Assembly: GCF_947500995.1 (NCBI RefSeq)
Contig: NZ_CANMUA010000006.1
Span: 62,001 to 126,000, forward strand
Direction: 5' to 3'
Length of the DNA stretch: 64,000 nucleotides
DNA from: an uncultured Serinicoccus sp.
GTDB taxonomy: Bacteria > Actinomycetota > Actinomycetes > Actinomycetales > Dermatophilaceae
The notes beneath the pieces were generated by a model, which saw only the letters and a list, made by a program, of their open reading frames with translations, did no database searches and was not told the origin of the DNA. Below are positions 1 to 64,000 of this stretch, piece by piece; position 1 is the first letter of the stretch, and each line of letters begins with the position of its first letter. The translations under genes and the position numbers were made by a program.

Positions 1-16
1 CCTCCATCACCGGCAA

Positions 17-58
17 CCTCCTTGGTTAGTTACTAGACTAGTACACCACTAAACCACG
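17..58 (-). promoter_or_regulatory. Promoter/operator region and RBS of a gene starting at the left edge
   Basis: Reading the minus strand, an AAGGAGG ribosome-binding site (17-23) lies 6 nt before a GTG (8-10) and 9 nt before an ATG (5-7), so a minus-strand gene begins at the window edge; only its first codons are visible and its product cannot be named. Just upstream is a perfect odd palindrome, TACTAG-A-CTAGTA (31-43). It is flanked by a second, looser inverted pair (GGTTAGT at 24-30, ACTAAACC at 47-54). The AT-rich nested symmetry in otherwise GC-rich DNA suggests an operator for a dimeric repressor, possibly autoregulatory (inference). Confidence 0.55.
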
Positions 59-151
59 TGGGCTGGCAAGGGGCGGTGGAGAGGGGAGGCCGGACCGGGT
101 CCGAGCGTGTACCGGGTCGCCGATGGCGACCGGGCTCCGGGGAGTGGGGGG

Positions 152-841
152 TCAGCGGGCGGCGAGGCCCGCCAGCAGCGCGCCGCCGAGGACGACGACC
201 GCGGCGACGGCCTGAGCCCACCCGGCCTGCTTGAGCACGATGAGCAGCTCCCGCAGGTAGGCCGCAGCAGGGTCCGTCGGCACCCGCACCCCCACCACCC
301 GGAGCGGCAACCGGTTCCGGCGGACCAGCCACCGGGTCCGCGGGGCGTGGTAGGCGCTGGTCACCACCGCGTAGGGGGGCGGCGCACCCCGTGCGCCCAG
401 CAGCGCCGCGGAGAGCCGGAGGTTCTCCACGGTCGTGGTGGCGCGGTCCTCGAGGACGACCGGTGCCCGGGGGTCGACCGCCTGCACCCACCGCCCCATC
501 GCGACGGCCTCGGCGGGGCGACCCCGGGTGCCGCGGCCTCCGGTGAGCACGAGCGGCAGGGCGGGTGCGTCCTCGTCGAGGCCCCCGTCCTGCCCGCCGG
601 CCCCCTCGCTGTGTCCGGACCCTGCCGCGAGGGCGGCCCGTGCCGCCAGCCCGCCCCGCAACCGCGCCGCGAGCTCCTCCCCCACCTCGCCGTCCGGCAC
701 GGGGGCACCGAGCACGACGACCGCCCCGCAGCCGGACGCCGTCCCGGGACGGCAGAGCCGCCACCGCGCCACCAGGAGGACGAGCAGGACGAAGCCCGGC
801 CAGGCGGCCAGCAGCAGCAGACCCGCGCCCAGCCCGACCAT
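152..841 (-). CDS. YdcF-family (DUF218) membrane protein
   Basis: The 229-residue product has a hydrophobic N-terminus (about residues 5-26) followed by a DUF218/YdcF domain: AVVVLGAP strand, LVLTGGRG loop, the E-x-(A/S)-x-T-x-E-N signature seen as EDRATTTVEN, and VVTSAYHAPR. A final C-terminal helix may be membrane-inserted. Family members such as ElyC/SanA affect envelope carbon metabolism and vancomycin sensitivity; the reaction is unknown. The start is uncertain. ATG at 841 is the first ordinary start codon, but the frame stays open with further hydrophobic, TM-like sequence up to a CTG at 1057 overlapping the stop of the aminotransferase gene upstream, so the true protein may be about 70 residues longer. 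Confidence 0.72.
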   Translation of the reverse strand: MVGLGAGLLLLAAWPGFVLLVLLVARWRLCRPGTASGCGAVVVLGAPVPDGEVGEELAARLRGGLAARAALAAGSGHSEGAGGQDGGLDEDAPALPLVLTGGRGTRGRPAEAVAMGRWVQAVDPRAPVVLEDRATTTVENLRLSAALLGARGAPPPYAVVTSAYHAPRTRWLVRRNRLPLRVVGVRVPTDPAAAYLRELLIVLKQAGWAQAVAAVVVLGGALLAGLAAR

Positions 842-1053
842 GACCGGGTCGGGGGCGGTCCCCAGGAGGGTGAGCCCGACGACCGGGGCGGCCAGCGTGG
901 CCGGGCCACCGAGCAGGGCCCCCGTCGTGTCGCCGCCGCGACGCCCCCGGGCGAGCCGGCGGGCGGCATACGTCAGCAGCAGACCGGGCAGGACGAGCCC
1001 CAGCGCGGCGAGGACGACCCCGCTCCCGAGGAGCGGGGTGGAGAGCGCGTCGC

Positions 1054-2274
1054 TCAGCCGCGGGCCTCGGCCAGCACGGCGGCCAGCGCGTCGGTGATCT
1101 GGCGCAGCTCGTCCTCGGTGATCGTCAACGGCGGGGCGAGGCGGATGGTCGAGCCGTGGGTGTCCTTGGCCAGGACGCCCTTCTTGGCCAACGCCTTGCA
1201 CGCCTCCTTGCCGGTCATGAGCTCCGGGTCGATGTCGATGCCGGCCCAGAGCCCGCGCACGCGCACCCGCTCGGCGCCCTGGCCGACCAGCTGTCCCAGC
1301 TCCTCGGCGAAGACGCTCTCGAGCTCCTTGGCGTGCGCCTGGTGCTCGCCGGTGGCGAGCAGGTCGACGACCGCCTTGCCGACGGCGGCCGCCAGCGGGT
1401 TGCCGCCGAAGGTGGACCCGTGGGTGCCGGGGGTGATGACGTTCATCACCTCGGCGTCGGCCGCGACGGCGGAGACCGGGACGATGCCGCCACCGAGGGC
1501 CTTGCCGAGGGTGTACATGTCGGCCTCGACGCCTTCGTACTCGCAGGCCAGCGAGGTTCCGGTGCGCCCGAGCCCGGACTGGATCTCGTCGGCGATCATG
1601 AGGACGTTGGTGCGGGTGCACAGCTCGCGCAGGCCGGGCAGGTAGCCCTCCTCGGGGATCATGACGCCCTGCTCGCCCTGGATCGGCTCGACCAGCACCG
1701 CGGCGGTGTTGTCGGTGATGGCCGCCTCGACGGCGGCGAGGTCGCCGTAGGGCACCGCCACGAAGCCGGGGGTGTAGGGACCGTAGTGGTCGTGCGCCTC
1801 CGGGTCGTCGGAGAAGGAGATGATGGTGGTCGTGCGGCCGTGGAAGTTGCCGTCCATGACGATGATCTCGGCCTGGCCCTCCGGCACGCCCTTGACCTGG
1901 TAGGCCCACTTGCGGGCGATCTTCAGCGCCGTCTCGACGGCCTCCGCGCCGGTGTTCATGGGCAGGATCATGTCCTTGCTCACCAGTCGGGCCAGCGCCT
2001 CGCAGAACGGGCCGAGCTGGTCGTTGTGGAAGGCGCGCGAGGTCAGGGTGGACCGGTCCAGCTGGTCCTTGGCCGCCTGCACGAGCCCCGGGTGGCGGTG
2101 CCCGAAGTTCAGGGCCGAGTAGCCCGAGAGCGCGTCGATGTAGGTGCGGCCCTCGACGTCGGTCACGTGGATGCCCTCGGCGTGCCCCACCACCACCGGG
2201 AGCGGGCTGTAGTTGTGGGCTGCGACCTGGTCCTCGAGGTCGATGTAGGCCTGGTTCGTGGACAGCTCAGTCAT
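1054..2274 (-). CDS. rocD: Ornithine--oxo-acid aminotransferase
   Basis: This 406-residue PLP enzyme converts ornithine plus 2-oxoglutarate to glutamate semialdehyde and glutamate. Class III aminotransferase motifs are visible: NTGAEAVETALKIARKW, the DGNFHGRT loop, EPIQGEQGV, IADEIQSGLGRTG, and the PLP lysine in TLGKALGGG (about residue 258). The YSALNFGHRHPG and HGSTFGGNPL segments are typical of RocD rather than of acetylornithine or GABA transaminases. ATG 2274 was chosen: the homologous region begins with the next residues, and a TAGGAT box (2282-2287) sits 7 nt upstream, which fits leaderless transcription. The reading frame is open further upstream to 2382 but would run through the promoter. 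The YdcF-like gene follows directly. Confidence 0.9.
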   Translation of the reverse strand: MTELSTNQAYIDLEDQVAAHNYSPLPVVVGHAEGIHVTDVEGRTYIDALSGYSALNFGHRHPGLVQAAKDQLDRSTLTSRAFHNDQLGPFCEALARLVSKDMILPMNTGAEAVETALKIARKWAYQVKGVPEGQAEIIVMDGNFHGRTTTIISFSDDPEAHDHYGPYTPGFVAVPYGDLAAVEAAITDNTAAVLVEPIQGEQGVMIPEEGYLPGLRELCTRTNVLMIADEIQSGLGRTGTSLACEYEGVEADMYTLGKALGGGIVPVSAVAADAEVMNVITPGTHGSTFGGNPLAAAVGKAVVDLLATGEHQAHAKELESVFAEELGQLVGQGAERVRVRGLWAGIDIDPELMTGKEACKALAKKGVLAKDTHGSTIRLAPPLTITEDELRQITDALAAVLAEARG

Positions 2275-2281
2275 GCTCGTC

Positions 2282-2382
2282 ATCCTAGGGGTCGCGCGGG
2301 GGCCGGGAGGCAGGGCCCGGGGGTCGGGGTGCACGACAACACCACGCTGTGTAGTCATGCATACCTCAGTATACCTATGCAT
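2282..2382 (-). promoter_or_regulatory. rocD promoter with a 26-bp inverted repeat
   Basis: A TAGGAT -10-like box (2282-2287) lies 7 nt before the rocD ATG. Upstream is a perfect inverted repeat with arms ATGCATA (2357-2363) and TATGCAT (2376-2382), whose 12-nt centre holds a GGTATAC/GTATACC core and a repeated GGTAT. This AT-rich symmetric block is unlike the surrounding DNA and is a plausible operator for an amino-acid-responsive regulator of the Lrp/AsnC or ArgR type (inference; no regulator is adjacent). Confidence 0.45.
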
Positions 2383-2406
2383 CCGCTGCGACAGCGCAGC
2401 CGGCTC

Positions 2407-2472
2407 GCGGCCGGAGCACGCGTCCGGTGCGGCCGGAGCACGCGTCCGGTGCGGCCGGAGCGCGCGTCCGGT
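2407..2472. repeat. Three tandem copies of a 22-bp hairpin unit
   Basis: Units at 2407-2428, 2429-2450 and 2451-2472 are identical except for one A-to-G change in the third. Each contains CCGGA ... TCCGG arms around a 7-nt centre, so the array can fold as three consecutive hairpins. It lies 5 bp beyond the stop codon of the MFS gene and before the rocD promoter, so it could work as a stacked, U-less terminator or insulator between the two minus-strand genes (inference). Confidence 0.7.
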
Positions 2473-2477
2473 GCGGG

Positions 2478-3824
2478 TCAGGTGGTCTCGAGGGCGTCAC
2501 CGGCCTGCTCGGGCAGCAGGAGGTAGGCCGCCACCGCGCCGACGACGAACGCCGCGCCGAAGATCGCGAAGAGCGCCGCGTTGCCCCAGGCCCCCAGGAT
2601 GACCGGCACGAGCAGCGGGGCCGCGATGGAGGCGATGCGCCCGAAGCCGGCCGCGGCGCCCGCGCCGGACGCACGCACGCTGGTGGGGTAGATCTCCGGG
2701 GTGATGGCGTAGAGGGCGCCCCAGGCACCGAGGTTGAAGAAGCTCATCGCGCACCCTGCGGCGATGATCTGCCAGACCTCGCCCGCCATGCCGAAGCAGA
2801 CGGCCGCGGCGGCCGACCCCAGCAGGAAGGTCGCGAGGGTGGCCCGCCTGCCCCACACCTCGACGAGGACGGCGGCGAGGGCGTAGCCGGGCAGCTGGGC
2901 CAGGGTGATGACCAGGGTGTAGCCGAAGGAGCGCACGAGGTCGAAACCCTGGGCGTAGAGCAGGCTGGGCAGCCAGATGAAGGCTCCGTAGTAGGAGAAG
3001 TTGACGCAGAACCACACCACCCAGATGCCGGCCGTGCGGACGCGGTAGGACGCCGACCACAGCATGCCGGGGGTCCTCGGAGGAGCCTCGGGCAGGGCTC
3101 GGCTCTCCTCGTGCGGCACCCCGGCGGACTCCTCGAAGGCGCGGACCACCTCCTCGGCCTCCTCGGCCCGGCCGCGTCGCTCGAGGAAGAGCGGCGACTC
3201 GGGCATCCCCCACCGGATGACGACGGCGTAGAGCGCGGGGACGAGACCGAGCGCGAAGGCCCAGCGCCAGCCGTTGTCGCCCAGCGGCACCACGAAGAAG
3301 CCGATGAGCGCCGCCAGGAGCCAGCCCACCGCCCAGAACGACTCCAGGACGACCACCATGCGGCCCCGGATGCGGGTCGGGGACAGCTCGCTGACCAGCG
3401 TGGAGGCGACCGGCAGCTCGGCGCCCAACCCGATGCCCACGAGGAAGCGCAGCACCAGCAGCGCCGCGAGCCCCGTCGCGAGCGCCGACGCACCCGTCGC
3501 GAGCCCGTAGACGAGCAGGGTGAGCGCGAACACCGTGCGGCGGCCGTAGCGGTCGGCGAGCATCCCGCCGAAGGTCGCCCCCAGGGCCATGCCGACGAAG
3601 CCGATCGACAGCAGCCAGGACTGCTCGGTGCGGGTGAGGTCCCACTGCGTGGCGATCGCCAGCCCGACGAAGGAGATGAGGCCGACGTCCATGGCGTCGA
3701 GGGCCCAGCCGGTGCCCGAGCCGAGGAGCACCCGGGTGTGCGCCCGGGTGTAGGGCAGGCGGCCCATCCGCTCCGGCCGCGTGGGCAGGGACTGGTCGGT
3801 CACCTGTGTGCTCACCATGAGCAT
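2478..3824 (-). CDS. MFS transporter, aromatic-acid/sugar symporter type
   Basis: The 448-residue product is a 12-TM major facilitator. Visible motifs are GTGWALDAMDVGLISF in TM1, the loop 2-3 signature GGMLADRYGRR (motif A), RFLVGIGLGAELPVA in TM4, R-x-R-G-R after TM5, PESP-x-FL-x-RGR in the central loop, and the repeated motif VEVWGRR in the second half. This pattern matches the metabolite:H+ symporter families (AAHS/SP-like) that import organic acids or similar small substrates; the substrate cannot be read from sequence. ATG codons at 3824 and 3818 are both possible, neither with a convincing ribosome-binding site. It is not divergent with the TetR gene: both are on the minus strand, 54 bp apart. 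Confidence 0.8.
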   Translation of the reverse strand: MLMVSTQVTDQSLPTRPERMGRLPYTRAHTRVLLGSGTGWALDAMDVGLISFVGLAIATQWDLTRTEQSWLLSIGFVGMALGATFGGMLADRYGRRTVFALTLLVYGLATGASALATGLAALLVLRFLVGIGLGAELPVASTLVSELSPTRIRGRMVVVLESFWAVGWLLAALIGFFVVPLGDNGWRWAFALGLVPALYAVVIRWGMPESPLFLERRGRAEEAEEVVRAFEESAGVPHEESRALPEAPPRTPGMLWSASYRVRTAGIWVVWFCVNFSYYGAFIWLPSLLYAQGFDLVRSFGYTLVITLAQLPGYALAAVLVEVWGRRATLATFLLGSAAAAVCFGMAGEVWQIIAAGCAMSFFNLGAWGALYAITPEIYPTSVRASGAGAAAGFGRIASIAAPLLVPVILGAWGNAALFAIFGAAFVVGAVAAYLLLPEQAGDALETT

Positions 3825-3878
3825 AGATGGTATGCCCCGGCCGCCGGTCGACGCACCCGCCCTGGTCGCCGGCCCGCC

Positions 3879-4409
3879 TCAGCGCGGCAGGGAGGCGAGC
3901 AGGGCCAGGATGCGGTCCACCGAGTCGGGGGGGAGCACGCCGCTGCCGCCCAGGGCGGTGCGCACGTAGATGCCGTCGCTGACCCGGAGCACGAGGAAGG
4001 CGAGGTCGGCGTCTCCCAGCGCCTGCGTGAGCGCCGCGAGGAAGTGGTCGTCCAGCCGCACCAGGGCGTCCCGGGCCGCCTGGTGCTCGTCCAGCTGACC
4101 GAGCTTGAGCAGCGCCAGGTAGGTCCGGTCCAGGGGCTGGTCGGCGGCGACCGACTCGCGCAGGAAGACCTCCAGGGCCTCGGGCATCCCGGACAGCCGC
4201 TCCTCCTCCGCGGCACCGAAGACCTCGAGCCGGTCGGCCAGGCCCTGCACCAGGGCGTCCTTGGAGCCGAAGTGGTAGAGCAGCCCGCCCTTGGAGACCC
4301 CCGCCTGGTCGGCCGTCGCCGCGAGCGTCCCGGCTCGCTCCCCGTGCTCGATGACGAGGTCCTGGAAGGCGTCGAGGAGACGCGACCGTGTCTGCTCACC
4401 CTTGGACAT
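3879..4409 (-). CDS. TetR-family transcriptional repressor
   Basis: The 176-residue protein has an N-terminal TetR DNA-binding domain (about residues 5-52): R-x-R-LLDAFQDLVIEHG, a helix-turn-helix with AGVSKGGLLYHFGSKDALV, then an all-helical ligand-binding half. The SKGGLLYHF recognition helix is characteristic of TetR regulators paired with drug pumps. It is divergent from the DHA2 exporter gene 51 bp away and shares a palindromic operator with it, so it very likely represses the exporter and itself (inference from layout). ATG 4409 follows a TAGGAT box by 6 nt, consistent with a leaderless transcript. Confidence 0.88.
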   Translation of the reverse strand: MSKGEQTRSRLLDAFQDLVIEHGERAGTLAATADQAGVSKGGLLYHFGSKDALVQGLADRLEVFGAAEEERLSGMPEALEVFLRESVAADQPLDRTYLALLKLGQLDEHQAARDALVRLDDHFLAALTQALGDADLAFLVLRVSDGIYVRTALGGSGVLPPDSVDRILALLASLPR

Positions 4410-4415
4410 GGCCCC

Positions 4416-4454
4416 ATCCTACGGGTTGGCACTAAACCGTCCAGACGGTACAGT
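4416..4454. promoter_or_regulatory. Divergent promoters and TetR operator
   Basis: Plus-strand promoter: TTGGCA (4426-4431), a 17-nt spacer and TACAGT (4449-4454), placing the transcript start at about the GTG of the exporter (4461). Minus-strand promoter: CTGGAC (4439-4444), 17-nt spacer, TAGGAT (4416-4421), placing the start at the TetR ATG. A palindrome ACCGTC-CA-GACGGT (4436-4449) sits in the exporter spacer and on the TetR -35 element, so one bound repressor would block both directions. Both messages would be leaderless. Confidence 0.75.
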
Positions 4455-4460
4455 AATGGC

Positions 4461-5978
4461 GTGACCGCCACCGCTCTGCCCGCACCTGCAGCGACCCCGC
4501 GCGCCACCCGGCGCGACTGGGCCGGCCTCGCCGTCCTCATGCTGCCCGTGCTCCTCGTGTCCATCGACACGACCGTGCTCAACTTCGCCCTCCCGCAGAT
4601 CGCCCGGGACCTCTCCCCCACGGCCGCCCAGCAGCTGTGGCTCATCGACGCCTACCCGCTGGTCCTGGCCACCCTGCTGGTGACCATGGGCACGGTGGGA
4701 GACCGGGTCGGCCGGCGCCGCACGCTGCTGGTCGGCGCCACGGGCTTCGCCGGGGTGTCCGCGCTGGCCGCCTTCGCCCCGACGGCCGAGCTGCTGCTCC
4801 TCGCGCGCGTGGCCCTGGGCGTGTTCGGCGCCACGCTCATGCCGGCCACGCTGTCGTTGCTGCGGACCATGTTCCTGGACCGCGACCAGCGCCGGTTGGC
4901 CATCGCCATCTGGGCGACGGCCTTCTCCGTCGGCTCCGCCCTGGGCCCCGTGGTGGGCGGGATCCTGCTGGCCCACTTCGCCTGGGGGTCCGTCTTCCTC
5001 GTGGCCGTGCCCATCCTGCTGCCGCTGCTCGTCCTCGGCCCCTTCCTCATCCGGGAGTCCCGGGACCCGGCACCCGGCCGGGTGGACCCGGTCGGCATCG
5101 CGCTGTCGATGGCCGCCCTGGGTGGCCTGGCGTGGTCGGTCAAGCACGCCGCGGTGGGAGGGGTGGACCTCCTCGCGGTCCTCGCCCTCGTCCTGGCACT
5201 GGGTGCCGGCGTCCTCTTCGTGCGCCGCATGCGCCGCACGGTCGACCCGATGCTCGACGTCGGCCTCTTCGCCGTCCCGGTCTTCTCCGGTGCCCTGGCG
5301 GTCAACCTGCTGAGCATCGTGGCCCTGACCGGGTTCCTCTTCTTCGTCACCCAGCACCTGCAGCTCGTCGAGGGCATGCCGGCGCTCGACGCCTCCCTCG
5401 TCCTGGTGCCGGGGGTGGTGGCCATGGTGGCCAGCGGCCTGCTGGTGGTCCGCGTGGTTCGACACGTCCGACCGGCCCTCGCCGTGGTGGGCGGGCTCAC
5501 CTTCTCGTTCGCCGCCTACGCGCTCCTGGCCGTGGGGGGCGAGGGGGTGACCGTGCCGCAGATCGCGCTGGCCTTCGCCCTGCTCGGGGTGGGCATCGGC
5601 GCGGCGGAGACGATCTCGAACGACCAGATCCTCACGGCCGTGCCCCCGGCGAAGGCCGGTGCCGCCTCGGCGGTGAGCGAGACCGCCTACGAGTTCGGTG
5701 CCGTGCTGGGCACCACGGTGCTCGGCGGGGTGCTGACGGCCGTCTACCGGTCCTCGCTCCGCGTCCCCGCCGGGACCGACGCGGAGGCCGCCTCGGCCGC
5801 GCGCGAGACCCTGGGCGGCGCGGCCGCCGCCGCCGAGCGGACGGGCGACCCGCACCTGCTCGAGGCGGCGCGCTCCGCCTTCGACGCCGGGGTCGGGGTC
5901 ACGAGCACGGCGGGCGCCGTGCTCGTGGCGGTGGCCGCGGTGGTCGCCTGGACCACGCTGCGCCGGGCCGAGAGCTGA
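4461..5978 (+). CDS. DHA2-family (14-TM) MFS multidrug exporter
   Basis: The 505-residue protein resembles SmvA/QacA/EmrB pumps. Motif D1 is present as SIDTTVLNFALPQIARDL in TM1, followed by LWLIDAYPLVLA in TM2, motif A as GTVGDRVGRRR, and motif C as GSALGPVVGGILL in TM5, the antiporter signature of exporters. Hydrophobic segments number about 14. It probably expels cationic biocides or dyes by proton antiport; the substrate is not determinable. GTG 4461 is selected because the shared promoter puts the transcript start there and the TetR operator lies immediately upstream. Its end is 12 bp from the convergent yajQ gene. Confidence 0.88.
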   Translation: MTATALPAPAATPRATRRDWAGLAVLMLPVLLVSIDTTVLNFALPQIARDLSPTAAQQLWLIDAYPLVLATLLVTMGTVGDRVGRRRTLLVGATGFAGVSALAAFAPTAELLLLARVALGVFGATLMPATLSLLRTMFLDRDQRRLAIAIWATAFSVGSALGPVVGGILLAHFAWGSVFLVAVPILLPLLVLGPFLIRESRDPAPGRVDPVGIALSMAALGGLAWSVKHAAVGGVDLLAVLALVLALGAGVLFVRRMRRTVDPMLDVGLFAVPVFSGALAVNLLSIVALTGFLFFVTQHLQLVEGMPALDASLVLVPGVVAMVASGLLVVRVVRHVRPALAVVGGLTFSFAAYALLAVGGEGVTVPQIALAFALLGVGIGAAETISNDQILTAVPPAKAGAASAVSETAYEFGAVLGTTVLGGVLTAVYRSSLRVPAGTDAEAASAARETLGGAAAAAERTGDPHLLEAARSAFDAGVGVTSTAGAVLVAVAAVVAWTTLRRAES

Positions 5979-5990
5979 CCGGCCCCCGGG

Positions 5991-6488
5991 CTACCGGTAG
6001 TTGGTGAACTGCAGGGCCACGTCGAGGTCCTTCTCCTTGAGCAACCGCTGGACGGCCTGCAGGTCGTCGCGGGACTTGGAGGTGACCCGCAGCTCGTCGC
6101 CCTGGATCTGGCTCTTCACCGCCTTGGGACCCTCCTCGCGGATGATCTTGGCGATCTTCTTGGCGTTCTCGCTGGAGATGCCGCTCTTGAGCGCCGCCTC
6201 GAGGCGGTACTCCTTGCCGGACGCGTAGGGCTCGCCGTCGTGCGTGTAGTCGAGGTGCTTGAGCGACACCCCACGCTTGACCAGCTTGGTCTGCAGCACG
6301 TCGAGGACCGCCTTGCACCGCTCCTCGCTGTTGGCCGCCATCGAGATGCTCTCGCCGGCGAGCTCCACCCGGGCGCCGACGTTGCGGAAGTCGTAGCGGG
6401 TGGAGATCTCCTTGGCCGCCTGGTTCACGGCGTTGGCGACCTCCTGGTGATCGACCTTGCTGACGATGTCGAAGGACGAGTCGGCCAT
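5991..6488 (-). CDS. yajQ: YajQ-family nucleotide-binding protein (UPF0234)
   Basis: The 165-residue product is full length for the YajQ family and starts [20 protein letters not shown]. Conserved blocks include [11 protein letters not shown], the [10 protein letters not shown] strand, [28 protein letters not shown] and the C-terminal ALQFTNYR. Members are small cytoplasmic proteins with two RNA-recognition-like folds that bind nucleotides or cyclic di-GMP in some species; the role in actinobacteria is unclear. ATG 6488 has a GGAGG ribosome-binding site 7 nt upstream, so the longer open frame to 6563 is not used. The RBS overlaps one copy of the GTATGCC heptamer. Confidence 0.93.
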
Positions 6489-6584
6489 GGGCATACCTCC
6501 TGTGTCGGGGCGGTCCGGCGCCTCCTGGACGAGTTCGGAGCACCGGGGCATCACTGTTAGCATGACACCCGCGCATCGCGCACT

Positions 6585-6670
6585 GGCAGGTTGTCCGAGC
6601 GGCCAATGGAAGCGGACTGTAAATCCGTCGGCGTATGCCTACGCAGGTTCGAATCCTGCACCTGCCACCA
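6585..6670 (+). tRNA. tRNA-Tyr (anticodon GTA)
   Basis: An 86-nt class II tRNA with encoded CCA. The acceptor arms GGCAGGT (6585-6591) and ACCTGCC (6660-6666) pair fully, with discriminator A67 and CCA 6668-6670. The T arm GCAGG-TTCGAAT-CCTGC is intact, the anticodon GTA is at 6619-6621 in loop CTGTAAA, and the long variable arm is expected for bacterial tRNA-Tyr. A TAGCAT box (6558-6563) upstream may be its -10 element. Confidence 0.97.
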
Positions 6671-6673
6671 CGA

Positions 6674-6703
6674 GGACGGGCACCGGGAGACCGGTGCCCG
6701 TCC
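6674..6703 (+). terminator. Terminator-like hairpin after tRNA-Tyr
   Basis: A perfect 13-bp stem (6674-6686 with 6691-6703) closes on a GAGA tetraloop and is followed by TTCGTT. It begins four bases after the tRNA CCA end. The uridine run is poor, as is usual in high-G+C actinobacteria. The remaining 147 bp before the sigma-factor gene show no further gene. Confidence 0.75.
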
Positions 6704-6850
6704 TTCGTTCACCCCCCCGCCAGGCCCCGGTATGCCGTTCCGGCGGCCGGCCCGCACGACCCGGCGCGGCTGCTGCAACAGCCCGGCCCTCGTCGACATA
6801 GTGCAGGTGGACGGGTCGACAGGGCCCGGCCCCAGACCGCAGGAGGACCG

Positions 6851-7399
6851 ATGGCCCTACGCCTCGCCGGGACCGGCCCGCACCAGGGCGGGTCCGGGAG
6901 CGCCCGGGACACGGCGTGGTTCGACGGGTTCTTCGCCCAGCACGCGACGCAGATCCACCGGTACTTCGTCCGCAGGGCCACCGGCAACGACGTCGAGGAC
7001 CTCACCGCCGAGGTCTTCGCGACCGCCTGGCGGCGCCGCGACCGCATCCCGGCCGAGTACGAGCTGCCCTGGCTCTACCGCACCGCGTCCTACGTGCTGG
7101 CCAACCACCGCCGCAAGCCGACCCTCACGCTGCTGTCCGACTACTCCGGCGAGGAGGACGCCGCCGACCAGCACATGCGCAGCGTCGACCCGGCCGACCT
7201 GGTCATGGCCGACGACGAGATGCGCCGCGCCCTCTCCCGGCTCAGCTCCCGCGACCGGGGCATCCTCATGCTGCACGCCTGGGAGGGGCTGGACGGCGAG
7301 GGCCTGGCCCAGGCCCTCGGGCTCACCCGGGGCGGGGCCGCCGCCGCGCTCTCCCGGGCCAGGGCCCGGCTGCGCGAGGCCTGGGAGCACGACCACTGA
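6851..7399 (+). CDS. ECF-type RNA polymerase sigma factor
   Basis: A 182-residue group IV sigma factor. Region 2 is visible as FFAQHATQIHRYFVRRATGNDVEDLTAEVF-type sequence (about residues 28-60), including the DVEDLTAEVFATAW segment, and region 4 near the C-terminus as ALSRLSSRDRGILMLHAWEGL followed by the recognition helix region ALGLTRGGAAAALSRARARL. ATG 6851 follows an AGGAGGA ribosome-binding site by 3 nt. The gene 61 bp downstream encodes a one-TM protein with a short N-terminal cytoplasmic segment, the usual place for a cognate anti-sigma or sensor, so this sigma factor probably answers an envelope signal (inference). Confidence 0.87.
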   Translation: MALRLAGTGPHQGGSGSARDTAWFDGFFAQHATQIHRYFVRRATGNDVEDLTAEVFATAWRRRDRIPAEYELPWLYRTASYVLANHRRKPTLTLLSDYSGEEDAADQHMRSVDPADLVMADDEMRRALSRLSSRDRGILMLHAWEGLDGEGLAQALGLTRGGAAAALSRARARLREAWEHDH

Positions 7400-7460
7400 C
7401 ATCCCGGGCCCGCCCGGCACCACCGCACCACCCCGGCACCACCGCTCGAAGGAGACCCTC

Positions 7461-8855
7461 ATGGTCCAGCACCACGGCGACGAGGCCCTGCACCGCCTGC
7501 AGGCCAGCGACCCGGCCACCGGGTCCCACCCCGACCTGCACCGCCTGCGCTCCCTCGTGGCGCACAAGGCGCCCGCGAGCCAGAGCGCCGAGCGGGCCGA
7601 CCGGGTCGACGACGACCTGCTCCGCGGGCCGGCGATCCGGGCTCCCTGGGTGGCCGCGGCGTGCATCGCCGCGCTCGCCATCGGTGCAGGGGGGTATGCC
7701 CTGGGCACCCAGCGCGGCAGCGGCACCCTGCTCGTGGCCGGGCAGGACTCGCTGCTCTCCCCCGCCGGCGCCGGCATCGACGCGGGCCTGGGCGCCGAGC
7801 TGGCCGGACAGTCCTTCTCCACGGGCAGCTCCTCGGCCGAGGGCGCCGCCGAGCCCTACGACCCCGGCCCGGTCCGGCTCGTGGCGGGCGCCGGCCTCTC
7901 CGCCGAGCGGACCACCGCGCCGGTGCGCGTGCTGCGCAGCGAGGAGGACCCGCAGGCGTTCGTCGACGACTGGGCCCGGACCCTGGGGATCCAGGGCGCG
8001 CCCATCCCGACCGACGTCGAGTTCCTCCCCGAGGACAACGTCGGCGTGGCTGAGGCGGAGACCGGGCGGATGATCATGGCCTCGACCGAGGGCGGCGGGC
8101 TGCACGTCAGCTACACCGACGTCTTCTCCTCCCCCGACTGCCGGGAGACCCTCGAGCTGGGCTACGCGGAGGAGCGGGAGATGCTCGAGGACTTCTGGGA
8201 GGGCACCTTCGGCGCGGACACGCCGCTGCCGACCGCGCAGGACTGCCGGGAGGTCGGCGGAGAGCGGCCGACCGACGAGCAGGCCCTCGGCGCGGCGCAG
8301 GACTTCCTCACCCTGGCCGGCGTCCCGACCGACGGCTACGACTTCCGGGTGCAGGACTACCACGACGAGGGCTCGAGCACCGTGTACGTCGAGGCCGCCC
8401 CGGAGGGCGGGGCCTACGGGCCGCGGCACATGACCCTGACCGTCGGCCCGGCGGGGGTCGTCGACGCCTACGCGGGGCTGGGCGAGATGGTCTCGATCGG
8501 CGACTACCCCGTCATCTCGCCGGTGGAGGCGGTCCAGCGCTACGGGCTGCGGGAGTTCTCGATGGAGTACGGCGTGCAGCTGCCCGAGGACCTCGACGAG
8601 GCGCCGGAGGGGGACGAGGTGCTGACCTTCGTCGAGCCGGAGATCCCGGACAGCCCGGCGGTCACCGACGGGATGGACCTGCCCCTGCTCCTCAAGGACA
8701 AGGAGGTCACCGGGGCCACCCTGGTCCAGGGGACGATCTACACCCAGTCCGGCAGCATGGAGGTGCCGACCTGGGAGCTCACCACCGACGACGGGATGAG
8801 CTACCCGGTCATGGCGGTGGCCGACGAGGCGATCGACTGGGTCGCCTGGGAGTGA
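7461..8855 (+). CDS. Membrane-anchored protein linked to the ECF sigma factor (putative anti-sigma/sensor)
   Basis: The 464-residue product has a cytoplasmic N-terminus of about 60 residues with a DEALHRLQASDPA start typical of proteins paired with ECF sigma factors. One TM helix follows (about 63-85, WVAAACIAALAIGAGGYALG), then a roughly 380-residue acidic extracytoplasmic region with no family I recognise. Two cysteines in CRETLELGYAEE and DCREVGGE could form a disulfide. No zinc-binding HxxxCxxC anti-sigma motif is present, so regulation, if any, would use a different fold. ATG 7461 has a GAAGGA ribosome-binding site. Operon pairing with the sigma gene is clear; the anti-sigma role is inferred. 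Confidence 0.7.
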   Translation: MVQHHGDEALHRLQASDPATGSHPDLHRLRSLVAHKAPASQSAERADRVDDDLLRGPAIRAPWVAAACIAALAIGAGGYALGTQRGSGTLLVAGQDSLLSPAGAGIDAGLGAELAGQSFSTGSSSAEGAAEPYDPGPVRLVAGAGLSAERTTAPVRVLRSEEDPQAFVDDWARTLGIQGAPIPTDVEFLPEDNVGVAEAETGRMIMASTEGGGLHVSYTDVFSSPDCRETLELGYAEEREMLEDFWEGTFGADTPLPTAQDCREVGGERPTDEQALGAAQDFLTLAGVPTDGYDFRVQDYHDEGSSTVYVEAAPEGGAYGPRHMTLTVGPAGVVDAYAGLGEMVSIGDYPVISPVEAVQRYGLREFSMEYGVQLPEDLDEAPEGDEVLTFVEPEIPDSPAVTDGMDLPLLLKDKEVTGATLVQGTIYTQSGSMEVPTWELTTDDGMSYPVMAVADEAIDWVAWE

Positions 8856-8871
8856 GCCGACGGGTGGGACG

Positions 8872-9834
8872 ATGGCGGGCATGAGCCCGCCCGTGGTCCG
8901 TCCGGTCTCCCTCCCCCGCCCGCCGGCCCTGGTGCTGCGCGGGCGGGCCCTGGACGCCGGCCACCCGGGTGTCATGGCCGTCGTCAACCGGACGCGCGAC
9001 TCCTTCTGGGCGGGCAACCGGCACGCCGCCCTGGAGGACGCGATGGCCGCCGTGCACGAGGCCGTCGCGCAGGGTGCCGACATCGTCGACGTCGGCGGCG
9101 TCCGCGCTGGCCAGGAGGGTGAGCACGTCGGCGTCGCCGAGGAGATCGACCGCGTGGTCCCGGTGCTCGAGGCGGCACGGCAGGCCTACCCCGACCTGGT
9201 GCTCTCCGTCGACACGTGGCGCAGCGAGGTGGCCCGGGCGTGCGCGGGGGTGGTGGACCTGGTCAACGACACGTGGGCCGGGCACGACCCGGAGCTCGTG
9301 CACGTGGCGGCCGGGCTGGGTGCCGGGGTCGTCGTCTCGCACACCGGGGGGTTGCCGCCGAGGACCGACCCGGTCGACGTGGTGTATGCCGACGGGCAGG
9401 GCGACGAGCTCGCCGTGGTCCGCGACGTGCTCGACGTGCTCGCCCGGGGCGCCCGGGTCGCGGTCGGGGCAGGGATCCCGCCGGAGCGGGTCCTCGTCGA
9501 CCCGACGGTCGACTTCGGCAAGACCACCCGGCACTCGCTGGTCACGCTGCGGCACACCGCGGACGTCGCGAGCCTGGGCTACCCGGTGCTGCAGGCACTC
9601 TCCCGCAAGGACGTCGTCGGGGAGACCCTGGACCTCGAGCCGCAGGACCGGCTCGAGGGCAACCTCGCGGCGACCGCGGTGGCGGCCTGGCTCGGGGCGG
9701 GCGTCTTCCGGGCGCACGACGTGCGGGCCACCCGGCGCGCGGTCGACATGGTCGCCAGCATCCGCGGGGACCGTCCTCCGGCCCGCGCCGTCAGGGGCGA
9801 GCCGGGGGCCGGCGCCGCCGGGCGCACGCCCTGA
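8872..9834 (+). CDS. folP2: Dihydropteroate synthase paralogue (FolP2 type)
   Basis: The 320-residue TIM-barrel protein keeps the DHPS layout but with FolP2 changes: loop 1 reads MAVVNRTRDSFWAG where catalytic DHPS has N-V-T-PDSF; then DIVDVGGVRAG replaces D-x-GGEST; VNDTWAG, VVSHTGG, VDPTVDFGKT, LSRKDVVGE and VFRAHDV follow in the expected order. In mycobacteria the FolP2 paralogue does not show normal DHPS activity, so folate synthesis should not be assumed from this gene alone. ATG 8872 and ATG 8881 are both possible starts, neither with a strong RBS. The gene runs 16 bp after the sigma-associated membrane protein gene and converges with htpX. Confidence 0.85.
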   Translation: MAGMSPPVVRPVSLPRPPALVLRGRALDAGHPGVMAVVNRTRDSFWAGNRHAALEDAMAAVHEAVAQGADIVDVGGVRAGQEGEHVGVAEEIDRVVPVLEAARQAYPDLVLSVDTWRSEVARACAGVVDLVNDTWAGHDPELVHVAAGLGAGVVVSHTGGLPPRTDPVDVVYADGQGDELAVVRDVLDVLARGARVAVGAGIPPERVLVDPTVDFGKTTRHSLVTLRHTADVASLGYPVLQALSRKDVVGETLDLEPQDRLEGNLAATAVAAWLGAGVFRAHDVRATRRAVDMVASIRGDRPPARAVRGEPGAGAAGRTP

Positions 9835-9867
9835 GCGCGGCCACACCCCTGGGTCGACGCCGGTGCG

Positions 9868-10740
9868 TCAGAGACGCTCGATGCCGGGCTGGTTGCCCTG
9901 CGCCATCTTCTCCAGGCGGGCGATGCGCTGGCCCATCGGCGGGTGGGTGGCGAACATCTTGCCGGCGTCCTTGGCCCGGAACGGGTTGGCGATCATCATG
10001 TGGCTGGCGTTGACCAGCTGTCGCTCTGGCGGCAGCGGGGCCCGGGCCGTGCCGGCCTCGAGCTTGCGCAGGGCCGAGGCGAGGGCGAGCGGGTCGCCGG
10101 TGAGCTGGGCGCCGTCCTCGTCCGCGTCGTACTCGCGGGTCCGGCTGATCGCCAGCTGCACGACGGTCGCCGCGAACGGCGCCAGGAGCGCCATGGCGAG
10201 CATGGCGATGGGGTTGCCGCCGTTCTCCCTGCTGCCCCCGAAGAAGAACGCCATCTGGGCGACCGAGGTGATGACGCCGGCGATGCCGGCCGCCACCGAG
10301 CTGGTGAGGATGTCGCGGTTGTAGACGTGCATGAGCTCGTGCCCCAGGACGCCGCGCAGCTCGCGCTCGTCGAGCAGGTGCAGGATGCCCTCGGTGCAGC
10401 AGACCGCGGCGTTGTCCGGGTTGCGGCCGGTCGCGAAGGCGTTGGGCGCCGCGGTGGGGCTGACGTAGAGCCGGGGCATCGGCTTGCGCGCCCGCTCGGA
10501 GAGCTCCTCGACGATGCGGTACATCTGCGGCTGCTGCTCCCGGGTCACCGGCTGCGCCCGCATGGCCTTGATGGCCAGCTTGTCGGAGTTCCAGTAGCTG
10601 TAGAACGTCGTCCCGATCGCGAGGAGGCCGAACAGCCAGATGAACCGGCCGTTCCCGATGATCGCGCCCATGCCGAGGAAGATCGCCCAGATGGCGCCGA
10701 AGAGCAGCGTGGTCTTCAGCCCGTTGTAGTGCCGGTTCAT
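9868..10740 (-). CDS. htpX: Zinc metalloprotease HtpX
   Basis: The 290-residue integral membrane M48 protease has two N-terminal TM helices (about 10-50), the zinc motif HELMH (about residues 133-137), two further TM segments, and the downstream zinc ligand in the [13 protein letters not shown] helix. [19 protein letters not shown] and [13 protein letters not shown] are family landmarks. It degrades misfolded membrane proteins on the cytoplasmic side. In mycobacteria htpX lies beside menJ and a polyprenyl synthase; here it sits just downstream of the second Complex I set instead. The ATG has no clear SD sequence. Confidence 0.95.
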
Positions 10741-10825
10741 GCTCGCTCAACGACGAGGCGTCGTGCCGGTGTTCCCGGGACCTCGGCCCAGGTGCGCCAC
10801 CCCTCGGAGCGCCCCGCGCCCGCGG

Positions 10826-12295
10826 TCACAGGGCACCGACGGGCAGGACGCTGCCGACCACGAGCACCGCGGTGAGCACCCCGGTCAGCGCCCAGAGACG
10901 CGTCGGCACCTGGGACCGAGGGGGGCCGGCCTCGGTGGGGGCCGGCGCGAGCAGGACGGCGACCCAGCGCAGGTAGACCGCCAGCCCGAGGGCGATGTTG
11001 ACCGCGGCGACCAGGGCGAGCCACCACGTCTCGTCCCCGAGGACGGGTCGCAGGGCCACGACCTTGGCCACCACGCCGGCGACGGCCGGGGGCAGCCCGG
11101 CGAGGGTCAGCAGCGCCAGCGCCAGCGGCAGCGCGAGCAGCGGATGGGTGCGCAGCAGGCCGCGCTGGGCCTCCAAGGAGGTGGGTCGCGCGACCGGGGC
11201 CACGGCGACGACGGCGGCGAGGACGACGAACGCCAACGTCGTGGCGGTGACGTAGACGACCAGGTAGGACCCCGCCGCGCTGGCCGCCTGCGCGGACACC
11301 GAGGCCAGGGGCAGCAGCACCCACCCCGCCTGCGCGACCGTCGACCACGCCAGCAGCCGGACCGTGTCGTGCTGCACGAGCGCCACGAGGTTGCCCACCG
11401 TCATCGAGGCCGCGGCGAGCACGGCGACGGCGACGAGCGTGGCGCCGTCGACCGCCCCGAGGGCGCGGACGAGGACCACGAGCCCGCCGAGCGCCGCCAC
11501 CTTGGAGACGGTGGCGAGGTAGGCGGTCACCGGGAGGGGCGCGGCGGCATACGTGATGGGCGTCCAGGCGTGGAAGGGCACCGCCGAGAGCTTGAAGGCC
11601 AGCCCGGCCACGAGCAGCACCGCGGCCAGGACGACGAGCTGGGGGTGGTCCACCTGGGTGCGACCGTCGAAGCGGGTGCTCCCGGTCGCGGCGACCCAGA
11701 GCGCCGCCCCCAGCGCCAGCAGCCCGAAGGAGACCAGGGAGGTGGTGAGCAGGGAGACCGCGCCGTCCACCGCCCGGGCGCGGCGGTCCGCGGCCCACGT
11801 GGTCCGCACCAGGGCGACCAGCGCGACGGTGGGAAGCGTCGCGAGCTCGAGGGAGACGAGGAGCGAGCCGAGGTCGCCGGAGGCCGGGACCGCGACGACC
11901 CCGGCGGTCGCCGCCAGCAGCAGGGCCGTGACGACCGGCGCCCTGCCGGTGCCCTCCGGGCCGCCGTCGCGGCCGGGCGCCGCCCAGTCCCGCCAGGTGA
12001 GGACGAGGACGACGAGGGCGGCCCCGAGGGCGCACACCTGGAGCGCGGAGACGAGGTGGTCGGCGCGGTAGGCGCACCAGCCGCCCGGCAGGCACAGCGC
12101 CGAGCGGACCTCGCCAGCCCCCACCCGCAGCCCGGGCAGCGCCCCCAGGAGCCCCGCGACGAGCCCGCCGGCGCCGAGCACGAGGTGCGGCTCACGCCGC
12201 CCGGGCACGACGACGTCCAGCAGCAGGACGAGCACCGCCGCGGCCACGGGGGCCAGGACGGGCAGGACCGACACGAGACCGAGCTCCAGGCTCAT
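10826..12295 (-). CDS. nuoN: NuoN-like antiporter subunit, second (partial) Complex I
   Basis: A 489-residue antiporter-like membrane subunit with about 14 TM segments. Landmarks include FKLSAVPFHAWTPITYAAAPLPVTAYLA, carrying the lysine and proton-channel helix, LVSLELATLP with the TM5 glutamate, and LLAWSTVAQAGW. It is distinctly different from the NuoN encoded at 44.4-46.0 kb. ATG 12295 overlaps the stop of the nuoM-like gene by 4 nt. It ends the H-I-J-K-L-M-N run; 85 bp separate it from htpX, with no gene seen between. Confidence 0.85.
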   Translation of the reverse strand: MSLELGLVSVLPVLAPVAAAVLVLLLDVVVPGRREPHLVLGAGGLVAGLLGALPGLRVGAGEVRSALCLPGGWCAYRADHLVSALQVCALGAALVVLVLTWRDWAAPGRDGGPEGTGRAPVVTALLLAATAGVVAVPASGDLGSLLVSLELATLPTVALVALVRTTWAADRRARAVDGAVSLLTTSLVSFGLLALGAALWVAATGSTRFDGRTQVDHPQLVVLAAVLLVAGLAFKLSAVPFHAWTPITYAAAPLPVTAYLATVSKVAALGGLVVLVRALGAVDGATLVAVAVLAAASMTVGNLVALVQHDTVRLLAWSTVAQAGWVLLPLASVSAQAASAAGSYLVVYVTATTLAFVVLAAVVAVAPVARPTSLEAQRGLLRTHPLLALPLALALLTLAGLPPAVAGVVAKVVALRPVLGDETWWLALVAAVNIALGLAVYLRWVAVLLAPAPTEAGPPRSQVPTRLWALTGVLTAVLVVGSVLPVGAL

Positions 12296-13899
12296 CGGGC
12301 CAGCACCCCCTCGACGAACGGGGCGGTCACACCGAGCAGCAGGGTCGGCGCCAGCCCCAGGACCAGCACGAGCAGACCGAGCATTCGCAGCGCGGTCCGC
12401 TCGGTGAGCTCCGCGTCCGGGACCCGGGGCTCGACCCGGTCGCCGGCCCACACCTCGCGCAGCACCCGGACCGTGTAGGCCACCGCCAGCGCCCCGCCCA
12501 CCGCCGCGAGGACGGCGAACGCGCGGAACCAGCCCTCAGGCCGGTCGGCGGCAGGGCCCCAGGCGGCCAGGACGGAGCCGATCTCCCCCCAGAAGACGGC
12601 GAGCCCGGGGAGTCCGCTGGACGCGGCCATGCCCAGCACCAGCGCGAGCCCCAGGCGGGGCGCGACCTCGCGGACGGCCGCGCGTCGGCGGCCCAGGTCC
12701 GCGCTGCCCCACCGGTGCTTCAGCCCCCCCACCACCACGAAGAGCAGGGCCGAGACGAGGCCGTGGGCGACGTTGCCGAAGAGCGCCGCCTGCAGCCCGG
12801 CCTGCGTGCCGGTGGCGAGGCCGAGCACGACGAAGCCGAGGTGGGCGACCGAGGACCAGGCGATGAGGCGCTTGAGGTCCCGCTCGACCAGGCAGACCAA
12901 CGAGGCCCAGAAGATGCCGGTGACGCCGAGGCCCGCCAGCAGCGGCGACCAGGCCGCGAAGCCCTCGGGCACGACGGGGACGACCAGACGCACCACGCCG
13001 TAGGTCCCGAGCTTGAGCAGGACCGCCGCGAGCAGCACCGACCCGGCCGTCGGTGCGGTCGCGTGGACCCACGGCAGCCAGGTGTGCAGCGGGAAGACGG
13101 GGATCTTGAGCCCGAGACCCACGAGGAGGACCGCCGCGACCGCGAGCTGGGAGCCGCGACCGAGCGAGGCACCCCCCTCCGCCGCCCAGAGCGCCAGGTC
13201 GGTGGTGCCGGTGGCGGACGCCACGGCCAGGATGCCGAGCAGCACGAGCGATGACCCCACCACGGTGACCAGCAGGAAGCGCAGCGCGGCCCCCTCCCGG
13301 TCGCTGCCGGGGTCGCCGTAGCGGGCGACCAGCACCCACATGGGCACGAGCACCAGCTCGAAACCGATGAAGAAGACGAGGGCGTCCCCGGCCAGGAAGG
13401 CGACGAGGGCCCCGAGCAGCACGACCTGCAGGCACGCGTGGTAGGTCGCGAGGCCGGGCACGTCCTCGCCACGGACCACGGGGATGGGCGAGGTGGGGTC
13501 CGTGTCGGCGAGGTCGACGGGCTCGGGCCTGGGCTCCCGCGCCGGGTGAAGGTGCAGGGCGGTCGCGACGACGCCCACGAGCGCGGTGAGCAGCAGCAGC
13601 GGGACGGACAGCCCGTCGGGCCGCAGGCTGAAGGACACGCCGAGGCTGGGGATCCAGCTCAGCTCGAGGACGGGACGGTCCAGCGCGACCCCGGCCACCC
13701 CCAGGGCACTCAGACCGGCGGTGGCCATCGAGCCCCGGTGCACGACCCGGTGCCCCGGTGGCACCCGCCGGCGGCCGAGGCCGAGCAGCAGCGCCGCCGC
13801 GAGGAGCAACGGCAGGAGGGCGAGGGCGTACCACCAGACCCCGAGGTCGGGAACCAGGGCGAGGAGGTCCTCGCGCACCCGGCCGGCGGCGCCGCTCAC
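12292..13899 (-). CDS. nuoM: NuoM-like antiporter subunit, second (partial) Complex I
   Basis: A 535-residue proton-pumping antiporter-like subunit. It contains FFIGFELVLVPMWVLVARYG (TM5 glutamate), KIPVFPLHTWLPWVHATAPTAGSVLLAAVLLKLGTYG (split here as the KIPVFPLHTWLP and HATAPTAGSVLLA blocks; channel lysine and conserved H) and RLIAWSSVAHLGFV. A charged insert of about 35 residues rich in P, E and D (around residues 117-152) lies between early TM helices and is not typical of NuoM. ATG 13899 overlaps the nuoL-like stop by 4 nt, indicating translational coupling. Confidence 0.87.
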   Translation of the reverse strand: MSGAAGRVREDLLALVPDLGVWWYALALLPLLLAAALLLGLGRRRVPPGHRVVHRGSMATAGLSALGVAGVALDRPVLELSWIPSLGVSFSLRPDGLSVPLLLLTALVGVVATALHLHPAREPRPEPVDLADTDPTSPIPVVRGEDVPGLATYHACLQVVLLGALVAFLAGDALVFFIGFELVLVPMWVLVARYGDPGSDREGAALRFLLVTVVGSSLVLLGILAVASATGTTDLALWAAEGGASLGRGSQLAVAAVLLVGLGLKIPVFPLHTWLPWVHATAPTAGSVLLAAVLLKLGTYGVVRLVVPVVPEGFAAWSPLLAGLGVTGIFWASLVCLVERDLKRLIAWSSVAHLGFVVLGLATGTQAGLQAALFGNVAHGLVSALLFVVVGGLKHRWGSADLGRRRAAVREVAPRLGLALVLGMAASSGLPGLAVFWGEIGSVLAAWGPAADRPEGWFRAFAVLAAVGGALAVAYTVRVLREVWAGDRVEPRVPDAELTERTALRMLGLLVLVLGLAPTLLLGVTAPFVEGVLAR

Positions 13900-15914
13900 G
13901 CGGTCACCACCCCGATCACGCCCAGCACGAGCATCCCGCCCAGCACGAGGGCGAGGCCCGGCGTGGCCCGGCGCGGGCTGGTCAGGTCACCCGCGCGCCC
14001 CAGCAGGCGGGCCCCCAGACCCGCGCCCCGCACCCAGGAGTCCAGGACCTGGTCGTCGAACCACGCGACCGCCCGGGCCAGCGCGAGGACCGGCGTCGCG
14101 ACGACCGCACGGTAGGCGAGGTCGGCGTGCAGACCGCGTTCGGCCGCCAGGCTCACCCCCGCCGGGATGCGCGCCGCCGCGTCCCGGGTCCGCACGCCCC
14201 CCGCGGCCAGCCGGACGAGGAGCGCGCTCACCACCATGAGCAGCAACGTCGCGACCAGCAGCTGCAGGTCCACGTGCACCTGCGGGCCCCAGACCGGCAG
14301 CAGCAGCAGGAGACCGCCGAAGAGCGTCATGAGCATGAGCGCGGACGTGCCCATGCGGGCGGAGGAGCTGATCGCGGCCTCGGCACGCTCGACCCCCTCG
14401 GCCTCCTGGACCACCTGCGGCTCGTCGAAGAAGTCGTCGATCCGCTCCACCGGCCCCGGCTCGTAGAGGCGCGCGTGCCCCTGGACGGCGGTGGGACGGC
14501 TGAGCACCAGCCAGGCCCGCATGCAGTAGGCGGCGGTCAGCGGCGCGGTGGCGCCGACGGAGGCCAGGACGAGCACCGGGACGAGACCGCCGTCGGTCGC
14601 GGCCGTGCCGGCCTCGGCCGTCCCGAGGACGGCCTCCTTGGAGAAGAACCCGACGAAGGGCGGCACGCCGGCGAGCGCCAGCAGCCCCCAGCCGAAGCGG
14701 TGCCGGAGCACGCGGTAGCGCCGGGCCCCGGAGGCCATGAGGGCCATGGCGGTGCCCCCGACGAGGACGCCGAGCCACCCGGTGGTGAGGAAGAGCAGGG
14801 CCTTGAACCAGGCGTGCGCGACGAGGTGCTGCAGCGCGGCGTCCGGCCCGGTCCCCATGGTGGCCGCGGCGAGCACGGCCAGCATGAGAGCGACCTGGCT
14901 CACGGTCGACCAGGCCAGCAGCCGCTTGAGGTCGCCCTGGGCGAAGGCCAGCACGGCGGCGCCGATCATCGTCGTGCAGGCGAGCACCGCCAGCAGCAGC
15001 CGGGCCGGGCCGGACACCGCCAGCAGGGGGAAGAGCTGGGCCAGGACGACCGTCCCCGCCGCCACCATCGTCGCGGCGTGGATGAGCGCCGAGGCGGGGG
15101 TCGGCCCCTCCATGGCGTCGGGCAGCCAGTCCTGGAAGGGGAACAGGGCGGACTTGCCGGCGACCCCGACGACGAGCAGGGTCATGGCCACGGTGAGGGT
15201 GGGCGAGGTGCCGGCCGCGCCCCAGTGCGCGACGACCTCGCTGGTCCGGGTGGTGCCCGCCCCGGTGGCGAGGACGACGAGCCCGAGGACGAAGCCGATG
15301 TCCGCGGTGCGCGTGACGAGCAGCGCCTTGCTCGCCGCCCGGGTGGCGGCCGCGCGGGTGGACTGGTGACCGATGAGCAGGTAGGAGCACCACCCCATCA
15401 CCTCCCACCCCACGAGGGTGAGGAGCAGGTCGTCGGAGAGGACGAGCAGCAGCATCGCCGAGGTGAACAGCGAGACGGTCGCCGCGAACGGCCGGTACCG
15501 CGGGTCGTACCAGAGGTACCAGCGGGCGTACCCCTGCACCACCAGGGCGACCGCCGCGACGGTGAACGCCACGATCGCCACCGGCCAGGTCACGAGCAGC
15601 CGCAGCGGCACGTCCAGCTCGCCCAGGGGGAGGGCGCCGATGGTGCCGACCCCGCGCCGGGCCCCCTCGATCTGGGTGAGCGTGTAGAGCTGCCAGCAGG
15701 TGGCGAGGAAGGCGACCAGGCCGCCGCCGACGCCGACCCATGCGGCGAGCCGGTTGGACCGGCCGGTCACCCCGAGCCCGGCCAGCGCGGCCAGCAGGGT
15801 CGCGAGCACCGCCCAGTGGGCCGGAGACCCCCACAGGTCGGGGGCGGGCAGCTCGGGCAGCGGCAGCGAGGGCAGCTGCAGGTCGGACCAGGGGATGTCG
15901 GGCAGGTCAGGCAC
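13896..15914 (-). CDS. nuoL: NuoL-like antiporter subunit, second (partial) Complex I
   Basis: A 672-residue subunit with the NuoL core: VGWEVMGWCSYLLIGHQ, the GKSALFPFQDWLPDAMEGP segment followed by TPASALIHAATMVAAG, FAQGDLKRLLAWSTVSQ and HAWFKALLFL. The long C-terminal part with FDDQVLDSWVRGAG and a final hydrophobic helix indicates that the lateral-arm helix is present. The N-terminus is an unusual PDLPDIPWSDLQLP proline-rich amphipathic stretch. GTG 15914 is chosen because it overlaps the nuoK-like stop by 8 nt and has a GAGGTGGG ribosome-binding site upstream; the open frame to 16100 overlaps nuoK antiregister and is not used. Confidence 0.88.
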   Translation of the reverse strand: MPDLPDIPWSDLQLPSLPLPELPAPDLWGSPAHWAVLATLLAALAGLGVTGRSNRLAAWVGVGGGLVAFLATCWQLYTLTQIEGARRGVGTIGALPLGELDVPLRLLVTWPVAIVAFTVAAVALVVQGYARWYLWYDPRYRPFAATVSLFTSAMLLLVLSDDLLLTLVGWEVMGWCSYLLIGHQSTRAAATRAASKALLVTRTADIGFVLGLVVLATGAGTTRTSEVVAHWGAAGTSPTLTVAMTLLVVGVAGKSALFPFQDWLPDAMEGPTPASALIHAATMVAAGTVVLAQLFPLLAVSGPARLLLAVLACTTMIGAAVLAFAQGDLKRLLAWSTVSQVALMLAVLAAATMGTGPDAALQHLVAHAWFKALLFLTTGWLGVLVGGTAMALMASGARRYRVLRHRFGWGLLALAGVPPFVGFFSKEAVLGTAEAGTAATDGGLVPVLVLASVGATAPLTAAYCMRAWLVLSRPTAVQGHARLYEPGPVERIDDFFDEPQVVQEAEGVERAEAAISSSARMGTSALMLMTLFGGLLLLLPVWGPQVHVDLQLLVATLLLMVVSALLVRLAAGGVRTRDAAARIPAGVSLAAERGLHADLAYRAVVATPVLALARAVAWFDDQVLDSWVRGAGLGARLLGRAGDLTSPRRATPGLALVLGGMLVLGVIGVVTA

Positions 15915-16266
15915 GTCCGCCCACCTCGCCCTCGACGCGGTCGGCCGGGTCGGCCCGGTCGGCGCGGTCGTCCAGCTCGGCGTGCAGGTCGACGTGGCCG
16001 CGCGCACGGAACAGCGCGAGGAAGATGGCCAGGGCGAGCACGACCTCCGCTGCGGCGATGGTGATGACGAAGAGCGTGAGCACGGCGGCCCCGGGGTCAC
16101 CCCCCGCTCCGGTCTGCGCGACCGTGACGAGCAGGAGCCCGGCGGCCCCGAGCACGAGCTCCACGCCGATGAGCACGAGCACCGCGTGCCGGCGCGCGAG
16201 GATGCCGTAGACCCCGAGGCCGGCGAGGACGGCGGCCAGGAGGTAGGGCAGGGCGGGGCGGATCAC
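15907..16266 (-). CDS. nuoK: NuoK-like subunit, second (partial) Complex I
   Basis: A 119-residue three-TM subunit. The two conserved membrane glutamates are visible in LIGVELVLGAAGLLLV and TIAAAEVVLALAIFLALFR. Compared with the 99-residue NuoK at 49.5 kb it has a charged cytoplasmic tail of about 20 residues (DDRADRADPADRVEGE). ATG 16266 overlaps the nuoJ-like stop by 4 nt. Confidence 0.9.
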   Translation of the reverse strand: MIRPALPYLLAAVLAGLGVYGILARRHAVLVLIGVELVLGAAGLLLVTVAQTGAGGDPGAAVLTLFVITIAAAEVVLALAIFLALFRARGHVDLHAELDDRADRADPADRVEGEVGGRA

Positions 16267-16823
16267 GGCCGCTCCCCCTGGACGGCCTCGATCTCGGCCG
16301 GCGGGTCCGGTCGCTGGCTGGGGTCGTCCTGGCCGCCGACCGGCGCCCGGGCCACCGCCACGGCGGCGACCAGCGCCATGAGCAGCAGCACCGAGAGCAG
16401 CTCGAAGGGCCAGACGTCGGTGCCGAAGATCGTCGCGGCGACCTGGGTGCTGTCACCGCCGTCGATCGCGACGCTCCCCCACCCGAAGGCCGAGAGCAGC
16501 GCGCCCCCGAGGACCACCGTCGTGCCCGCCCCGACGAGACCGGCGGCGACCCGCTGGGGCACACCGGTGACGACCGGCACGCCGCCGGCGCGGGTGAGCA
16601 TGAGGGCGAACAGCACGAGGACGACGACGGCGCCGACGTAGACGAGCAGCTGGACGAGGGCGACGAGCTCGGCACCGAGCACGAGGTAGCACCCGGCCAG
16701 CCCGCCGAGGGTCACGACGAGCCACAGGGCGGCGTGCAGCACCTGGCGGGAGGTCACCGACAGCGTCGCGGCCCCGGCCGTGAGGAGCCCCACCGCGAGG
16801 AGGAGCACGTCCAGGCCGCTCAC
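16263..16823 (-). CDS. nuoJ: NuoJ-like subunit, second (partial) Complex I
   Basis: The 186-residue protein has five predicted TM helices. The [15 protein letters not shown] stretch is the conserved TM3 pi-bulge region of NuoJ, preceded by [24 protein letters not shown]. The tail is short, whereas the NuoJ at 49.8 kb carries a long cytoplasmic extension. ATG 16823 overlaps the nuoI-like stop by 4 nt. Confidence 0.88.
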
Positions 16824-17365
16824 CGCTGCGCCTCCGGGTCGACGTCAGGGTCCTCGCCCGGGGTCACGGACCCGGCGGGGTCCGTGACCACGGCCGACGG
16901 CGCGCGGTGGTAGCCCTCGGGGAGGGCGGCCGCCGGCACCGAGGCCATGAAGGTCCCGAGACGCTCCTTGCCGTGCAGCAGGTTGCGGATGTCGCCCTCG
17001 GCGTAGGCGAAGTCGGGCGCCCAGAACAACGCGTCGAACGGGCAGACCTCGATGCAGATGCCGCAGTACATGCACAGCGAGAAGTCGATGTCGAAGCGGT
17101 CCAGGACGTTGTGCGCTCGCTCCTTGCCCCCCTCGGTCTCCGGGGGCCGGGTCTCCTTGTGGGAGTCGATGGTGATGCACCAGTCCGGGCACTCGCGGGC
17201 GCAGAGCATGCACGAGGTGCAGTTCTCCTCCAGCAGCGCGATGACGCCCCGGCTGCGCTCGGGCAGCTCGGGCTCGGTATGCGGGTACTGGACCGTGTGC
17301 GCGCGTCGGGTGAGCGTCCGGAAGGTGATGCCGAGGCCGCGCAGCAGACCGGTGACGCCGTTCAT
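16820..17365 (-). CDS. nuoI: NuoI-like ferredoxin subunit, second (partial) Complex I
   Basis: The 181-residue iron-sulfur subunit has two complete [4Fe-4S] motifs: C49-x2-C52-x2-C55-x3-C59-P and C98-x2-C101-x2-C104-x3-C108-P. It would pass electrons to the N2 cluster in Nuo[15 protein letters not shown] near the N-terminus is the usual membrane-surface helix, and [20 protein letters not shown] is typical of the actinobacterial second set. With no NuoE/F/G genes nearby, this subunit or an external ferredoxin is the visible electron entry (inference). ATG 17365 overlaps the nuoH-like stop by 4 nt. Confidence 0.9.
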
Positions 17366-18342
17366 CCCCAGACCACCACCCCGACGCCGGTGACCGCCAG
17401 CTGCAGCAGCGCCACCGGGAGCAGGACCAGCCAGGCGAGGCGCTGCAGCTGGTCCTCGCGCACCCGTGGCCAGGCGACCCGCAGCCAGAGGAAGAGGACG
17501 CCCACGCCGGTCGCCTTGAGCAGGGTCCACAGCACCCCGACGACGCCCGCTCCCGCGTCCGCCCAGGGTCCCCGCCAGCCGCCGAGGAACAGGACGGTGA
17601 ACAGCAGCGCCATGACGACCATGCCGGCGTACTCGGCCAGCAGGAAGAAGGCGAAGCGCAGCCCGGTGTACTCGGTGAGCGGGCCGAAGACGATCTCGGA
17701 GTCGGCCACCGGCGCGTCGAAGGGGGTGCGCTGGAGCTCGGCGACGCTGGCCGCGAGGAAGACCACCGCGGCCGGGGCCTGCCAGACCAGCCACCACCAC
17801 GACCACTGGGTGACGACGCCGGTGAGCGACAGGGTGCCGGCCGCCATCGCGACGCTGGCCGCGGCGAGGATGAGGGGCAGCTCGTAGGAGACCAGCTGCG
17901 CGCCGGCCCGCAGCCCACCGAGCAGGGAGTACTTGTTGCCCGAGCCCCACCCGGCCATGAGCGTGCCGATGACCCCGACGCTCGTGACGGCCAGGACGAG
18001 CAGCAGGCTGGCCGGGACGTCGACGGCGACCCAGGCGGCGCCGAGCGGGAGGGCGGCCAGGGCGACGAGGTAGGGCACGAGCGCGACGGCGGGCGCCAGG
18101 CGGAAGACCGGACGGTCCGCCGCCGCGGGGGTGATGTCCTCCTTCTGGGCGAACTTGATGCCGTCGGCGACCAGCTGGAGGACGCCGTGCGGCCCCGCCT
18201 CCATCGGGCCGACCCGTCCCTGCATGTGACCCATGAGCTTGTGCTCGAGCTGGCCGAGGGCCAGGGGCAGCGTGAGGAAGGCCACCAGCACGGCAGCGGC
18301 CTTGAGCACGGCCTCGAGGGCCCAGGGGACATCGGCGAGCAT
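17362..18342 (-). CDS. nuoH: NuoH-like membrane subunit, second (partial) Complex I
   Basis: A 326-residue eight-TM subunit that, with NuoB and NuoD, forms the quinone chamber. Conserved segments include [22 protein letters not shown] (split as MQGRVGP and [11 protein letters not shown]), [38 protein letters not shown] with the acidic loop, and [18 protein letters not shown] 18342 was preferred; an in-frame GTG at 18351 and ATG at 18393 lie upstream without good ribosome-binding sites. It opens the H-to-N run. The next 136 bp towards the plus-strand regulator hold divergent promoters only. Confidence 0.87.
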
Positions 18343-18442
18343 CGCGTTCACCCTAACGAGTGAGCCGGCCGGCCGGGCGACGCCGCACCGCACGGCCTCC
18401 CGGCACCGGCCGGACGTCTGCGCCCTCCGCCCGCCCTGCGCC

Positions 18443-18480
18443 TTGCCAATGACATCACGATGGTGTCATCATGACGTCAT
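18443..18480 (+). promoter_or_regulatory. Promoter with stacked TGACA/TGTCA operator repeats
   Basis: A TTGCCA -35-like hexamer (18443-18448) and CATCAT/TCATCA -10 region (18466-18472) would start transcription at about the ATG (18479). Over them lie an inverted repeat TGACATCA-cga-TGGTGTCA (18450-18468, 7 of 8 pairs) and a perfect 10-bp palindrome ATGACGTCAT (18471-18480) that includes the start codon. Short repeated palindromes are what ribbon-helix-helix proteins bind, so autoregulation by the encoded protein is likely (inference). Confidence 0.6.
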
Positions 18481-18997
18481 GGAGCTCCAGCCGTACCTCT
18501 CCGCCGTGGCGCAGGACCTCGACCGGGCCACGTCCCTGGCCGACGACGCGACCCGCGAGGTGGTGCACCGCATCGCCCCGGCGGTCGAGCCGGCCGTGCG
18601 CCTGGCCATCGTCCAGGCCCTCTCCGAGGCCGCGGCCGCCATCACCTCCCAGCTGGAGGAGTCGGTGGTGACCCTGCGGATGGAGGGGCGCGACCCGGTC
18701 CTGGAGGTCCGGCCCCTGGGCACCGGCGAGGACGGGCGCGCCACGTCGGCACCCGGTGACCACGGCCCGCGCCCCGCGGACCCCGACGACGGGGACAGCA
18801 CGCTGTCGCGGGTGTCGCTGCGGCTGCCGGACCAGCTCAAGCAGGCGGCCGAGCAGCACGCGGCCGCGGCCGGCCAGTCGCTCAACACCTGGGTCGTCCA
18901 GGCGGTCCGTGCCGCCACCCGCAGCACCCGGCCCGACGACCCCGGCCGTCGGGCCACCACCCCCCACCGATCCCGCCGGGTCACCGGTTGGGCCTGA
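18479..18997 (+). CDS. Ribbon-helix-helix (Arc/HicB-type) regulator
   Basis: The 172-residue protein has a helical N-terminal domain (about 1-80) and, after an acidic linker, a C-terminal ribbon-helix-helix unit: VSLRLPDQLKQAAEQHAAA then GQSLNTWVVQAVRAA. This matches Arc/HicB-type DNA-binding antitoxin folds, but no toxin gene is adjacent. It is followed at 11 bp by the DUF4097 gene. The predicted role is a repressor of its own operon (inference from operator-like repeats over its start). ATG 18479 appears leaderless. Confidence 0.78.
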   Translation: MELQPYLSAVAQDLDRATSLADDATREVVHRIAPAVEPAVRLAIVQALSEAAAAITSQLEESVVTLRMEGRDPVLEVRPLGTGEDGRATSAPGDHGPRPADPDDGDSTLSRVSLRLPDQLKQAAEQHAAAAGQSLNTWVVQAVRAATRSTRPDDPGRRATTPHRSRRVTGWA

Positions 18998-19008
18998 GAG
19001 GACAGCAC

Positions 19009-19851
19009 ATGGACACCACGACCCGGACGACCCGGACCTGCTCGTTCACCGAGGACGACCTCGTGCTCCTGGAGGTGAAGAACCACAGCGGCGACATCGC
19101 CGTGCGCTACGACGCCCCTCCGGGCACCGCCGAGGTGACCCTGTCCTGCGCCCGACCGGTGGACTTCGAGCCGGTCACGGCGGTCTCGCAGCGCGGCCGG
19201 GTCCTCGTCGACATCCCGGCCCTCGTCGCGCCGGAGGGCGGCGGGCGCGGCTTCTCGGTGTCCATCGGCTCCTTCTCCATCGGCACCGGCCACGAACGCG
19301 TGCACGTCGAGGTGCACCTGCCGGAGGGCACCGAGCTGCGGGCCAGCACCCGCCACGGTGACGTCGTGCTCCAGGGCGTCGGCGGCGCGGCCACCGTCCG
19401 CTCGGGCTCCGGCGACCTGTCGGTCGAGGAGGTCGGCGTCCTGCGCGCCAGCACCGGCTCCGGGGACGTGCGGGTGGGCCGGCTCGTCGCCGGCTCGGTG
19501 ACGAGCGGGTCCGGCGACGTGGTCGTCGACACCGCGACCGGGCCCGGCGCGCTGGAGGTCCGCTCGGGCAGCGGGGACATCCTCGTCCACGACAGCCACC
19601 AGGACACCACCGTCGCGACGGGCAGCGGCGACGTCGACGTCGCGCACGCGCACGGGGAGCTGGCGGTGCGCACGGGCACCGGTGACGTGCGCGTGCGGGT
19701 GCCCCGGGGCATACCGGTCTGGCTCGACCTGTCCAGCGGTCTGGGCGAGGTGCGGCGCGACCTCGAGGGCGCGGGCGAGCCGGCGCCGGACCAGGACTAC
19801 CTGACCGTGGGCGTCCGGACCGGGACCGGGGACATCACCGTGCACCACTGA
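19009..19851 (+). CDS. DUF4097-family beta-helix protein
   Basis: The 280-residue product consists largely of short beta-strand repeats with the recurring signature (S/T)GSGD-(V/I/L) about every 18-21 residues: RSGSGDLSV, STGSGDVRV, TSGSGDVVV, RSGSGDILV, ATGSGDVDV, RTGTGDVRV, RTGTGDITV. Such repeats form a right-handed beta-helix in DUF4097 proteins, which often accompany envelope-stress regulators. No signal peptide or TM helix is visible, so it is predicted cytoplasmic, which is unusual for an adhesin-like fold. RBS GAGAGGA lies 6 nt before ATG 19009. Function unknown. Confidence 0.82.
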   Translation: MDTTTRTTRTCSFTEDDLVLLEVKNHSGDIAVRYDAPPGTAEVTLSCARPVDFEPVTAVSQRGRVLVDIPALVAPEGGGRGFSVSIGSFSIGTGHERVHVEVHLPEGTELRASTRHGDVVLQGVGGAATVRSGSGDLSVEEVGVLRASTGSGDVRVGRLVAGSVTSGSGDVVVDTATGPGALEVRSGSGDILVHDSHQDTTVATGSGDVDVAHAHGELAVRTGTGDVRVRVPRGIPVWLDLSSGLGEVRRDLEGAGEPAPDQDYLTVGVRTGTGDITVHH

Positions 19852-19868
19852 GCGGGCAGGATGGAGGT

Positions 19869-20312
19869 ATGCAGATCCTCCCCCTGTCCCTCGACCACGC
19901 GGACGCCGCGGCCCGGCTGTGGTCGGAGAGCGGTCTGACCAGGCCCTGGAACGACCCCCGGACCGACTTCCGGATGGCGGTGTCCGGCCCGGCGTCCGCG
20001 GTGCTCGGCGCCGTGGCGGACGGCGACGTGGTCGGCACCGTCATGGTCGGCCACGAAGGGCATCGGGGCTGGATGTACTACCTCGCCGTCGCGCCCTCCC
20101 ACCAGGGCTCGGGCCTCGGGCGGAGGCTGGTGACGGAGGCGGAGCGCTGGGTCGAGGCCCGGGGCATCCCCAAGGTCATGCTCATGATCCGGGCCGAGAA
20201 CGAGGCCGTCGCACGTTTCTACGAGCGGCTGGGCTACGTCGACCAGGGGGTGCAGGTCCTGGGCAGGTTCCTCGACGAGGACCTCCAGCGCCTGCGCGAG
20301 GACGCGGGCTGA
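19869..20312 (+). CDS. GNAT-family acetyltransferase (YpeA-like)
   Basis: A 147-residue acetyl-CoA-dependent N-acetyltransferase. The family motif LTRPWNDPRTDF and GTVMVGHEGHRGWMYYLAV match YpeA closely, and the acetyl-CoA pyrophosphate loop is V-x-P-x-x-Q-G-S-G-L-G (about residues 75-85), followed by NEAVARFYERLGY. The substrate is unknown. It is 17 bp after the DUF4097 gene, and a CAGGAT box (19857-19862) lies 6 nt before the ATG, so it may also be transcribed separately without a leader. Confidence 0.88.
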   Translation: MQILPLSLDHADAAARLWSESGLTRPWNDPRTDFRMAVSGPASAVLGAVADGDVVGTVMVGHEGHRGWMYYLAVAPSHQGSGLGRRLVTEAERWVEARGIPKVMLMIRAENEAVARFYERLGYVDQGVQVLGRFLDEDLQRLREDAG

Positions 20313-20315
20313 CCG

Positions 20316-20948
20316 CTAGTCGCGACGTGGGCCCCAGGACGGGTCGGGCACGCCGGGAGGAAGCAGCCGCCTGCGTGGCCGGCGCCCCCGCGGGGCCGAC
20401 CCCTCCGGGCCCTCCCCCGGCTCCTTCGCGCCGGGCCACGGCTTCGAGGCGCGGGCGGCGAGCACGAAGTCCTTGCGCAGCGGGGTGCCCTCGAAGCCCT
20501 CCGGCAGCAGCAGCGGCCGCAGCCCGAGCCCCGTGCCGTCGTCGAACCCCTCGAGGGTCACACCGAACATCTCGTGCGTCTCCCGCTCGTGCCAGGCCGC
20601 GCCGGGGAACAGGTCGGTCACCGAGCGCAGCGCGCCGCCCTCGGGCACCCGGGTGCGCAGCAGGAGCCGGCCCAGCCCGCCCGGGCCGGGAGCACGGACC
20701 CGCAGCAGGTGGCACAGGACGTCGACGCCCGGCAGGAGCCCCGCCTCCCCGGCGTCGTCCCGCGCCGCGGCGTCCGTCCCGCTCCCGTCCTCGGCCCCGG
20801 TCCCGGTCCCGACCACGGCGTCGCTCTCGTCCACGGCCGAGAGCCAGTCGAAGAAGGCATACCCCTCGTCACGGGCGGAGCGGACGGCCTCGTGCCACTC
20901 CCCGACGTCGACGCGGCGGGTCTGGGGCGGCAGGTCGTCACCGGGCAT
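20316..20948 (-). CDS. nuoC: NuoC-like subunit, second (partial) Complex I
   Basis: The 210-residue protein carries the 30-kDa subunit signature as WHERETHEMFGV, then LRPLLLPEGFEGTPLRKDFVLAARA, differing from the main NuoC ([12 protein letters not shown] ... [13 protein letters not shown] at 59.0 kb). A linker rich in Gly, Asp and Ala (about 50-75) splits the domain, and a basic PRGRRPRRRL tail ends it. It stands alone between plus-strand genes, 2 kb from nuoH and 3.3 kb from nuoB of the same set. No nuoD lies next to it. ATG 20948 is the only sensible start. Confidence 0.83.
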   Translation of the reverse strand: MPGDDLPPQTRRVDVGEWHEAVRSARDEGYAFFDWLSAVDESDAVVGTGTGAEDGSGTDAAARDDAGEAGLLPGVDVLCHLLRVRAPGPGGLGRLLLRTRVPEGGALRSVTDLFPGAAWHERETHEMFGVTLEGFDDGTGLGLRPLLLPEGFEGTPLRKDFVLAARASKPWPGAKEPGEGPEGSAPRGRRPRRRLLPPGVPDPSWGPRRD

Positions 20949-21017
20949 GACCCCGAGGGTAGCCCCGGCGTCGTGCGGTCCGTGGCCCCGCGCGTCCGGC
21001 GCGATAGCCTCACCCTC

Positions 21018-21650
21018 GTGAGGGAGGCCAGGGCGGGGGTGTCGGACGCCGTGCTCGCCGGGGACGCCCTGGCGGCGCGGTCCCTCGTCCGGGACGCACC
21101 AGCGGCCGGGTCCGACGACCTCCTGCAGGAGCTGGCCGGGCTCGCCGCCGGCGGGTCGACGCTCGCCACCGAGCTCCTCGTCGAGCAGCTGGACACCTCC
21201 GGCCTGGTCCGCCGCTTCGTGCGCAGCTCGCTGCTCGACCCCACCGCCGTCGACGACGTGTGCCAGGACACGCTCATCTCGGTGGCCAGCTCGATCCGGT
21301 CCTTCCGCGGGGGCGCCCGGGTGTCCACCTGGGTGCACAGCATCGTCCGGCGACGGGTGGTGGACCACCTCCGCCGGCAGCGCGCCACCGCGCCCCTGCC
21401 CCCGGAGGAGGAGGGGCCCGCCCAGCGGATGAGCTCCATGCTGGCGACCCGGGAGACCGTGCGCGCGGCCCTGACCTCGCTGCCCGAGCTCTACCGGGAG
21501 CCCGTGGCCCTGCGGGACGTGGAGGGGCTCACCTATGCCGAGATCGCCGACCGGCTCGACCGCAACCTCGGCACGGTCAAGGCGCAGATCGCCCGGGGCC
21601 GGGCCATGGTCGCGGGTGCGCTGGACCCCGCGGAGTGGAGCAGCCGGTGA
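21018..21650 (+). CDS. ECF-type RNA polymerase sigma factor, kinase-linked
   Basis: A 210-residue sigma-70 family protein. Region 2 shows FVRSSLLDPTAVDDVCQDTLISV and FRGGARVSTWVHSIVRRRVVDHLRRQ; region 4 shows LTSLPELYREPVALRDVEGL and the helix AEIADRLDRNLGTVKAQIARG. The first 60 residues are a non-canonical extension. GTG 21018 is chosen because a TAGCCT box (21005-21010) lies 7 nt upstream, fitting a leaderless transcript, and the nuoC-like gene diverges. Its stop overlaps the kinase start by 4 nt, so sigma factor and kinase are made together. Confidence 0.85.
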   Translation: MREARAGVSDAVLAGDALAARSLVRDAPAAGSDDLLQELAGLAAGGSTLATELLVEQLDTSGLVRRFVRSSLLDPTAVDDVCQDTLISVASSIRSFRGGARVSTWVHSIVRRRVVDHLRRQRATAPLPPEEEGPAQRMSSMLATRETVRAALTSLPELYREPVALRDVEGLTYAEIADRLDRNLGTVKAQIARGRAMVAGALDPAEWSSR

Positions 21651-22864
21651 CCACCCCGGCGCGCCAGGTCTCCGCGGGACGGTACACGGCGCAGGAGGTC
21701 ATCGGCGTCGGCTCGTTCGCGACGGTCTACCGGGCGACCGACGACCGGTTGGACGCCCCCGTGGTCGTCAAGATCCTCGCGGAGAACCACAGCCTCAACC
21801 CCGAGGTGCGCGAGCGCTTCATCACCGAGGGACGCGCCCTGCGCCGGGTCAGCAGCCCGCACGTCGTCACGCTCTTCGACATCGGGGAGAACGAGCGCCA
21901 GCAGCCCTACCACGTCCTGGAGCACGCCGACCGCGGCACGCTCGCCGAGCGGGTCGAGGGCCTGCGGTCGACCGGGTGGACCGCGTCGCGGGCGGAGGTG
22001 CTGGTGCTCGCCCGGCACCTGGCCAGCGCCCTGGCGGCCGTGCACCGGGCGCAGCTCGTGCACCGCGACCTCAGCCCGGCCAACGTCCTGCTCAGCTCCT
22101 CCGGAGCCACCGGCGCGCCGGACGCCGGGGGACGCACCGGGCAGCAGCTCGTCGGGGAGGACGAGCGGGTGCTCGTCGCCGACCTCGGGATGTGCAAGGA
22201 CCTCGCGGTCAGCTCCGGGCTGACCGTGGCGGGCGGCACGACCGGTTTCCGCCCGCCGGAGATGCGGGGCGGTCCCGCGCTCGTCGACGGGCGCGCCGAC
22301 CTCTACTCGCTGTCGGCGCTGCTGGGCTGGGTGTGCGAGGACGCGGACCTGCCGCCCGCGCTGGGAGCGGTCCTCGACCGGGGGCAGGCGCCCGACCCCG
22401 AGGACCGGCAGCCGGACGTCGAGACCTGGCTGACGGAGGTCCGGGCCGCGCTGGAGCCGGCCGCCGGCGCGGGAGGCCCGGCCCCCGCCCCGGTCCCCCC
22501 GGGCGGCCGCCGGCGTCACCGGGCCCGGGCGGCGGGCGCCGCGCTGCTGCTGGCCCTCGGTGCCGTCCTCGGGTGGGGAGCGGCGGCTGCGGGGCCCGAC
22601 GACCGGACCTCCAGCGCCAGCGTCGGCATCGCCGGCCCGGAGGACCTCACCACCGGCACCAGCGCCACCTTCAGCATCGAGCAGGAGGGCCTGGAGTCGT
22701 GGGTGTGGCTGCTCCCCGACCGCCGCTTCCTCAGCGACGAGCCCTCCGTCACCCTCTCCCCCACCCTGCCCGGCCAGGCCCGCCTCGTCCTCACCGGCCG
22801 CGACGAGCAGGGGCGCGAGCTGCGGGCCGTCCACCGGCTGTCGGTCGCCAGCGCGCAGGGGTGA
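21647..22864 (+). CDS. Transmembrane Ser/Thr protein kinase with extracytoplasmic PKD-like domain
   Basis: A 405-residue PASTA-less receptor kinase. The glycine loop is G20-VGSFATVY, the ATP lysine K42, catalytic loop HRDLSPANVLL (H139, D141, N146), and the metal loop is D179-L-G rather than DFG, still compatible with activity. TTGFRPPEM replaces the usual APE motif. A proline-rich linker leads to one TM helix (about 294-315) and a roughly 85-residue outer domain with beta-sandwich features resembling PKD folds (SWVWLLPD ... LTGRDEQGRE). It overlaps the sigma-factor gene by 4 nt; phosphorylation of that sigma factor is a natural hypothesis (inference). Confidence 0.88.
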   Translation: MTTPARQVSAGRYTAQEVIGVGSFATVYRATDDRLDAPVVVKILAENHSLNPEVRERFITEGRALRRVSSPHVVTLFDIGENERQQPYHVLEHADRGTLAERVEGLRSTGWTASRAEVLVLARHLASALAAVHRAQLVHRDLSPANVLLSSSGATGAPDAGGRTGQQLVGEDERVLVADLGMCKDLAVSSGLTVAGGTTGFRPPEMRGGPALVDGRADLYSLSALLGWVCEDADLPPALGAVLDRGQAPDPEDRQPDVETWLTEVRAALEPAAGAGGPAPAPVPPGGRRRHRARAAGAALLLALGAVLGWGAAAAGPDDRTSSASVGIAGPEDLTTGTSATFSIEQEGLESWVWLLPDRRFLSDEPSVTLSPTLPGQARLVLTGRDEQGRELRAVHRLSVASAQG

Positions 22865-22897
22865 CCCGGCACCGGGCACCACCGCCTCGACCCCGGT

Positions 22898-22925
22898 GCA
22901 ACCTTCCGGGCGGTCCCTGCGACCT
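22898..22925 (+). promoter_or_regulatory. Candidate ECF-type promoter upstream of the lipoprotein gene
   Basis: GCAACC (22898-22903), a 16-nt spacer and CGACCT (22920-22925) resemble the GCAACC / CGTC pattern known for cell-envelope ECF sigma factors of the SigE type in Streptomyces. It would start transcription about 35 nt before the lipoprotein ATG, which has a GAGGAG ribosome-binding site. A 7-bp hairpin (GCACCGG 22869-22875, CCGGTGC 22893-22899) between the kinase stop and this site may terminate the upstream message. Promoter identity is inferred from pattern only. Confidence 0.4.
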
Positions 22926-22965
22926 ACCTCCTGTCAGATCCACTCCACGACCACGAGGAGCACCC

Positions 22966-23595
22966 ATGCACACCAGGACCCGCACCACGGCGCTGGCCCT
23001 CGCGCTGGCCGCCGGGCTCAGCCTGTCGGCCTGCGCCGGGGACCAGGCCGAGTTCGCGCAGGACCCGCCGTCGGGCTCGGCGGCCGACCAGGGCACCGAG
23101 CAGGAGGAGCCGGCCACGGACCAGTCGGACGCCGCGCAGACCGCGGCGGAGGAGACGCAGGAGACGGAGGAGGCCACGACCGTCGAGCCCGCCGCCGAGC
23201 AGACCGTCGAGGTCGAGGAGAGCGAGTCGGTGAGCACCGAGGAGGTCGCCTTCACCCTCACCGTGCACCGGCTGGTCGTCCACGACTACTACCTCGAGGT
23301 GGAGGTCACCGTCGTCAACGACGGGACCGAGCCCGTCGACACGTGGTACGGCTCCGGCAACGGGTCGACCGAGCCACGCGTCTTCGACGACCGCGGCCGG
23401 GTCCACCCCTTCGCCGTCCAGGCCGGTGGTGACGGACAGCGGCTGACGCTCGAGCCCGGCCAGGGCGTGGACGCCGGTCTGGTGTTCCCCGGCCGCCTGG
23501 ACCCCGACGCGGAGCAGGTGACGCTCGACTTCGAGGCCCTCGGCCCGGAGTGGGAAGGCCTGCTCTTCGAGATCCCGCTGGGAGCGGCGTCGTGA
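22966..23595 (+). CDS. Secreted lipoprotein of unknown function
   Basis: The 209-residue precursor has a basic n-region, a hydrophobic core and a lipobox LSAC (cleavage before Cys about 24), so it should be anchored to the outer leaflet of the membrane. A Glu/Thr/Ala-rich acidic spacer (about 30-90) follows, then a beta-rich domain with HRLVVHDYYLEVEVTVVNDG and FPGRLDPDAEQVTLDF, resembling DUF4352-type telokin-like folds. No catalytic motif is seen. It overlaps the OmpA-like gene by 3 nt and lies 101 bp after the kinase gene. Confidence 0.8.
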   Translation: MHTRTRTTALALALAAGLSLSACAGDQAEFAQDPPSGSAADQGTEQEEPATDQSDAAQTAAEETQETEEATTVEPAAEQTVEVEESESVSTEEVAFTLTVHRLVVHDYYLEVEVTVVNDGTEPVDTWYGSGNGSTEPRVFDDRGRVHPFAVQAGGDGQRLTLEPGQGVDAGLVFPGRLDPDAEQVTLDFEALGPEWEGLLFEIPLGAAS

Positions 23596-24209
23596 GGGCC
23601 GCGACCCGCACCCCCGGTGCCGTCGTCGTCGGCGCCCTCGTCGTGCTCGGTGCCTACGGCCCGACCGCGGCCGCCGGTGAGCCCGCCCCCGTGCCGGGGG
23701 ACTACGAGCCGCCGCGGTCGACCGTGGAGGTCTACACCGCGTGGGAGGCCCCGCGGAGCTCGGTGTCGTTCTTCTACACCGACCCCGAGGACGTGGGGAC
23801 CGAGGAGCTCGAGGAGGCCCTCGACGCCGAGGACGAGGGTGAGCAGACCGTCGTCCAGCTCTCCGACCAGTTCCTCTTCGACTTCGGCTCCGCGCAGCTG
23901 CGCCCCACCGCCACCCGGAGCCTGGACACCGTCGTGGCCGTGCTCGAGGAGGGCGAGGCACCGGTGGAGGTCACCGGCCACACCGACCCGGTCGGCGGCG
24001 ACGCCGTCAACCAGCCGCTCTCGCAGGACCGGGCCCGGGCCGTGGCCGACTACCTGGTCGAGCAGGGCATCGAGGAGTCCCGGATCACCGCCGAGGGCCG
24101 GGGGTCCTCCGAGCCGGTCGCCCCCAACACCCACGAGGACGGGCGCGACGACCCCGAGGGCCGCCAGCAGAACCGCCGGGTGGAGATCAGGTACTCCGAG
24201 GGGTCGTGA
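23592..24209 (+). CDS. OmpA-family peptidoglycan-binding protein
   Basis: The 205-residue exported protein has a signal-like N-terminus (about 1-28, VVVGALVVLGAYG) and a C-terminal OmpA domain (about 85-200): FLFDFGSAQLRP, the VEVTGHTDPVGGDAVNQPLS loop (peptidoglycan-binding D and R residues), SQDRARAVADYLVEQGI, ITAEGRGSSEPVAPN and NRRVEI. In a Gram-positive it should bind the cell wall. GTG 23592 overlaps the lipoprotein stop. Together with the sigma factor and kinase it suggests an envelope-monitoring module (inference). Confidence 0.87.
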   Translation: MRAATRTPGAVVVGALVVLGAYGPTAAAGEPAPVPGDYEPPRSTVEVYTAWEAPRSSVSFFYTDPEDVGTEELEEALDAEDEGEQTVVQLSDQFLFDFGSAQLRPTATRSLDTVVAVLEEGEAPVEVTGHTDPVGGDAVNQPLSQDRARAVADYLVEQGIEESRITAEGRGSSEPVAPNTHEDGRDDPEGRQQNRRVEIRYSEGS

Positions 24210-24215
24210 GGTGGC

Positions 24216-24827
24216 TCACCCGTGGTCCGGCGGCGCGACCAGGCCACGGGTGACCTCCGCCCCGCTCACGGGGCGGTCGGCATACCTCGAGCTGTGCAGC
24301 GACCTGGCCCGCGCGCGACCCGGGGTCTCCGCGGCGATCTGCTCCTGCAGCGTGACGATGCCGTGCAGCAGCGCCTCCGGGCGCGGCGGGCAGCCCGGCA
24401 CGTAGACGTCGACCGGGATGATCTGGTCGACGCCCTTGGTGACCGAGTAGCTGTCCCAGTAGGGGCCGCCGGTGTTGGAGCAGGCACCGAAGGAGATGAC
24501 GTACTTGGGCTCCGGCATCTGGTCGTAGAGCCGGCGGATGGCCGGGGCCATCTTGTCGGTGACCGTGCCCGAGACCACCATGAGGTCGGACTGCCGCGGC
24601 CCCGGCGCGAACGGGATGACGCCGAGCCGGATGAAGTCGTGCCGGGCCATGGAGGCGCTGATGAACTCGATCGCGCAGCAGGCCAGGCCGAAGTTGAAGA
24701 CCCACAGGGAGTACTTCCGGCCCCAGTTGAGCACGACCTGGACGGCGCGGGGGGCCCGCTCGACCGGGGCCCCGAGGCGGGGCGTGGGAAGGCTGACGGT
24801 CTGCCGCTCGCTCACCTGGTCGCCCAC
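24216..24827 (-). CDS. nuoB: NuoB-like iron-sulfur subunit, second (partial) Complex I
   Basis: The 203-residue subunit has all four cluster-N2 ligands: adjacent C50 and C51 in [11 protein letters not shown]116 in [10 protein letters not shown] and C146 in [37 protein letters not shown] matches the family, and the C-terminus is about 20 residues longer than in the main NuoB. Functional N2 ligands mean this partner still needs a NuoD to form the quinone site, but none is encoded next to it. GTG 24827 lies directly after the nuoA-like stop. Confidence 0.9.
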
Positions 24828-24828
24828 G

Positions 24829-25188
24829 TCACCACCACCGCAGCAGACCGCGGCGCCACACGTGCAGGAGGGCCACCACGAGGACGCCGATGAACAGGCC
24901 CATCTCGACCAGGCTGGCCGGTCCGAGGTCGGAGCGCAGCACCAGCGCCCAGGGGAAGAGGTAGACCGCGTCCACGGCGAAGACGACGTAGAGCAGGGCG
25001 TAGACGAGGTAGCGCACGCTGCCCTGCTCCCAGCCCGAGCCGACGGGGTCCACCCCGGACTCGTAGGTCGTCACCTTGGCCGGGGTCGGGTCGCTCGGCG
25101 CCAGCAGCCGGCGCGCGCCCGTGCCGGCCGCCACCAGGGCGACCCCGAGCAGCGTCACCAGGGCGACGACGACGTAGTCCGACATCAC
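24829..25188 (-). CDS. nuoA: NuoA-like membrane subunit, second (partial) Complex I
   Basis: A 119-residue three-TM subunit. [41 protein letters not shown] corresponds to the Y-E-(C/S)-G-x-x-P loop and the DVE-type acidic TM2 of NuoA; here the loop Cys is Ser and D-A-V replaces D-V-E. A TAGGCT box (25194-25199) lies 5 nt before a GTG (25188) and 8 nt before ATG 25185, so the transcript is probably leaderless from one of these. It begins the A-B pair of the second set. Confidence 0.85.
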
Positions 25189-25196
25189 CGGTCAGC

Positions 25197-26687
25197 CTAG
25201 CCGCCGACGTCGACGAGGTGCTGCAGGCCGGCACCGACGACGGTCGCGGCGCGCAGGGGGTCGACGGGCTCCGCGCTGCGCGTCTGCACGACCAGCACGA
25301 GGCCCTCCGGCGCCCCGGGGTCCTGGTCCTCGCCGGCGTCGTCCCGGGGCTCGACGTAGAACGACATCGCGAGCACGCCGGGCAGGGAGCCGCCCTTGAA
25401 CGCCTGGTAGCCCACGCCCTCGGGCGGCGGCAGCCCCGGGTTGCGGGCGAGGATCTCCCGCACGGGCTCCCCGGCGGGGTCCTCGGCGAGCTGCTGCAGC
25501 CGGGCGTGCAGGGAGCAGACCTGGGCGCCGGTGAGGAACCAGTCGATGCCGTCCTGCCACCGCGGCTCGGTCACCGTCTCCGGGGCGATGTCGAGCTCGT
25601 CGGGCAGGTCCGCGAGGATCGCCTCGCGCGTCTCGGGCACCTGGGCCTCGGCCCACCTCGTCCGCACCTCGCTGTCCACCTGCCACCCGAGCTGGAAGAC
25701 CTGCCGGGTGGTCGGGACGGGCAGGGTCGCGGTCGGGTCCAGGCCCGCGGCGACCGCGGCCTCGCGCAGGGCACGCCGGCCCACCCGGTCCATGAGCAGG
25801 TCGGTGGCGGTGTTGTCGCTGATCGAGATCATCAGCTCCGCGGCCTCGCGGACCGGCACCGTGGACCCCTCGGGGCGGTCCTGCAGCTCGCCGGAGGGCA
25901 GGCTCATGACGTCCGCCGCGAGGGTCAGCTCCTCGTCCCACGTCAGCCCGCCCGACCGCACCTCCTCGGCCACGGCGAGCAGGACGAGCAGCTTGACCAC
26001 CGAGGCGCTGGGGACGGCGTCGCCACCCGGCTCCACCCCCGGGGTGGTGTAGGACGGTTCGCAGGTGCCCCCCTGGACCCGGCCGACGAGCACCTGGCTG
26101 GTGCCGCCGAGCTCGGCGAGGGCGGCGTCGAGGTCGGGCCAGGCGTCGACGACGGGCGGCTCCCCCGAGGTGTCCGGCTGGAGGAACAGGGTGGCGATGC
26201 GGCCCTGCTCGTCCACGCCGACCGTCATGAGCAGTGGGTCCTGCGCCGCCAGGCTGAGGGTGGCGGCACGGCCCACCCCGGCGCTCGGGACGACGGCGGT
26301 GACGACGTAGGGCCCGGCGCTGCGGACCTGGGCGAGCACCAGGCCCAGCTCGACCGGGGAGACCTCGTCCAGGAACTCGGGGGCGAAGCGCTCGGTGGCC
26401 TCCTCCACGGTCGGCCCCTCGGCGTCCTCCTCCAGCAGCTCCAGCACCCACTCCACCGCGTCGAGCAGCTCGGCGTCGCCGATCGAGTCGCCCGGGCCGA
26501 CCGGCTCGGCCGAGGACGGGGCGGCGCTGCCCTCCGGCGACCGCGAGGTCGCGGCGGAGTCCTCGGGCGCGGCGGTCTGGACCACCAGCGGCGGGGTGGA
26601 CGTGGCCGCGACGTCGTCGTCGTACTCGTCCGTGCACCCTGCGAGCAGGAGCGAGACCACGAGCACCCCACCGATGACCCGCCGCAC
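25197..26687 (-). CDS. Beta-lactamase-fold serine hydrolase lipoprotein
   Basis: The 496-residue protein begins with a lipoprotein signal ending LLLAGC, then a Ser/Thr/Pro-rich linker, a first domain of about 120 residues (DUF-like, cystatin/NTF2-type), and a class A beta-lactamase-like domain with S-A-S-V-V-K (nucleophile about residue 226, lysine 229), S-D-N (about 290) and K-G-G (about 430). All three active-site motifs are intact, but the E166-type omega-loop glutamate cannot be assigned with confidence, so it may be a transpeptidase/esterase-like enzyme rather than a resistance enzyme. GTG 26687 has a GAGGAGG site 5 nt upstream. Confidence 0.82.
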   Translation of the reverse strand: MRRVIGGVLVVSLLLAGCTDEYDDDVAATSTPPLVVQTAAPEDSAATSRSPEGSAAPSSAEPVGPGDSIGDAELLDAVEWVLELLEEDAEGPTVEEATERFAPEFLDEVSPVELGLVLAQVRSAGPYVVTAVVPSAGVGRAATLSLAAQDPLLMTVGVDEQGRIATLFLQPDTSGEPPVVDAWPDLDAALAELGGTSQVLVGRVQGGTCEPSYTTPGVEPGGDAVPSASVVKLLVLLAVAEEVRSGGLTWDEELTLAADVMSLPSGELQDRPEGSTVPVREAAELMISISDNTATDLLMDRVGRRALREAAVAAGLDPTATLPVPTTRQVFQLGWQVDSEVRTRWAEAQVPETREAILADLPDELDIAPETVTEPRWQDGIDWFLTGAQVCSLHARLQQLAEDPAGEPVREILARNPGLPPPEGVGYQAFKGGSLPGVLAMSFYVEPRDDAGEDQDPGAPEGLVLVVQTRSAEPVDPLRAATVVGAGLQHLVDVGG

Positions 26688-26763
26688 GACCGCCTCCTCG
26701 CTCCCACCCCATCTCAGCACGAGCGTCCCCGGGTCGCAGGGGCGACCCACCCTCCTCGCGCGG

Positions 26764-27513
26764 TCAGCCCCGGGCGGCGCGCAGCGCGTCGCCCGCCTGC
26801 ACGGCATACCCGCCGCCGAAGAGGAGGACGTGCACGAGCAGCGGCACCGTCTGGAACACCGCGGTCCGTCGCTCCCACCCCTCGGCGAGGGGGAACGCCT
26901 CGACGTAGGCCGCGAGGACCCGCCCGCTGAACCCGCCGAACAGCTGCATCATCGCGAGGTCCACCTCCCGGTGGGCGTAGTGCGCGCACGGGTCGACGAG
27001 CCAGCTGCGGCCGCGGTCGTCGACGAGCCGGTTGCCGGCCCACAGGTCCCCGTGGACCAGGGTCGGCGGCTCGACCGGGCCCAGGTGCTCGGCACCCAGC
27101 GCCCGGGCGTCGGCGAGGGACGACGGGTCGAGCCGGCCGGACTCCACGGCCCGGCGGGCCAGCGGCACCACCCGACGGTCGAGCCAGGACTCCGCCAGGG
27201 TGTCGCACGGGGCGAGGTCGACGGGGCAGTCGCCGAGGTATGCCGTGGGCTCGCCGTCCACCGCGCCGTACCGGTCCCCCGTGGTCCGGTGCAGGGCGGC
27301 CAGCTCGCGACCGAAGGCCTCCTCCGAGGCGGCGGTGCGGTGGCCCCCGGACGGGACCTGCTCGATGCTGATGCCGGTGCGCGAGACCCCGAGCACCTCG
27401 GGCACCCGCGCCCCCGCCGCGGCCAGCGCCCGCAGCCCCACGGCCTCCCGGTCGAAGAACAGCGTCGGCGCGTCCGCGCGGGTCTTGGTGAAAGGTCCGT
27501 CCGCCCGTGTCAT
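26764..27513 (-). CDS. Fructosamine-kinase family protein
   Basis: The 249-residue phosphotransferase resembles FN3K/FN3K-related proteins, which phosphorylate glycated amines for repair. The catalytic loop is V-H-G-D-L-W-A-G-N-R, followed by LVDPCAHYAHREVDLAMMQLFGGF; RALAAAGARVPEVLGV is the N-lobe strand. The N-lobe is short: the domain starts at TKTRADAPTLFFDREA, so the usual nucleotide loop is truncated as in bacterial members. It is divergent from the LMW phosphatase gene, 42 bp away. Confidence 0.85.
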   Translation of the reverse strand: MTRADGPFTKTRADAPTLFFDREAVGLRALAAAGARVPEVLGVSRTGISIEQVPSGGHRTAASEEAFGRELAALHRTTGDRYGAVDGEPTAYLGDCPVDLAPCDTLAESWLDRRVVPLARRAVESGRLDPSSLADARALGAEHLGPVEPPTLVHGDLWAGNRLVDDRGRSWLVDPCAHYAHREVDLAMMQLFGGFSGRVLAAYVEAFPLAEGWERRTAVFQTVPLLVHVLLFGGGYAVQAGDALRAARG

Positions 27514-27555
27514 GGCCCCACCCTCGCAGCCGCCCGCCGGTGAGAGGGTGGGGGC

Positions 27556-28068
27556 ATGCACATCATGACCGTCTGCCTGGGCAACGTCTGCCGCTCCCCC
27601 GCCGCCGAGGCCGTCCTCGTCCGCGCGCTGGACGAGGCCGGGATCGAGGGCGTGAGCGTGAGCTCGGCCGGGACGGCCGACTACCACGTGGGTGAGCGGC
27701 CGAACCCGGCCTCGGGCGCCGAGGGCGAGCGCCGGGGCTACGCCTTCACCAGCCGGGGGGCGCAGTTCGGCGCCGACGACTTCGACCGGGCCGATCTCGT
27801 GCTCGCCATGGACTCCTCCAACGAGGAGGACCTGCTGGCGCTGGCCCGCACCCCCGAGGAGGCAGCGCGGGTGGTGCGGCTGGGTGCCTTCGCCCCCGAC
27901 GCGGGTGAGGGCGACGGGGTGCGTGACGTGCCCGACCCCTGGGGCCAGTCCCGCGAGGCGTTCGTCGCGATGTACGACCAGGTCGAGGAGGCCGTGGCCG
28001 GGCTGGTCGCCGCCCTCCGCGAGGGCCGGCTCGAGGAGGTCGTCGCGGCACAGCGGGTCCGGCGCTGA
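27556..28068 (+). CDS. Low-molecular-weight protein tyrosine phosphatase
   Basis: The 170-residue enzyme has the phosphate loop C7-L-G-N-V-C-R13-S with S14, and the general acid in D127-P-W-G (usually DPY/DPW). Length is normal for the LMW-PTP family. Actinobacterial members dephosphorylate tyrosine-phosphorylated proteins or act in capsule and stress control; a target here is not evident. It is divergent from the fructosamine-kinase gene and convergent with the SDR gene, whose stop lies 2 bp beyond. Confidence 0.93.
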   Translation: MHIMTVCLGNVCRSPAAEAVLVRALDEAGIEGVSVSSAGTADYHVGERPNPASGAEGERRGYAFTSRGAQFGADDFDRADLVLAMDSSNEEDLLALARTPEEAARVVRLGAFAPDAGEGDGVRDVPDPWGQSREAFVAMYDQVEEAVAGLVAALREGRLEEVVAAQRVRR

Positions 28069-28082
28069 GGTCAGGCCGGACC
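28056..28082. terminator. Hairpin at convergent gene ends
   Basis: Perfect 8-bp arms GGTCCGGC (28056-28063) and GCCGGACC (28075-28082) enclose an 11-nt loop that contains both stop codons of the convergent phosphatase and SDR genes. It could end transcription from either side, although no uridine run follows. Confidence 0.5.
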
Positions 28083-29036
28083 GCGCCCGCCCGGCGCGGG
28101 CGCGTCCCCGTCCAGACCCACCTCGCGGCGCATCCAGGCGACGGTCCGCGCGGCCTCCCGGCGGTCGAGGGCCCGCTCTGAACGCCGGATGAGCGTCGGT
28201 CGACCGCGCAGGTGCTGCCACCCGTCGGGCCCCACGTAGGACCCGGGGGGCAGCGGCTGGGTGAGCGAGAAGAGCACGGCGGCGGCCCCCTGGGCGGCCG
28301 TCATGGCCAGCGGCCGGCTCGCCGCGGTGACGAGCCGGTCCACCCGCGCGTCGCCGCTGGCGTTCTGAAGGTTCGTCACCACCCAGCCGGGGTGCGTCAG
28401 CTGCACCTGGGTGCCCGCCGGCATCCGGGCGCCCAGGTCGAGCCCCCACAGCATCGCGGTGAGCTTGGCCCGGGAGTACGCCCGGGGCAGCGTCCACCGG
28501 GTCCGACGGAAGTGGGGGTCCTCGTGGTCCATCCGGCCCGAGGTGTGCGCGTGCGACGTGACCAGGACCACCCGCTCGCGCACGACGGGCAGGAGGGACT
28601 CCGTGAGGAGCATGGGTGCCAGCGCGTTGACCCCGAGCATCAGCTCGAACCCGTCGACGGTCTCCCGGCGACCCGGTGACACCACCCCGGCCACGTTGAC
28701 CAGGTCGGCCCGCTCGCCGTCGAGCAGACCGCGGATGTCGCCCACCGCCCGCCGCACCGAGCCGAGGTCGGCGAGGTCCAGATCGACGAGCCGCACCGGG
28801 TCGGCCGCGGGGGCGGTGCTCTCCCGCAGCAGCCGGGCGCGCACCCGCTCCCCCTTGGCGCGGTCGCGCACCGGGAGGACGAGCCTGGCACCCCAGCGGG
28901 CCAGGTGCAGGGCGCTCTCCCGCCCGATCCCGTCGCTCGCCCCGGTCACCACCACGGTCCGGCCGCGCAGGTCGGGCGGCACCAGGTGCTCCCACCCGAG
29001 GGCCTCGACCGCCTCTCCCGCGACTGTGTCCGCCAT
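28071..29036 (-). CDS. Short-chain dehydrogenase/reductase
   Basis: A 321-residue SDR of the retinol-dehydrogenase-like type. NAD(P)-binding motif TGASDGIGRESALHLAR, D-L-D-L-A-D for the adenine, N-V-A-G-V-V in place of NNAG, and active site S...Y-S-R-A-K are present, with VTSHAHTSGR supplying the catalytic serine. The length and C-terminal extension match oxidoreductases acting on lipophilic substrates. ATG 29036 is preferred over the in-frame GTG 29042; neither has a strong ribosome-binding site. Substrate unknown. Confidence 0.85.
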   Translation of the reverse strand: MADTVAGEAVEALGWEHLVPPDLRGRTVVVTGASDGIGRESALHLARWGARLVLPVRDRAKGERVRARLLRESTAPAADPVRLVDLDLADLGSVRRAVGDIRGLLDGERADLVNVAGVVSPGRRETVDGFELMLGVNALAPMLLTESLLPVVRERVVLVTSHAHTSGRMDHEDPHFRRTRWTLPRAYSRAKLTAMLWGLDLGARMPAGTQVQLTHPGWVVTNLQNASGDARVDRLVTAASRPLAMTAAQGAAAVLFSLTQPLPPGSYVGPDGWQHLRGRPTLIRRSERALDRREAARTVAWMRREVGLDGDAPAPGGRGPA

Positions 29037-29107
29037 GGGCACCGAGTGTGCCAGCGCCCCGGCTCGCCGTCCTCGGAGGGCCCCTACCCGGCGGCTACCC
29101 TGTCGCC

Positions 29108-30202
29108 ATGACCCTGACCCTCGAGACGGCCACCGACCGCGCGTCCTACATGGCAGCCCTGCTCGACCTCCCGGTGAGCAGCCCCCTGCAGGGCTGGGGC
29201 TACGGCGAGGCCCGGCGGGTGCTGGGTCACGAGCCGGTGCGCTACCTCGTGCGCCAGGGCGGGCGCACCGTCGGAGCCGTGCAGCTCATGCGCAAGTCGC
29301 TCGCCCCGGGCGTCAGCACGCTCTACGCCCCGCGCGGGCCGGTCCTGGCCGACCGGGCGCTGCTGCCGGAGTTCGCCCGGGCGGTCCGCCAGGTCGCGCG
29401 GCGCACCGACCACGTCCTCACGATCGAGCCGCCGGAGCCCCTCGTCGCCGGCGACAGCCCGGAGCAGGAGGACCTGGCGGCCGAGCAGGCGGTCATCCCC
29501 GACCGCATCGGCCCCTTCCGCCGGACCAAGGCCGAGCAGCCCGAGCACACCATCCTCATCGACACCAGCCAGGAGCCGGACACCGTCTTCACCGGGCTGC
29601 ACAAGATGGCCCGCCGCAACGTGCGCACGGCCACCCGGATGGGGGTGCAGGCCGGCCGGGACGCGAGCTTCGGTGACTTCTGGGAGATCTTCACCGCGAC
29701 CAACGAGCGGTCCAACCTGGGAGCCTTCCCCCGCCACTACTACGAGACGCTCCTGCGGGAGGCCGACCAGGACGGCGGTGAGGCCTACCTGCTGCTCTCC
29801 CGGCACGAGGGGCGCGCGCTCGCGGGCGGGTTCTTCCTCGGGCTCGGCGACACCACCGCCTACCTCTACGGCGGGTCGGTGCGCGACGACCGCCCGCCCT
29901 CGGAGGGTGAGAAGCGCAAGGACGCCAAGGCGCCCGACGCGTTCTACTGGTCGGCGATCACCGACGCCCACGAGCACGGCTACTCCCGGCTGGACCTGTG
30001 GGGCATCCCGCGGCTCCTGGACGAGCAGAAGCACTCCTTCGGCGTCCTGCGGATGAAGCTCAAGTTCGGGACGCAGCGCTACTGGTTCCCGGCCTACGAC
30101 CTCGCGCTGTCGCCGCTGAGCACCCCGCTGCGCACGGCGCTCAAGGCGCGCCGGTCCTACCTCAACTACCGCAGGTTCGGCACCACCGACGACGTCCTCT
30201 GA
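29108..30202 (+). CDS. FemAB-type aminoacyl transferase (peptidoglycan bridge)
   Basis: The 364-residue protein shows the two GNAT-like halves of FemX/FemA/MurM enzymes: SPLQGWGYGEAR, ARRNVRTATRMGVQ, the NERSNLGAFPRHYYETLLRE segment, YLLLSRHEGRALAGGFFL, TTAYLYGGSVRDD and the C-terminal FGVLRMKLKFGT. Such enzymes add an amino acid from aminoacyl-tRNA to the stem peptide of lipid II. Micrococcales have interpeptide bridges, so a wall role is likely (inference). A TACCCT box (29096-29101) 6 nt before ATG 29108 indicates a leaderless message. Confidence 0.87.
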   Translation: MTLTLETATDRASYMAALLDLPVSSPLQGWGYGEARRVLGHEPVRYLVRQGGRTVGAVQLMRKSLAPGVSTLYAPRGPVLADRALLPEFARAVRQVARRTDHVLTIEPPEPLVAGDSPEQEDLAAEQAVIPDRIGPFRRTKAEQPEHTILIDTSQEPDTVFTGLHKMARRNVRTATRMGVQAGRDASFGDFWEIFTATNERSNLGAFPRHYYETLLREADQDGGEAYLLLSRHEGRALAGGFFLGLGDTTAYLYGGSVRDDRPPSEGEKRKDAKAPDAFYWSAITDAHEHGYSRLDLWGIPRLLDEQKHSFGVLRMKLKFGTQRYWFPAYDLALSPLSTPLRTALKARRSYLNYRRFGTTDDVL

Positions 30203-30238
30203 GGCGCCGACGGGCGTGCGGCGTGCCATGCTGGGCCG

Positions 30239-30559
30239 ATGGACGAGCAGGCGCGCCGGGAGCTGGAGGCCAAGCGGGCCGAGGTCGTCGCCCAGATGGA
30301 CCAGCTGAGCGCTCCCGTCCAGGACCAGGGCAGCATCTCCTTCGGCAAGCGGGTCGGCGACGGCACCGCCATGGCCGTCGACCGGCTGACCGCGGTGAGC
30401 GCCCACGACAACCTGCAGGACCTCCTCGCCGGGATCGACACGGCCCTGGCCGCCCTCGAGGACGGCAGCTACGGGCGCTGCCGGGTGTGCGGCGAGAGCA
30501 TCCCCGAGGGTCGCCTCGAGGCGCGACCCTGGGCGACCACCTGCGTGCGCCACGGCTGA
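30239..30559 (+). CDS. DksA/TraR-type zinc-finger protein
   Basis: A 106-residue protein with a coiled N-terminal helix (about 1-25), a second helix with ALAALEDGSYG-R and the DksA C4-type finger reduced to C81-x2-C84-x17-C102-x2-H105; the fourth ligand is His rather than Cys. The family binds the RNA polymerase secondary channel in proteobacteria; in actinobacteria the role is less clear and it is often called a TraR/DksA zinc-finger protein. A CATGCT box (30227-30232) lies 6 nt before ATG 30239. Confidence 0.85.
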   Translation: MDEQARRELEAKRAEVVAQMDQLSAPVQDQGSISFGKRVGDGTAMAVDRLTAVSAHDNLQDLLAGIDTALAALEDGSYGRCRVCGESIPEGRLEARPWATTCVRHG

Positions 30560-30607
30560 CGCCCGAGGCCGCGGCGCTGTCCCGACCGCTATTAGGGGAG
30601 AGTAGTC

Positions 30608-32515
30608 TTGTCTATTGACATGTCTTCTACTCCACTGCACCAGCTCGAGCGCGTCGTCATCCGTTTCGCCGGGGACTCCGGCGACGGGATGCAGCTCACC
30701 GGCGACCGTTTCACCTCCGACACCGCGGCCCTGGGCAACGACCTGTCCACGCTGCCGAACTTCCCGGCCGAGATCCGCGCCCCCCAGGGCACCCTGCCGG
30801 GGGTCAGCTCCTTCCAGGTGCACTTCGCCGACCACGACATCGCCACCCCCGGGGACGCACCGGACGTGCTCGTCGCGATGAACCCGGCGGCGCTCAAGGC
30901 CAACCTGCCGGACCTGCCGCGGGGCGCGACGGTCATCGTCAACTCCGACGAGTTCACCCGGCGCAACCTCGCCAAGGTGGGGTATGCCGCCAACCCGCTG
31001 GAGGACGACTCGCTCACCGACGCGGGCTACCACGTCCACGCCCTGCCGCTGACGTCGATGACCGTCGAGGCGCTGGCCGGGTTCGACGGGCTGACCCGCA
31101 AGGAGAAGGAGCGGGCCAAGAACATGCTGGCGCTGGGCCTGCTGTCCTGGCTCTACTCCCGCGACACCGCCTCGACCGAGGCCTTCCTGCGCGCCAAGTT
31201 CGCCCAGGCGCCGGAGATCCTCGAGGCCAACCTCACCGCCCTGCGCACCGGTCACGCCTACGGCGAGACCACCGAGGACTTCGCGGTGCGCTACCAGGTG
31301 GCGCCGGCGCCGATGACGCCCGGCACCTACCGCACCATCACCGGCAACCAGGCGCTGGCGCTGGGGCTGGTGGCCTCGGCCTACCGCACCGGGCTGCCGC
31401 TGGTGCTGGGGTCCTACCCCATCACCCCCGCCTCGGACGTCCTGCACCAGCTGTCCACGCTCAAGGCGCACGGCGTCACCACGCTGCAGGCCGAGGACGA
31501 GATCGCCGCCGTCGGGATGGCGCTGGGCGCCAGCTTCGGGGGGTCCCTCGGCGTGACGACCACCTCCGGGCCGGGACTGGCCCTGAAGAGCGAGACCATC
31601 GGGCTCGCCGTGGCGACCGAGCTGCCGCTTCTGGTCATCGACATCCAGCGCGGTGGTCCCTCGACCGGGTTGCCGACCAAGACCGAGCAGGCCGACCTGC
31701 TGCAGGCGCTGCACGGCCGCAACGGCGAGTCGCCGGTCGCCGTCGTGGCCGCCCAGTCGCCGACCGACTGCTTCGACGCCGCCCTGGAGGCGGTCCGCAT
31801 CGCGACGACCTACCGCACCCCGGTCATCCTGCTGTCCGACGGCTACCTCGGCAACGGGTCCGAGCCCTGGCAGATCCCGGAGGCCGCGCAGCTGCCCGAC
31901 CTCACGGTCCGGCACACCACCGAGCCCAACGCCACCGACGAGCGCGGCGAGCCGGTCTTCCACCCCTACCTGCGGGACGAGCAGACCCTCGCCCGGCCCT
32001 GGGCGGTGCCCGGCACCCCGGGGCTGGAGCACCGCATCGGCGGCATCGAGAAGGCCGACGTCACCGGCAACATCTCCTACGACCCGGCCAACCACGACCG
32101 GATGGTGCGCCTGCGGCAGGCCAAGATCGGGGCCATCGCCGACTCCATACCGCCCCTGGAGGTGGACGACCCCAGCGGCGAGGCGCGCGTCCTCGTGCTC
32201 GGGTGGGGGTCGACCTACGGCCCCATCGGTGCCGCCACCCGGCTGGTGCGCGCCACCGGCGCGAAGGTCGCGCGGGCCCACCTGCGTCACCTCAACCCCT
32301 TCCCCGCCGACCTCGGTGACGTCCTGCGCCGCTACGACCGGGTCGTCGTGCCCGAGATGAACCTCGGCCAGCTCGCGCTGCTGCTGCGGGGGACGTACCT
32401 CGTCGACGTCCGCAGCCACACCCAGGTCCGGGGCCTGCCGTTCACCGCCGGTGAGCTCGCGCAGGTCGTCCACGAGAACCTCATGGAGGTCCAGTCGCAG
32501 GAGGTGACGGTATGA
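30608..32515 (+). CDS. korA: 2-oxoglutarate:ferredoxin oxidoreductase, alpha subunit
   Basis: The 635-residue subunit has an N-terminal gamma-type domain (VIRFAGDSGDGMQLTGDR, about 15-190) fused to the alpha pyrimidine-binding domain (TPGTYRTITGNQAL onward), followed by SYPITPASDVLHQL and TTTSGPGLALKSETIGLAV. With KorB it decarboxylates 2-oxoglutarate using CoA and ferredoxin, an alternative TCA step in many actinobacteria. TTG 30608 is chosen because AGGGGAG lies 7 nt upstream; ATG 30620 is too far from it. It overlaps korB by 4 nt. Confidence 0.93.
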   Translation: MSIDMSSTPLHQLERVVIRFAGDSGDGMQLTGDRFTSDTAALGNDLSTLPNFPAEIRAPQGTLPGVSSFQVHFADHDIATPGDAPDVLVAMNPAALKANLPDLPRGATVIVNSDEFTRRNLAKVGYAANPLEDDSLTDAGYHVHALPLTSMTVEALAGFDGLTRKEKERAKNMLALGLLSWLYSRDTASTEAFLRAKFAQAPEILEANLTALRTGHAYGETTEDFAVRYQVAPAPMTPGTYRTITGNQALALGLVASAYRTGLPLVLGSYPITPASDVLHQLSTLKAHGVTTLQAEDEIAAVGMALGASFGGSLGVTTTSGPGLALKSETIGLAVATELPLLVIDIQRGGPSTGLPTKTEQADLLQALHGRNGESPVAVVAAQSPTDCFDAALEAVRIATTYRTPVILLSDGYLGNGSEPWQIPEAAQLPDLTVRHTTEPNATDERGEPVFHPYLRDEQTLARPWAVPGTPGLEHRIGGIEKADVTGNISYDPANHDRMVRLRQAKIGAIADSIPPLEVDDPSGEARVLVLGWGSTYGPIGAATRLVRATGAKVARAHLRHLNPFPADLGDVLRRYDRVVVPEMNLGQLALLLRGTYLVDVRSHTQVRGLPFTAGELAQVVHENLMEVQSQEVTV

Positions 32516-33723
32516 CCACCGAGCTCGGCCTGCCGACCCGCCGGGGCACCGAGGGCGTGCCCCCGCTCGGGGAGGGCGAGAAGCAGACCAAGAAGGACTT
32601 CACCTCCGACCAGGAGGTGCGCTGGTGCCCCGGGTGCGGCGACTACGCCGTGCTCGCCGCGGTGCAGGGCTTCCTGCCCGACCTCGGGCTGCGCCGCGAG
32701 AACATCGTGTTCGTCTCCGGGATCGGCTGCTCCAGCCGGTTCCCCTACTACCTCGACACCTACGGGATGCACTCCATCCACGGGCGGGCCCCGGCCATCG
32801 CCACCGGCCTGGCGACCTCGCGGGAGGACCTCTCGGTGTGGGTCGTCACCGGCGACGGTGACGCCCTGTCGATCGGCGGCAACCACCTCATCCATGCGAT
32901 GCGGCGCAACGTCAACCTCACGATCCTGCTGTTCAACAACAAGATCTACGGCCTGACGAAGGGACAGTACTCCCCCACCTCGGACGTCGGCGCGGTGACC
33001 AAGTCGACCCCGTCCGGCTCGGTGGACCACCCCTTCAACCCGGTCTCGCTCGCGCTGGGCTCGGAGGCGACCTTCGTCGCGCGGACGATGGACTCCGACC
33101 GCGCCCACCTCACCGAGGTGCTCCGGGCCGCCGCCGCGCACCGCGGCACCTCCCTGGTCGAGATCTACCAGAACTGCCCGATCTTCAACGACGGCGCCTT
33201 CCAGCTGCTCAAGGACCGGGACGAGGCGACCGGCCGGGTGGCGCACCTGCGCGCCCACGAGCCGGTGCGGATCGGCGCCGAGGGGAGCCCGGAGGCGAAG
33301 GTCGTCGTCCGCGACCCCGAGGGCCGTCTGCAGGTGGTCCCGGAGCAGGCCGTGCCCGCGGGGCACACCGTCGTCGTGCACGACCCGACCGACCCGGACC
33401 CCACGAGCGCCTTCGGGCTCTCGCGCCTGGACGACCCGAGCATGCAGACCGTCCCCATGGGCATCTTCCGTCAGGTGGAGCGCCCCACCTACGACGACGG
33501 CGTGCGCGAGCAGGTGCAGGAGGCCACGGCCGGGACCACCAGGGACACGGCCTCGCTCGACGCGCTGCTGCGCGGCCGGGACACCTGGACCGTCGACGGC
33601 ACCCGCCCGGGGCAGGTCGAGCAGCTGCTCGAGGGAGAGACCACCGAGGGTCCGACGCCGGCGGCCGGGGAGGCGCTCGCCGAGGAGGGCGAGGAGGTCT
33701 ACGAGGACGAGGGCACCCCCTAG
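32512..33723 (+). CDS. korB: 2-oxoglutarate:ferredoxin oxidoreductase, beta subunit
   Basis: The 403-residue thiamine-diphosphate and [4Fe-4S] subunit has RWCPGCGDYA (C39, C42), SGIGCSSRFPYY, GDGDALSIGGNH (Mg/TDP loop) and NNKIYGLTKGQ. The usual region ends near residue 330; about 70 extra acidic C-terminal residues (EGETTEGPTPAAGEAL...) have no match I recognise. It is translationally coupled to korA and its stop codon carries the -10 box of the next gene. KorAB makes reduced ferredoxin, which is relevant to the NADH-module-less Complex I set in this window. Confidence 0.93.
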   Translation: MTTELGLPTRRGTEGVPPLGEGEKQTKKDFTSDQEVRWCPGCGDYAVLAAVQGFLPDLGLRRENIVFVSGIGCSSRFPYYLDTYGMHSIHGRAPAIATGLATSREDLSVWVVTGDGDALSIGGNHLIHAMRRNVNLTILLFNNKIYGLTKGQYSPTSDVGAVTKSTPSGSVDHPFNPVSLALGSEATFVARTMDSDRAHLTEVLRAAAAHRGTSLVEIYQNCPIFNDGAFQLLKDRDEATGRVAHLRAHEPVRIGAEGSPEAKVVVRDPEGRLQVVPEQAVPAGHTVVVHDPTDPDPTSAFGLSRLDDPSMQTVPMGIFRQVERPTYDDGVREQVQEATAGTTRDTASLDALLRGRDTWTVDGTRPGQVEQLLEGETTEGPTPAAGEALAEEGEEVYEDEGTP

Positions 33724-33732
33724 GATGCGGCG

Positions 33733-34683
33733 GTGACGGACGAGGCCGAACGCCGTCGGCAGCACGGCACGGCCTACGGCTTCCTCGCCTACCTCCTGTG
33801 GGGCGTCTTCCCGCTCTACTTCGCCGCCCTCCGGCCGTCCGGGCCCTGGGAGATCGTCGCGCACCGCATCGTGTGGACGCTGGTGCTGTGCCTCGCGGTC
33901 CTGCTCCTCACCCGCGACCTGCGCTGGATGGTGCAGCTCGCCCGGACCCCCCGGCGGCTGGGCGGGGTCATGCTCGCCGGCCTGTTCATCGCGGCCAACT
34001 GGGGCATCTACACCTACGCCGTGCTCACCGGGCACGTCACCGAGGCGGCGCTGGGCTACTTCCTCAACCCCCTGGTGACCGTGGCCCTCGGCGTCCTCGT
34101 CCTGCGCGAGCGTCTGCGCAGGCTGCAGTGGGTCGCCGTGGGCATCGGCGCCGCGGCCGCGGTGTACCTCTCCGTGGACTACGGTTCGCCGCCCTGGATC
34201 AGCCTTGCCCTGGCCTGCTCGTTCGCCAGCTACAGCCTGCTGAAGAACCGCCTGGGCGTGTCGCTCAGCCCGCTGCGCTCGCTCGTCGGTGAGACGGCGA
34301 CGGTGCTGCCGCTGGCGCTGCTCATTCTGTGGTGGCTCGACCAGACCGGGCAGACCACGTGGGGCGGCGACGGCGAGCTGCACACCGTCCTGCTCATGTC
34401 GACCGGCCTGGCCACCGCCGTACCGCTGCTGCTCTTCGCCGCCGCGGCGAGCCGGGTGCCGCTGTCGACGATCGGCCTGCTGCAGTTCCTCACCCCCTTC
34501 CTGCAGCTGCTCACCGGCGTCCTGCTGCTCGGCGAGCACGTGCCCGCCTCCCGCTGGGTCGGCTTCGCCCTGGTCTGGGTCGCCCTGGTCGTCCTGTCCG
34601 CCGACATGGTCCGCCAGGTGCGCCGCACCCGGGCCGAGCGTCGCGCCGCAAGAATGCCCTCATGCGTCGCCAACCCCGAATAA
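33733..34683 (+). CDS. rarD: RarD/EamA-family permease
   Basis: The 316-residue protein has ten TM helices in two EamA repeats. GTAYGFLAYLLWGVFPLYFA, AANWGIYTYAVLTGHVTEAALGYFLNPLV and LSTIGLLQFLTPFLQLL are family hallmarks of RarD (chloramphenicol-sensitive protein). It transports an unknown metabolite. GTG 33733 follows a TAGGAT box (33721-33726) by 6 nt, so the gene has its own leaderless promoter within the korB stop. The last residues RMPSCVANPE lie at the junction with the low-G+C island, so the C-terminus may have been altered by that insertion (inference). Confidence 0.9.
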   Translation: MTDEAERRRQHGTAYGFLAYLLWGVFPLYFAALRPSGPWEIVAHRIVWTLVLCLAVLLLTRDLRWMVQLARTPRRLGGVMLAGLFIAANWGIYTYAVLTGHVTEAALGYFLNPLVTVALGVLVLRERLRRLQWVAVGIGAAAAVYLSVDYGSPPWISLALACSFASYSLLKNRLGVSLSPLRSLVGETATVLPLALLILWWLDQTGQTTWGGDGELHTVLLMSTGLATAVPLLLFAAAASRVPLSTIGLLQFLTPFLQLLTGVLLLGEHVPASRWVGFALVWVALVVLSADMVRQVRRTRAERRAARMPSCVANPE

Positions 34684-36719
34684 TCACGTTTAACTCACCG
34701 CGGGACCCACATCCACAATCTACGGCGCGCCGGCGGTGCAATTTTTCGAATCACATGTATCAGAAGTCAAGTATTGTCTCAGCACCAGGTCGACCGGAAC
34801 CGATCCATAAATAACATCTCGCAGAAAATTTGAACTCCAACTCCATAAACAGTTGGCGTGCGGCCCGTTAGGCATAGCCCAACAGTCCTGAATTGCCTCG
34901 TAAGCAACCTTGGCATGCTCGTCCGCCACCAAGACCGCATCACCATATGGGACTGGAAGGCCAAGCCCACGAGCAAGCCCCTCGGATATCTCGCGGTTTG
35001 CCATCATCGTCGCAAGAAAATCTTGAGCAATAGTCCGATTTGGCCCAAAACTGGAAACGAAAGCAGTGTGTATCATGTAGACCCCTGGAGCGGAATTTCC
35101 GGGCCTAGGGAAGGGTTCAACAGTGACCGAATCGGCTATGGCCGCGTATGAGTGACGTGCTGCCAAGGTGTCGACCAGTACCGCCGCCTCGCCAGTTGCA
35201 AATCTTTCTCGTGCCCTTTCGTGCCCGGGCCCCAATCTTCGAAGGTCAGGGTGCGTCTGCATGCTTTTCCTGAAGCTCTGCAAATTCTTGACCGAGTCGT
35301 TATCCTCCGAGACTCCAATCTCATTTCCCCAGGCCTGGTCATGATCAGCAGTGAACAAGGAGACTCGGAAGTTTTGCAGGAATGGCCACCAAAGGAAGGG
35401 TTCGAGACCCCACTCCGAACTGCTCCTGACCGTCAGTCCTACGTGAGTACGGTTGCTATCAGAAAACTCGTGTGTTGCTCTCATTAGCGCATTAAGAGTC
35501 CTCAATTGGACGCTTCCTAGAAGTTCACGATTTACGTGCAGCACGACTGTATCGAGGGCGACGGGAACCCCATAGTAGGTAGTGCCGTTCTCCAGGCGCT
35601 TCCAATACCGTGAAGTCTCACTTCCTGCAGATATCTCCCTTGCGGGCGATATCGCTCGTATGGCTTCGGCGGCAGCCAACTCCCCGCACCAGTCGTCGGC
35701 TCCCACTATCGCGTCTAGAACACGCGTTGTTTTCGCATCGAAGCCCGCCTTTAACGCCGCCCTCAATTGGCGTCCGCCTGAATGTTTCAAATGTATAGCA
35801 CGGACCCCAAAGTCGGCTTCCAACTCCCGTCGAACGCCCTCAAGACCCGCCTTTAAATCCACCTCACTCGCAATGGAGAAGGTTCTTGCAAACTCTTCTA
35901 GGCGTAGATGCCTGTTCCTTCTCCAACGCCTGCCATTATTATCTGTATAAGCAATAGACAAGGACACTGAGTCCGATGATGCTCTTCCCACTACATGCTG
36001 GCCGGGATTGGCAGAGCGTTGGTAGAAGTATGATTGCTGCACACCAGCCTCGTCATATGTCCTAATCGACACATGCGCAGCTGGAAAGTTGGAGATATTA
36101 GACAGCTTCACCAACCGAGAATCCAAGAGCCAGGCGGAGATTTGAGACGCATGTTCGCGGCGAGAGCGTCGCTGTTCCTCCTCGCGCTGACGGTAGAGTT
36201 GTCTGAGCTGCGCGACGGTGACGCAAAGACCGACTAGTGCGATGACCGCTCCGGCAACCAAGGCAGCCGTTCTGATCCATTCCATGACCATTGAGGTCCC
36301 CACTTCTGCGGCTTGACTCCTCTTGGACACTTCGGGGGAGACAAGGCGCTGTGACGGAGTGCAGTTCATGTTGTCTGATACGGACTGGACTGATCCTACT
36401 CCAAAGTACCTAATCTAGAGGTAGTTCCAGACGCGAAGCGCATGCTCTGCGAAGGCAGCGGCCAAAGAAGTACTCGCTCTGGGGGGGTGAGGCGAGGCGC
36501 CACTTGCTCGTTATCCCATGTCCGCGGCGTCAAACCTGCAAGAGTGGCGCCGTCAAGAGTGCCGACCCGGTTCACCTCACCGACACTGCTTGTCGTCCTC
36601 AGGGCGTGCTCTTTCGCCTACGCGGGCTCGGAGCGACCGGCGGACCTCCCGCACGCTCTCGAATCTGGGTCCGCTTTCAGACTGGTCGTCCGTCGCGATG
36701 CGGTGTCGTCGGCCTGCTG
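34684..36719. other. Low-G+C genomic island, about 1.9-2 kb
   Basis: Composition falls abruptly after the RarD stop to around 50 % G+C (sampled lines 43-57 %) and returns to the normal level by about 36.5-36.75 kb. The island holds one gene (34720-36291). The segment 36292-36719 has intermediate composition, no convincing ORF on either strand and no recognisable remnant. No integrase, transposase, tRNA or direct repeat was found at its edges. The window-wide GTATGCC heptamer is absent within it. Confidence 0.7.
34720..36291 (-). CDS. Membrane-anchored protein with solute-binding-like domain (island gene)
   Basis: This 523-residue protein (from ATG 36291; RBS GGGGA 5 nt upstream; in-frame ATG at 36369 lacks an RBS) has one TM helix (about 8-29) followed by a strongly basic segment, RQREEEQRRSRRE, which predicts the C-terminus inside the cell. 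A beta-rich domain (about 48-134; SWLLDSRLVKLSNIS, TDNNGRRWRR) follows. Residues about 139-509 read like a family-1 solute-binding protein: DLKAGLEGVRRELEADFGV, YYGVPVALDTVVLHVNREL, FATGEAAVLVDTLAAR, VEPFPRPG, LGLPVPYGDAV, and an MBP-like W-S-S-N-F-L-R-D-V-I tail. No ABC genes lie nearby. About 50 % G+C versus about 73 % around it points to transfer. A ligand sensor is guessed; the function is unknown. Confidence 0.75.
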   Translation of the reverse strand: MVMEWIRTAALVAGAVIALVGLCVTVAQLRQLYRQREEEQRRSRREHASQISAWLLDSRLVKLSNISNFPAAHVSIRTYDEAGVQQSYFYQRSANPGQHVVGRASSDSVSLSIAYTDNNGRRWRRNRHLRLEEFARTFSIASEVDLKAGLEGVRRELEADFGVRAIHLKHSGGRQLRAALKAGFDAKTTRVLDAIVGADDWCGELAAAEAIRAISPAREISAGSETSRYWKRLENGTTYYGVPVALDTVVLHVNRELLGSVQLRTLNALMRATHEFSDSNRTHVGLTVRSSSEWGLEPFLWWPFLQNFRVSLFTADHDQAWGNEIGVSEDNDSVKNLQSFRKSMQTHPDLRRLGPGHERARERFATGEAAVLVDTLAARHSYAAIADSVTVEPFPRPGNSAPGVYMIHTAFVSSFGPNRTIAQDFLATMMANREISEGLARGLGLPVPYGDAVLVADEHAKVAYEAIQDCWAMPNGPHANCLWSWSSNFLRDVIYGSVPVDLVLRQYLTSDTCDSKNCTAGAP

Positions 36720-36761
36720 CACGCGGTGCAATTTTGCACACCGTGCAGGGTTTCGTATGCT
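36720..36761 (+). promoter_or_regulatory. TetR operator and promoter of the TetR/MMPL operon
   Basis: A 26-bp imperfect palindrome (36720-36745) has half-sites CACG-cg-GTGCAA and TTGCAC-ac-CGTG. It overlaps a promoter formed by TTGCAC (36734-36739), a 16-nt spacer and TATGCT (36756-36761). Transcription would start at about 36768, directly at GTG 36769. The arrangement fits negative autoregulation of the regulator-exporter pair (inference). Confidence 0.7.
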
Positions 36762-36768
36762 CAAGGGC

Positions 36769-37437
36769 GTGACTGTGCGATCGGACTCCGCGGGGGGCCG
36801 CGGGCCCGACCCCGCGGCGCCGGGCCGCCGCGAGCTCAACAAGGTGCGCACCCGCGAGGCGATCGTCGGGGCGCTGCGCGAGCTGGTCGCCGAGGTCCCC
36901 GCCGCGGACGTCACCGTGGACCAGGTCGCCGAGCGGGCCGGGGTGTCCCGCCGCACCTTCTTCAACTACTTCGGCAGCATCCCCGCGGTGCTCAGCGCCG
37001 TCTTCGCCGACCACGCGGCCGCGATGATCGCCCGGCTGGACCCCGAGGTCATCGGTGACGACCCCGTCACCGCCCTGCGCGGACTGACCCGCACGCACGG
37101 CATCCCCGAGGACCTGCTCGGCTGGTTCGTCGCCCTCAACCGCCACGCCGCGGACACCGACGCGACGGTCCTCCTCGAGCGCACGGTCTGGGCCGACATG
37201 GCCGCGTGGCTGCGCGAGCGCCTGCACGACACGCTGCCCGAGGCCGACCCGCTCTTCGTGGCCACCCTGGCCTCGGCCGTCATGAGCTGCTTCCAGGCCA
37301 CCGAGGAGGCGTGGCTCAAGGATCTCGACGTCGACCGTCCCCAGCAGCTCTCCCCCGCCGACGTCACCCGCTTCCACGACCACCTGGACCGCGCCCTCGG
37401 CCTGCTGGCCGACGGCTGGCGCTCCCCCTCCGCCTGA
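36769..37437 (+). CDS. TetR-family transcriptional regulator of an MMPL exporter
   Basis: The 222-residue repressor has a TetR helix-turn-helix at about residues 20-65: REAIVGALRELVAEVPAADVTVDQVAERAGVSRRTFFNYFGSIP (as TREAIVGALREL and VSRRTFFNYFGS blocks). The C-terminal ligand domain includes HRHAADTDATVLLERTVWADM-type helices. GTG 36769 is chosen since the -10 box TATGCT covers the alternative ATG 36757 and the message would start at 36768. It precedes the MMPL gene by 18 bp and a 26-bp palindrome lies over its promoter, so it should control both genes. Confidence 0.85.
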   Translation: MTVRSDSAGGRGPDPAAPGRRELNKVRTREAIVGALRELVAEVPAADVTVDQVAERAGVSRRTFFNYFGSIPAVLSAVFADHAAAMIARLDPEVIGDDPVTALRGLTRTHGIPEDLLGWFVALNRHAADTDATVLLERTVWADMAAWLRERLHDTLPEADPLFVATLASAVMSCFQATEEAWLKDLDVDRPQQLSPADVTRFHDHLDRALGLLADGWRSPSA

Positions 37438-37455
37438 CCCACCGAAAGGACCACC

Positions 37456-40233
37456 GTGGCCACCCTGCTGCACCGACTGGGGCGCTGGTGCGCCCAGCAC
37501 CGCCTGGGCGTCGTCGCCATCTGGGCCGCCGTGCTCGGACTCACCGTCACCGGCATGCTCACCATGGCCAAGCCGCTGTCCAACGAGTTCTCCATCCCCG
37601 GCAGCCGCTTCGAGGCGGTCCTGGAGACGCTGCAGGAGGAGATCCCGGACGCCGCGGGCACGACGGGCACCGTCGTGTTCCGCAGCGACGACGGCTTCAC
37701 CGACGCCCAGCGCTCGGCCGTCGCCGACGCCGTGCAGGAGTGGGAGGAGCTGGACGGCGTCACCGCGGTCGACCCGTTCGAGGCCCAGGACCAGCTCGAC
37801 GCCACCCAGGGCGACCTCGAGGACGGGCGGAGCGAGCTCGCCGACGCCCGCGAGCAGCTGGCGGACGGACGTGACCAGCTGGAGCAGGGACGCGCCGACC
37901 TCGAGCAGGCCCGGCAGGAGCTGACCGACGGGCGTGCCCAGCTCGAGGAGGGGCAGGACGAGCTCGACGCGCAGGCCGCCACCCTCGAGGAGTCGCAGGC
38001 CGAGCTGGACGCCCAGCTGGAGCAGCTCGAGGCCGGTGTCGCCGCCGGGCAGGTCCCGCCGGAGGCCGAGCAGCAGGCCCGCGCCGAGATCGCGGCGGGG
38101 CAGGCGCAGCTCGACGCCGGCCGGGAGCAGCTGGCCGCCGCCCAGGCCGAGATCGACGCCCAGCGCGAGCAGCTCGAGGCCGGCGAGGAGGAGCTCGCCT
38201 CGGGCGAGGAGGAGCTGGAGAGCAGCGCCGCCGAGCTGGAGGACGGGGAGGCCGAGGTCGCCCAGGGCGAGGAGGACCTGGCCGCGGCCGCCCGCCTCGC
38301 CGACCTCACCGACGGCTTCCGGGTCGTGAGCGAGGACGGGACCACCGCGCTCACCCAGGTCTCGGTCGCCGACGCCGAGGGCTTCATCCCGCCGGAGACC
38401 ACCGAGGCCATCCAGCGCATCGGCAACGACGTCGAGAGCGAGGGGGTGCAGGTCGACTTCTCCAAGGAGATCACCGACGACCTGTCCAGCCTGCTCGGGC
38501 CGGGCGAGGTCATCGGCCTGGTCATCGCGGCCGTCGTGCTGCTCGTCATGCTGGGCAGCCTCATCGCCGCCGGGCTGCCGATCCTCATGGCCCTGGTCGG
38601 CGTCGGGGTCGGGCTGACCGGCGCCCTCGCCCTCTCCGCGTTCATCGACATGCAGTCGATCACCCCGGTGCTGGCGCTCATGCTGGGCCTCGCGGTGGGG
38701 ATCGACTACTCCCTGTTCCTCATCAACCGGCACCGTGAGCAGCTACGCCGCGGTATGCCGGTCGCCCCCTCGATCGCGCTCGCGGTGGGCACCTCCGGCA
38801 ACGCGGTGACCTTCGCCGGCCTGACCGTCATCATCGCCCTCGTCGCGCTCACCCTCACCGGCATCCCCTTCCTCGGCATCATGGGCATCGTGGCGGCGGC
38901 GACGGTCGCCATCGCCGTCCTGGTCGCCATCACCCTCACCCCGGCCATGCTCTCGCTCATGGGTGAGCGGGTGCTGCCCCGGCGGGCGCGCTCCGGCGCC
39001 GTCCAGGGGCGCCACGAGGAGTCCCCGACCGAGCAGGCCGACGACCTCGGCCGCGGGTGGGCCGCCCGCGTGCAGCGCCACCCGTGGCTCTCGCTGGCGG
39101 GGGTCCTCCTCGTCGTCGGCGCACTGGCATGGCCCACCGCGCAGCTGCGCCTCGGGCTGCCGGACGGCGGGACCGAGCCCGCCGGCTCCACGGCATACAC
39201 CACCTATGACACCGTCCGGGAGGAGTTCGGTGCCGGGGCCAACGGCCCGGTCCTCGTCGTGGCCGAGCTGGACGAGCCGGTCGCCGAGGGGGACACGGCG
39301 CTCTTCACCACCCAGGCCGACCTGGGCGAGGAGCTGGCCGCCGCCGACGGGGTGGAGCAGGTGCTGCCGGCCGGCGTCAACGACGACCGTGACGTCCTCG
39401 CGTTCCGGGTGCAGCCCGAGGGTGGCCCGGCCGACGCCTCCACCGAGGCGCTCGTCGACCGCCTCGGCCCCGCGGTCGAGCAGATCGGGCAGGACCAGGG
39501 CGCGACCCTGGGGCTGACCGGCCAGACCGTGGCGAACATCGACGTCTCGGAGCAGCTGGCCGACGCGCTGCCGATCTACCTCGTCGTCGTCGTCGGACTC
39601 TCCCTCATCCTGCTGCTGCTCGTCTTCCGGTCCGTCGTCGTGCCGCTGCTGGCGACCGGTGGGTTCCTGCTGAGCATCGGTGCCGCCTTCGGTGCCGTCG
39701 TCGGGGTCTACCAGCTGGGCTTCGCCTCCAGCTTCTTCGGGGTCAACGAGGCCGGCCCGATCCTGTCGTTCCTGCCGATCCTGCTCATCGGGATCCTCTT
39801 CGGCCTCGCCATGGACTACCAGGTCTTCCTGGTGTCGGCGATGCGCGAGGAGCACGTGCACGGGCGGGAGGCCCGGGACGCGGTCGTGGCCGGCTTCAAC
39901 CACAGCGCGCGGGTCGTCACCGCCGCGGCGATCATCATGATCTCGGTCTTCGCCGGCTTCGTGTGGGCGCACCTGACGATGGTGCGACCCATCGGCCTGG
40001 GCCTGGCCGTCGGTGTCCTCGTCGACGCCTTCCTCGTGCGGATGACGCTGACCCCGGCGGTCATGTCGTTGCTCGGCGAGCGGGCGTGGTGGCTGCCGCG
40101 CTGGCTGGACCGGATCCTGCCCGACGTGGACGTCGAGGGCGCCAACCTCGAGCGTCACCTCGGGACGTCGACCGGAGCCGGTGAGCAGAGCGACCCGCCC
40201 GGTCAGGAGGCGGAGCCCGCCCCGACCCGCTGA
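37456..40233 (+). CDS. MMPL-family exporter with a long coiled-coil loop
   Basis: A 925-residue RND-type MMPL transporter with two six-TM halves. TM1 is near residues 17-37, then an outer loop that contains about 165 residues of heptad-like coiled coil (about 112-280) with repeated Q-L-x-x-G-x-x-x-L units. AVGIDYSLFLINRHREQL and GLAMDYQVFLVSAMREEH are the paired D-Y motifs of the proton relay. Mycobacterial MMPL proteins export lipids; drug export is also possible. GTG 37456 has GAAAGGA upstream. Its last 31 nt overlap the converging DUF1648 gene. Confidence 0.9.
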   Translation: MATLLHRLGRWCAQHRLGVVAIWAAVLGLTVTGMLTMAKPLSNEFSIPGSRFEAVLETLQEEIPDAAGTTGTVVFRSDDGFTDAQRSAVADAVQEWEELDGVTAVDPFEAQDQLDATQGDLEDGRSELADAREQLADGRDQLEQGRADLEQARQELTDGRAQLEEGQDELDAQAATLEESQAELDAQLEQLEAGVAAGQVPPEAEQQARAEIAAGQAQLDAGREQLAAAQAEIDAQREQLEAGEEELASGEEELESSAAELEDGEAEVAQGEEDLAAAARLADLTDGFRVVSEDGTTALTQVSVADAEGFIPPETTEAIQRIGNDVESEGVQVDFSKEITDDLSSLLGPGEVIGLVIAAVVLLVMLGSLIAAGLPILMALVGVGVGLTGALALSAFIDMQSITPVLALMLGLAVGIDYSLFLINRHREQLRRGMPVAPSIALAVGTSGNAVTFAGLTVIIALVALTLTGIPFLGIMGIVAAATVAIAVLVAITLTPAMLSLMGERVLPRRARSGAVQGRHEESPTEQADDLGRGWAARVQRHPWLSLAGVLLVVGALAWPTAQLRLGLPDGGTEPAGSTAYTTYDTVREEFGAGANGPVLVVAELDEPVAEGDTALFTTQADLGEELAAADGVEQVLPAGVNDDRDVLAFRVQPEGGPADASTEALVDRLGPAVEQIGQDQGATLGLTGQTVANIDVSEQLADALPIYLVVVVGLSLILLLLVFRSVVVPLLATGGFLLSIGAAFGAVVGVYQLGFASSFFGVNEAGPILSFLPILLIGILFGLAMDYQVFLVSAMREEHVHGREARDAVVAGFNHSARVVTAAAIIMISVFAGFVWAHLTMVRPIGLGLAVGVLVDAFLVRMTLTPAVMSLLGERAWWLPRWLDRILPDVDVEGANLERHLGTSTGAGEQSDPPGQEAEPAPTR

Positions 40234-41198
40234 CCCGCGGCGCGCAGCAGCGTCCGGGCGCCGACCCGCGCGGCCTGGTCACCCTCGGTGATCCGCAGCG
40301 CGAGCCGGCGCCCGGTGCGCAGGTAGACCACGATGCCGGGACCGCCCCGGTCCACGATGTAGGCGGTGCGGTCCGGGAGGGCCCGCAGCCCGATCCCGCC
40401 CCAGTGCATCGGGTCGAGGTCCTGGACGTCCGCCCCGGCGACCTGCTCGGCGCGCACGCGGGCCACCGGCACCGGCAGCACCCGCGACCGCACCCGGAGC
40501 CCGTCCTCGTCGACCTCGACGGTGACGGCCGACCAGAGCAGCGCCAGCCCGCCCGCGCCCAGCCCGGTGACGAGGACGACCGCGAGCAGCACCACGCCCT
40601 CGCCGGCCACGACCAGCACCACCGCGACGAGGGCGAACAGCACGAGCAGGCCGACGGCCAGCACCGTCAGGGTCCGGGACGAGACGTCCGAGGCCCACGG
40701 GTGCACCGGCTCCACCGCCCGGCCACGCACCGGCTGCACGCGGGAGCGCTCGGGGACCAGGTCGGCCAGCTCCTGCGCGCTCGGCACCCACCGGCCGTGC
40801 ACGGCATACCCCACGAGCCCGGCGAGCAGCGCGCCCAGGACGGCCAGCAGCGGCCACCCCTCGCGGACGCCCTCAGGGCCGTCGACGCCCACCCGCCACG
40901 CGGTGACGACATAGAGCAGGACCGCACCCCAGGAGACCGCCGCGAGCGCCGTGAGCACCCAGCGGCCCCAGCTCGGCGGGACCAGGCGGCGCGCGACGGA
41001 GGCGACGGCCGCGAGGACGGTGCACACCACCACGGTCGCGAGGACCCCCGCGACGAAGCCCGGCCCGCTCGCGAAGCCGTCGGGCGCCCGGCCCGACCAG
41101 TGCGTCGGGACGCGGTCCGGGGGCGGCACGACGGTCAGGGCGAGCAGCAGGGCCGCCAGCGGCAGGATCGCCCAGAGTCCGGCCAGGGTGCGGCGCAC
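40203..41198 (-). CDS. DUF1648-type membrane protein
   Basis: The 331-residue protein has about six TM helices. The N-terminal DUF1648-like block reads VPPPDRVPTHWSGRAPDGFASG with the conserved P-x-H-W, followed by a short helix pair and a C-terminal cytosolic beta domain (WSAVTVEVDEDGLRVRSRVL) with DPMHWGGIGLRALPDRTAYIV that resembles bacterial PH-like domains. The function is unknown. GTG 41198 has AAGGAGA 7 nt upstream, so the open frame to 41285 is not used. The region 41199-41374 before the PhoX gene carries both divergent promoters. Confidence 0.8.
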   Translation of the reverse strand: MRRTLAGLWAILPLAALLLALTVVPPPDRVPTHWSGRAPDGFASGPGFVAGVLATVVVCTVLAAVASVARRLVPPSWGRWVLTALAAVSWGAVLLYVVTAWRVGVDGPEGVREGWPLLAVLGALLAGLVGYAVHGRWVPSAQELADLVPERSRVQPVRGRAVEPVHPWASDVSSRTLTVLAVGLLVLFALVAVVLVVAGEGVVLLAVVLVTGLGAGGLALLWSAVTVEVDEDGLRVRSRVLPVPVARVRAEQVAGADVQDLDPMHWGGIGLRALPDRTAYIVDRGGPGIVVYLRTGRRLALRITEGDQAARVGARTLLRAAGQRVGAGSAS

Positions 41199-41374
41199 GT
41201 CCGGTCTCCTTCCGGTCGGGGGGAGGTCCAGCGTAGTCGCCGCGACCGGCGCGAAGACGTCACCGGCTCGACCGCAAGCCTTCACCTCGACGACGCCGGG
41301 AGGGACATCGACCGGGCCTAGGTTCGCAGACGTCCGGGGTCACGGCCCGGACCGTCCCGAACGGAAGGACCCTC

Positions 41375-43369
41375 ATGAGCCAGCTCACCGGGCGCCGGAG
41401 CCTGCTGCCGCTCCTCGCCGCCCACCCCGGCGGACGCAGCGCCGCGACCTGTCGCTACCGCTGCGGGGACGCCTGCTCGCAGCCGGTGCCCAACACGAGC
41501 AGCAACAGCTACTTCGGGGACGTGGTGCAGTCCGCCGTGGCGCGCCGCACGGTGCTCGCCGGAGGCACCGCCGCGATGGCGGGGGTGGCGTGGGCCGCAG
41601 CCCCGGGCACGGCGGCCGCGGCCGGGGAGGCGGAGCGGGGCCTGCCGGGGACGGAGGGCCGACGCGGCGGTTTCCCCTCCATCTCACCCACACCGGCCGA
41701 CGTCGACGACCTGGTCGTGCCGGAGGGCTTCACCTGGGCCCCGGTCATCTCCTGGGGCGACCCCGTCGAGCCCGGCGCCCCGCGCTTCGACGTCGACCGG
41801 CAGAGCGTGGAGGCGCAGAAGGGACAGGCCGGCTACAACGCGGACTACCTCACCCTGCTCCAGGACGGCGACCGGGGCTGGAGACGGCGGCGCGGGGTCA
41901 TCGTCGTCAACAACGAGTACACCAACCCCGAGATGATGTTCCCGGACTGGAGCGGCGAGGTCACCCCGGAGCAGGCGGAGATCGAGATGGCCGCCCACGG
42001 GATGACCATCGTCGAGGTCCGCCGCACGAACGACCGGTCCCCGTGGACGTACCAGCGGCGCGGGACCCGCAACCGTCGGATCCACGCGTGGACCCCCTTC
42101 GCGCTGGACGGCCCCGCCGCCGGGCAGGAGTGGATGCGCACCAGCACCGACCGTCGCGGGCGCCGCGTGCTGGGCACGCTCAACAACTGCGCCGGCGGGG
42201 ACACCCCCTGGGGGACGGTGCTGTCGGGTGAGGAGAACGTCAACCAGTACTTCGACGCCACCGGCGCGCCGGACCCCGAGGGCAGGCTGGCCCGCTACGG
42301 CATCACGTCCGGCGGACGCGGCTGGGAGCAGGCCGACCGCCGCTTCTCCGTGCTCGAGGAGCCGAACGAGGTCAACCGCTTCGGCTGGATCGTCGAGGTC
42401 GACCCTGACGACCCCGGCTCCACCCCGGTCAAGCACACGGCGCTCGGCCGTTTCAAGCACGAGGGAGCCACCATCCGGCTGGCCCACGACGGGCGGGCGG
42501 TCGCCTACATGGGCGACGACGAGCGCTTCGACTACATCTACAAGTTCGTCTCCCGCCGCCGCTACCGCGAGGGTGACAAGCGCCACAACATGCGCCTGCT
42601 CTCCGACGGCGACCTCTACGTCGCGCGGTTCACCGGCGACGGCCTGCAGGACGGGCAGTACGACGGCGACGGCGAGTGGCTGCCGCTCGTGGTCGGCGGC
42701 GAGTCACGGGTCGAGGGCATGAGCGTGGCGGAGGTCTGCACCTGGACGCGGCTGGCCGCGGACCGGGTGGGACCCACCAAGATGGACCGGCCCGAGGACG
42801 TGCAGCCCGACCCGACGACGGGCCGCGTCTACGTCGCGCTGACCAACAACACCGCGCGCACGCCGGGCCAGATCGACGAGGCCAACCCGCGGGCCAACAA
42901 CAAGTTCGGTCACGTCATCGAGTGGCGCGAGGCCGGGGACGACGCCGCCGCGCTGCGGTTCCGGTGGCGGATCGTCCTCGTCGCCGGCGACCCCTCCGAC
43001 CCCAGCACCTACTTCTCCGGCCTCGACCGGCGCGAGGTCACCCCCATCAGCTGCCCGGACAACGTCGCCTTCGACGGCGAGCCCGGCCACCTGTGGATCA
43101 GCACCGACGGCGCCCCCGGCACCATCGGCACCTGCGACGGCCTCTTCCGCATGCCGACCACGGGGCGCGACCGCGGCCTCGTCCAGCAGTTCCTCTCGGT
43201 GCCCACCGGCGCCGAGTGCTGCGGGCCGGTCATCTCCTGGACGGACCGCTCGGTGCTCGTCAGCGTGCAGCACCCCGGGGAGGGCGGCTCCAGCGCCTAC
43301 CCCTACCTCGGCGACAGCGTCCCCCGACCCGGCGTGGCGCACGTCTACCCGGGGCGGCGCCGGCGCTGA
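41375..43369 (+). CDS. PhoX-family (DUF839) Tat-exported phosphatase
   Basis: The 664-residue protein has a Tat signal with R57-R58-T-V-L after a long n-region of about 55 residues containing C-rich CRYRCGDACSQ, then AGGTAAMAGVAWAAAPGTAAAA. The beta-propeller body includes VVNNEYTNPEMMF, NNCAGGDTPWGTVLSGEEN, RMPTTGRD and CPDNVAFDGEPGHLWISTDG. PhoX enzymes are Ca/Fe-dependent extracytoplasmic phosphatases released under phosphate limitation. ATG 41375 has GGAAGGA 5 nt upstream. A CTTCACC direct-repeat-like stretch near 41280 is too weak to call a Pho box. Confidence 0.9.
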   Translation: MSQLTGRRSLLPLLAAHPGGRSAATCRYRCGDACSQPVPNTSSNSYFGDVVQSAVARRTVLAGGTAAMAGVAWAAAPGTAAAAGEAERGLPGTEGRRGGFPSISPTPADVDDLVVPEGFTWAPVISWGDPVEPGAPRFDVDRQSVEAQKGQAGYNADYLTLLQDGDRGWRRRRGVIVVNNEYTNPEMMFPDWSGEVTPEQAEIEMAAHGMTIVEVRRTNDRSPWTYQRRGTRNRRIHAWTPFALDGPAAGQEWMRTSTDRRGRRVLGTLNNCAGGDTPWGTVLSGEENVNQYFDATGAPDPEGRLARYGITSGGRGWEQADRRFSVLEEPNEVNRFGWIVEVDPDDPGSTPVKHTALGRFKHEGATIRLAHDGRAVAYMGDDERFDYIYKFVSRRRYREGDKRHNMRLLSDGDLYVARFTGDGLQDGQYDGDGEWLPLVVGGESRVEGMSVAEVCTWTRLAADRVGPTKMDRPEDVQPDPTTGRVYVALTNNTARTPGQIDEANPRANNKFGHVIEWREAGDDAAALRFRWRIVLVAGDPSDPSTYFSGLDRREVTPISCPDNVAFDGEPGHLWISTDGAPGTIGTCDGLFRMPTTGRDRGLVQQFLSVPTGAECCGPVISWTDRSVLVSVQHPGEGGSSAYPYLGDSVPRPGVAHVYPGRRRR

Positions 43370-43378
43370 GCCGGCCCG

Positions 43379-43425
43379 CGCCGACCGCTCCCCCGGACCC
43401 GGGCGGTCAGCGGGAGCGGTCGGCG
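43379..43425. terminator. Large inverted repeat between convergent genes
   Basis: A perfect 14-bp inverted repeat (43379-43392 with 43412-43425) with a 19-nt loop lies after the PhoX stop and extends into the last codons of the polyprenyl synthase gene, whose stop is in the loop. It probably terminates transcription from both sides; a uridine tract is lacking. Confidence 0.65.
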
Positions 43426-44414
43426 ACGCCGTCGACCAGCGCGCGCAGGGCGTCCACCGCCGCCGAGGGCTCCAGGTCCTCCAGGAGCGAGCGCGCCTGC
43501 GCGGCCATGGCGAGCGTGCGCTCCCGGGCCTGCGCCATCGCCGGGTGGGCGCGCAGCAGCTCCAGGGCCTCGGCCAGCTCGGCGGGGTCCTCGATCGGAC
43601 CCGAGATCAGCTCGCGCAGGCGGGCGTCGGCCGGGTCCGAGCTCCCCCGGGCGTAGAGCACCGGCAGGGTCGCCTTCCCCTCGCGCAGGTCGGTCCCGGG
43701 GGTCTTGCCCGAGGCGTCGGCCTCGGAGGAGACGTCGAGCAGGTCGTCGGCCAGCTGGAAGACGACCCCGAGGGTCTCGCCGTAGGCCGTGAGCGTGCGG
43801 ACGGTGCCCTCGTCGCAGCCGCCGAACATCGCGCCGTAGCGCGCGGCCGTGGCGATGAGGGACCCGGTCTTGTCCGCGAGGATGGAGAGGTATGCCTCGA
43901 CCGCCGCGTCGTGCCCGTCCGCGCCCGGCGAGGTGGCGCCCTGGCGGTCGTCCCGGATCTGGCCCGCGCACAACCGGATGAAGGTCTCCGCCTGGATCTT
44001 GACGGCCTCGGGGCCGAGGCCGGCCACCACCGCGGAGGCGGTGCCGAAGAGCAGGTCCCCGACGAGGATCGCCGTCGCGTTGCCGTAGCGGGCGTTGGCG
44101 CTCCGCACGCCCCGCCGCAGGTCGGCCTCGTCCATGACGTCGTCGTGGTAGAGCGAGGCGAGGTGGGTGAGCTCCACGCCCACCGCGGCGTCCACCACCT
44201 GGTCGTCCCATCCCCGGCCGACCTCGCTGGTCAGCAGGGTGAGCAGGGGCCGGAACCGCTTGCCGCCCGCCCGCGCCAGGTGCAGGTTGGCCTCCGCGAT
44301 GAAGGGGTCGTCGTGGTCGACGACCTCCTCGAGGCGCACCGCGACCCGGTCCAGCCCGGTCTGGACCCGCCCGGTCAGCGCGTCGTCGGAGCCCGGGACG
44401 GCAGCCGTGCTCAC
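43407..44414 (-). CDS. Long-chain polyprenyl diphosphate synthase (menaquinone side chain)
   Basis: A 335-residue trans-isoprenyl synthase (GrcC/HepT-like) with GGKRFRP, the first aspartate motif D91-D-V-M-D95, KTGSLIATA, and second motif D223-D-L-L-D227. Residues ahead of the first motif (LASLYH) are small or moderate, as in medium- and long-chain enzymes, and the menaquinone context indicates heptaprenyl to nonaprenyl products (inference). GTG 44414 overlaps the nuoN stop by 4 nt, so it is the last gene of the nuo operon. Confidence 0.9.
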   Translation of the reverse strand: MSTAAVPGSDDALTGRVQTGLDRVAVRLEEVVDHDDPFIAEANLHLARAGGKRFRPLLTLLTSEVGRGWDDQVVDAAVGVELTHLASLYHDDVMDEADLRRGVRSANARYGNATAILVGDLLFGTASAVVAGLGPEAVKIQAETFIRLCAGQIRDDRQGATSPGADGHDAAVEAYLSILADKTGSLIATAARYGAMFGGCDEGTVRTLTAYGETLGVVFQLADDLLDVSSEADASGKTPGTDLREGKATLPVLYARGSSDPADARLRELISGPIEDPAELAEALELLRAHPAMAQARERTLAMAAQARSLLEDLEPSAAVDALRALVDGVADRSR

Positions 44415-45958
44415 CGCAGGAACGCCGCGGTGCTCTGCGCGAGGTCCAGGACCGGGGAGGGCATGACCCCGAGGGCCAGGGTGATGGCGACGCCCACGAG
44501 GATCGCGAACGACGTCATCCAGGACGGGCGCACCACCACGGTCCCGGGCGCGTCGCCGGGGTCACCCAGCCACATCTGCACGACCAGGACGAAGTAGATG
44601 TAGGCCGTGACGGCGCTGGCGAGCACGCCGACGACCGCGAGCCAGGCCCAGCCCTGGCTCACCGCCGCGGAGAAGACCGCGAACTTGCCGGTGAAGCCGG
44701 AGGTCAGCGGGATCCCCGCGAACGCCATGAGCAGGAAGGTGAAGCTGGCCGCGATCCACGGCGAGCGGCGCCCCAGGCCCGCCCACTGGTCGACGAGCGT
44801 GGCCTCGGTCCCCGCGCTGCGCACCAGGGCGACGATGGCGAACGCCGGGATCGTCATGAAGCCGTAGGTCGCGAGGTAGAACATCGTGCTCGACACGCCG
44901 GCCACGTCCAGGGCGACGACGCCGGTGAGGATGAACCCGGCGTGGGCGATCGAGGAGTAGGCCAGGATCCGCTTGACGTCCGTCTGGACGATCGCCAGCA
45001 GGGCGCCGACCACCATCGACAGCGCGGCGACGACGGCGATGACCGGCTGCCACTCCAGCCGGGCGCCCTCGACGGCGACGTAGAGCACGCGCAGCATCGC
45101 GCCGAACGCCGCGACCTTGGTGCAGGCCGCCATGAAGCCGGTGACCGGGGTCGGGGCGCCCTGGTAGACGTCGGGGGTCCACGCGTGGAAGGGCACGGCG
45201 CCGACCTTGAAGAGGAGCCCGACGGCGACGAGCAGGACGCCCGGGACGAGCAGGCCGTCCATGCCGACGTTGCTGCTGATGGCCGCTGCGATGTCGGAGA
45301 ACCTCGTCGAGCCGGCGTAGCCGTAGAGCAGCACCGCGCCGAAGAGGTAGAAGGCGCTGGAGAAGCTGCCGAGCAGGAAGTACTTGAGCGAGGCCTCCTG
45401 CGACAGCAGCCGGCGACGCCGGGCCAGGCCGGCCAGGACGTAGAGCGGCAGGGAGAGGATCTCCAGCGCCACGAAGAGCAGGATGAGGTCGTTGGCCGCG
45501 ACGAAGAGCATCATGCCGCCGACGGACATGAGGGTGAGCGGGTAGACCTCCGTGGTGGTCGCCCCGACCTTGGTCGCGAGCGTCTCCTCCGCCGAGCCCG
45601 GGGTGGACACCCCGGACTGGGTGAAGGCGTCGGGCTGCTCCCCGCCGAACCGCTCGCTCATGACGAGCAGGCCCAGGACGGACAGCACGAGCACCAGGCC
45701 CTGCAGGGCCAGAGTGACCCCGTCCACGGCCACCGTGCCGGCCGCCGTGATGCCCTCGTTGTCCCGGCCGAGCAGGACCAGCGCCAGCAGCGCCAGGACG
45801 AGGGTCGCGACGGACAACGGGACCTGCACGGCATACCGCGTGCGCCGGGAGGCGAAGCCCTCGACCGTGACCCCCACCAGGCCACCGACGAAGACGATGA
45901 TCATCGGCAGCAGCGCCGTGTAGTTGATCTCGGGCGCGACGAACATGGAGCCACCCAT
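44411..45958 (-). CDS. nuoN: NADH-quinone oxidoreductase subunit N
   Basis: The 515-residue antiporter-like subunit has 14 TM helices; VALEILSLPLYVLAGL has the TM5 glutamate, FKVGAVPFHAWTPDVYQGAP and TPVTGFMAACTKVAAF the channel lysine, and KRILAYSSIAHAGFIL the conserved helix. ATG 45958 overlaps the nuoM stop by one base (TGATG) and the stop overlaps the polyprenyl synthase start. Confidence 0.95.
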   Translation of the reverse strand: MGGSMFVAPEINYTALLPMIIVFVGGLVGVTVEGFASRRTRYAVQVPLSVATLVLALLALVLLGRDNEGITAAGTVAVDGVTLALQGLVLVLSVLGLLVMSERFGGEQPDAFTQSGVSTPGSAEETLATKVGATTTEVYPLTLMSVGGMMLFVAANDLILLFVALEILSLPLYVLAGLARRRRLLSQEASLKYFLLGSFSSAFYLFGAVLLYGYAGSTRFSDIAAAISSNVGMDGLLVPGVLLVAVGLLFKVGAVPFHAWTPDVYQGAPTPVTGFMAACTKVAAFGAMLRVLYVAVEGARLEWQPVIAVVAALSMVVGALLAIVQTDVKRILAYSSIAHAGFILTGVVALDVAGVSSTMFYLATYGFMTIPAFAIVALVRSAGTEATLVDQWAGLGRRSPWIAASFTFLLMAFAGIPLTSGFTGKFAVFSAAVSQGWAWLAVVGVLASAVTAYIYFVLVVQMWLGDPGDAPGTVVVRPSWMTSFAILVGVAITLALGVMPSPVLDLAQSTAAFLR

Positions 45959-47514
45959 CAGTGGTCACTCCCCTCGGTCGAGTGGTTGGCGGCGGTGTCG
46001 ACGGCGGGCGCCGGATCACTGATCCCGACCGTCTGCAGCGTCTGCTGCACGGCGGGCTCCAGCAGGTCGAGCACCGGCTTGGGGTAGAAGCCGAGCACCA
46101 GGAAGGCCGCGATGATCGGGGCGACCACCCACTTCTCCCGGCCGCTCATGTCCGTGACGTCCTCGACCTCGGGTCCGGCCGGCCGGGGGCCGGTGGCGAC
46201 CTTCTGGTACATCACGAGGATGTAGACGGCCGCCAGGATGACCCCGATCGCGGAGATGACCGCGATCCACGGGTGCCGCCCGAAGGTGCCGACGATGACG
46301 AGGAACTCGCTGACGAACGAGTTCAGCCCGGGCAGGGCCAGGCCGGACATGCCCGAGACGAACAGCGCACCGGCCACCAGCGGGGTGACCCGCTGCCAGC
46401 CGCCGAAGTCCCGCAGGTCGCGCGAGCCGCGACGGACGATGAGCATGCCGGCGACGAGGAACAGCCCGGCGGTGGTGAAGCCGTGGTTGACCATGTAGAG
46501 GGTCGCCCCGGTCTGGCTCACCGTGGTGAAGGCGAAGATGCCCAGCACGATGAAGCCGAAGTGGCTGATCGAGGTGTAGCTGATGAGCCGGAGCATGTCC
46601 GTCTGGCCGATGGCCAGGAACGCCCCGACGAAGAGCGACACCAGCGCGAGGGCCAGGACCACCGGGGTGGCCCACTGGCTCGCCTCGGGGAACAGCGTGA
46701 GGCAGAAGCGGATCATGCCGTAGGTGCCCACCTTGTCGAGGACGCCCACCAGCAGGACCGACGTCGCCGGGCGGGCCTGCTCGGCGGCCAGCGGCAGCCA
46801 GGTGTGGACCGGCCACATGGGGGCCTTGATCGCGAAGGCGATGAAGAAGCCGACGAACAGCCACCGTCCGGCCTCCACCGAGAGGTCCATGCCGGTGAGG
46901 TTCGACAGCAGGAACCCGTCGGTGCCCCGGGGGCCCGCGAGGTAGACCCCGATGACGGCGACGAGCATGATGAGCCCGCCCGCCAGCGAGTAGAGCAGGA
47001 AGGAGGTGGCCGCCCGTGCCCGGCGGCTGCCGCCGAAGACCCCGATGAGGAAGTAGACGGGGATGAGCATCGCCTCGAAGAAGACGTAGAAGAGGAACAC
47101 GTCGATGGCCGCGAAGACGCCGACCATCATCGAGGTGAGCGCCAGCATGAGCGCGAAGTAGGCGTGCTGCCGTCGGCCCACGGCCGGCACGTCGTCCCAG
47201 GCGGCGACGATGCAGATGGGCACGAGCACCAGCCCGAGCAGGATCATCGACAGCGAGATGCCGTCGACCCCGAGGGCGTAGGACACCCCGAACTGCGGGA
47301 TCCAGGAGTAGACCTCGGTGAGCTGGAACGGCTCTCCCGCGGTGCCGCCCCCGATCCGGAACTGGGTGGCCGCACCGATGCCGACGACAAGGGTCAGCAG
47401 GGCCACGCCGAGGGCGACGGGGCGGACGATGGTGCTGCCCTTGGGCAGCAGGGACACCACGAGCGCGCCGACGAGCGGCAGCACGAGCAGCGTGGTCAAC
47501 CAGGGAAAACTCAT
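45958..47514 (-). CDS. nuoM: NADH-quinone oxidoreductase subunit M
   Basis: The 518-residue proton-pumping subunit contains FYVFFEAMLIPVYFLIGVFGG (TM5 Glu), KAPMWPVHTWLPLAAEQARP, TSVLLVGVLDKVGTYGMIRF and RLISYTSISHFGFIVLG. ATG 47514 overlaps the nuoL stop by one base; a GTG three bases earlier is an alternative start. Sequence divergence from the NuoM at 12.3-13.9 kb is large, so the two are not recent copies. Confidence 0.95.
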   Translation of the reverse strand: MSFPWLTTLLVLPLVGALVVSLLPKGSTIVRPVALGVALLTLVVGIGAATQFRIGGGTAGEPFQLTEVYSWIPQFGVSYALGVDGISLSMILLGLVLVPICIVAAWDDVPAVGRRQHAYFALMLALTSMMVGVFAAIDVFLFYVFFEAMLIPVYFLIGVFGGSRRARAATSFLLYSLAGGLIMLVAVIGVYLAGPRGTDGFLLSNLTGMDLSVEAGRWLFVGFFIAFAIKAPMWPVHTWLPLAAEQARPATSVLLVGVLDKVGTYGMIRFCLTLFPEASQWATPVVLALALVSLFVGAFLAIGQTDMLRLISYTSISHFGFIVLGIFAFTTVSQTGATLYMVNHGFTTAGLFLVAGMLIVRRGSRDLRDFGGWQRVTPLVAGALFVSGMSGLALPGLNSFVSEFLVIVGTFGRHPWIAVISAIGVILAAVYILVMYQKVATGPRPAGPEVEDVTDMSGREKWVVAPIIAAFLVLGFYPKPVLDLLEPAVQQTLQTVGISDPAPAVDTAANHSTEGSDH

Positions 47515-49496
47515 CACTGCATCACCCAGACGGCACCGAGGATCACGACGACGCCCAGGAGCATCGTCAGGGCATAGGAGCGGACGAAGCCGTTCTGCGC
47601 GCGGCGCAGGACTCGGGACAGGCCGTTGAGCCCGCCGGTCGTGCCACCGGTCACCGTCCCCTCGACCAGCACGCTGTCGACCTCCACGGAGGTCCGCGCC
47701 AGGGTCATGGTGGGGCCGGTGAACAGCGCGTCGTTGACGCCGTCCTGGTAGAAGTCACGTCGGGCGGCGCGGGTCAGCGGCCCGGCCTCCGGCGCGGTCT
47801 GCGGGACCTCGCGCCGGCCGTACATCACCCAGGCCAGCCCGGCCCCGACCAGCATGAGGACGAAGGCGAGGATCTGGATCGCCAGGACCGGGATGAGCGG
47901 CTCGCCGTGCTCGGCGTGGCCGAAGACCGGCTCCAGCCACCCGGTGATGACCCCGGTCGGGTAGAGCACGACGCCCAGGACCAGCGACCCGAGGGCCAGG
48001 ACCATCATCGGGACGGTCATGACGAGCGGCGACTCGTGCGGGTGGGCGTCCTCGTGCCAGCGGGCCGTGCCGAAGAAGGTCATGAAGAACAACCGGGACA
48101 TGTAGAACGCCGTGATCCCGGCACCCAGGAGCGCGACCCCGCCGAACACCCAGGCCCGCCAGCCCGGCTCGGCGAAGGCGGTCTCGATGATGTAGTCCTT
48201 CGAGTACCAGCCCGCGGTGAAGGGGAAGCCGATGATGGCGAGCCACCCGGCCATGAAGGTGAGCCAGGTGATCTTGATGTCCGCCCGCAGGGCACCGAAG
48301 CGGCGCATGTCCACCCGGTTGCCCATCGCGTGCATGACCGACCCGGCCCCGAGGAACATGTTGGCCTTGAAGAAGCCGTGCGTCACGAGGTGGAAGATCG
48401 CGTAGAGGTAGCCGACCGGGCCCAGCCCGACCGCCAGCATCATGTAGCCGATCTGGCTCATCGTGGAGGCCGCGAGGGCCTTCTTGATGTCGTCCTTGGC
48501 GCAGCCGACGAACGCTCCGTAGAGCAGGGTGACCGCCCCGACGATCGCCACGACCAGCCGGGCGTCCGGGGTGAGGTCGTAGATCGCCTGGCTGCGGGCG
48601 ATGAGGTAGACGCCGGCGGTGACCATCGTCGCCGCGTGGATGAGCGCCGACACCGGGGTCGGGCCGGCCATCGCGTCCCCGAGCCAGCTCTGCAGCGGGA
48701 ACTGCGCCGACTTGCCGCAGGCCCCCAGCAGCAGCGCGAGGCCGATGAGGGTGAGCGTGAGGTCGCTCGCCCCGCCGGCGCTGCCGTGGACGGTCGCGAA
48801 GTCCAGCGCCCCGAAGGTCGCGAGCATGATCGCCATGGCGGTGATGAGCCCGACGTCACCGACCCGGTTGACGACGAACGCCTTGTTGGCGGCCGCGGCG
48901 TAGTCGGGGTTCCAGTTCCAGAAGCCGATGAGCAGGTAGGACGCCAGGCCGACGCCCTCCCAGCCGACGAAGAGCAGCAGGTAGGAGTCGGCGAGCACGA
49001 GGATGAGCATCGCCGCGACGAAGAGGTTGAGGTAGGCGAAGAACCGGCGCCGGTCCGGGTCGTCCGCCATGTAGCCGAGGGAGTAGACGTGGATGAGGCT
49101 GCCCACGAAGGTGATGAGCATGACGAAGGCCAGGGACAGCGGGTCCAGCAGCAGGCCGGCCGAGAGCGACAGCTCGCCCACGCTCACCCAGTCCCACAGC
49201 GGCACCGAGAGCGAGCGCTCCTCCGGCGCCAGCCCGGTGAGCTGGACGATGACGAGGACTCCGACGGCGAAGCTGCCCCAGGACAGCGCGGTCGCCAGGG
49301 CCGGCCCCCACCGGTCGGTCGTCCGGCCACCGAGCAGGAGGACGGCCGCGCCGACGAGCGGCAGGGCGACGAGCAGCCAGCCGAAGGCCGCGAGGCCGTC
49401 GGCCTGGGTGGCGTGGACGGCGCTCGCTCCGCCTTCGTGTTCGGCCGCCGCGAGGCTGAGGGTGGCCAGCCCGTGGCTCAGGTCGTGCACAGACAC
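47514..49496 (-). CDS. nuoL: NADH-quinone oxidoreductase subunit L
   Basis: A 660-residue subunit with FVGWEGVGLASYLLIGFWNW, GKSAQFPLQSWLGDAMAGP, TPVSALIHAATMVTAGVYLI, KDDIKKALAASTMSQIGYM and the C-terminal FYQDGVNDALF linked to the lateral helix. It is the most distal proton pump. The start is GTG 49496, 9 bp after the nuoK stop. The N-terminal 35 residues are soluble and His/Ala rich. Confidence 0.95.
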   Translation of the reverse strand: MSVHDLSHGLATLSLAAAEHEGGASAVHATQADGLAAFGWLLVALPLVGAAVLLLGGRTTDRWGPALATALSWGSFAVGVLVIVQLTGLAPEERSLSVPLWDWVSVGELSLSAGLLLDPLSLAFVMLITFVGSLIHVYSLGYMADDPDRRRFFAYLNLFVAAMLILVLADSYLLLFVGWEGVGLASYLLIGFWNWNPDYAAAANKAFVVNRVGDVGLITAMAIMLATFGALDFATVHGSAGGASDLTLTLIGLALLLGACGKSAQFPLQSWLGDAMAGPTPVSALIHAATMVTAGVYLIARSQAIYDLTPDARLVVAIVGAVTLLYGAFVGCAKDDIKKALAASTMSQIGYMMLAVGLGPVGYLYAIFHLVTHGFFKANMFLGAGSVMHAMGNRVDMRRFGALRADIKITWLTFMAGWLAIIGFPFTAGWYSKDYIIETAFAEPGWRAWVFGGVALLGAGITAFYMSRLFFMTFFGTARWHEDAHPHESPLVMTVPMMVLALGSLVLGVVLYPTGVITGWLEPVFGHAEHGEPLIPVLAIQILAFVLMLVGAGLAWVMYGRREVPQTAPEAGPLTRAARRDFYQDGVNDALFTGPTMTLARTSVEVDSVLVEGTVTGGTTGGLNGLSRVLRRAQNGFVRSYALTMLLGVVVILGAVWVMQ

Positions 49497-49505
49497 GAGC
49501 GCTCC

Positions 49506-49805
49506 TTACAGCTTGAGCAGGTTGGCGTCGTCGACCGAGGCCGAGCGACGCGCACGGAAGATGGACATGATGATCGCCAGCCCGACGACCACCTCGGCCG
49601 CGGCGACCACCATGACGAACAGGGCGTAGACCTGCCCGTCGAGGGTGCCGTGGATGCGGGCGAAGGTGACCAGCGCCAGGTTGCAGGCGTTGAGCATGAG
49701 CTCGATGCCCATGAAGACGATGATGGTGTTCCGCCGGGTCAGGACGGTGATGGCACCCAGGGAGAAGAGCACCACCGACAGGTAGATGTAGGCCTCGAGT
49801 CCCAT
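49506..49805 (-). CDS. nuoK: NADH-quinone oxidoreductase subunit K
   Basis: The 99-residue three-TM subunit has [17 protein letters not shown] and [18 protein letters not shown] with the two buried glutamates that link proton channels. The ATG overlaps the nuoJ stop by one base. It lacks the charged tail of the second-set NuoK. Confidence 0.95.
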
Positions 49806-50677
49806 CAGCGCTCCTCCCCGTCCGACCGGTCGCTGCCGTCCCGCTTGGTCATCTCGTTGTCGGTGGCGGCGTTGGTCCCCGTCGGCAGGTCCTCGCGGGA
49901 CTGCTCGGCCGGGGGCTGCCCGTCGGAGCGGCCGCTGCCCGCGGGCAGACGGTAGTCCCCCGGGTTGGTGACCTGGCCCCGGGCGACCAGCACCCGCGGG
50001 ACGGACTCCTCGACCGGGCTGCCGTCCGGCGCCAGGGCGGGGGTGTCCGCGGCGTTGTGCCGGGCATACACACCGGGGTTGGGCTTGCCGGCCAGCCACT
50101 CGCCGGCCCGCAGCCGCTCCTGGGAGAGCTGACGCTGGGTCCGCTTCGGGGTGAGCCGCTCGCGGTGCGCCAGGACCATCGCGCCCATGACGGCGATGAC
50201 GAGCAGCGCCCCCAGCGTCTCGAACGTGAGCACCTGCCGCTCGAAGATCTCGCGGGCCAGGGCGGTGACGGTGCCCTCGGCCTGCACGGTGTCGAGTCCG
50301 ACCGCCGCCGGCCAGGTGACGCGGGTCAGGGCGTAGACGGACGCGGCGACGAAGAGCGCGCCCAGGCCGTAGGCGAGCACCCGCTGCAGGGGCAGCGTCT
50401 CGACGGTGGAGTCGGAGGCGTCGACGCCGACGAGCATGACGACGAAGAGGAAGAGCATCATCACGGCGCCGGAGTAGACGAAGATCTGGATGATCCCGAC
50501 GAACTCCGCCTGCTGGACGATGTAGATGACACCGAGGCTGATCATGGTCATGGCCATCGCCATGGCGGCGTGCACCGCCTTGCGGGCGAAGAGGAGTCCG
50601 AGGGCGCCCGCGACGGCGACGACGGCCAGCACCCAGAAGAGACCGACCTCCATCCCGTCGATCCGGTCGGGGGTCAT
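49805..50677 (-). CDS. nuoJ: NADH-quinone oxidoreductase subunit J
   Basis: The 290-residue subunit has five TM helices, with [18 protein letters not shown] as the pi-bulge helix. Residues after about 170 form a long cytosolic extension ([19 protein letters not shown], then a [20 protein letters not shown] stretch, ending in acidic SDRSDGEER) that is typical of actinobacterial NuoJ and has no known role. The ATG overlaps the nuoI stop by 4 nt. Confidence 0.94.
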
Positions 50678-51384
50678 GAACGCGCCTCCACCTGCGCCGC
50701 GTCGGCCTCGGCGTCGTCGCGCCCCGCGTCCCGCTGCTCGACGTAGTCCTGCTGGCCGCGCGTGGACCCGGTCACCTTGCCCTGGTAGTAGTCACGCTCC
50801 TCCATGCCCTCGGCCATGGGGAAGGGCGGGGTGAGCATGTCCGGGCGCAGCGGGGCGAGCAGCTGGTGCTTCTCGTAGATCAGCGGCGCCCGCTCGGAGT
50901 CGGCCAGCTCGTACTCGTTGGTCATGGTGAGCGCCCGGGTGGGGCACGCCTCGATGCACAGGCCGCAGAAGATGCAGCGCAGGTAGTTGATCTGGTAGAC
51001 GCGGCCGTAGCGCTCGCCGGGGCTGAACCGGGCCTCGTCGGTGTTGTCCGCGCCCTCGACGTAGATGGCGTCGGCCGGGCAGGCCCAGGCGCACAGCTCG
51101 CAGCCCACGCACTTCTCCAGGCCGTCCGGGTGCCGGTTGAGCTGGTGGCGACCGTGGAAGCGGGGTGCCGTCGGGCGCTTGACCTCGGGGTACTCCTGCG
51201 TCGGCACCTTGCGGAACATGGTGCCGAAGGTGACGCCGAAGCCCGCTACCGGGGCGAAGAGCTGGCCGAGCAGTCCCGGCTCCTTCGTGCCGCCCTCCGG
51301 TGCGGTCTCGCCGCGACGGGCGGGGGTGCTGTCGGCGTGGGTGCGGGCGGGCTCGTCGGTATGAGGCTCGGTCGGGTCAGCCAC
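50674..51384 (-). CDS. nuoI: NADH-quinone oxidoreductase subunit I
   Basis: The 236-residue ferredoxin-type subunit has [4Fe-4S] ligands C92-x2-C95-x2-C98-x3-C102 and C137-x2-C140-x2-C143-x3-C147. It has a 40-residue polar N-terminal extension and about 60 extra C-terminal residues compared with E. coli. The ATG overlaps the nuoH stop by 8 nt. Confidence 0.95.
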
Positions 51385-52807
51385 GGCGCTCCTCCTCGGT
51401 GGTGCGGTCGGTGCCAGGGTCGTCGCCGTCGCGGTGGCCGGCGGCGACGGTCACCGGTCGGGCCTGCTCGACGGCCGGCCGCGGCTCGACGAGCCGTTGG
51501 CCGGGCATGGGTGGGACGGGGTACCCGTCGGCGAACGGGTCGATCTCCTCGGGGACCTCCTGCGCCTCCTCGCGTGCCGCGGCACGACGCTGCGCGTAGC
51601 GGTCCCAGAGGAGGATACCGATGAGGACGAAGACGCCGATGCCGCCCAGGGTGAGCACGGTCACCCAGCGGCCCTCGCCGAAGTAGCCCTCCTGGGCGGA
51701 CCGGATGAGCATGACGGCGACGACCCACACCAGCGAGAGCGGGATGAGGATCTTCCAGCCCAGTGCCATGAACTGGTCGTAGCGCACCCGGGGCAGCGAG
51801 CCGCGGACCCAGACGTAGAAGAAGATGAAGCCCCACATCTTGGCGGTGAACCACAGCAGACCCCACCAGCCGGAGTCCAGGGCCCCGTCGAAGAGCACGT
51901 TGAGCGGCCACGGGGCGTGCCACCCGCCGAGGAAGAGCGTGGTGGCCAGCGCGGAGACGGTGAACATGTTGATGTACTCGCCGAGGAAGAACATGCCGAA
52001 CTTCATCGAGGAGTACTCGGTGTGGAACCCGCCGCCGAGCTCGCCCTCGCCCTCGGCGAGGTCGAAGGGCAGCCGGTTGGTCTCGCCGATCATCGTGATG
52101 ACGTAGACGACGAAGCTGAAGAAGAGCGGCACGATGTACCACAGCGGGATGCCCAGCACGGTGCTCTGCTGCTGCGCCTCGACGATCTGGCTGGTCGACA
52201 TCGAACCGGCGTAGAGGAACACGGCGACCAGGGACAGGCCCATGGCGATCTCGTAGGAGATGACCTGGGCGGTGGACCGCAGCCCGCCGAGCAGCGGGTA
52301 GGTCGAGCCCGAGGACCAGCCCGCCAGCACGAAGCCGTAGGCGGACACGCCGGCCACCGCGAGGACGAGCAGCACCGCGACCGGGGTGTCGGTCAGCTGC
52401 AGCGGGGTGGTGTGCCCGAACATCTGCACGTCCCCGCCCAGCGGGATGATGGCGAAGGAGACGAACGCCAGCGACGCGACGATGAGCGGCGCGGCGTAGA
52501 ACATCAGCCGGTCCGCGCCCTTGGGCGTGACGTCCTCCTTGAGGAACAGCTTGATGCCGTCGGCGGTGGTCTGCAGGATCCCGAGCGGGCCGAGCCGGTT
52601 GGGCCCGGGACGCTGCTGCATCCGCCCGATGACGCGCCGCTCGAACCAGATGACGATGACCACGGAGATCATGACGTAGACGAACAGCAGGAAGGCCTTG
52701 AAGAGCGAGAGCCACCACGGGGTGTCGCTGAAGTCGGCGGCCGGGAGGTCCTGCGTGACGAGCGGGACGCTCGTCAACACCTCGGGGTATGCCGTGAGCA
52801 GGCTCAT
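51377..52807 (-). CDS. nuoH: NADH-quinone oxidoreductase subunit H
   Basis: A 476-residue eight-TM subunit with [58 protein letters not shown] and [18 protein letters not shown] cytosolic C-terminal tail of about 90 residues ([17 protein letters not shown] ... TEEERRG) exceeds the usual length. It forms the quinone entry chamber with NuoB and NuoD. The ATG overlaps the nuoG stop by 4 nt. Confidence 0.95.
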
Positions 52808-55347
52808 GCCTCACCTCGCGCGGTCGGTCGTTCGGGTCCGGCGGTGCTGCCGGCGGACAGCGAGACCACGGCCCCGGCGTCCACCCCGAGGGTGGCCCGG
52901 ACCGTGCAGCCCGGGGAGTTGGTCGGCAGCCACACGACGCCGTCCTGCATGGCGGTCACCTCGACCGGCAGCTCCAGCGAGCCGGTGGTCGTGGAGACCC
53001 GCACCGTCCCGCCGGGGCCGACACCGGCGTCGGCGGCCGTGGCCGCGGACAGCCGGGCCACCGCCGTGGGCGCGGTGCCGGCCAGGAAGGGCTCCCCGTC
53101 CTGGAGGCGACCGGCGTCCAGCAGGTGGTGCCAGGTGGCGAGGACGGCCTCGCCGTCGGCGGGGCTGGCCGGACCGGCCGCGGCGACCGTCGGGGCGCTC
53201 GGCCGGGTGCCCGCCCACCGGTCCAGCCCGGTGAGCTCGTGGCGCACCTCGGTGACCGTGCCGGTGCCGAGGCGGACGCCGAGGGCGTCGGCGAGCCGGT
53301 CCAGGATGACGTGGTCGGAGCTGGCACCGCTGTCGATGGCCCGCTCGAAGGGCCGCAGCCGGCCCTCCCAGGTGACGTACGCACCGGCCTTCTCCTGCTG
53401 CGGCGCCACCGGGAGGATGACGTCGGCGTAGGCGTGCACCTCGCTCTCGCGGACCTCCAGGGAGACCACGAAGGCGCGCTCGAGCGCACGCCGGGCCAGG
53501 GCCGGGTCGGGCAGGTCGTCGATCTCGACGCCGCCGACCACCAGGGCGGCCAGCTCGCCGTCCGCGGCGGCCTGGAGGATCCCGGTCGCGTCCCGTCCGA
53601 CGGTGCCGGGCAGGGCGTCCACGCCCCACCGGTCGGCGACCTCGGCCACCGCGCCCGCGTCGCCGACCGGGCGCCCGCCCGGCAGCAGCCCGGGGAGGGC
53701 GCCGACGTCGACGGCACCCCGCTCGCCGGCGCGGCGGGGCACCCACGCCAGGGAGGCGCCGGTGGTGTGCGCGAGGGCCACGGCGGCCGACAGCGCCCCC
53801 GGGGTCGCGGCGAGCCGCTCCCCCACGAGGATGACCGAGCCGGCGGCCAGGGCGTCGGAGGCGGCGTGCACGGGGTTGACGTCCAGCGCCTCGACCGGGC
53901 CGTCGTCGGCCGTGCCGGGGCCGTCGCTGCGACGTCGGGCCAGCGCGTGCAGGACCTCCGCCTCGGTGCCCGGTGCGGAGGACAGCAGCATGCCGTCCAG
54001 CTTCTCCAGCCCACGGGTCGCGAACGGCGCGACCGCGAAGACCTGGGTGGCGTGCTTGCGCAGCCCCTTGCGCAGCCGCAGGAAGACGATGGGGCTCTCC
54101 TCCTCCGGCTCCAGCCCGACGAGCAGGACCGAGGGCGCGGCCTCGAGGTCGGCGTAGCTGACCTCGCGCTGCCCGGCGACGGCGGCGGCCAGGAAGTCGG
54201 CCTCCTCCGTGCTGTGCGGGCGGGAGCGGTGGTCGATGTCGTTGGTGCCGAGCGCGACCCGCGCCAGCTTGGCGTAGGCGTAGGCGTCCTCGACGCTCAC
54301 CCGGCCGCCGGGCAGCACGCCGACGCCGCCGGCCGCCCGCGAGCGGGCCAGCCCGGCCGCCGCGGCGGCATACGCGTCGCGCCAGGAGGCGACGGCGTAC
54401 TCGCCGTCGCTGCCGCGCACGACCGGGTCGTGCAGACGGTCCGGCAGGGTGGCGTAGGCGAAGGCCCACCGGCCCTTGTCGCAGTTCCACTCCTCGTTGA
54501 CCTGGGGGTCGTCGAGGGCCATGCGGCGCAGGACCTGACCGCGGCGGTGGTCGGTGCGCAGGGAGCAGCCGGAGGCGCAGTGCTCGCACACGCTCGGGGT
54601 GGAGACGAGGTCGAAGGGGCGGGACCGGAACCGGTAGGCCGCGCCGGTCAGCGCCCCCACCGGGCAGATCTGGACGGTGTTGCCGGAGAAGTAGCTCTCG
54701 AAGGGCTGCTCCTCGTAGATGCCGACCTGCTGCAGGGCCCCGCGCTCGATGAGCGCGATGAACGGGTCACCGGCGATCTGCTCGGAGAACCGCGTGCATC
54801 GGGCGCACAGGACGCACCGCTCACGGTCCAGCAGCACCTGGCTGGAGATGTTGACCGGCTTAGGGAAGGTCCGCTTGACGTCCTCGAAGCGCGAGGTGGG
54901 ACGGCCGTCGGACATCGCCTGGTTCTGCAGCGGGCACTCGCCGCCCTTGTCGCAGACGGGGCAGTCGAGGGGGTGGTTGACGAGCAGCAGCTCCATGACG
55001 CCGGTCTGCGCCTTGTCGGCGACCTCGGAAGTGTGCTGCGTGCGCACCACCATGCCGGGCGACACCGCGATGGTGCACGACGCCTGGGGCTTGGGCATGG
55101 GCTTGAGGTTGCCCTCGCGGTCCGGGGTGGACACGTCCACCAGGCACTGGCGGCAGGCCCCGACCGGCTCGAGCAGCGGGTGGTCGCAGAAGCGCGGGAT
55201 GTGGATCCCGACCTCCTCGGCGGCCCGGATGACCAGGGTGCCCTCCGGGACCGCGAGCTCCACGCCGTCGATGGTCACCTCCACCTTGGGCACGTCCTCC
55301 TCGGCCACCTCGTCGGGGATGGTCGGGTCACTGATCTCCACGCTCAT
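52804..55347 (-). CDS. nuoG: NADH-quinone oxidoreductase subunit G
   Basis: The 847-residue iron-sulfur subunit carries N1b (C54, C65, C68, C91), N5 (H125, C129, C132, C138), N4 (C178, C181, C184, C228) and the extra N7 site C254-x2-C257-x3-C261 with C289. The molybdopterin-oxidoreductase-like region follows (about 290-840). The presence of N7 ligands is a feature of some bacteria only. ATG 55347 overlaps the nuoF stop by 4 nt; the longer open frames here are shadows. Confidence 0.94.
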
Positions 55348-56657
55348 GCGGGCTGGCTCTCCTTCGCGAAGAGGGTGTTGCGCCCCGCCGGGAAGGTCTC
55401 CTGCCAGGGCGTGTGCATGGCCTCCTCGAACTCCTCCCGGAAGTACTGGATGGCCGAGGTGATGGGGCTGGTGGCGCCGTCCCCGAGGGCGCAGAAGCTG
55501 CGGCCGAGGATGTTGTCGCAGATGTCGTCCAGCTTCTCGATGTCGCCCGGGCGACCCCGACCGGCCTCGAGCCGCTCCAGGATCTGCTTGAGCCAGAAGG
55601 TGCCCTCCCGGCACGGCGTGCACTTGCCGCACGACTCGTGCGCGTAGAAGTCGGTCCAGCGCGAGACCGCCCGCACCACGGAGACCGTCTCGTCGAAGAT
55701 CTGCAGCGCGCGGGTGCCCAGCATCGAGCCCTCGGCGGCCACCGACTCGAAGTCCAGGGGCACGTCGAGGTGGGCGTCGGTGAAGATCGGGGTCGAGGAC
55801 CCGCCGGGGGTCCAGAACTTCAGCTTCTTGCCCCCGCGCATGCCGCCGGCCATCTCCAGGAGCTCGCGCAGGGTGATGCCGAGCGGGGCCTCGTACTGGC
55901 CGGGGCGCTCCACGTGGCCCGAGAGGCTGAACAGCCCGTAGCCCTGGGACTTCTCGGTCCCCATCCCGGCGAACCAGTCGGCGCCGTGCATGACGATCGA
56001 GGGCACCGAGGCGATGGACTCGACGTTGTTGACCACGGTCGGTCGGGCGTAGAGGCCGGCGACCGCGGGGAAGGGCGGCTTGAGGCGGGGCTGGCCGCGG
56101 CGTCCCTCGAGCGAGTCGAGCAGCGCCGTCTCCTCGCCGCAGATGTAGGCCCCGGCCCCGGCGTGGACGGTGATGTCGAGGTCGAACCCGGACCCGAGGA
56201 TGTCCTTGCCGAGGTAGCCCGCGGCATACGCCTCCTCCACCGCCCGCATGAGGCGGCGGTAGACGTGGACGATCTCGCCGCGGACGTAGATGAAGGCGTG
56301 GTGGCAGTCGATCGCGAACGAGGTGATGATCATCCCCTCGATGAGGAACTGCGGGGCCGCCATCATGAGCGGGGTGTCCTTGCAGGTGCCCGGCTCGGAC
56401 TCGTCGGCGTTGACGACGAGGTAGCGGGGGCCGCCGTCCGGCGGGGGCAGGAAGCCCCACTTCATGCCGGTGGGGAAGCCGGCGCCACCACGTCCGCGCA
56501 GGCCGGACTCCTTGGCGGCGGCGACGAGGTCGGCCGCGTCACCGGCGAGGGCGGTGCGCAGCGCGCGGTAGCCGTCGTGCTGCTCGTAGGTCTCCAGGGT
56601 CCAGGACCGCTCGGCGTCCCAGAACTCGGACAGGATCGGGGTCAGCTGCGTGCTCAC
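55344..56657 (-). CDS. nuoF: NADH-quinone oxidoreductase subunit F
   Basis: The 437-residue flavoprotein binds NADH and [19 protein letters not shown] (about 53-67), [15 protein letters not shown], and [15 protein letters not shown]. The N3 cluster ligands are [12 protein letters not shown] (about 341-348) plus a cysteine in SFCALGDGA. It is the electron-entry subunit missing from the second nuo set. GTG 56657 overlaps the nuoE stop by 4 nt. Confidence 0.95.
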
Positions 56658-57597
56658 CGCTCGTCTCCCTTCGTCTCGTCGACGTCCTTGACGCCCTCGG
56701 AGGTGGGCACCTCGTCGGGCTCGTTGGCATCGGCGTCGACCGAGCCGTACTGGCCCTGCGCCCTGCCGCCGGCCTGTCCCTCCGGGGTGGCCTCGGTGTC
56801 GGTCCCGGAGTCGGGACGTGGTGCGGTCCAGCCCTTCTCCTTGGCGAGCAGGGTGCCCCGCAGCGAGGCCGTCCCCGCGCCGGGTCCCTCGTCGGCCAGG
56901 CCGTCGGGGAAGCCGGCCAGCACCCGGCTGACCTGCTTGAAGGTGCACACGCGGGACGGCCCGCGGGTCGGGGTCACCGGCTCGCCGGCGCGCAGCCGGT
57001 CGGTGAGCTCCTTGGTGCTCTCCGGGGTCTGGTCGTCGAAGAACTCCCAGTTGACCATGACCACGGGGGCGTAGTCGCAGGCCGCGTTGCACTCGACCCG
57101 CTCCAGGGTGATCCGACCGTCCTCGGTGGTCTCGTCGTGACCGATCCCGAGGTGCTCGCTCACCTCGTCGAAGATCTGGTCGCCGCCCATGACGGCGCAC
57201 AGGGTGTTGGTGCACACCCCGACGGTGTACTCCCCGTTGGGGTGCCGCTTGTACTGGGTGTAGAACGTCGCGACCCCGCTCACCTCGGCGGTGGTGAGGT
57301 CGAGCAGCTCGGCGCACAGCCGCACCCCCCGGCCGGTGACGTAGCCGTCCACCGACTGCACGAGGTGCAGCAGCGGCAGCAGGGCCGAGCGCTTCTGCGG
57401 GTAGCGGGCGATGACCTGCTCGCCGTCGGCGACGAGCTGGGCCAGCACGTCCTCGGGGTAGGGCTCCTCCGAGGCGTGCAGCGGGGTGTGGTGGTGCAGG
57501 GGTCCGTCGTCGGAGTGGCCGGGCACGCTGTGGTGCACCCGACGCTCGCTCGCCTCGTCCAGCTGGCTGCGCATGTCCTCGCGCTCGTGCGTCCCAC

Positions 57598-57601
<4 letters not shown>
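56654..57601 (-). CDS. nuoE: NADH-quinone oxidoreductase subunit E
   Basis: The 315-residue [2Fe-2S] subunit has ligands C130, C135 (CTNTLC) and C171, C175 (CNAACDYAP) in a thioredoxin-like fold. About 110 C-terminal residues beyond the fold ([13 protein letters not shown] ... [10 protein letters not shown]) are a low-complexity acidic extension, and the first 45 residues are His-rich. ATG 57601 overlaps the nuoD stop by 4 nt. Confidence 0.94.
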
Positions 57602-59015
<1,414 letters not shown>

Positions 59016-59016
<1 letters not shown>

Positions 59017-59846
59017 CAGGTGTAGCTCCTGCGCTGGTCGGGGGCCGGGATGGTGGCACCCTTGTACTCGACGGGGATGCCGCCCAGCGGGTAGTCCTTG
59101 CGCTGCGGGTGGCCGGGCCAGTCGTCCGGCATGAGGATCCGGGTCAGGCCGGGGTGGCCCTCGAAGACGATCCCGAACATGTCCCAGGTCTCGCGCTCGT
59201 GCCAGTCGTTGGTCGGGTAGGTGGCGACGATCGAGGGGATGCGCGGGTCGTCGTCGGGGCAGGTGACCTCCAGGCGGACCCGGCGCACGCCGTGGGTGAT
59301 CGACTGGAAGTGGTAGACCGCGTGCAGCTCGGCACCGGTCTGCTGCGGCCAGTGCACGCCCGAGACCCCGGTGCACACCTCGAAGCGCAGCCGCGGGTCG
59401 TCGCGCAGCGGGCGCACCAGCGCCTGCAGGTGGTCGCGGTGCACGTGCAGCGTCAGCTCGCCGCGGTCCACCACCACCCGCTCCAGACCGGCGGCGAAGG
59501 CCTCGGGCGCCGCGGCCTCGAGGGCGTCGACCACCTCGTCGAAGTAGGAGCCGTAGGGACGCTGCGCGGCCCCCGGCATGAGGACGGGCACGTCCAGCCC
59601 GCCGTAGCCCGAGGTGTCGTTGCCCAGGGACCCGCCGAACATCCCCTTCTTGCGGGCGACCTGGACCGGCTCGCGGTCCTCGGCACGGCGCTCGGCCGGG
59701 ACCGAGCCGCCACCGCTCTCCTGCGCGTGGGTGGGGCTGACCTTCTGGTCCTCGGTGCGCTCCGGTGCGTTGACCGGGTCCTGCGTGGTCTCGTGCACCA
59801 CCGGCTGCTTGTCCGGGGTCTCCGGACCGCTGCTCCGCCCGCTCAC
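59016..59846 (-). CDS. nuoC: NADH-quinone oxidoreductase subunit C
   Basis: The 276-residue subunit has the 30-kDa signature [19 protein letters not shown] and [21 protein letters not shown]. The first 70 residues are an acidic, low-complexity extension. GTG 59846 overlaps the nuoB stop by 4 nt; the longer ORF upstream is nuoB read in another frame. Compare the diverged nuoC-like gene at 20.3 kb. Confidence 0.94.
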
Positions 59847-60397
59847 GCCAGCAGCCCCTTCATCTCGCTGGTCGGCATCGCCTTCATGGCGGCCGACTCG
59901 GCCGCGCGGGCGGCCTCCTCGCGGTTGACCGAGAACTTGAACTCCCGGATCTGCTTGTGCAGCTCGAGGACCGCGTTGAGCAGCATCTCGGGCCGCGGCG
60001 GGCAGCCGGGAAGGTAGACGTCGACGGGGACGATGTGGTCGACCCCCTGGACGATGGCGTAGTTGTTGAACATGCCGCCGGAGCTGGCGCAGACGCCCAT
60101 GGAGATGACCCACTTGGGGTTGGGCATCTGGTCGTAGACCTGCCGCACGACGGGGGCCATCTTCTGGGACACCCGGCCGGCGACGATCATGAGGTCGGCC
60201 TGCCGCGGGGTGGCGGCGAAGCGCTCCATGCCGAAGCGGGCGATGTCGTAGTCGGGCGTGCCCACGGCCATCATCTCGATGGCGCAGCAGGCGAGCCCGA
60301 AGGTGGCGGGCCACACGGAGTACTGGCGGAGGTGACCGGCCAGCCCCTCGACCGTGGTCAGCATGATCCCGCCGGGGATCTTGTCCTCGAGTCCCAT
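59843..60397 (-). CDS. nuoB: NADH-quinone oxidoreductase subunit B
   Basis: The 184-residue N2 subunit has ligands C37, C38, C103 and C132. [26 protein letters not shown] and [15 protein letters not shown] are typical. It lies 23 bp after nuoA. The C-terminal tail [17 protein letters not shown] is helical and species-specific. Confidence 0.96.
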
Positions 60398-60420
60398 CGT
60401 TCAGCTCACTTCCCTCGTGC

Positions 60421-60786
60421 TCAGTCCCATTCGAGGCCGCCCCTGCTCCACTCGTAGACGAAGGGCACCGACACCACCACCAGGAAGAGCAGCATGGCCA
60501 GGACGGAGAAGAGCCCCACCTGGTCGAACGCCACCGCGAAGGGGTAGAGGAAGAGCACCTCGACGTCGAAGACGATGAAGAGCATCGCGGTCAGGTAGTA
60601 CTTCACCGGCACACGGCCACCCTCGTGGGCCTGCGGCGTCGGCTGGATCCCGCACTCGTAGGCCTCGGCCTTGGCGCGGTTGTAGGTCGTCCGCCCCAGC
60701 AGGGCACCCCCGAAGACCGACCCGAAGGCGAACAGGAGGCCGAACAGCAGGAAGAAGACGACCGGCAGGTACGGGTGGTAGTCCAT
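60421..60786 (-). CDS. nuoA: NADH-quinone oxidoreductase subunit A
   Basis: The 121-residue three-TM subunit contains [17 protein letters not shown] with the loop Cys, and [18 protein letters not shown] with the conserved D-V-E. ATG 60786 has AAGGAG 11 nt upstream; an in-frame GTG at 60798 sits on the RBS and is less likely. It is the first gene of the nuo operon; a TAGGAT box at 60850-60855 may be its promoter, giving a leader of about 57 nt. Confidence 0.95.
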
Positions 60787-60849
60787 CAGAGCCAGCACTC
60801 CTTTCGAGAGATGCCCGGCGTCGGGCTCGCCAGGGTCGCGCGCGTTCCA

Positions 60850-60855
60850 ATCCTA
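60850..60855 (-). promoter_or_regulatory. Candidate -10 box of the nuoA-N operon
   Basis: TAGGAT, read on the minus strand, lies about 64 bp before the nuoA ATG in the 85-bp gap between menJ and nuoA. No convincing -35 hexamer is present at 17-18 bp. The same hexamer forms the -10 region of several other genes in the window. Confidence 0.4.
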
Positions 60856-60871
60856 GGGGTGGACGTGGCCG

Positions 60872-62206
60872 TCATGCCGCAGGGGTCATCCGGCTCAGCG
60901 CGTTGATCACCCGGTCGTCCATCCCGCCGCCGCGCTCCTGCGGCAGGTTGGCCATGATCTTGAGGAGCAGGCGCATGAGGGAGCGCCGCGGCAGACCGTA
61001 CCGCACCGCCAGGCGCATGACCTCCGGCTTGCCGATGAGCGTGGCGAAGTGGCGGCCCAGGGTGTAGTAGCCGCCGAGCGAGGCCTTCATCGCCGCGGTG
61101 TAGGAGTGCAGCACCGCCTCGGTCTCCCCCGGGGTGGGCCGCACCAGCGCCGAGGCGATGACCTCGGCGGCGTGCCGGCCGGACTCCATCGCCTCGGCGA
61201 TGCCCTCGCCGTTGAACGGGTTGACCATGCCCCCGGCGTCGCCGACGAGCAGCAGACCGCGGTCGTAGAGCGGCTGGCGGTTGAAGCACATCGGCAGCGC
61301 CGCTCCCCGGATCGGCCCCTGCTGCGTCTCCTCCGAGAACGTCCAGTCCTCCGGCATCGTCGCGATCCACCGACGCATGACGTCGCGGTAGTCGAAGGTC
61401 CCGAACTCCTCGGCGGTGTCCAGGATGCCCAGCCCGACGTTGGCCGTCCCGTCGCCGACGGGGAAGATCCAGCCGTAGCCGGGCATGAGGACATCCCCAC
61501 GACCCTTCTCGGCGTCGTCCCCGCGCGCCCAGAGCTCGAGCCAGGACTCGAGGTAGGGGTCGGCGTGCCGGGGGGTCTCGAAGTAGGCGCGCACCGCGAC
61601 CCCCATCGGCCGGTCGTCGCGCTTGGGGCGGTCCATGGCCAGCGAGAGCCGGCTGGAGTTGCCGTCGGCGGCGACGACCACCCGGGAGCGGAACTCGCGG
61701 CGCTCGCCGGTGGGGCGGCCCTCCGGGCCCATGACCTTCGCGCGCACGCCGCAGATGTGGCCGCGCGCGTCCAGCACCGGCTCCTGCACGTTGACGCCCT
61801 CGAGCAGGCGGGCGCCGCGGGTCACGGCGTGCCCGGCGAGGATCTCGTCCAGGTCGTGCCGCGTCCGGACCAGACCGAAGCCCGGGAAGGTCTCGTTCGC
61901 CGGCCAGTCCAGCTCCAGCCGCATGCCCCCGCCGAGGATGCGCAGTCCGCGGGTGCGATGCCAGCCGTCGGCCTCGTTGATGGGCACGCCGAGGCTGATG
62001 AGCTCGCGCACGGCGCGCGGGGTGAGGCCGTCGCCGCAGATCTTGTCGCGGGGGAAGGTGGACTTCTCCAGGAGGAGGACGTCGAGCCCGTGGGCGGACA
62101 GGTATGCCGCAGCGCTGGCCCCTCCCGGCCCGGCTCCCACGACGATGACGTCGGCGGTCTCGACCTGCTCACTCACGCTGTACGCCTCGCTTGTGACAAC
62201 CTTCAC
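60872..62206 (-). CDS. menJ: Menaquinone reductase (geranylgeranyl-reductase family)
   Basis: A 444-residue FAD-dependent reductase that saturates one isoprene unit of menaquinone in mycobacteria (MenJ). Motifs: VIVVGAGPGGASAAAYLS (FAD-binding GxGxxG, near residues 20-37), KICGDGLTPRAVREL, VVVAADGNSSRLS, and LLVGDAGGMVNPFNGEGI. The GTG at 62206 has no RBS and an in-frame GTG at 62176 has GCGAGG upstream, so the true start may be the latter. A TAGACT box (62218-62223) lies upstream. It sits directly before nuoA, linking quinone modification to Complex I. Confidence 0.87.
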   Translation of the reverse strand: MKVVTSEAYSVSEQVETADVIVVGAGPGGASAAAYLSAHGLDVLLLEKSTFPRDKICGDGLTPRAVRELISLGVPINEADGWHRTRGLRILGGGMRLELDWPANETFPGFGLVRTRHDLDEILAGHAVTRGARLLEGVNVQEPVLDARGHICGVRAKVMGPEGRPTGERREFRSRVVVAADGNSSRLSLAMDRPKRDDRPMGVAVRAYFETPRHADPYLESWLELWARGDDAEKGRGDVLMPGYGWIFPVGDGTANVGLGILDTAEEFGTFDYRDVMRRWIATMPEDWTFSEETQQGPIRGAALPMCFNRQPLYDRGLLLVGDAGGMVNPFNGEGIAEAMESGRHAAEVIASALVRPTPGETEAVLHSYTAAMKASLGGYYTLGRHFATLIGKPEVMRLAVRYGLPRRSLMRLLLKIMANLPQERGGGMDDRVINALSRMTPAA

Positions 62207-62309
62207 GAACGCTGCCGAGTCTAGGCCCGGCCCTCACGCAGATCGGCCCAGGGGGGCCTGAGAGCGAATACGTCATACGACCCGCTCCAAATCCCGGGCG
62301 GGCGCCACC

Positions 62310-63029
62310 TCACCGCGCCAGGACGTCGGCGAGGCGCAGCGCGCGCCCATGCTGCTCGGCCAGCTCCGCGGACTGGGCGAGGAAGAGCTCGGCGCAGGCC
62401 AGCGCGTCGGTGAGCGCCGAGTGGGCTCGGTAGCGGGGCAGCCGGTAGTGCCTCCGGCAGGCGTCCAGCCGCAGCCGTCCGGAGGCCAGCTCCGGCGTCG
62501 GGACCCGCAGCATCCGCTGCGCCAGGGTCAGGGTGTCGACCACCTGGAGCGGGACGTCGGTGCCGTAGAGGCGGCGACAGGCCGCGGAGAGGAACGCCGT
62601 CTCGATCTGGGCGAAGTGCGCGAGCAGCACCCGGCGCACGGGCCGCGCATCCTCGGCCCCCTCGACGTCCCCGGTCCGCAGCGCCTCCAGCACCCCCGGC
62701 AGCACCAGGGCGAGGTCGGGGCGGTGCGCGAGCCGGTCGTCGGTCAGGCCGTGGTGGACCGCGGACTCCCCCACGGGTCCCTGCGGCCGGACCAGCTCGT
62801 GCCGGGCCCGCGCCAGGACGATCCTGCCGTGCACCACGGGCACGTGCCCGACGGAGAGGACCTCGTGGCGGCGCGGGTCGAGCCCGGTCGTCTCCAGGTC
62901 CAGCGCCAGCAGCTGCACCTGCGCCAGCGGGGTCCGGGGGTCCACGGCGGACGCGGCGGCCAGGTCGGCCAGGGCGGTGCCGGGCGTGGGACGAGCACGA
63001 CGACCGGGGAGCAGCTCGCGCAGGCCCAT
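62310..63029 (-). CDS. DnaQ-like 3'-5' exonuclease
   Basis: The 239-residue DEDDh nuclease has Exo I LALDLETTGLDP (D and E), Exo II LAHFAQIETAF, and Exo III HSALTDALACAELF (H and D). Similar proteins in actinobacteria are annotated as DNA polymerase III epsilon-like and act in DNA repair. ATG 63029 overlaps the DUF294-type gene stop by one base, so the two are translationally coupled. The 103 bp to menJ show no gene. Confidence 0.88.
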   Translation of the reverse strand: MGLRELLPGRRARPTPGTALADLAAASAVDPRTPLAQVQLLALDLETTGLDPRRHEVLSVGHVPVVHGRIVLARARHELVRPQGPVGESAVHHGLTDDRLAHRPDLALVLPGVLEALRTGDVEGAEDARPVRRVLLAHFAQIETAFLSAACRRLYGTDVPLQVVDTLTLAQRMLRVPTPELASGRLRLDACRRHYRLPRYRAHSALTDALACAELFLAQSAELAEQHGRALRLADVLAR

Positions 63030-64000
63030 CAGCCCACCTGCGGCGAGCGGGACGACAGGCCCTGCTGCGCCGCCCGCACGATGGCGAAGGCGTCCCGCAG
63101 GTGCCGCCGGTCCAGGCTGCCCAGCCGGCGCGGGTCGAGGTGGTTGTCCGGCGCCTCCCCCGCGGCCACCTGGGCGGCCTGGTGGCGCAGCCGGAGGTAG
63201 GACAGCAGCTCCAGGGCGTCCGTGAGGTCCGTCGCGGTCTCCGCCGCGATGACGCCCGCGTCGCGCGCCGCCAGCAGGCGCGCGCCGGTCCCGAGCGCCG
63301 TGGACCGTGCGCGCAGGGCGTGGACCCGGGCGAGCTGCACGATCGCGGCGATGCCCCGCTTGAGGTCGAGGGTGTCCCGGTGCTCGCCGGCGTCCTCCAG
63401 CACGAAACCGCGGAAGAAGCCGATGGGCGGACGCATCCGGGCCGCCTGCGCGGTGAGGTGGGCCAGCAGGAGGTCCGAGCGCCCGCCCAGCGGCACGACC
63501 TCGGCGCGCAGGCCCTCGACGAGCTCGGCCTCGCCGTGCACCGCCCGCATGTCGTAGAAGATGGCCGCCTGCAGCACGGCGTCCGGGGCGGGCTCGTCGC
63601 TCCACCGGCCGAACTGCGCGCGCCACCCGCCCACCCGCAGCCGCCACCGCGGGTTGGTCGCCATGACGTCGCCGTCGCACCGGGGCAGCCCGCAGGCCTC
63701 CAGCCCCTCGGTCACCCGCTCGGCCAGCGCGGCCCACCAGGGGTCGGAGGGGTCGGCGTCGTCGGCGAGCACGAGGGCGTGGTCCTGGTCGCCCCCCAGC
63801 CCCTGCTCCTCGCGGGCGGCCGACCCCAGGGCCACCCAGGCGTAGCGCCCCGGGGCGGGGCCGAGCGCGGACTCGGCCAGGACGACAAGACGTCGGGTCA
63901 GCGCGTCGGTGAGGGCCGCCACGACGCGGCCCACGTCCGCGGCGCTGGCGTCCTCCCGGACCAGCTGGCCCACGACGGCGGGGATCCGGGCCGCCTGCTC
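63029..64000 (-). CDS. Putative nucleotidyltransferase, DUF294 type (partial, 5' end outside window)
   Basis: The visible 323 C-terminal residues run off the right edge in an open frame. The nucleotidyltransferase core shows V-A-L-G-S-A-A-R-E-E-Q-G-L-G-G-D-Q-D-H-A-L, matching the DUF294 GSxxRxExxxxxDQD pattern, and a helical substrate-binding half with GFFRGFVLEDAGEHRDTLDLKRGI. Family members usually have N-terminal cyclic-nucleotide-binding and CBS domains, which would lie beyond the window. The pairing with a DnaQ-like exonuclease is conserved in many bacteria (from general knowledge of the family). Confidence 0.85.
   Translation of the reverse strand, partial: EQAARIPAVVGQLVREDASAADVGRVVAALTDALTRRLVVLAESALGPAPGRYAWVALGSAAREEQGLGGDQDHALVLADDADPSDPWWAALAERVTEGLEACGLPRCDGDVMATNPRWRLRVGGWRAQFGRWSDEPAPDAVLQAAIFYDMRAVHGEAELVEGLRAEVVPLGGRSDLLLAHLTAQAARMRPPIGFFRGFVLEDAGEHRDTLDLKRGIAAIVQLARVHALRARSTALGTGARLLAARDAGVIAAETATDLTDALELLSYLRLRHQAAQVAAGEAPDNHLDPRRLGSLDRRHLRDAFAIVRAAQQGLSSRSPQVG

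Follow-up and report, generated by a model that had tools for sequence, protein, structure and literature searches.

Solute-binding proteins (SBPs) are the textbook extracytoplasmic receptors. The 64-kb stretch of DNA analyzed here (the window) carries, on an island of low G+C content, a gene that couples a domain of this kind to a membrane helix predicted to hold it inside the cell. This raises the question of how the gene arrived, what its product is related to, and what a binding domain might do on the inner side of a membrane.

A Clean Insertion of One Gene

The insert, ∼2.07 kb from 34648 to ∼36716, has a G+C content of 55.5%, compared with a mean of 73.4% elsewhere in the window (SD 2.1%, minimum 69.0%; 578 windows of 2069 bp). 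Third-codon-position G+C is 0.55 in its gene versus 0.96 and 0.97 in the RarD-like and MMPL-like genes. The initial annotation had described a foreign low-G+C island at 34684–36719 with one ORF; comparison with the same locus in relatives bears this out and sets the edges at 34648 and 36705/36716. The features of the locus are as follows.

33733–34683, plus strand: RarD/EamA-like gene, its C-terminal codons replaced by the insert (named by eye from sequence)
34648–36716, no strand: inserted segment (2069 bp at most), from blastn to the RarD loci of 29 other genomes of the genus
34720–36291, minus strand: gene for a protein with a transmembrane (TM) helix, a β domain, and a MalE-type domain; likelier start M27, 523 amino acids
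34732–35859, minus strand: solute-binding domain of the MalE type (limits approximate; starts near residue 145 of the M27 form)
35890–36138, minus strand: juxtamembrane domain with YTDxxGxRWRRN (approximate limits), also present in standalone ORFs elsewhere
36211–36267, minus strand: TM helix, residues 9–27 of the M27 form, followed by a basic linker (Kyte-Doolittle)
36718–36747, no strand: palindrome TGCACNNNGTGCAATTTTGCACNNNGTGCA, part of the native site, preceding the TetR-like and MMPL-like genes and bounding the insert on the right
from about 36760: TetR-like and MMPL-like genes on the other flank (named by eye from sequence)

A search with the RarD-like protein in the 31 genomes of the genus returned 30 loci, one genome (G009) giving none. 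The site is empty in the four closest relatives (L036–L039), where the window aligns up to 34647 and resumes from 36706 or 36717; by blastn, the right edge of the insert lies between 36705 and 36716. These four loci carry 77, 59, 69, and 69 bp of their own sequence between the flanking blocks. The insert has replaced these native 59–77 bp and, with them, the final codons of the RarD-like gene; in the window, the RarD-like product now terminates in the insert-derived ARMPSCVANPE. In the downstream flank, matches to the TetR region extend over ∼200 bp or more in 16 of the 29 other loci and over 47–160 bp in five, and are absent from eight. The palindrome TGCACNNNGTGCAATTTTGCACNNNGTGCA is exact in four other loci of the genus (L036, L038, L040, and L043), near-exact in others, and perhaps the operator of the TetR-like gene. 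The insert is a clean horizontal insertion of one gene.

As the initial annotation had noted, mobility genes are not apparent; none were noticed by eye among the ORFs of 30000–42000. No convincing target-site duplication or inverted repeats were found at the window insert, and a 13-bp repeat, GCGGTGCAATTTT, at 34733 and 36723 may be due to chance. No RNA family reached its gathering threshold in 34000–37500, and promoter and terminator scans were uninformative.

Repeats of other kinds occur at this locus and in the window. In L040 (G011) and L041 (G027), the intergenic gap that follows the RarD-like gene contains several copies of a short repeat whose core is CAACCAnnnGCGACGCnCGGT. A tandem periodicity of 21–63 bp at 37811–38216 in the MMPL-like gene mirrors long repetitive, coiled-coil-like segments of its product, and a 22-bp unit is repeated 3.2 times (97% match) at 2407–2476.

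A MalE-Type Domain behind a Membrane Helix

The single ORF that fills the G+C trough was called at 34720–36369 on the minus strand (549 amino acids). A homolog in a second genome of the genus (G007), together with a GGGG stretch upstream of M27, suggests that translation starts at M27 (36291). The single TM helix and the basic stretch behind it, previously noted for this protein, are evident by Kyte-Doolittle hydropathy, with a mean of 2.56 over 19 residues, one lysine or arginine before the helix, and five in the next 15 residues. The juxtamembrane domain is, at a guess, β-rich and Ig-like; the TM and juxtamembrane part has no sequence match in the PDB.

The proposed homology of the remainder to maltose-binding protein (MBP) is upheld by several searches. 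With phmmer, residues 216–532 of the long form match Thermotoga maritima MalE (2fnc, 6dts) at E = 1.6e−14, and the NCBIfam MalE model matches at E = 4.7e−10 with 38.8 bits, far below its 291-bit cutoff. Pfam SBP_bac_8 recognizes the M27 form (31.6 bits versus a cutoff of 27). Support from Pfam requires the trimmed start, since the untrimmed 549-residue form gives no Pfam SBP match. A profile of three members of the family described below reaches T. maritima MalE2 at 6e−34, with individual chains of E. coli MBP matched at about 1e−18. Among these other members, those of G794 and G1215 pass the SBP_bac_8 cutoff and that of G007 falls below it (18.7 of 27). By significant family match, the domain can be counted among the MalE-type solute-binding proteins.

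A positive-inside argument gives the likely orientation. Across 14 of 14 proteins with this N-terminal module (five full-length and nine standalone, with starts that we chose), the 15 residues after the helix contain two to six lysines or arginines and the segment before it contains none or one; a start at M1 would give the window protein four such residues ahead of the helix. Net charge is a weaker signal than this count, being zero after the helix in six of 12 module proteins. No lipobox was seen by eye. Because of the excess of basic residues after the helix, the positive-inside rule would place the binding domain in the cytoplasm. The K/R counts and hydropathy thus favor a single N-out/C-in helix with a cytoplasmic binding domain, the inward-facing arrangement that the initial annotation had proposed.

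Five Members and a Wider Set of Standalone Modules

The initial annotation could not name the closest relatives of the window protein; four are now found: one in G007, of the same genus (40% identity to the window protein), and one each in G794, G1215, and G1258, which belong to another family of the same class. Composition and protein matches suggest that the source organisms are actinobacteria. Membership of the G1258 protein is based on a profile (A5) covering positions 10–547 of 554 and on reading by eye. In all five, the TM and juxtamembrane module is fused to a MalE-type domain, as judged from their sequences. Within the genus, the gene is present in two of 31 genomes, at different places, and is therefore not fixed at one site throughout. 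With a two-member profile, the window genome and G007 were the only carriers of the full-length gene among 186 genomes of their family. Searches able to reveal full-length members covered overlapping sets of 97, 186, 198, 180, and 224 genomes; the set of 198 added none, that of 180 added one (G1215), and that of 224 added one (G1258). Given so few members across these genome searches, the five-member family looks rare.

The N-terminal part was also used as a query against 396 and 394 genomes, and a standalone module against 198 genomes of the order. Among seven non-self matches in the set of 394, only that of G794 was full-length. The module also occurs alone: a 187-residue standalone ORF matched nine of the 198 genomes of the order, and eight of the nine matches resemble module proteins. 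The ninth (G1081), by eye an HNH-endonuclease-type protein, was left out. Other candidates were set aside: a match in the phylum (G142) falls in the reading frame of a GatA-like gene, that of G634 covers only the TM segment within a 258-residue frame, the frames in G622 and G907 lack the module, and stops interrupt the matches in G648, G719, and G929.

In G522, from another genus, a standalone TM and juxtamembrane ORF (L073:2311–2874, minus strand) is divergent to relatives of the TetR-like and MMPL-like genes (35% and 43% identity, respectively, to those of the window) and occupies the same slot as the window insert. This standalone ORF has one plasmid match, in Kocuria, at 28%.

The window protein has no homolog in plasmid or phage records, and peptide-pattern scans of genome contigs and viral contigs gave no relatives. 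Nine plasmid records matched the G007 member; for the G794 member, there were 87 matching plasmid records, of which 15 were listed, and four phage-collection records. In none was 80% of the query covered at one place, and all of the matches listed are confined to the binding domain or begin no more than ∼20 residues ahead of it.

A maximum-likelihood tree was built from 51 binding-domain rows (47 different), comprising the five members and 46 other rows; a tree with four members was also built. A branch supported at 100/100, and present in 100% of 200 bootstrap trees, separates the five from the other rows. The tree is unrooted, so they form a clade only where the root lies elsewhere, and the program warned of long branches and unusual composition. 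Within these limits, the tree groups the five members together.

The Sugar Cleft Appears to Be Kept but Altered

The binding domains of the five members share 18%–42% identity. We aligned them, numbered on E. coli MBP, with 40 distinct rows of ordinary SBPs (44 before removal of identical ones), a set that over-represents maltose-type proteins because its rows were chosen by matching the family profile. D65, F155, and W340 are kept in five of five members and W66, the T. maritima state, in four; an MP pair near position 330 is also present in all five. Glu111, invariant in the 40 ordinary rows, is Asp in every member. Trp230, likewise found in 40/40, is replaced by A, S, D, G, and D, and the adjacent G228 and P229 are lost as well. 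Position 158 is Trp in 5/5 members and in 0/40 ordinary rows; E. coli MBP also has Trp here. The five therefore do not carry the maltose cleft set (D65, E111, Y155/F155, W230, and W340) as a whole.

Seventeen columns share no letter between the five members and the 40 ordinary rows, a count inflated by the greater divergence of the five (mean identity to ordinary rows 0.19–0.30, versus 0.29–0.42 for the control set). Five random ordinary rows yielded no exclusive column in 300 draws, and a hand-picked diverged five (E. coli, T. maritima, L008, L093, and L090) yielded one. Of the 17 columns, several (e.g., 108, 262, and 299) are ones at which E. coli MBP, too, differs from the ordinary rows; at columns 111, 228, and 230, both PDB proteins agree with all 40.

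Passages of PMC3265398 indicate that, in E. coli MBP, mutation of W230 to alanine lowers maltose affinity about tenfold and that of W340 about a thousandfold, and that a four-residue change including E111Y confers sucrose binding. The natural reading of the alignment is a sugar cleft that has probably been retained in altered form.

Gene Neighborhoods of the Members

The initial annotation presented a lone gene, which holds for the window but not for G007 and probably not for G794. In G794, a glycoside hydrolase family 13 (GH13) gene lies 75 bp downstream on the same strand and encodes a protein without an evident signal peptide. The nearest solved relatives of this enzyme are oligo-1,6-glucosidases; it passes the cutoff of the NCBIfam alpha,alpha-phosphotrehalase subfamily model (622.9 of 535 bits), misses that of the treC equivalog model (661 of 799), and matches the PADLOC GlgB model at 9.8e−43. 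The convergent neighbor in G1215 is an MGH1-like glycoside hydrolase (28.9 bits versus a cutoff of 27). By raw count, a hydrolase thus adjoins two of the five members. The G1258 member lies beside phosphoribulokinase-like and regulatory genes (named by eye), and the neighbors of the window member are the RarD-like and TetR-like genes.

The window insert contains no permease or ATPase genes, and no sugar-importer genes were seen by eye next to the G794, G1215, and G1258 members; in G1215, an ABC ATPase gene is located 7 kb away from the member. The accompanying permease and ATPase genes that would identify the receptor of an ABC importer were not found.

In G007, the gene lies between a 5′-nucleotidase-like gene and a sugar ABC operon (named by eye). 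The site is present with both flanks and without the gene in G027, the window's own genome, and G018; in G017 and G016, the match is confined to the permease side. Imperfect direct repeats of 92 and 98 bp (90.8% identity; L014:8332–8423 and 10776–10873) delimit the element; they are copies of the 3′ end of the permease gene, as if the incoming DNA had brought its own copy of this end. No recombinase gene was seen by eye within the element, and the sugar ABC genes beside it belong to the insertion site. Inside the element, a 176-residue ORF, with a start that we chose within a 272-residue frame, begins 4 bp after the stop codon of the member. Two clear hydrophobic segments lie close to its end, and residues 31–76 form a marginally hydrophobic stretch. 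This partner ORF received no Pfam, NCBIfam, or PADLOC name, has no plasmid match, and was not matched in 59 genomes of the family, a set without G007 and hence without a positive control. The window insert has neither such direct repeats nor a partner ORF.

Of the two roles suggested in the initial annotation, defense and signaling, the former is not supported so far. PADLOC gave no match for the window protein, for the members in G007 and G794, or for the partner ORF of G007, so none of the members scanned matches a known anti-phage system as modeled there. Two proteins near the G794 member bear on this point.

L083:10363–11361, minus strand: 332-residue protein upstream of the member, with a nuclease-like FEVKT segment seen by eye
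L083:3290–4336: Hypoth_Ymh protein, 3.7 kb away, matching PADLOC Aga_HEPN weakly (E = 0.001)

The 332-residue protein has no Pfam, NCBIfam, or PADLOC match. The evidence for phage defense is slight, consisting of the patchy distribution and one weak match in one neighborhood.

Discussion

The altered but retained cleft, the predicted inward tether, and the hydrolase and membrane-protein neighbors lead us to read the gene as a mobile accessory gene whose product is a binding protein that is anchored in the membrane, faces the cytoplasm, and would act as a receptor or holder of a carbohydrate-like ligand; we give this reading an even chance of being right. We infer the ligand, the topology, and the signaling or delivery step as follows. 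The N-out/C-in helix would keep the binding domain on the cytoplasmic side of the membrane. There the domain could capture a carbohydrate-like solute that is produced inside the cell and is probably something other than maltose. On closure, the domain might then pass a signal via the juxtamembrane domain, either to the membrane itself or to a membrane protein acting as its partner, as in G007; alternatively, the ligand might be presented to a partner hydrolase, as in G794. The window copy, without a neighboring partner, would act alone or with a host protein. More broadly, and with somewhat less than even confidence, we propose a class of inverted SBPs, encoded by a mobile actinobacterial gene, in which the tether turned a maltose-type protein inward, the cleft was retuned, and in some members the protein became coupled to a hydrolase or small membrane protein. 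The membrane would then bear an intracellular receptor for sugars or sugar-like metabolites.

Points against this receptor-or-holder reading are that a hydrolase adjoins no more than two of the five members and that the topology depends on K/R counts and hydropathy with starts that we chose. The cleft also supplies an argument against it, in that a protein with W230 lost and E111 changed may not bind sugar. The domain might then have been retired from binding to become a protein-protein scaffold without a ligand, as the additional loss of G228 and P229 and the low identity would allow; D65, F155, and W340 are nevertheless kept in all five, as expected of a cleft still in use, and we regard a scaffold as quite unlikely. 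The same two positions weigh against an ordinary exported binding protein, anchored by its N terminus on the outer face and serving a distant sugar ABC transporter. Almost invariable export of the MalE-type domain family speaks for such a protein, as does the ordinary MalE-type SBP encoded in the window genome and in other genomes of its family. It would, however, have to accommodate changes in 5/5 members at E111 and W230, residues kept in 40/40 ordinary rows, as well as the missing lipobox (by eye), the K/R distribution in 14/14 module proteins (0–1 before the helix and 2–6 after), and an insert devoid of ABC genes. On the K/R count and the cleft, an outward-facing ordinary receptor is disfavored, and we consider it unlikely.

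An anti-phage or abortive-infection gene, in which the binding domain senses a compound made during infection and the TM part acts on the membrane, would fit a patchy single-gene island of foreign composition that encodes a TM segment and a sensor-like domain, and equally the mobile form in G007, in which a second gene encodes a small membrane protein. The Aga_HEPN match and the nuclease-like protein near the G794 member point the same way. The PADLOC results for the members scanned and the G007 partner argue against it, as do the carbohydrate enzymes adjoining two members and the lack of window-protein homologs in phage or plasmid records; this role, too, seems improbable.

If the receptor-or-holder reading is true, a mobile, cytoplasm-facing family with a partial sugar cleft would amount to a novel means by which carbohydrates inside the cell are sensed or held at the membrane. 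Since MBP folds well in the cytoplasm, ligand screens should be easy.

Among known systems, the MalE/maltodextrin-binding proteins (Pfam SBP_bac_8; 2fnc, 6dts, and E. coli MBP) are the closest, with homology over the whole domain, D65, W340, and the MP near position 330 shared by 5/5 members, and W66 by 4/5, as in T. maritima. In contrast to them, the members have a TM anchor, a binding domain predicted to face inward, and no lipobox by eye; E111 is changed to Asp and W230 lost in 5/5, and the window insert lacks transporter genes. The type II periplasmic-binding fold is also found in cytoplasmic proteins, including MqnA, HisG, and the effector domains of LysR proteins. These likewise use a binding fold inside the cell, but they are soluble and belong to other families, rather than being membrane-tethered relatives of MalE. 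The standalone TM and juxtamembrane ORFs of related genomes share the TM helix, the basic linker, an xFxDxxGxxW-like motif, and their occurrence as single genes, but lack the binding domain, and no family name was found for them. The titles and abstract openings listed in searches of the open-licence literature describe no cytoplasm-facing, membrane-tethered SBP. A functional parallel is GlnH-GlnX of Corynebacterium glutamicum, in which, according to the abstract of PMC9769921, a binding protein and a membrane protein are proposed to control a kinase rather than transport. Unlike the single window protein, that system is described there as two proteins, of which the binding protein is periplasmic (PMC9769921).
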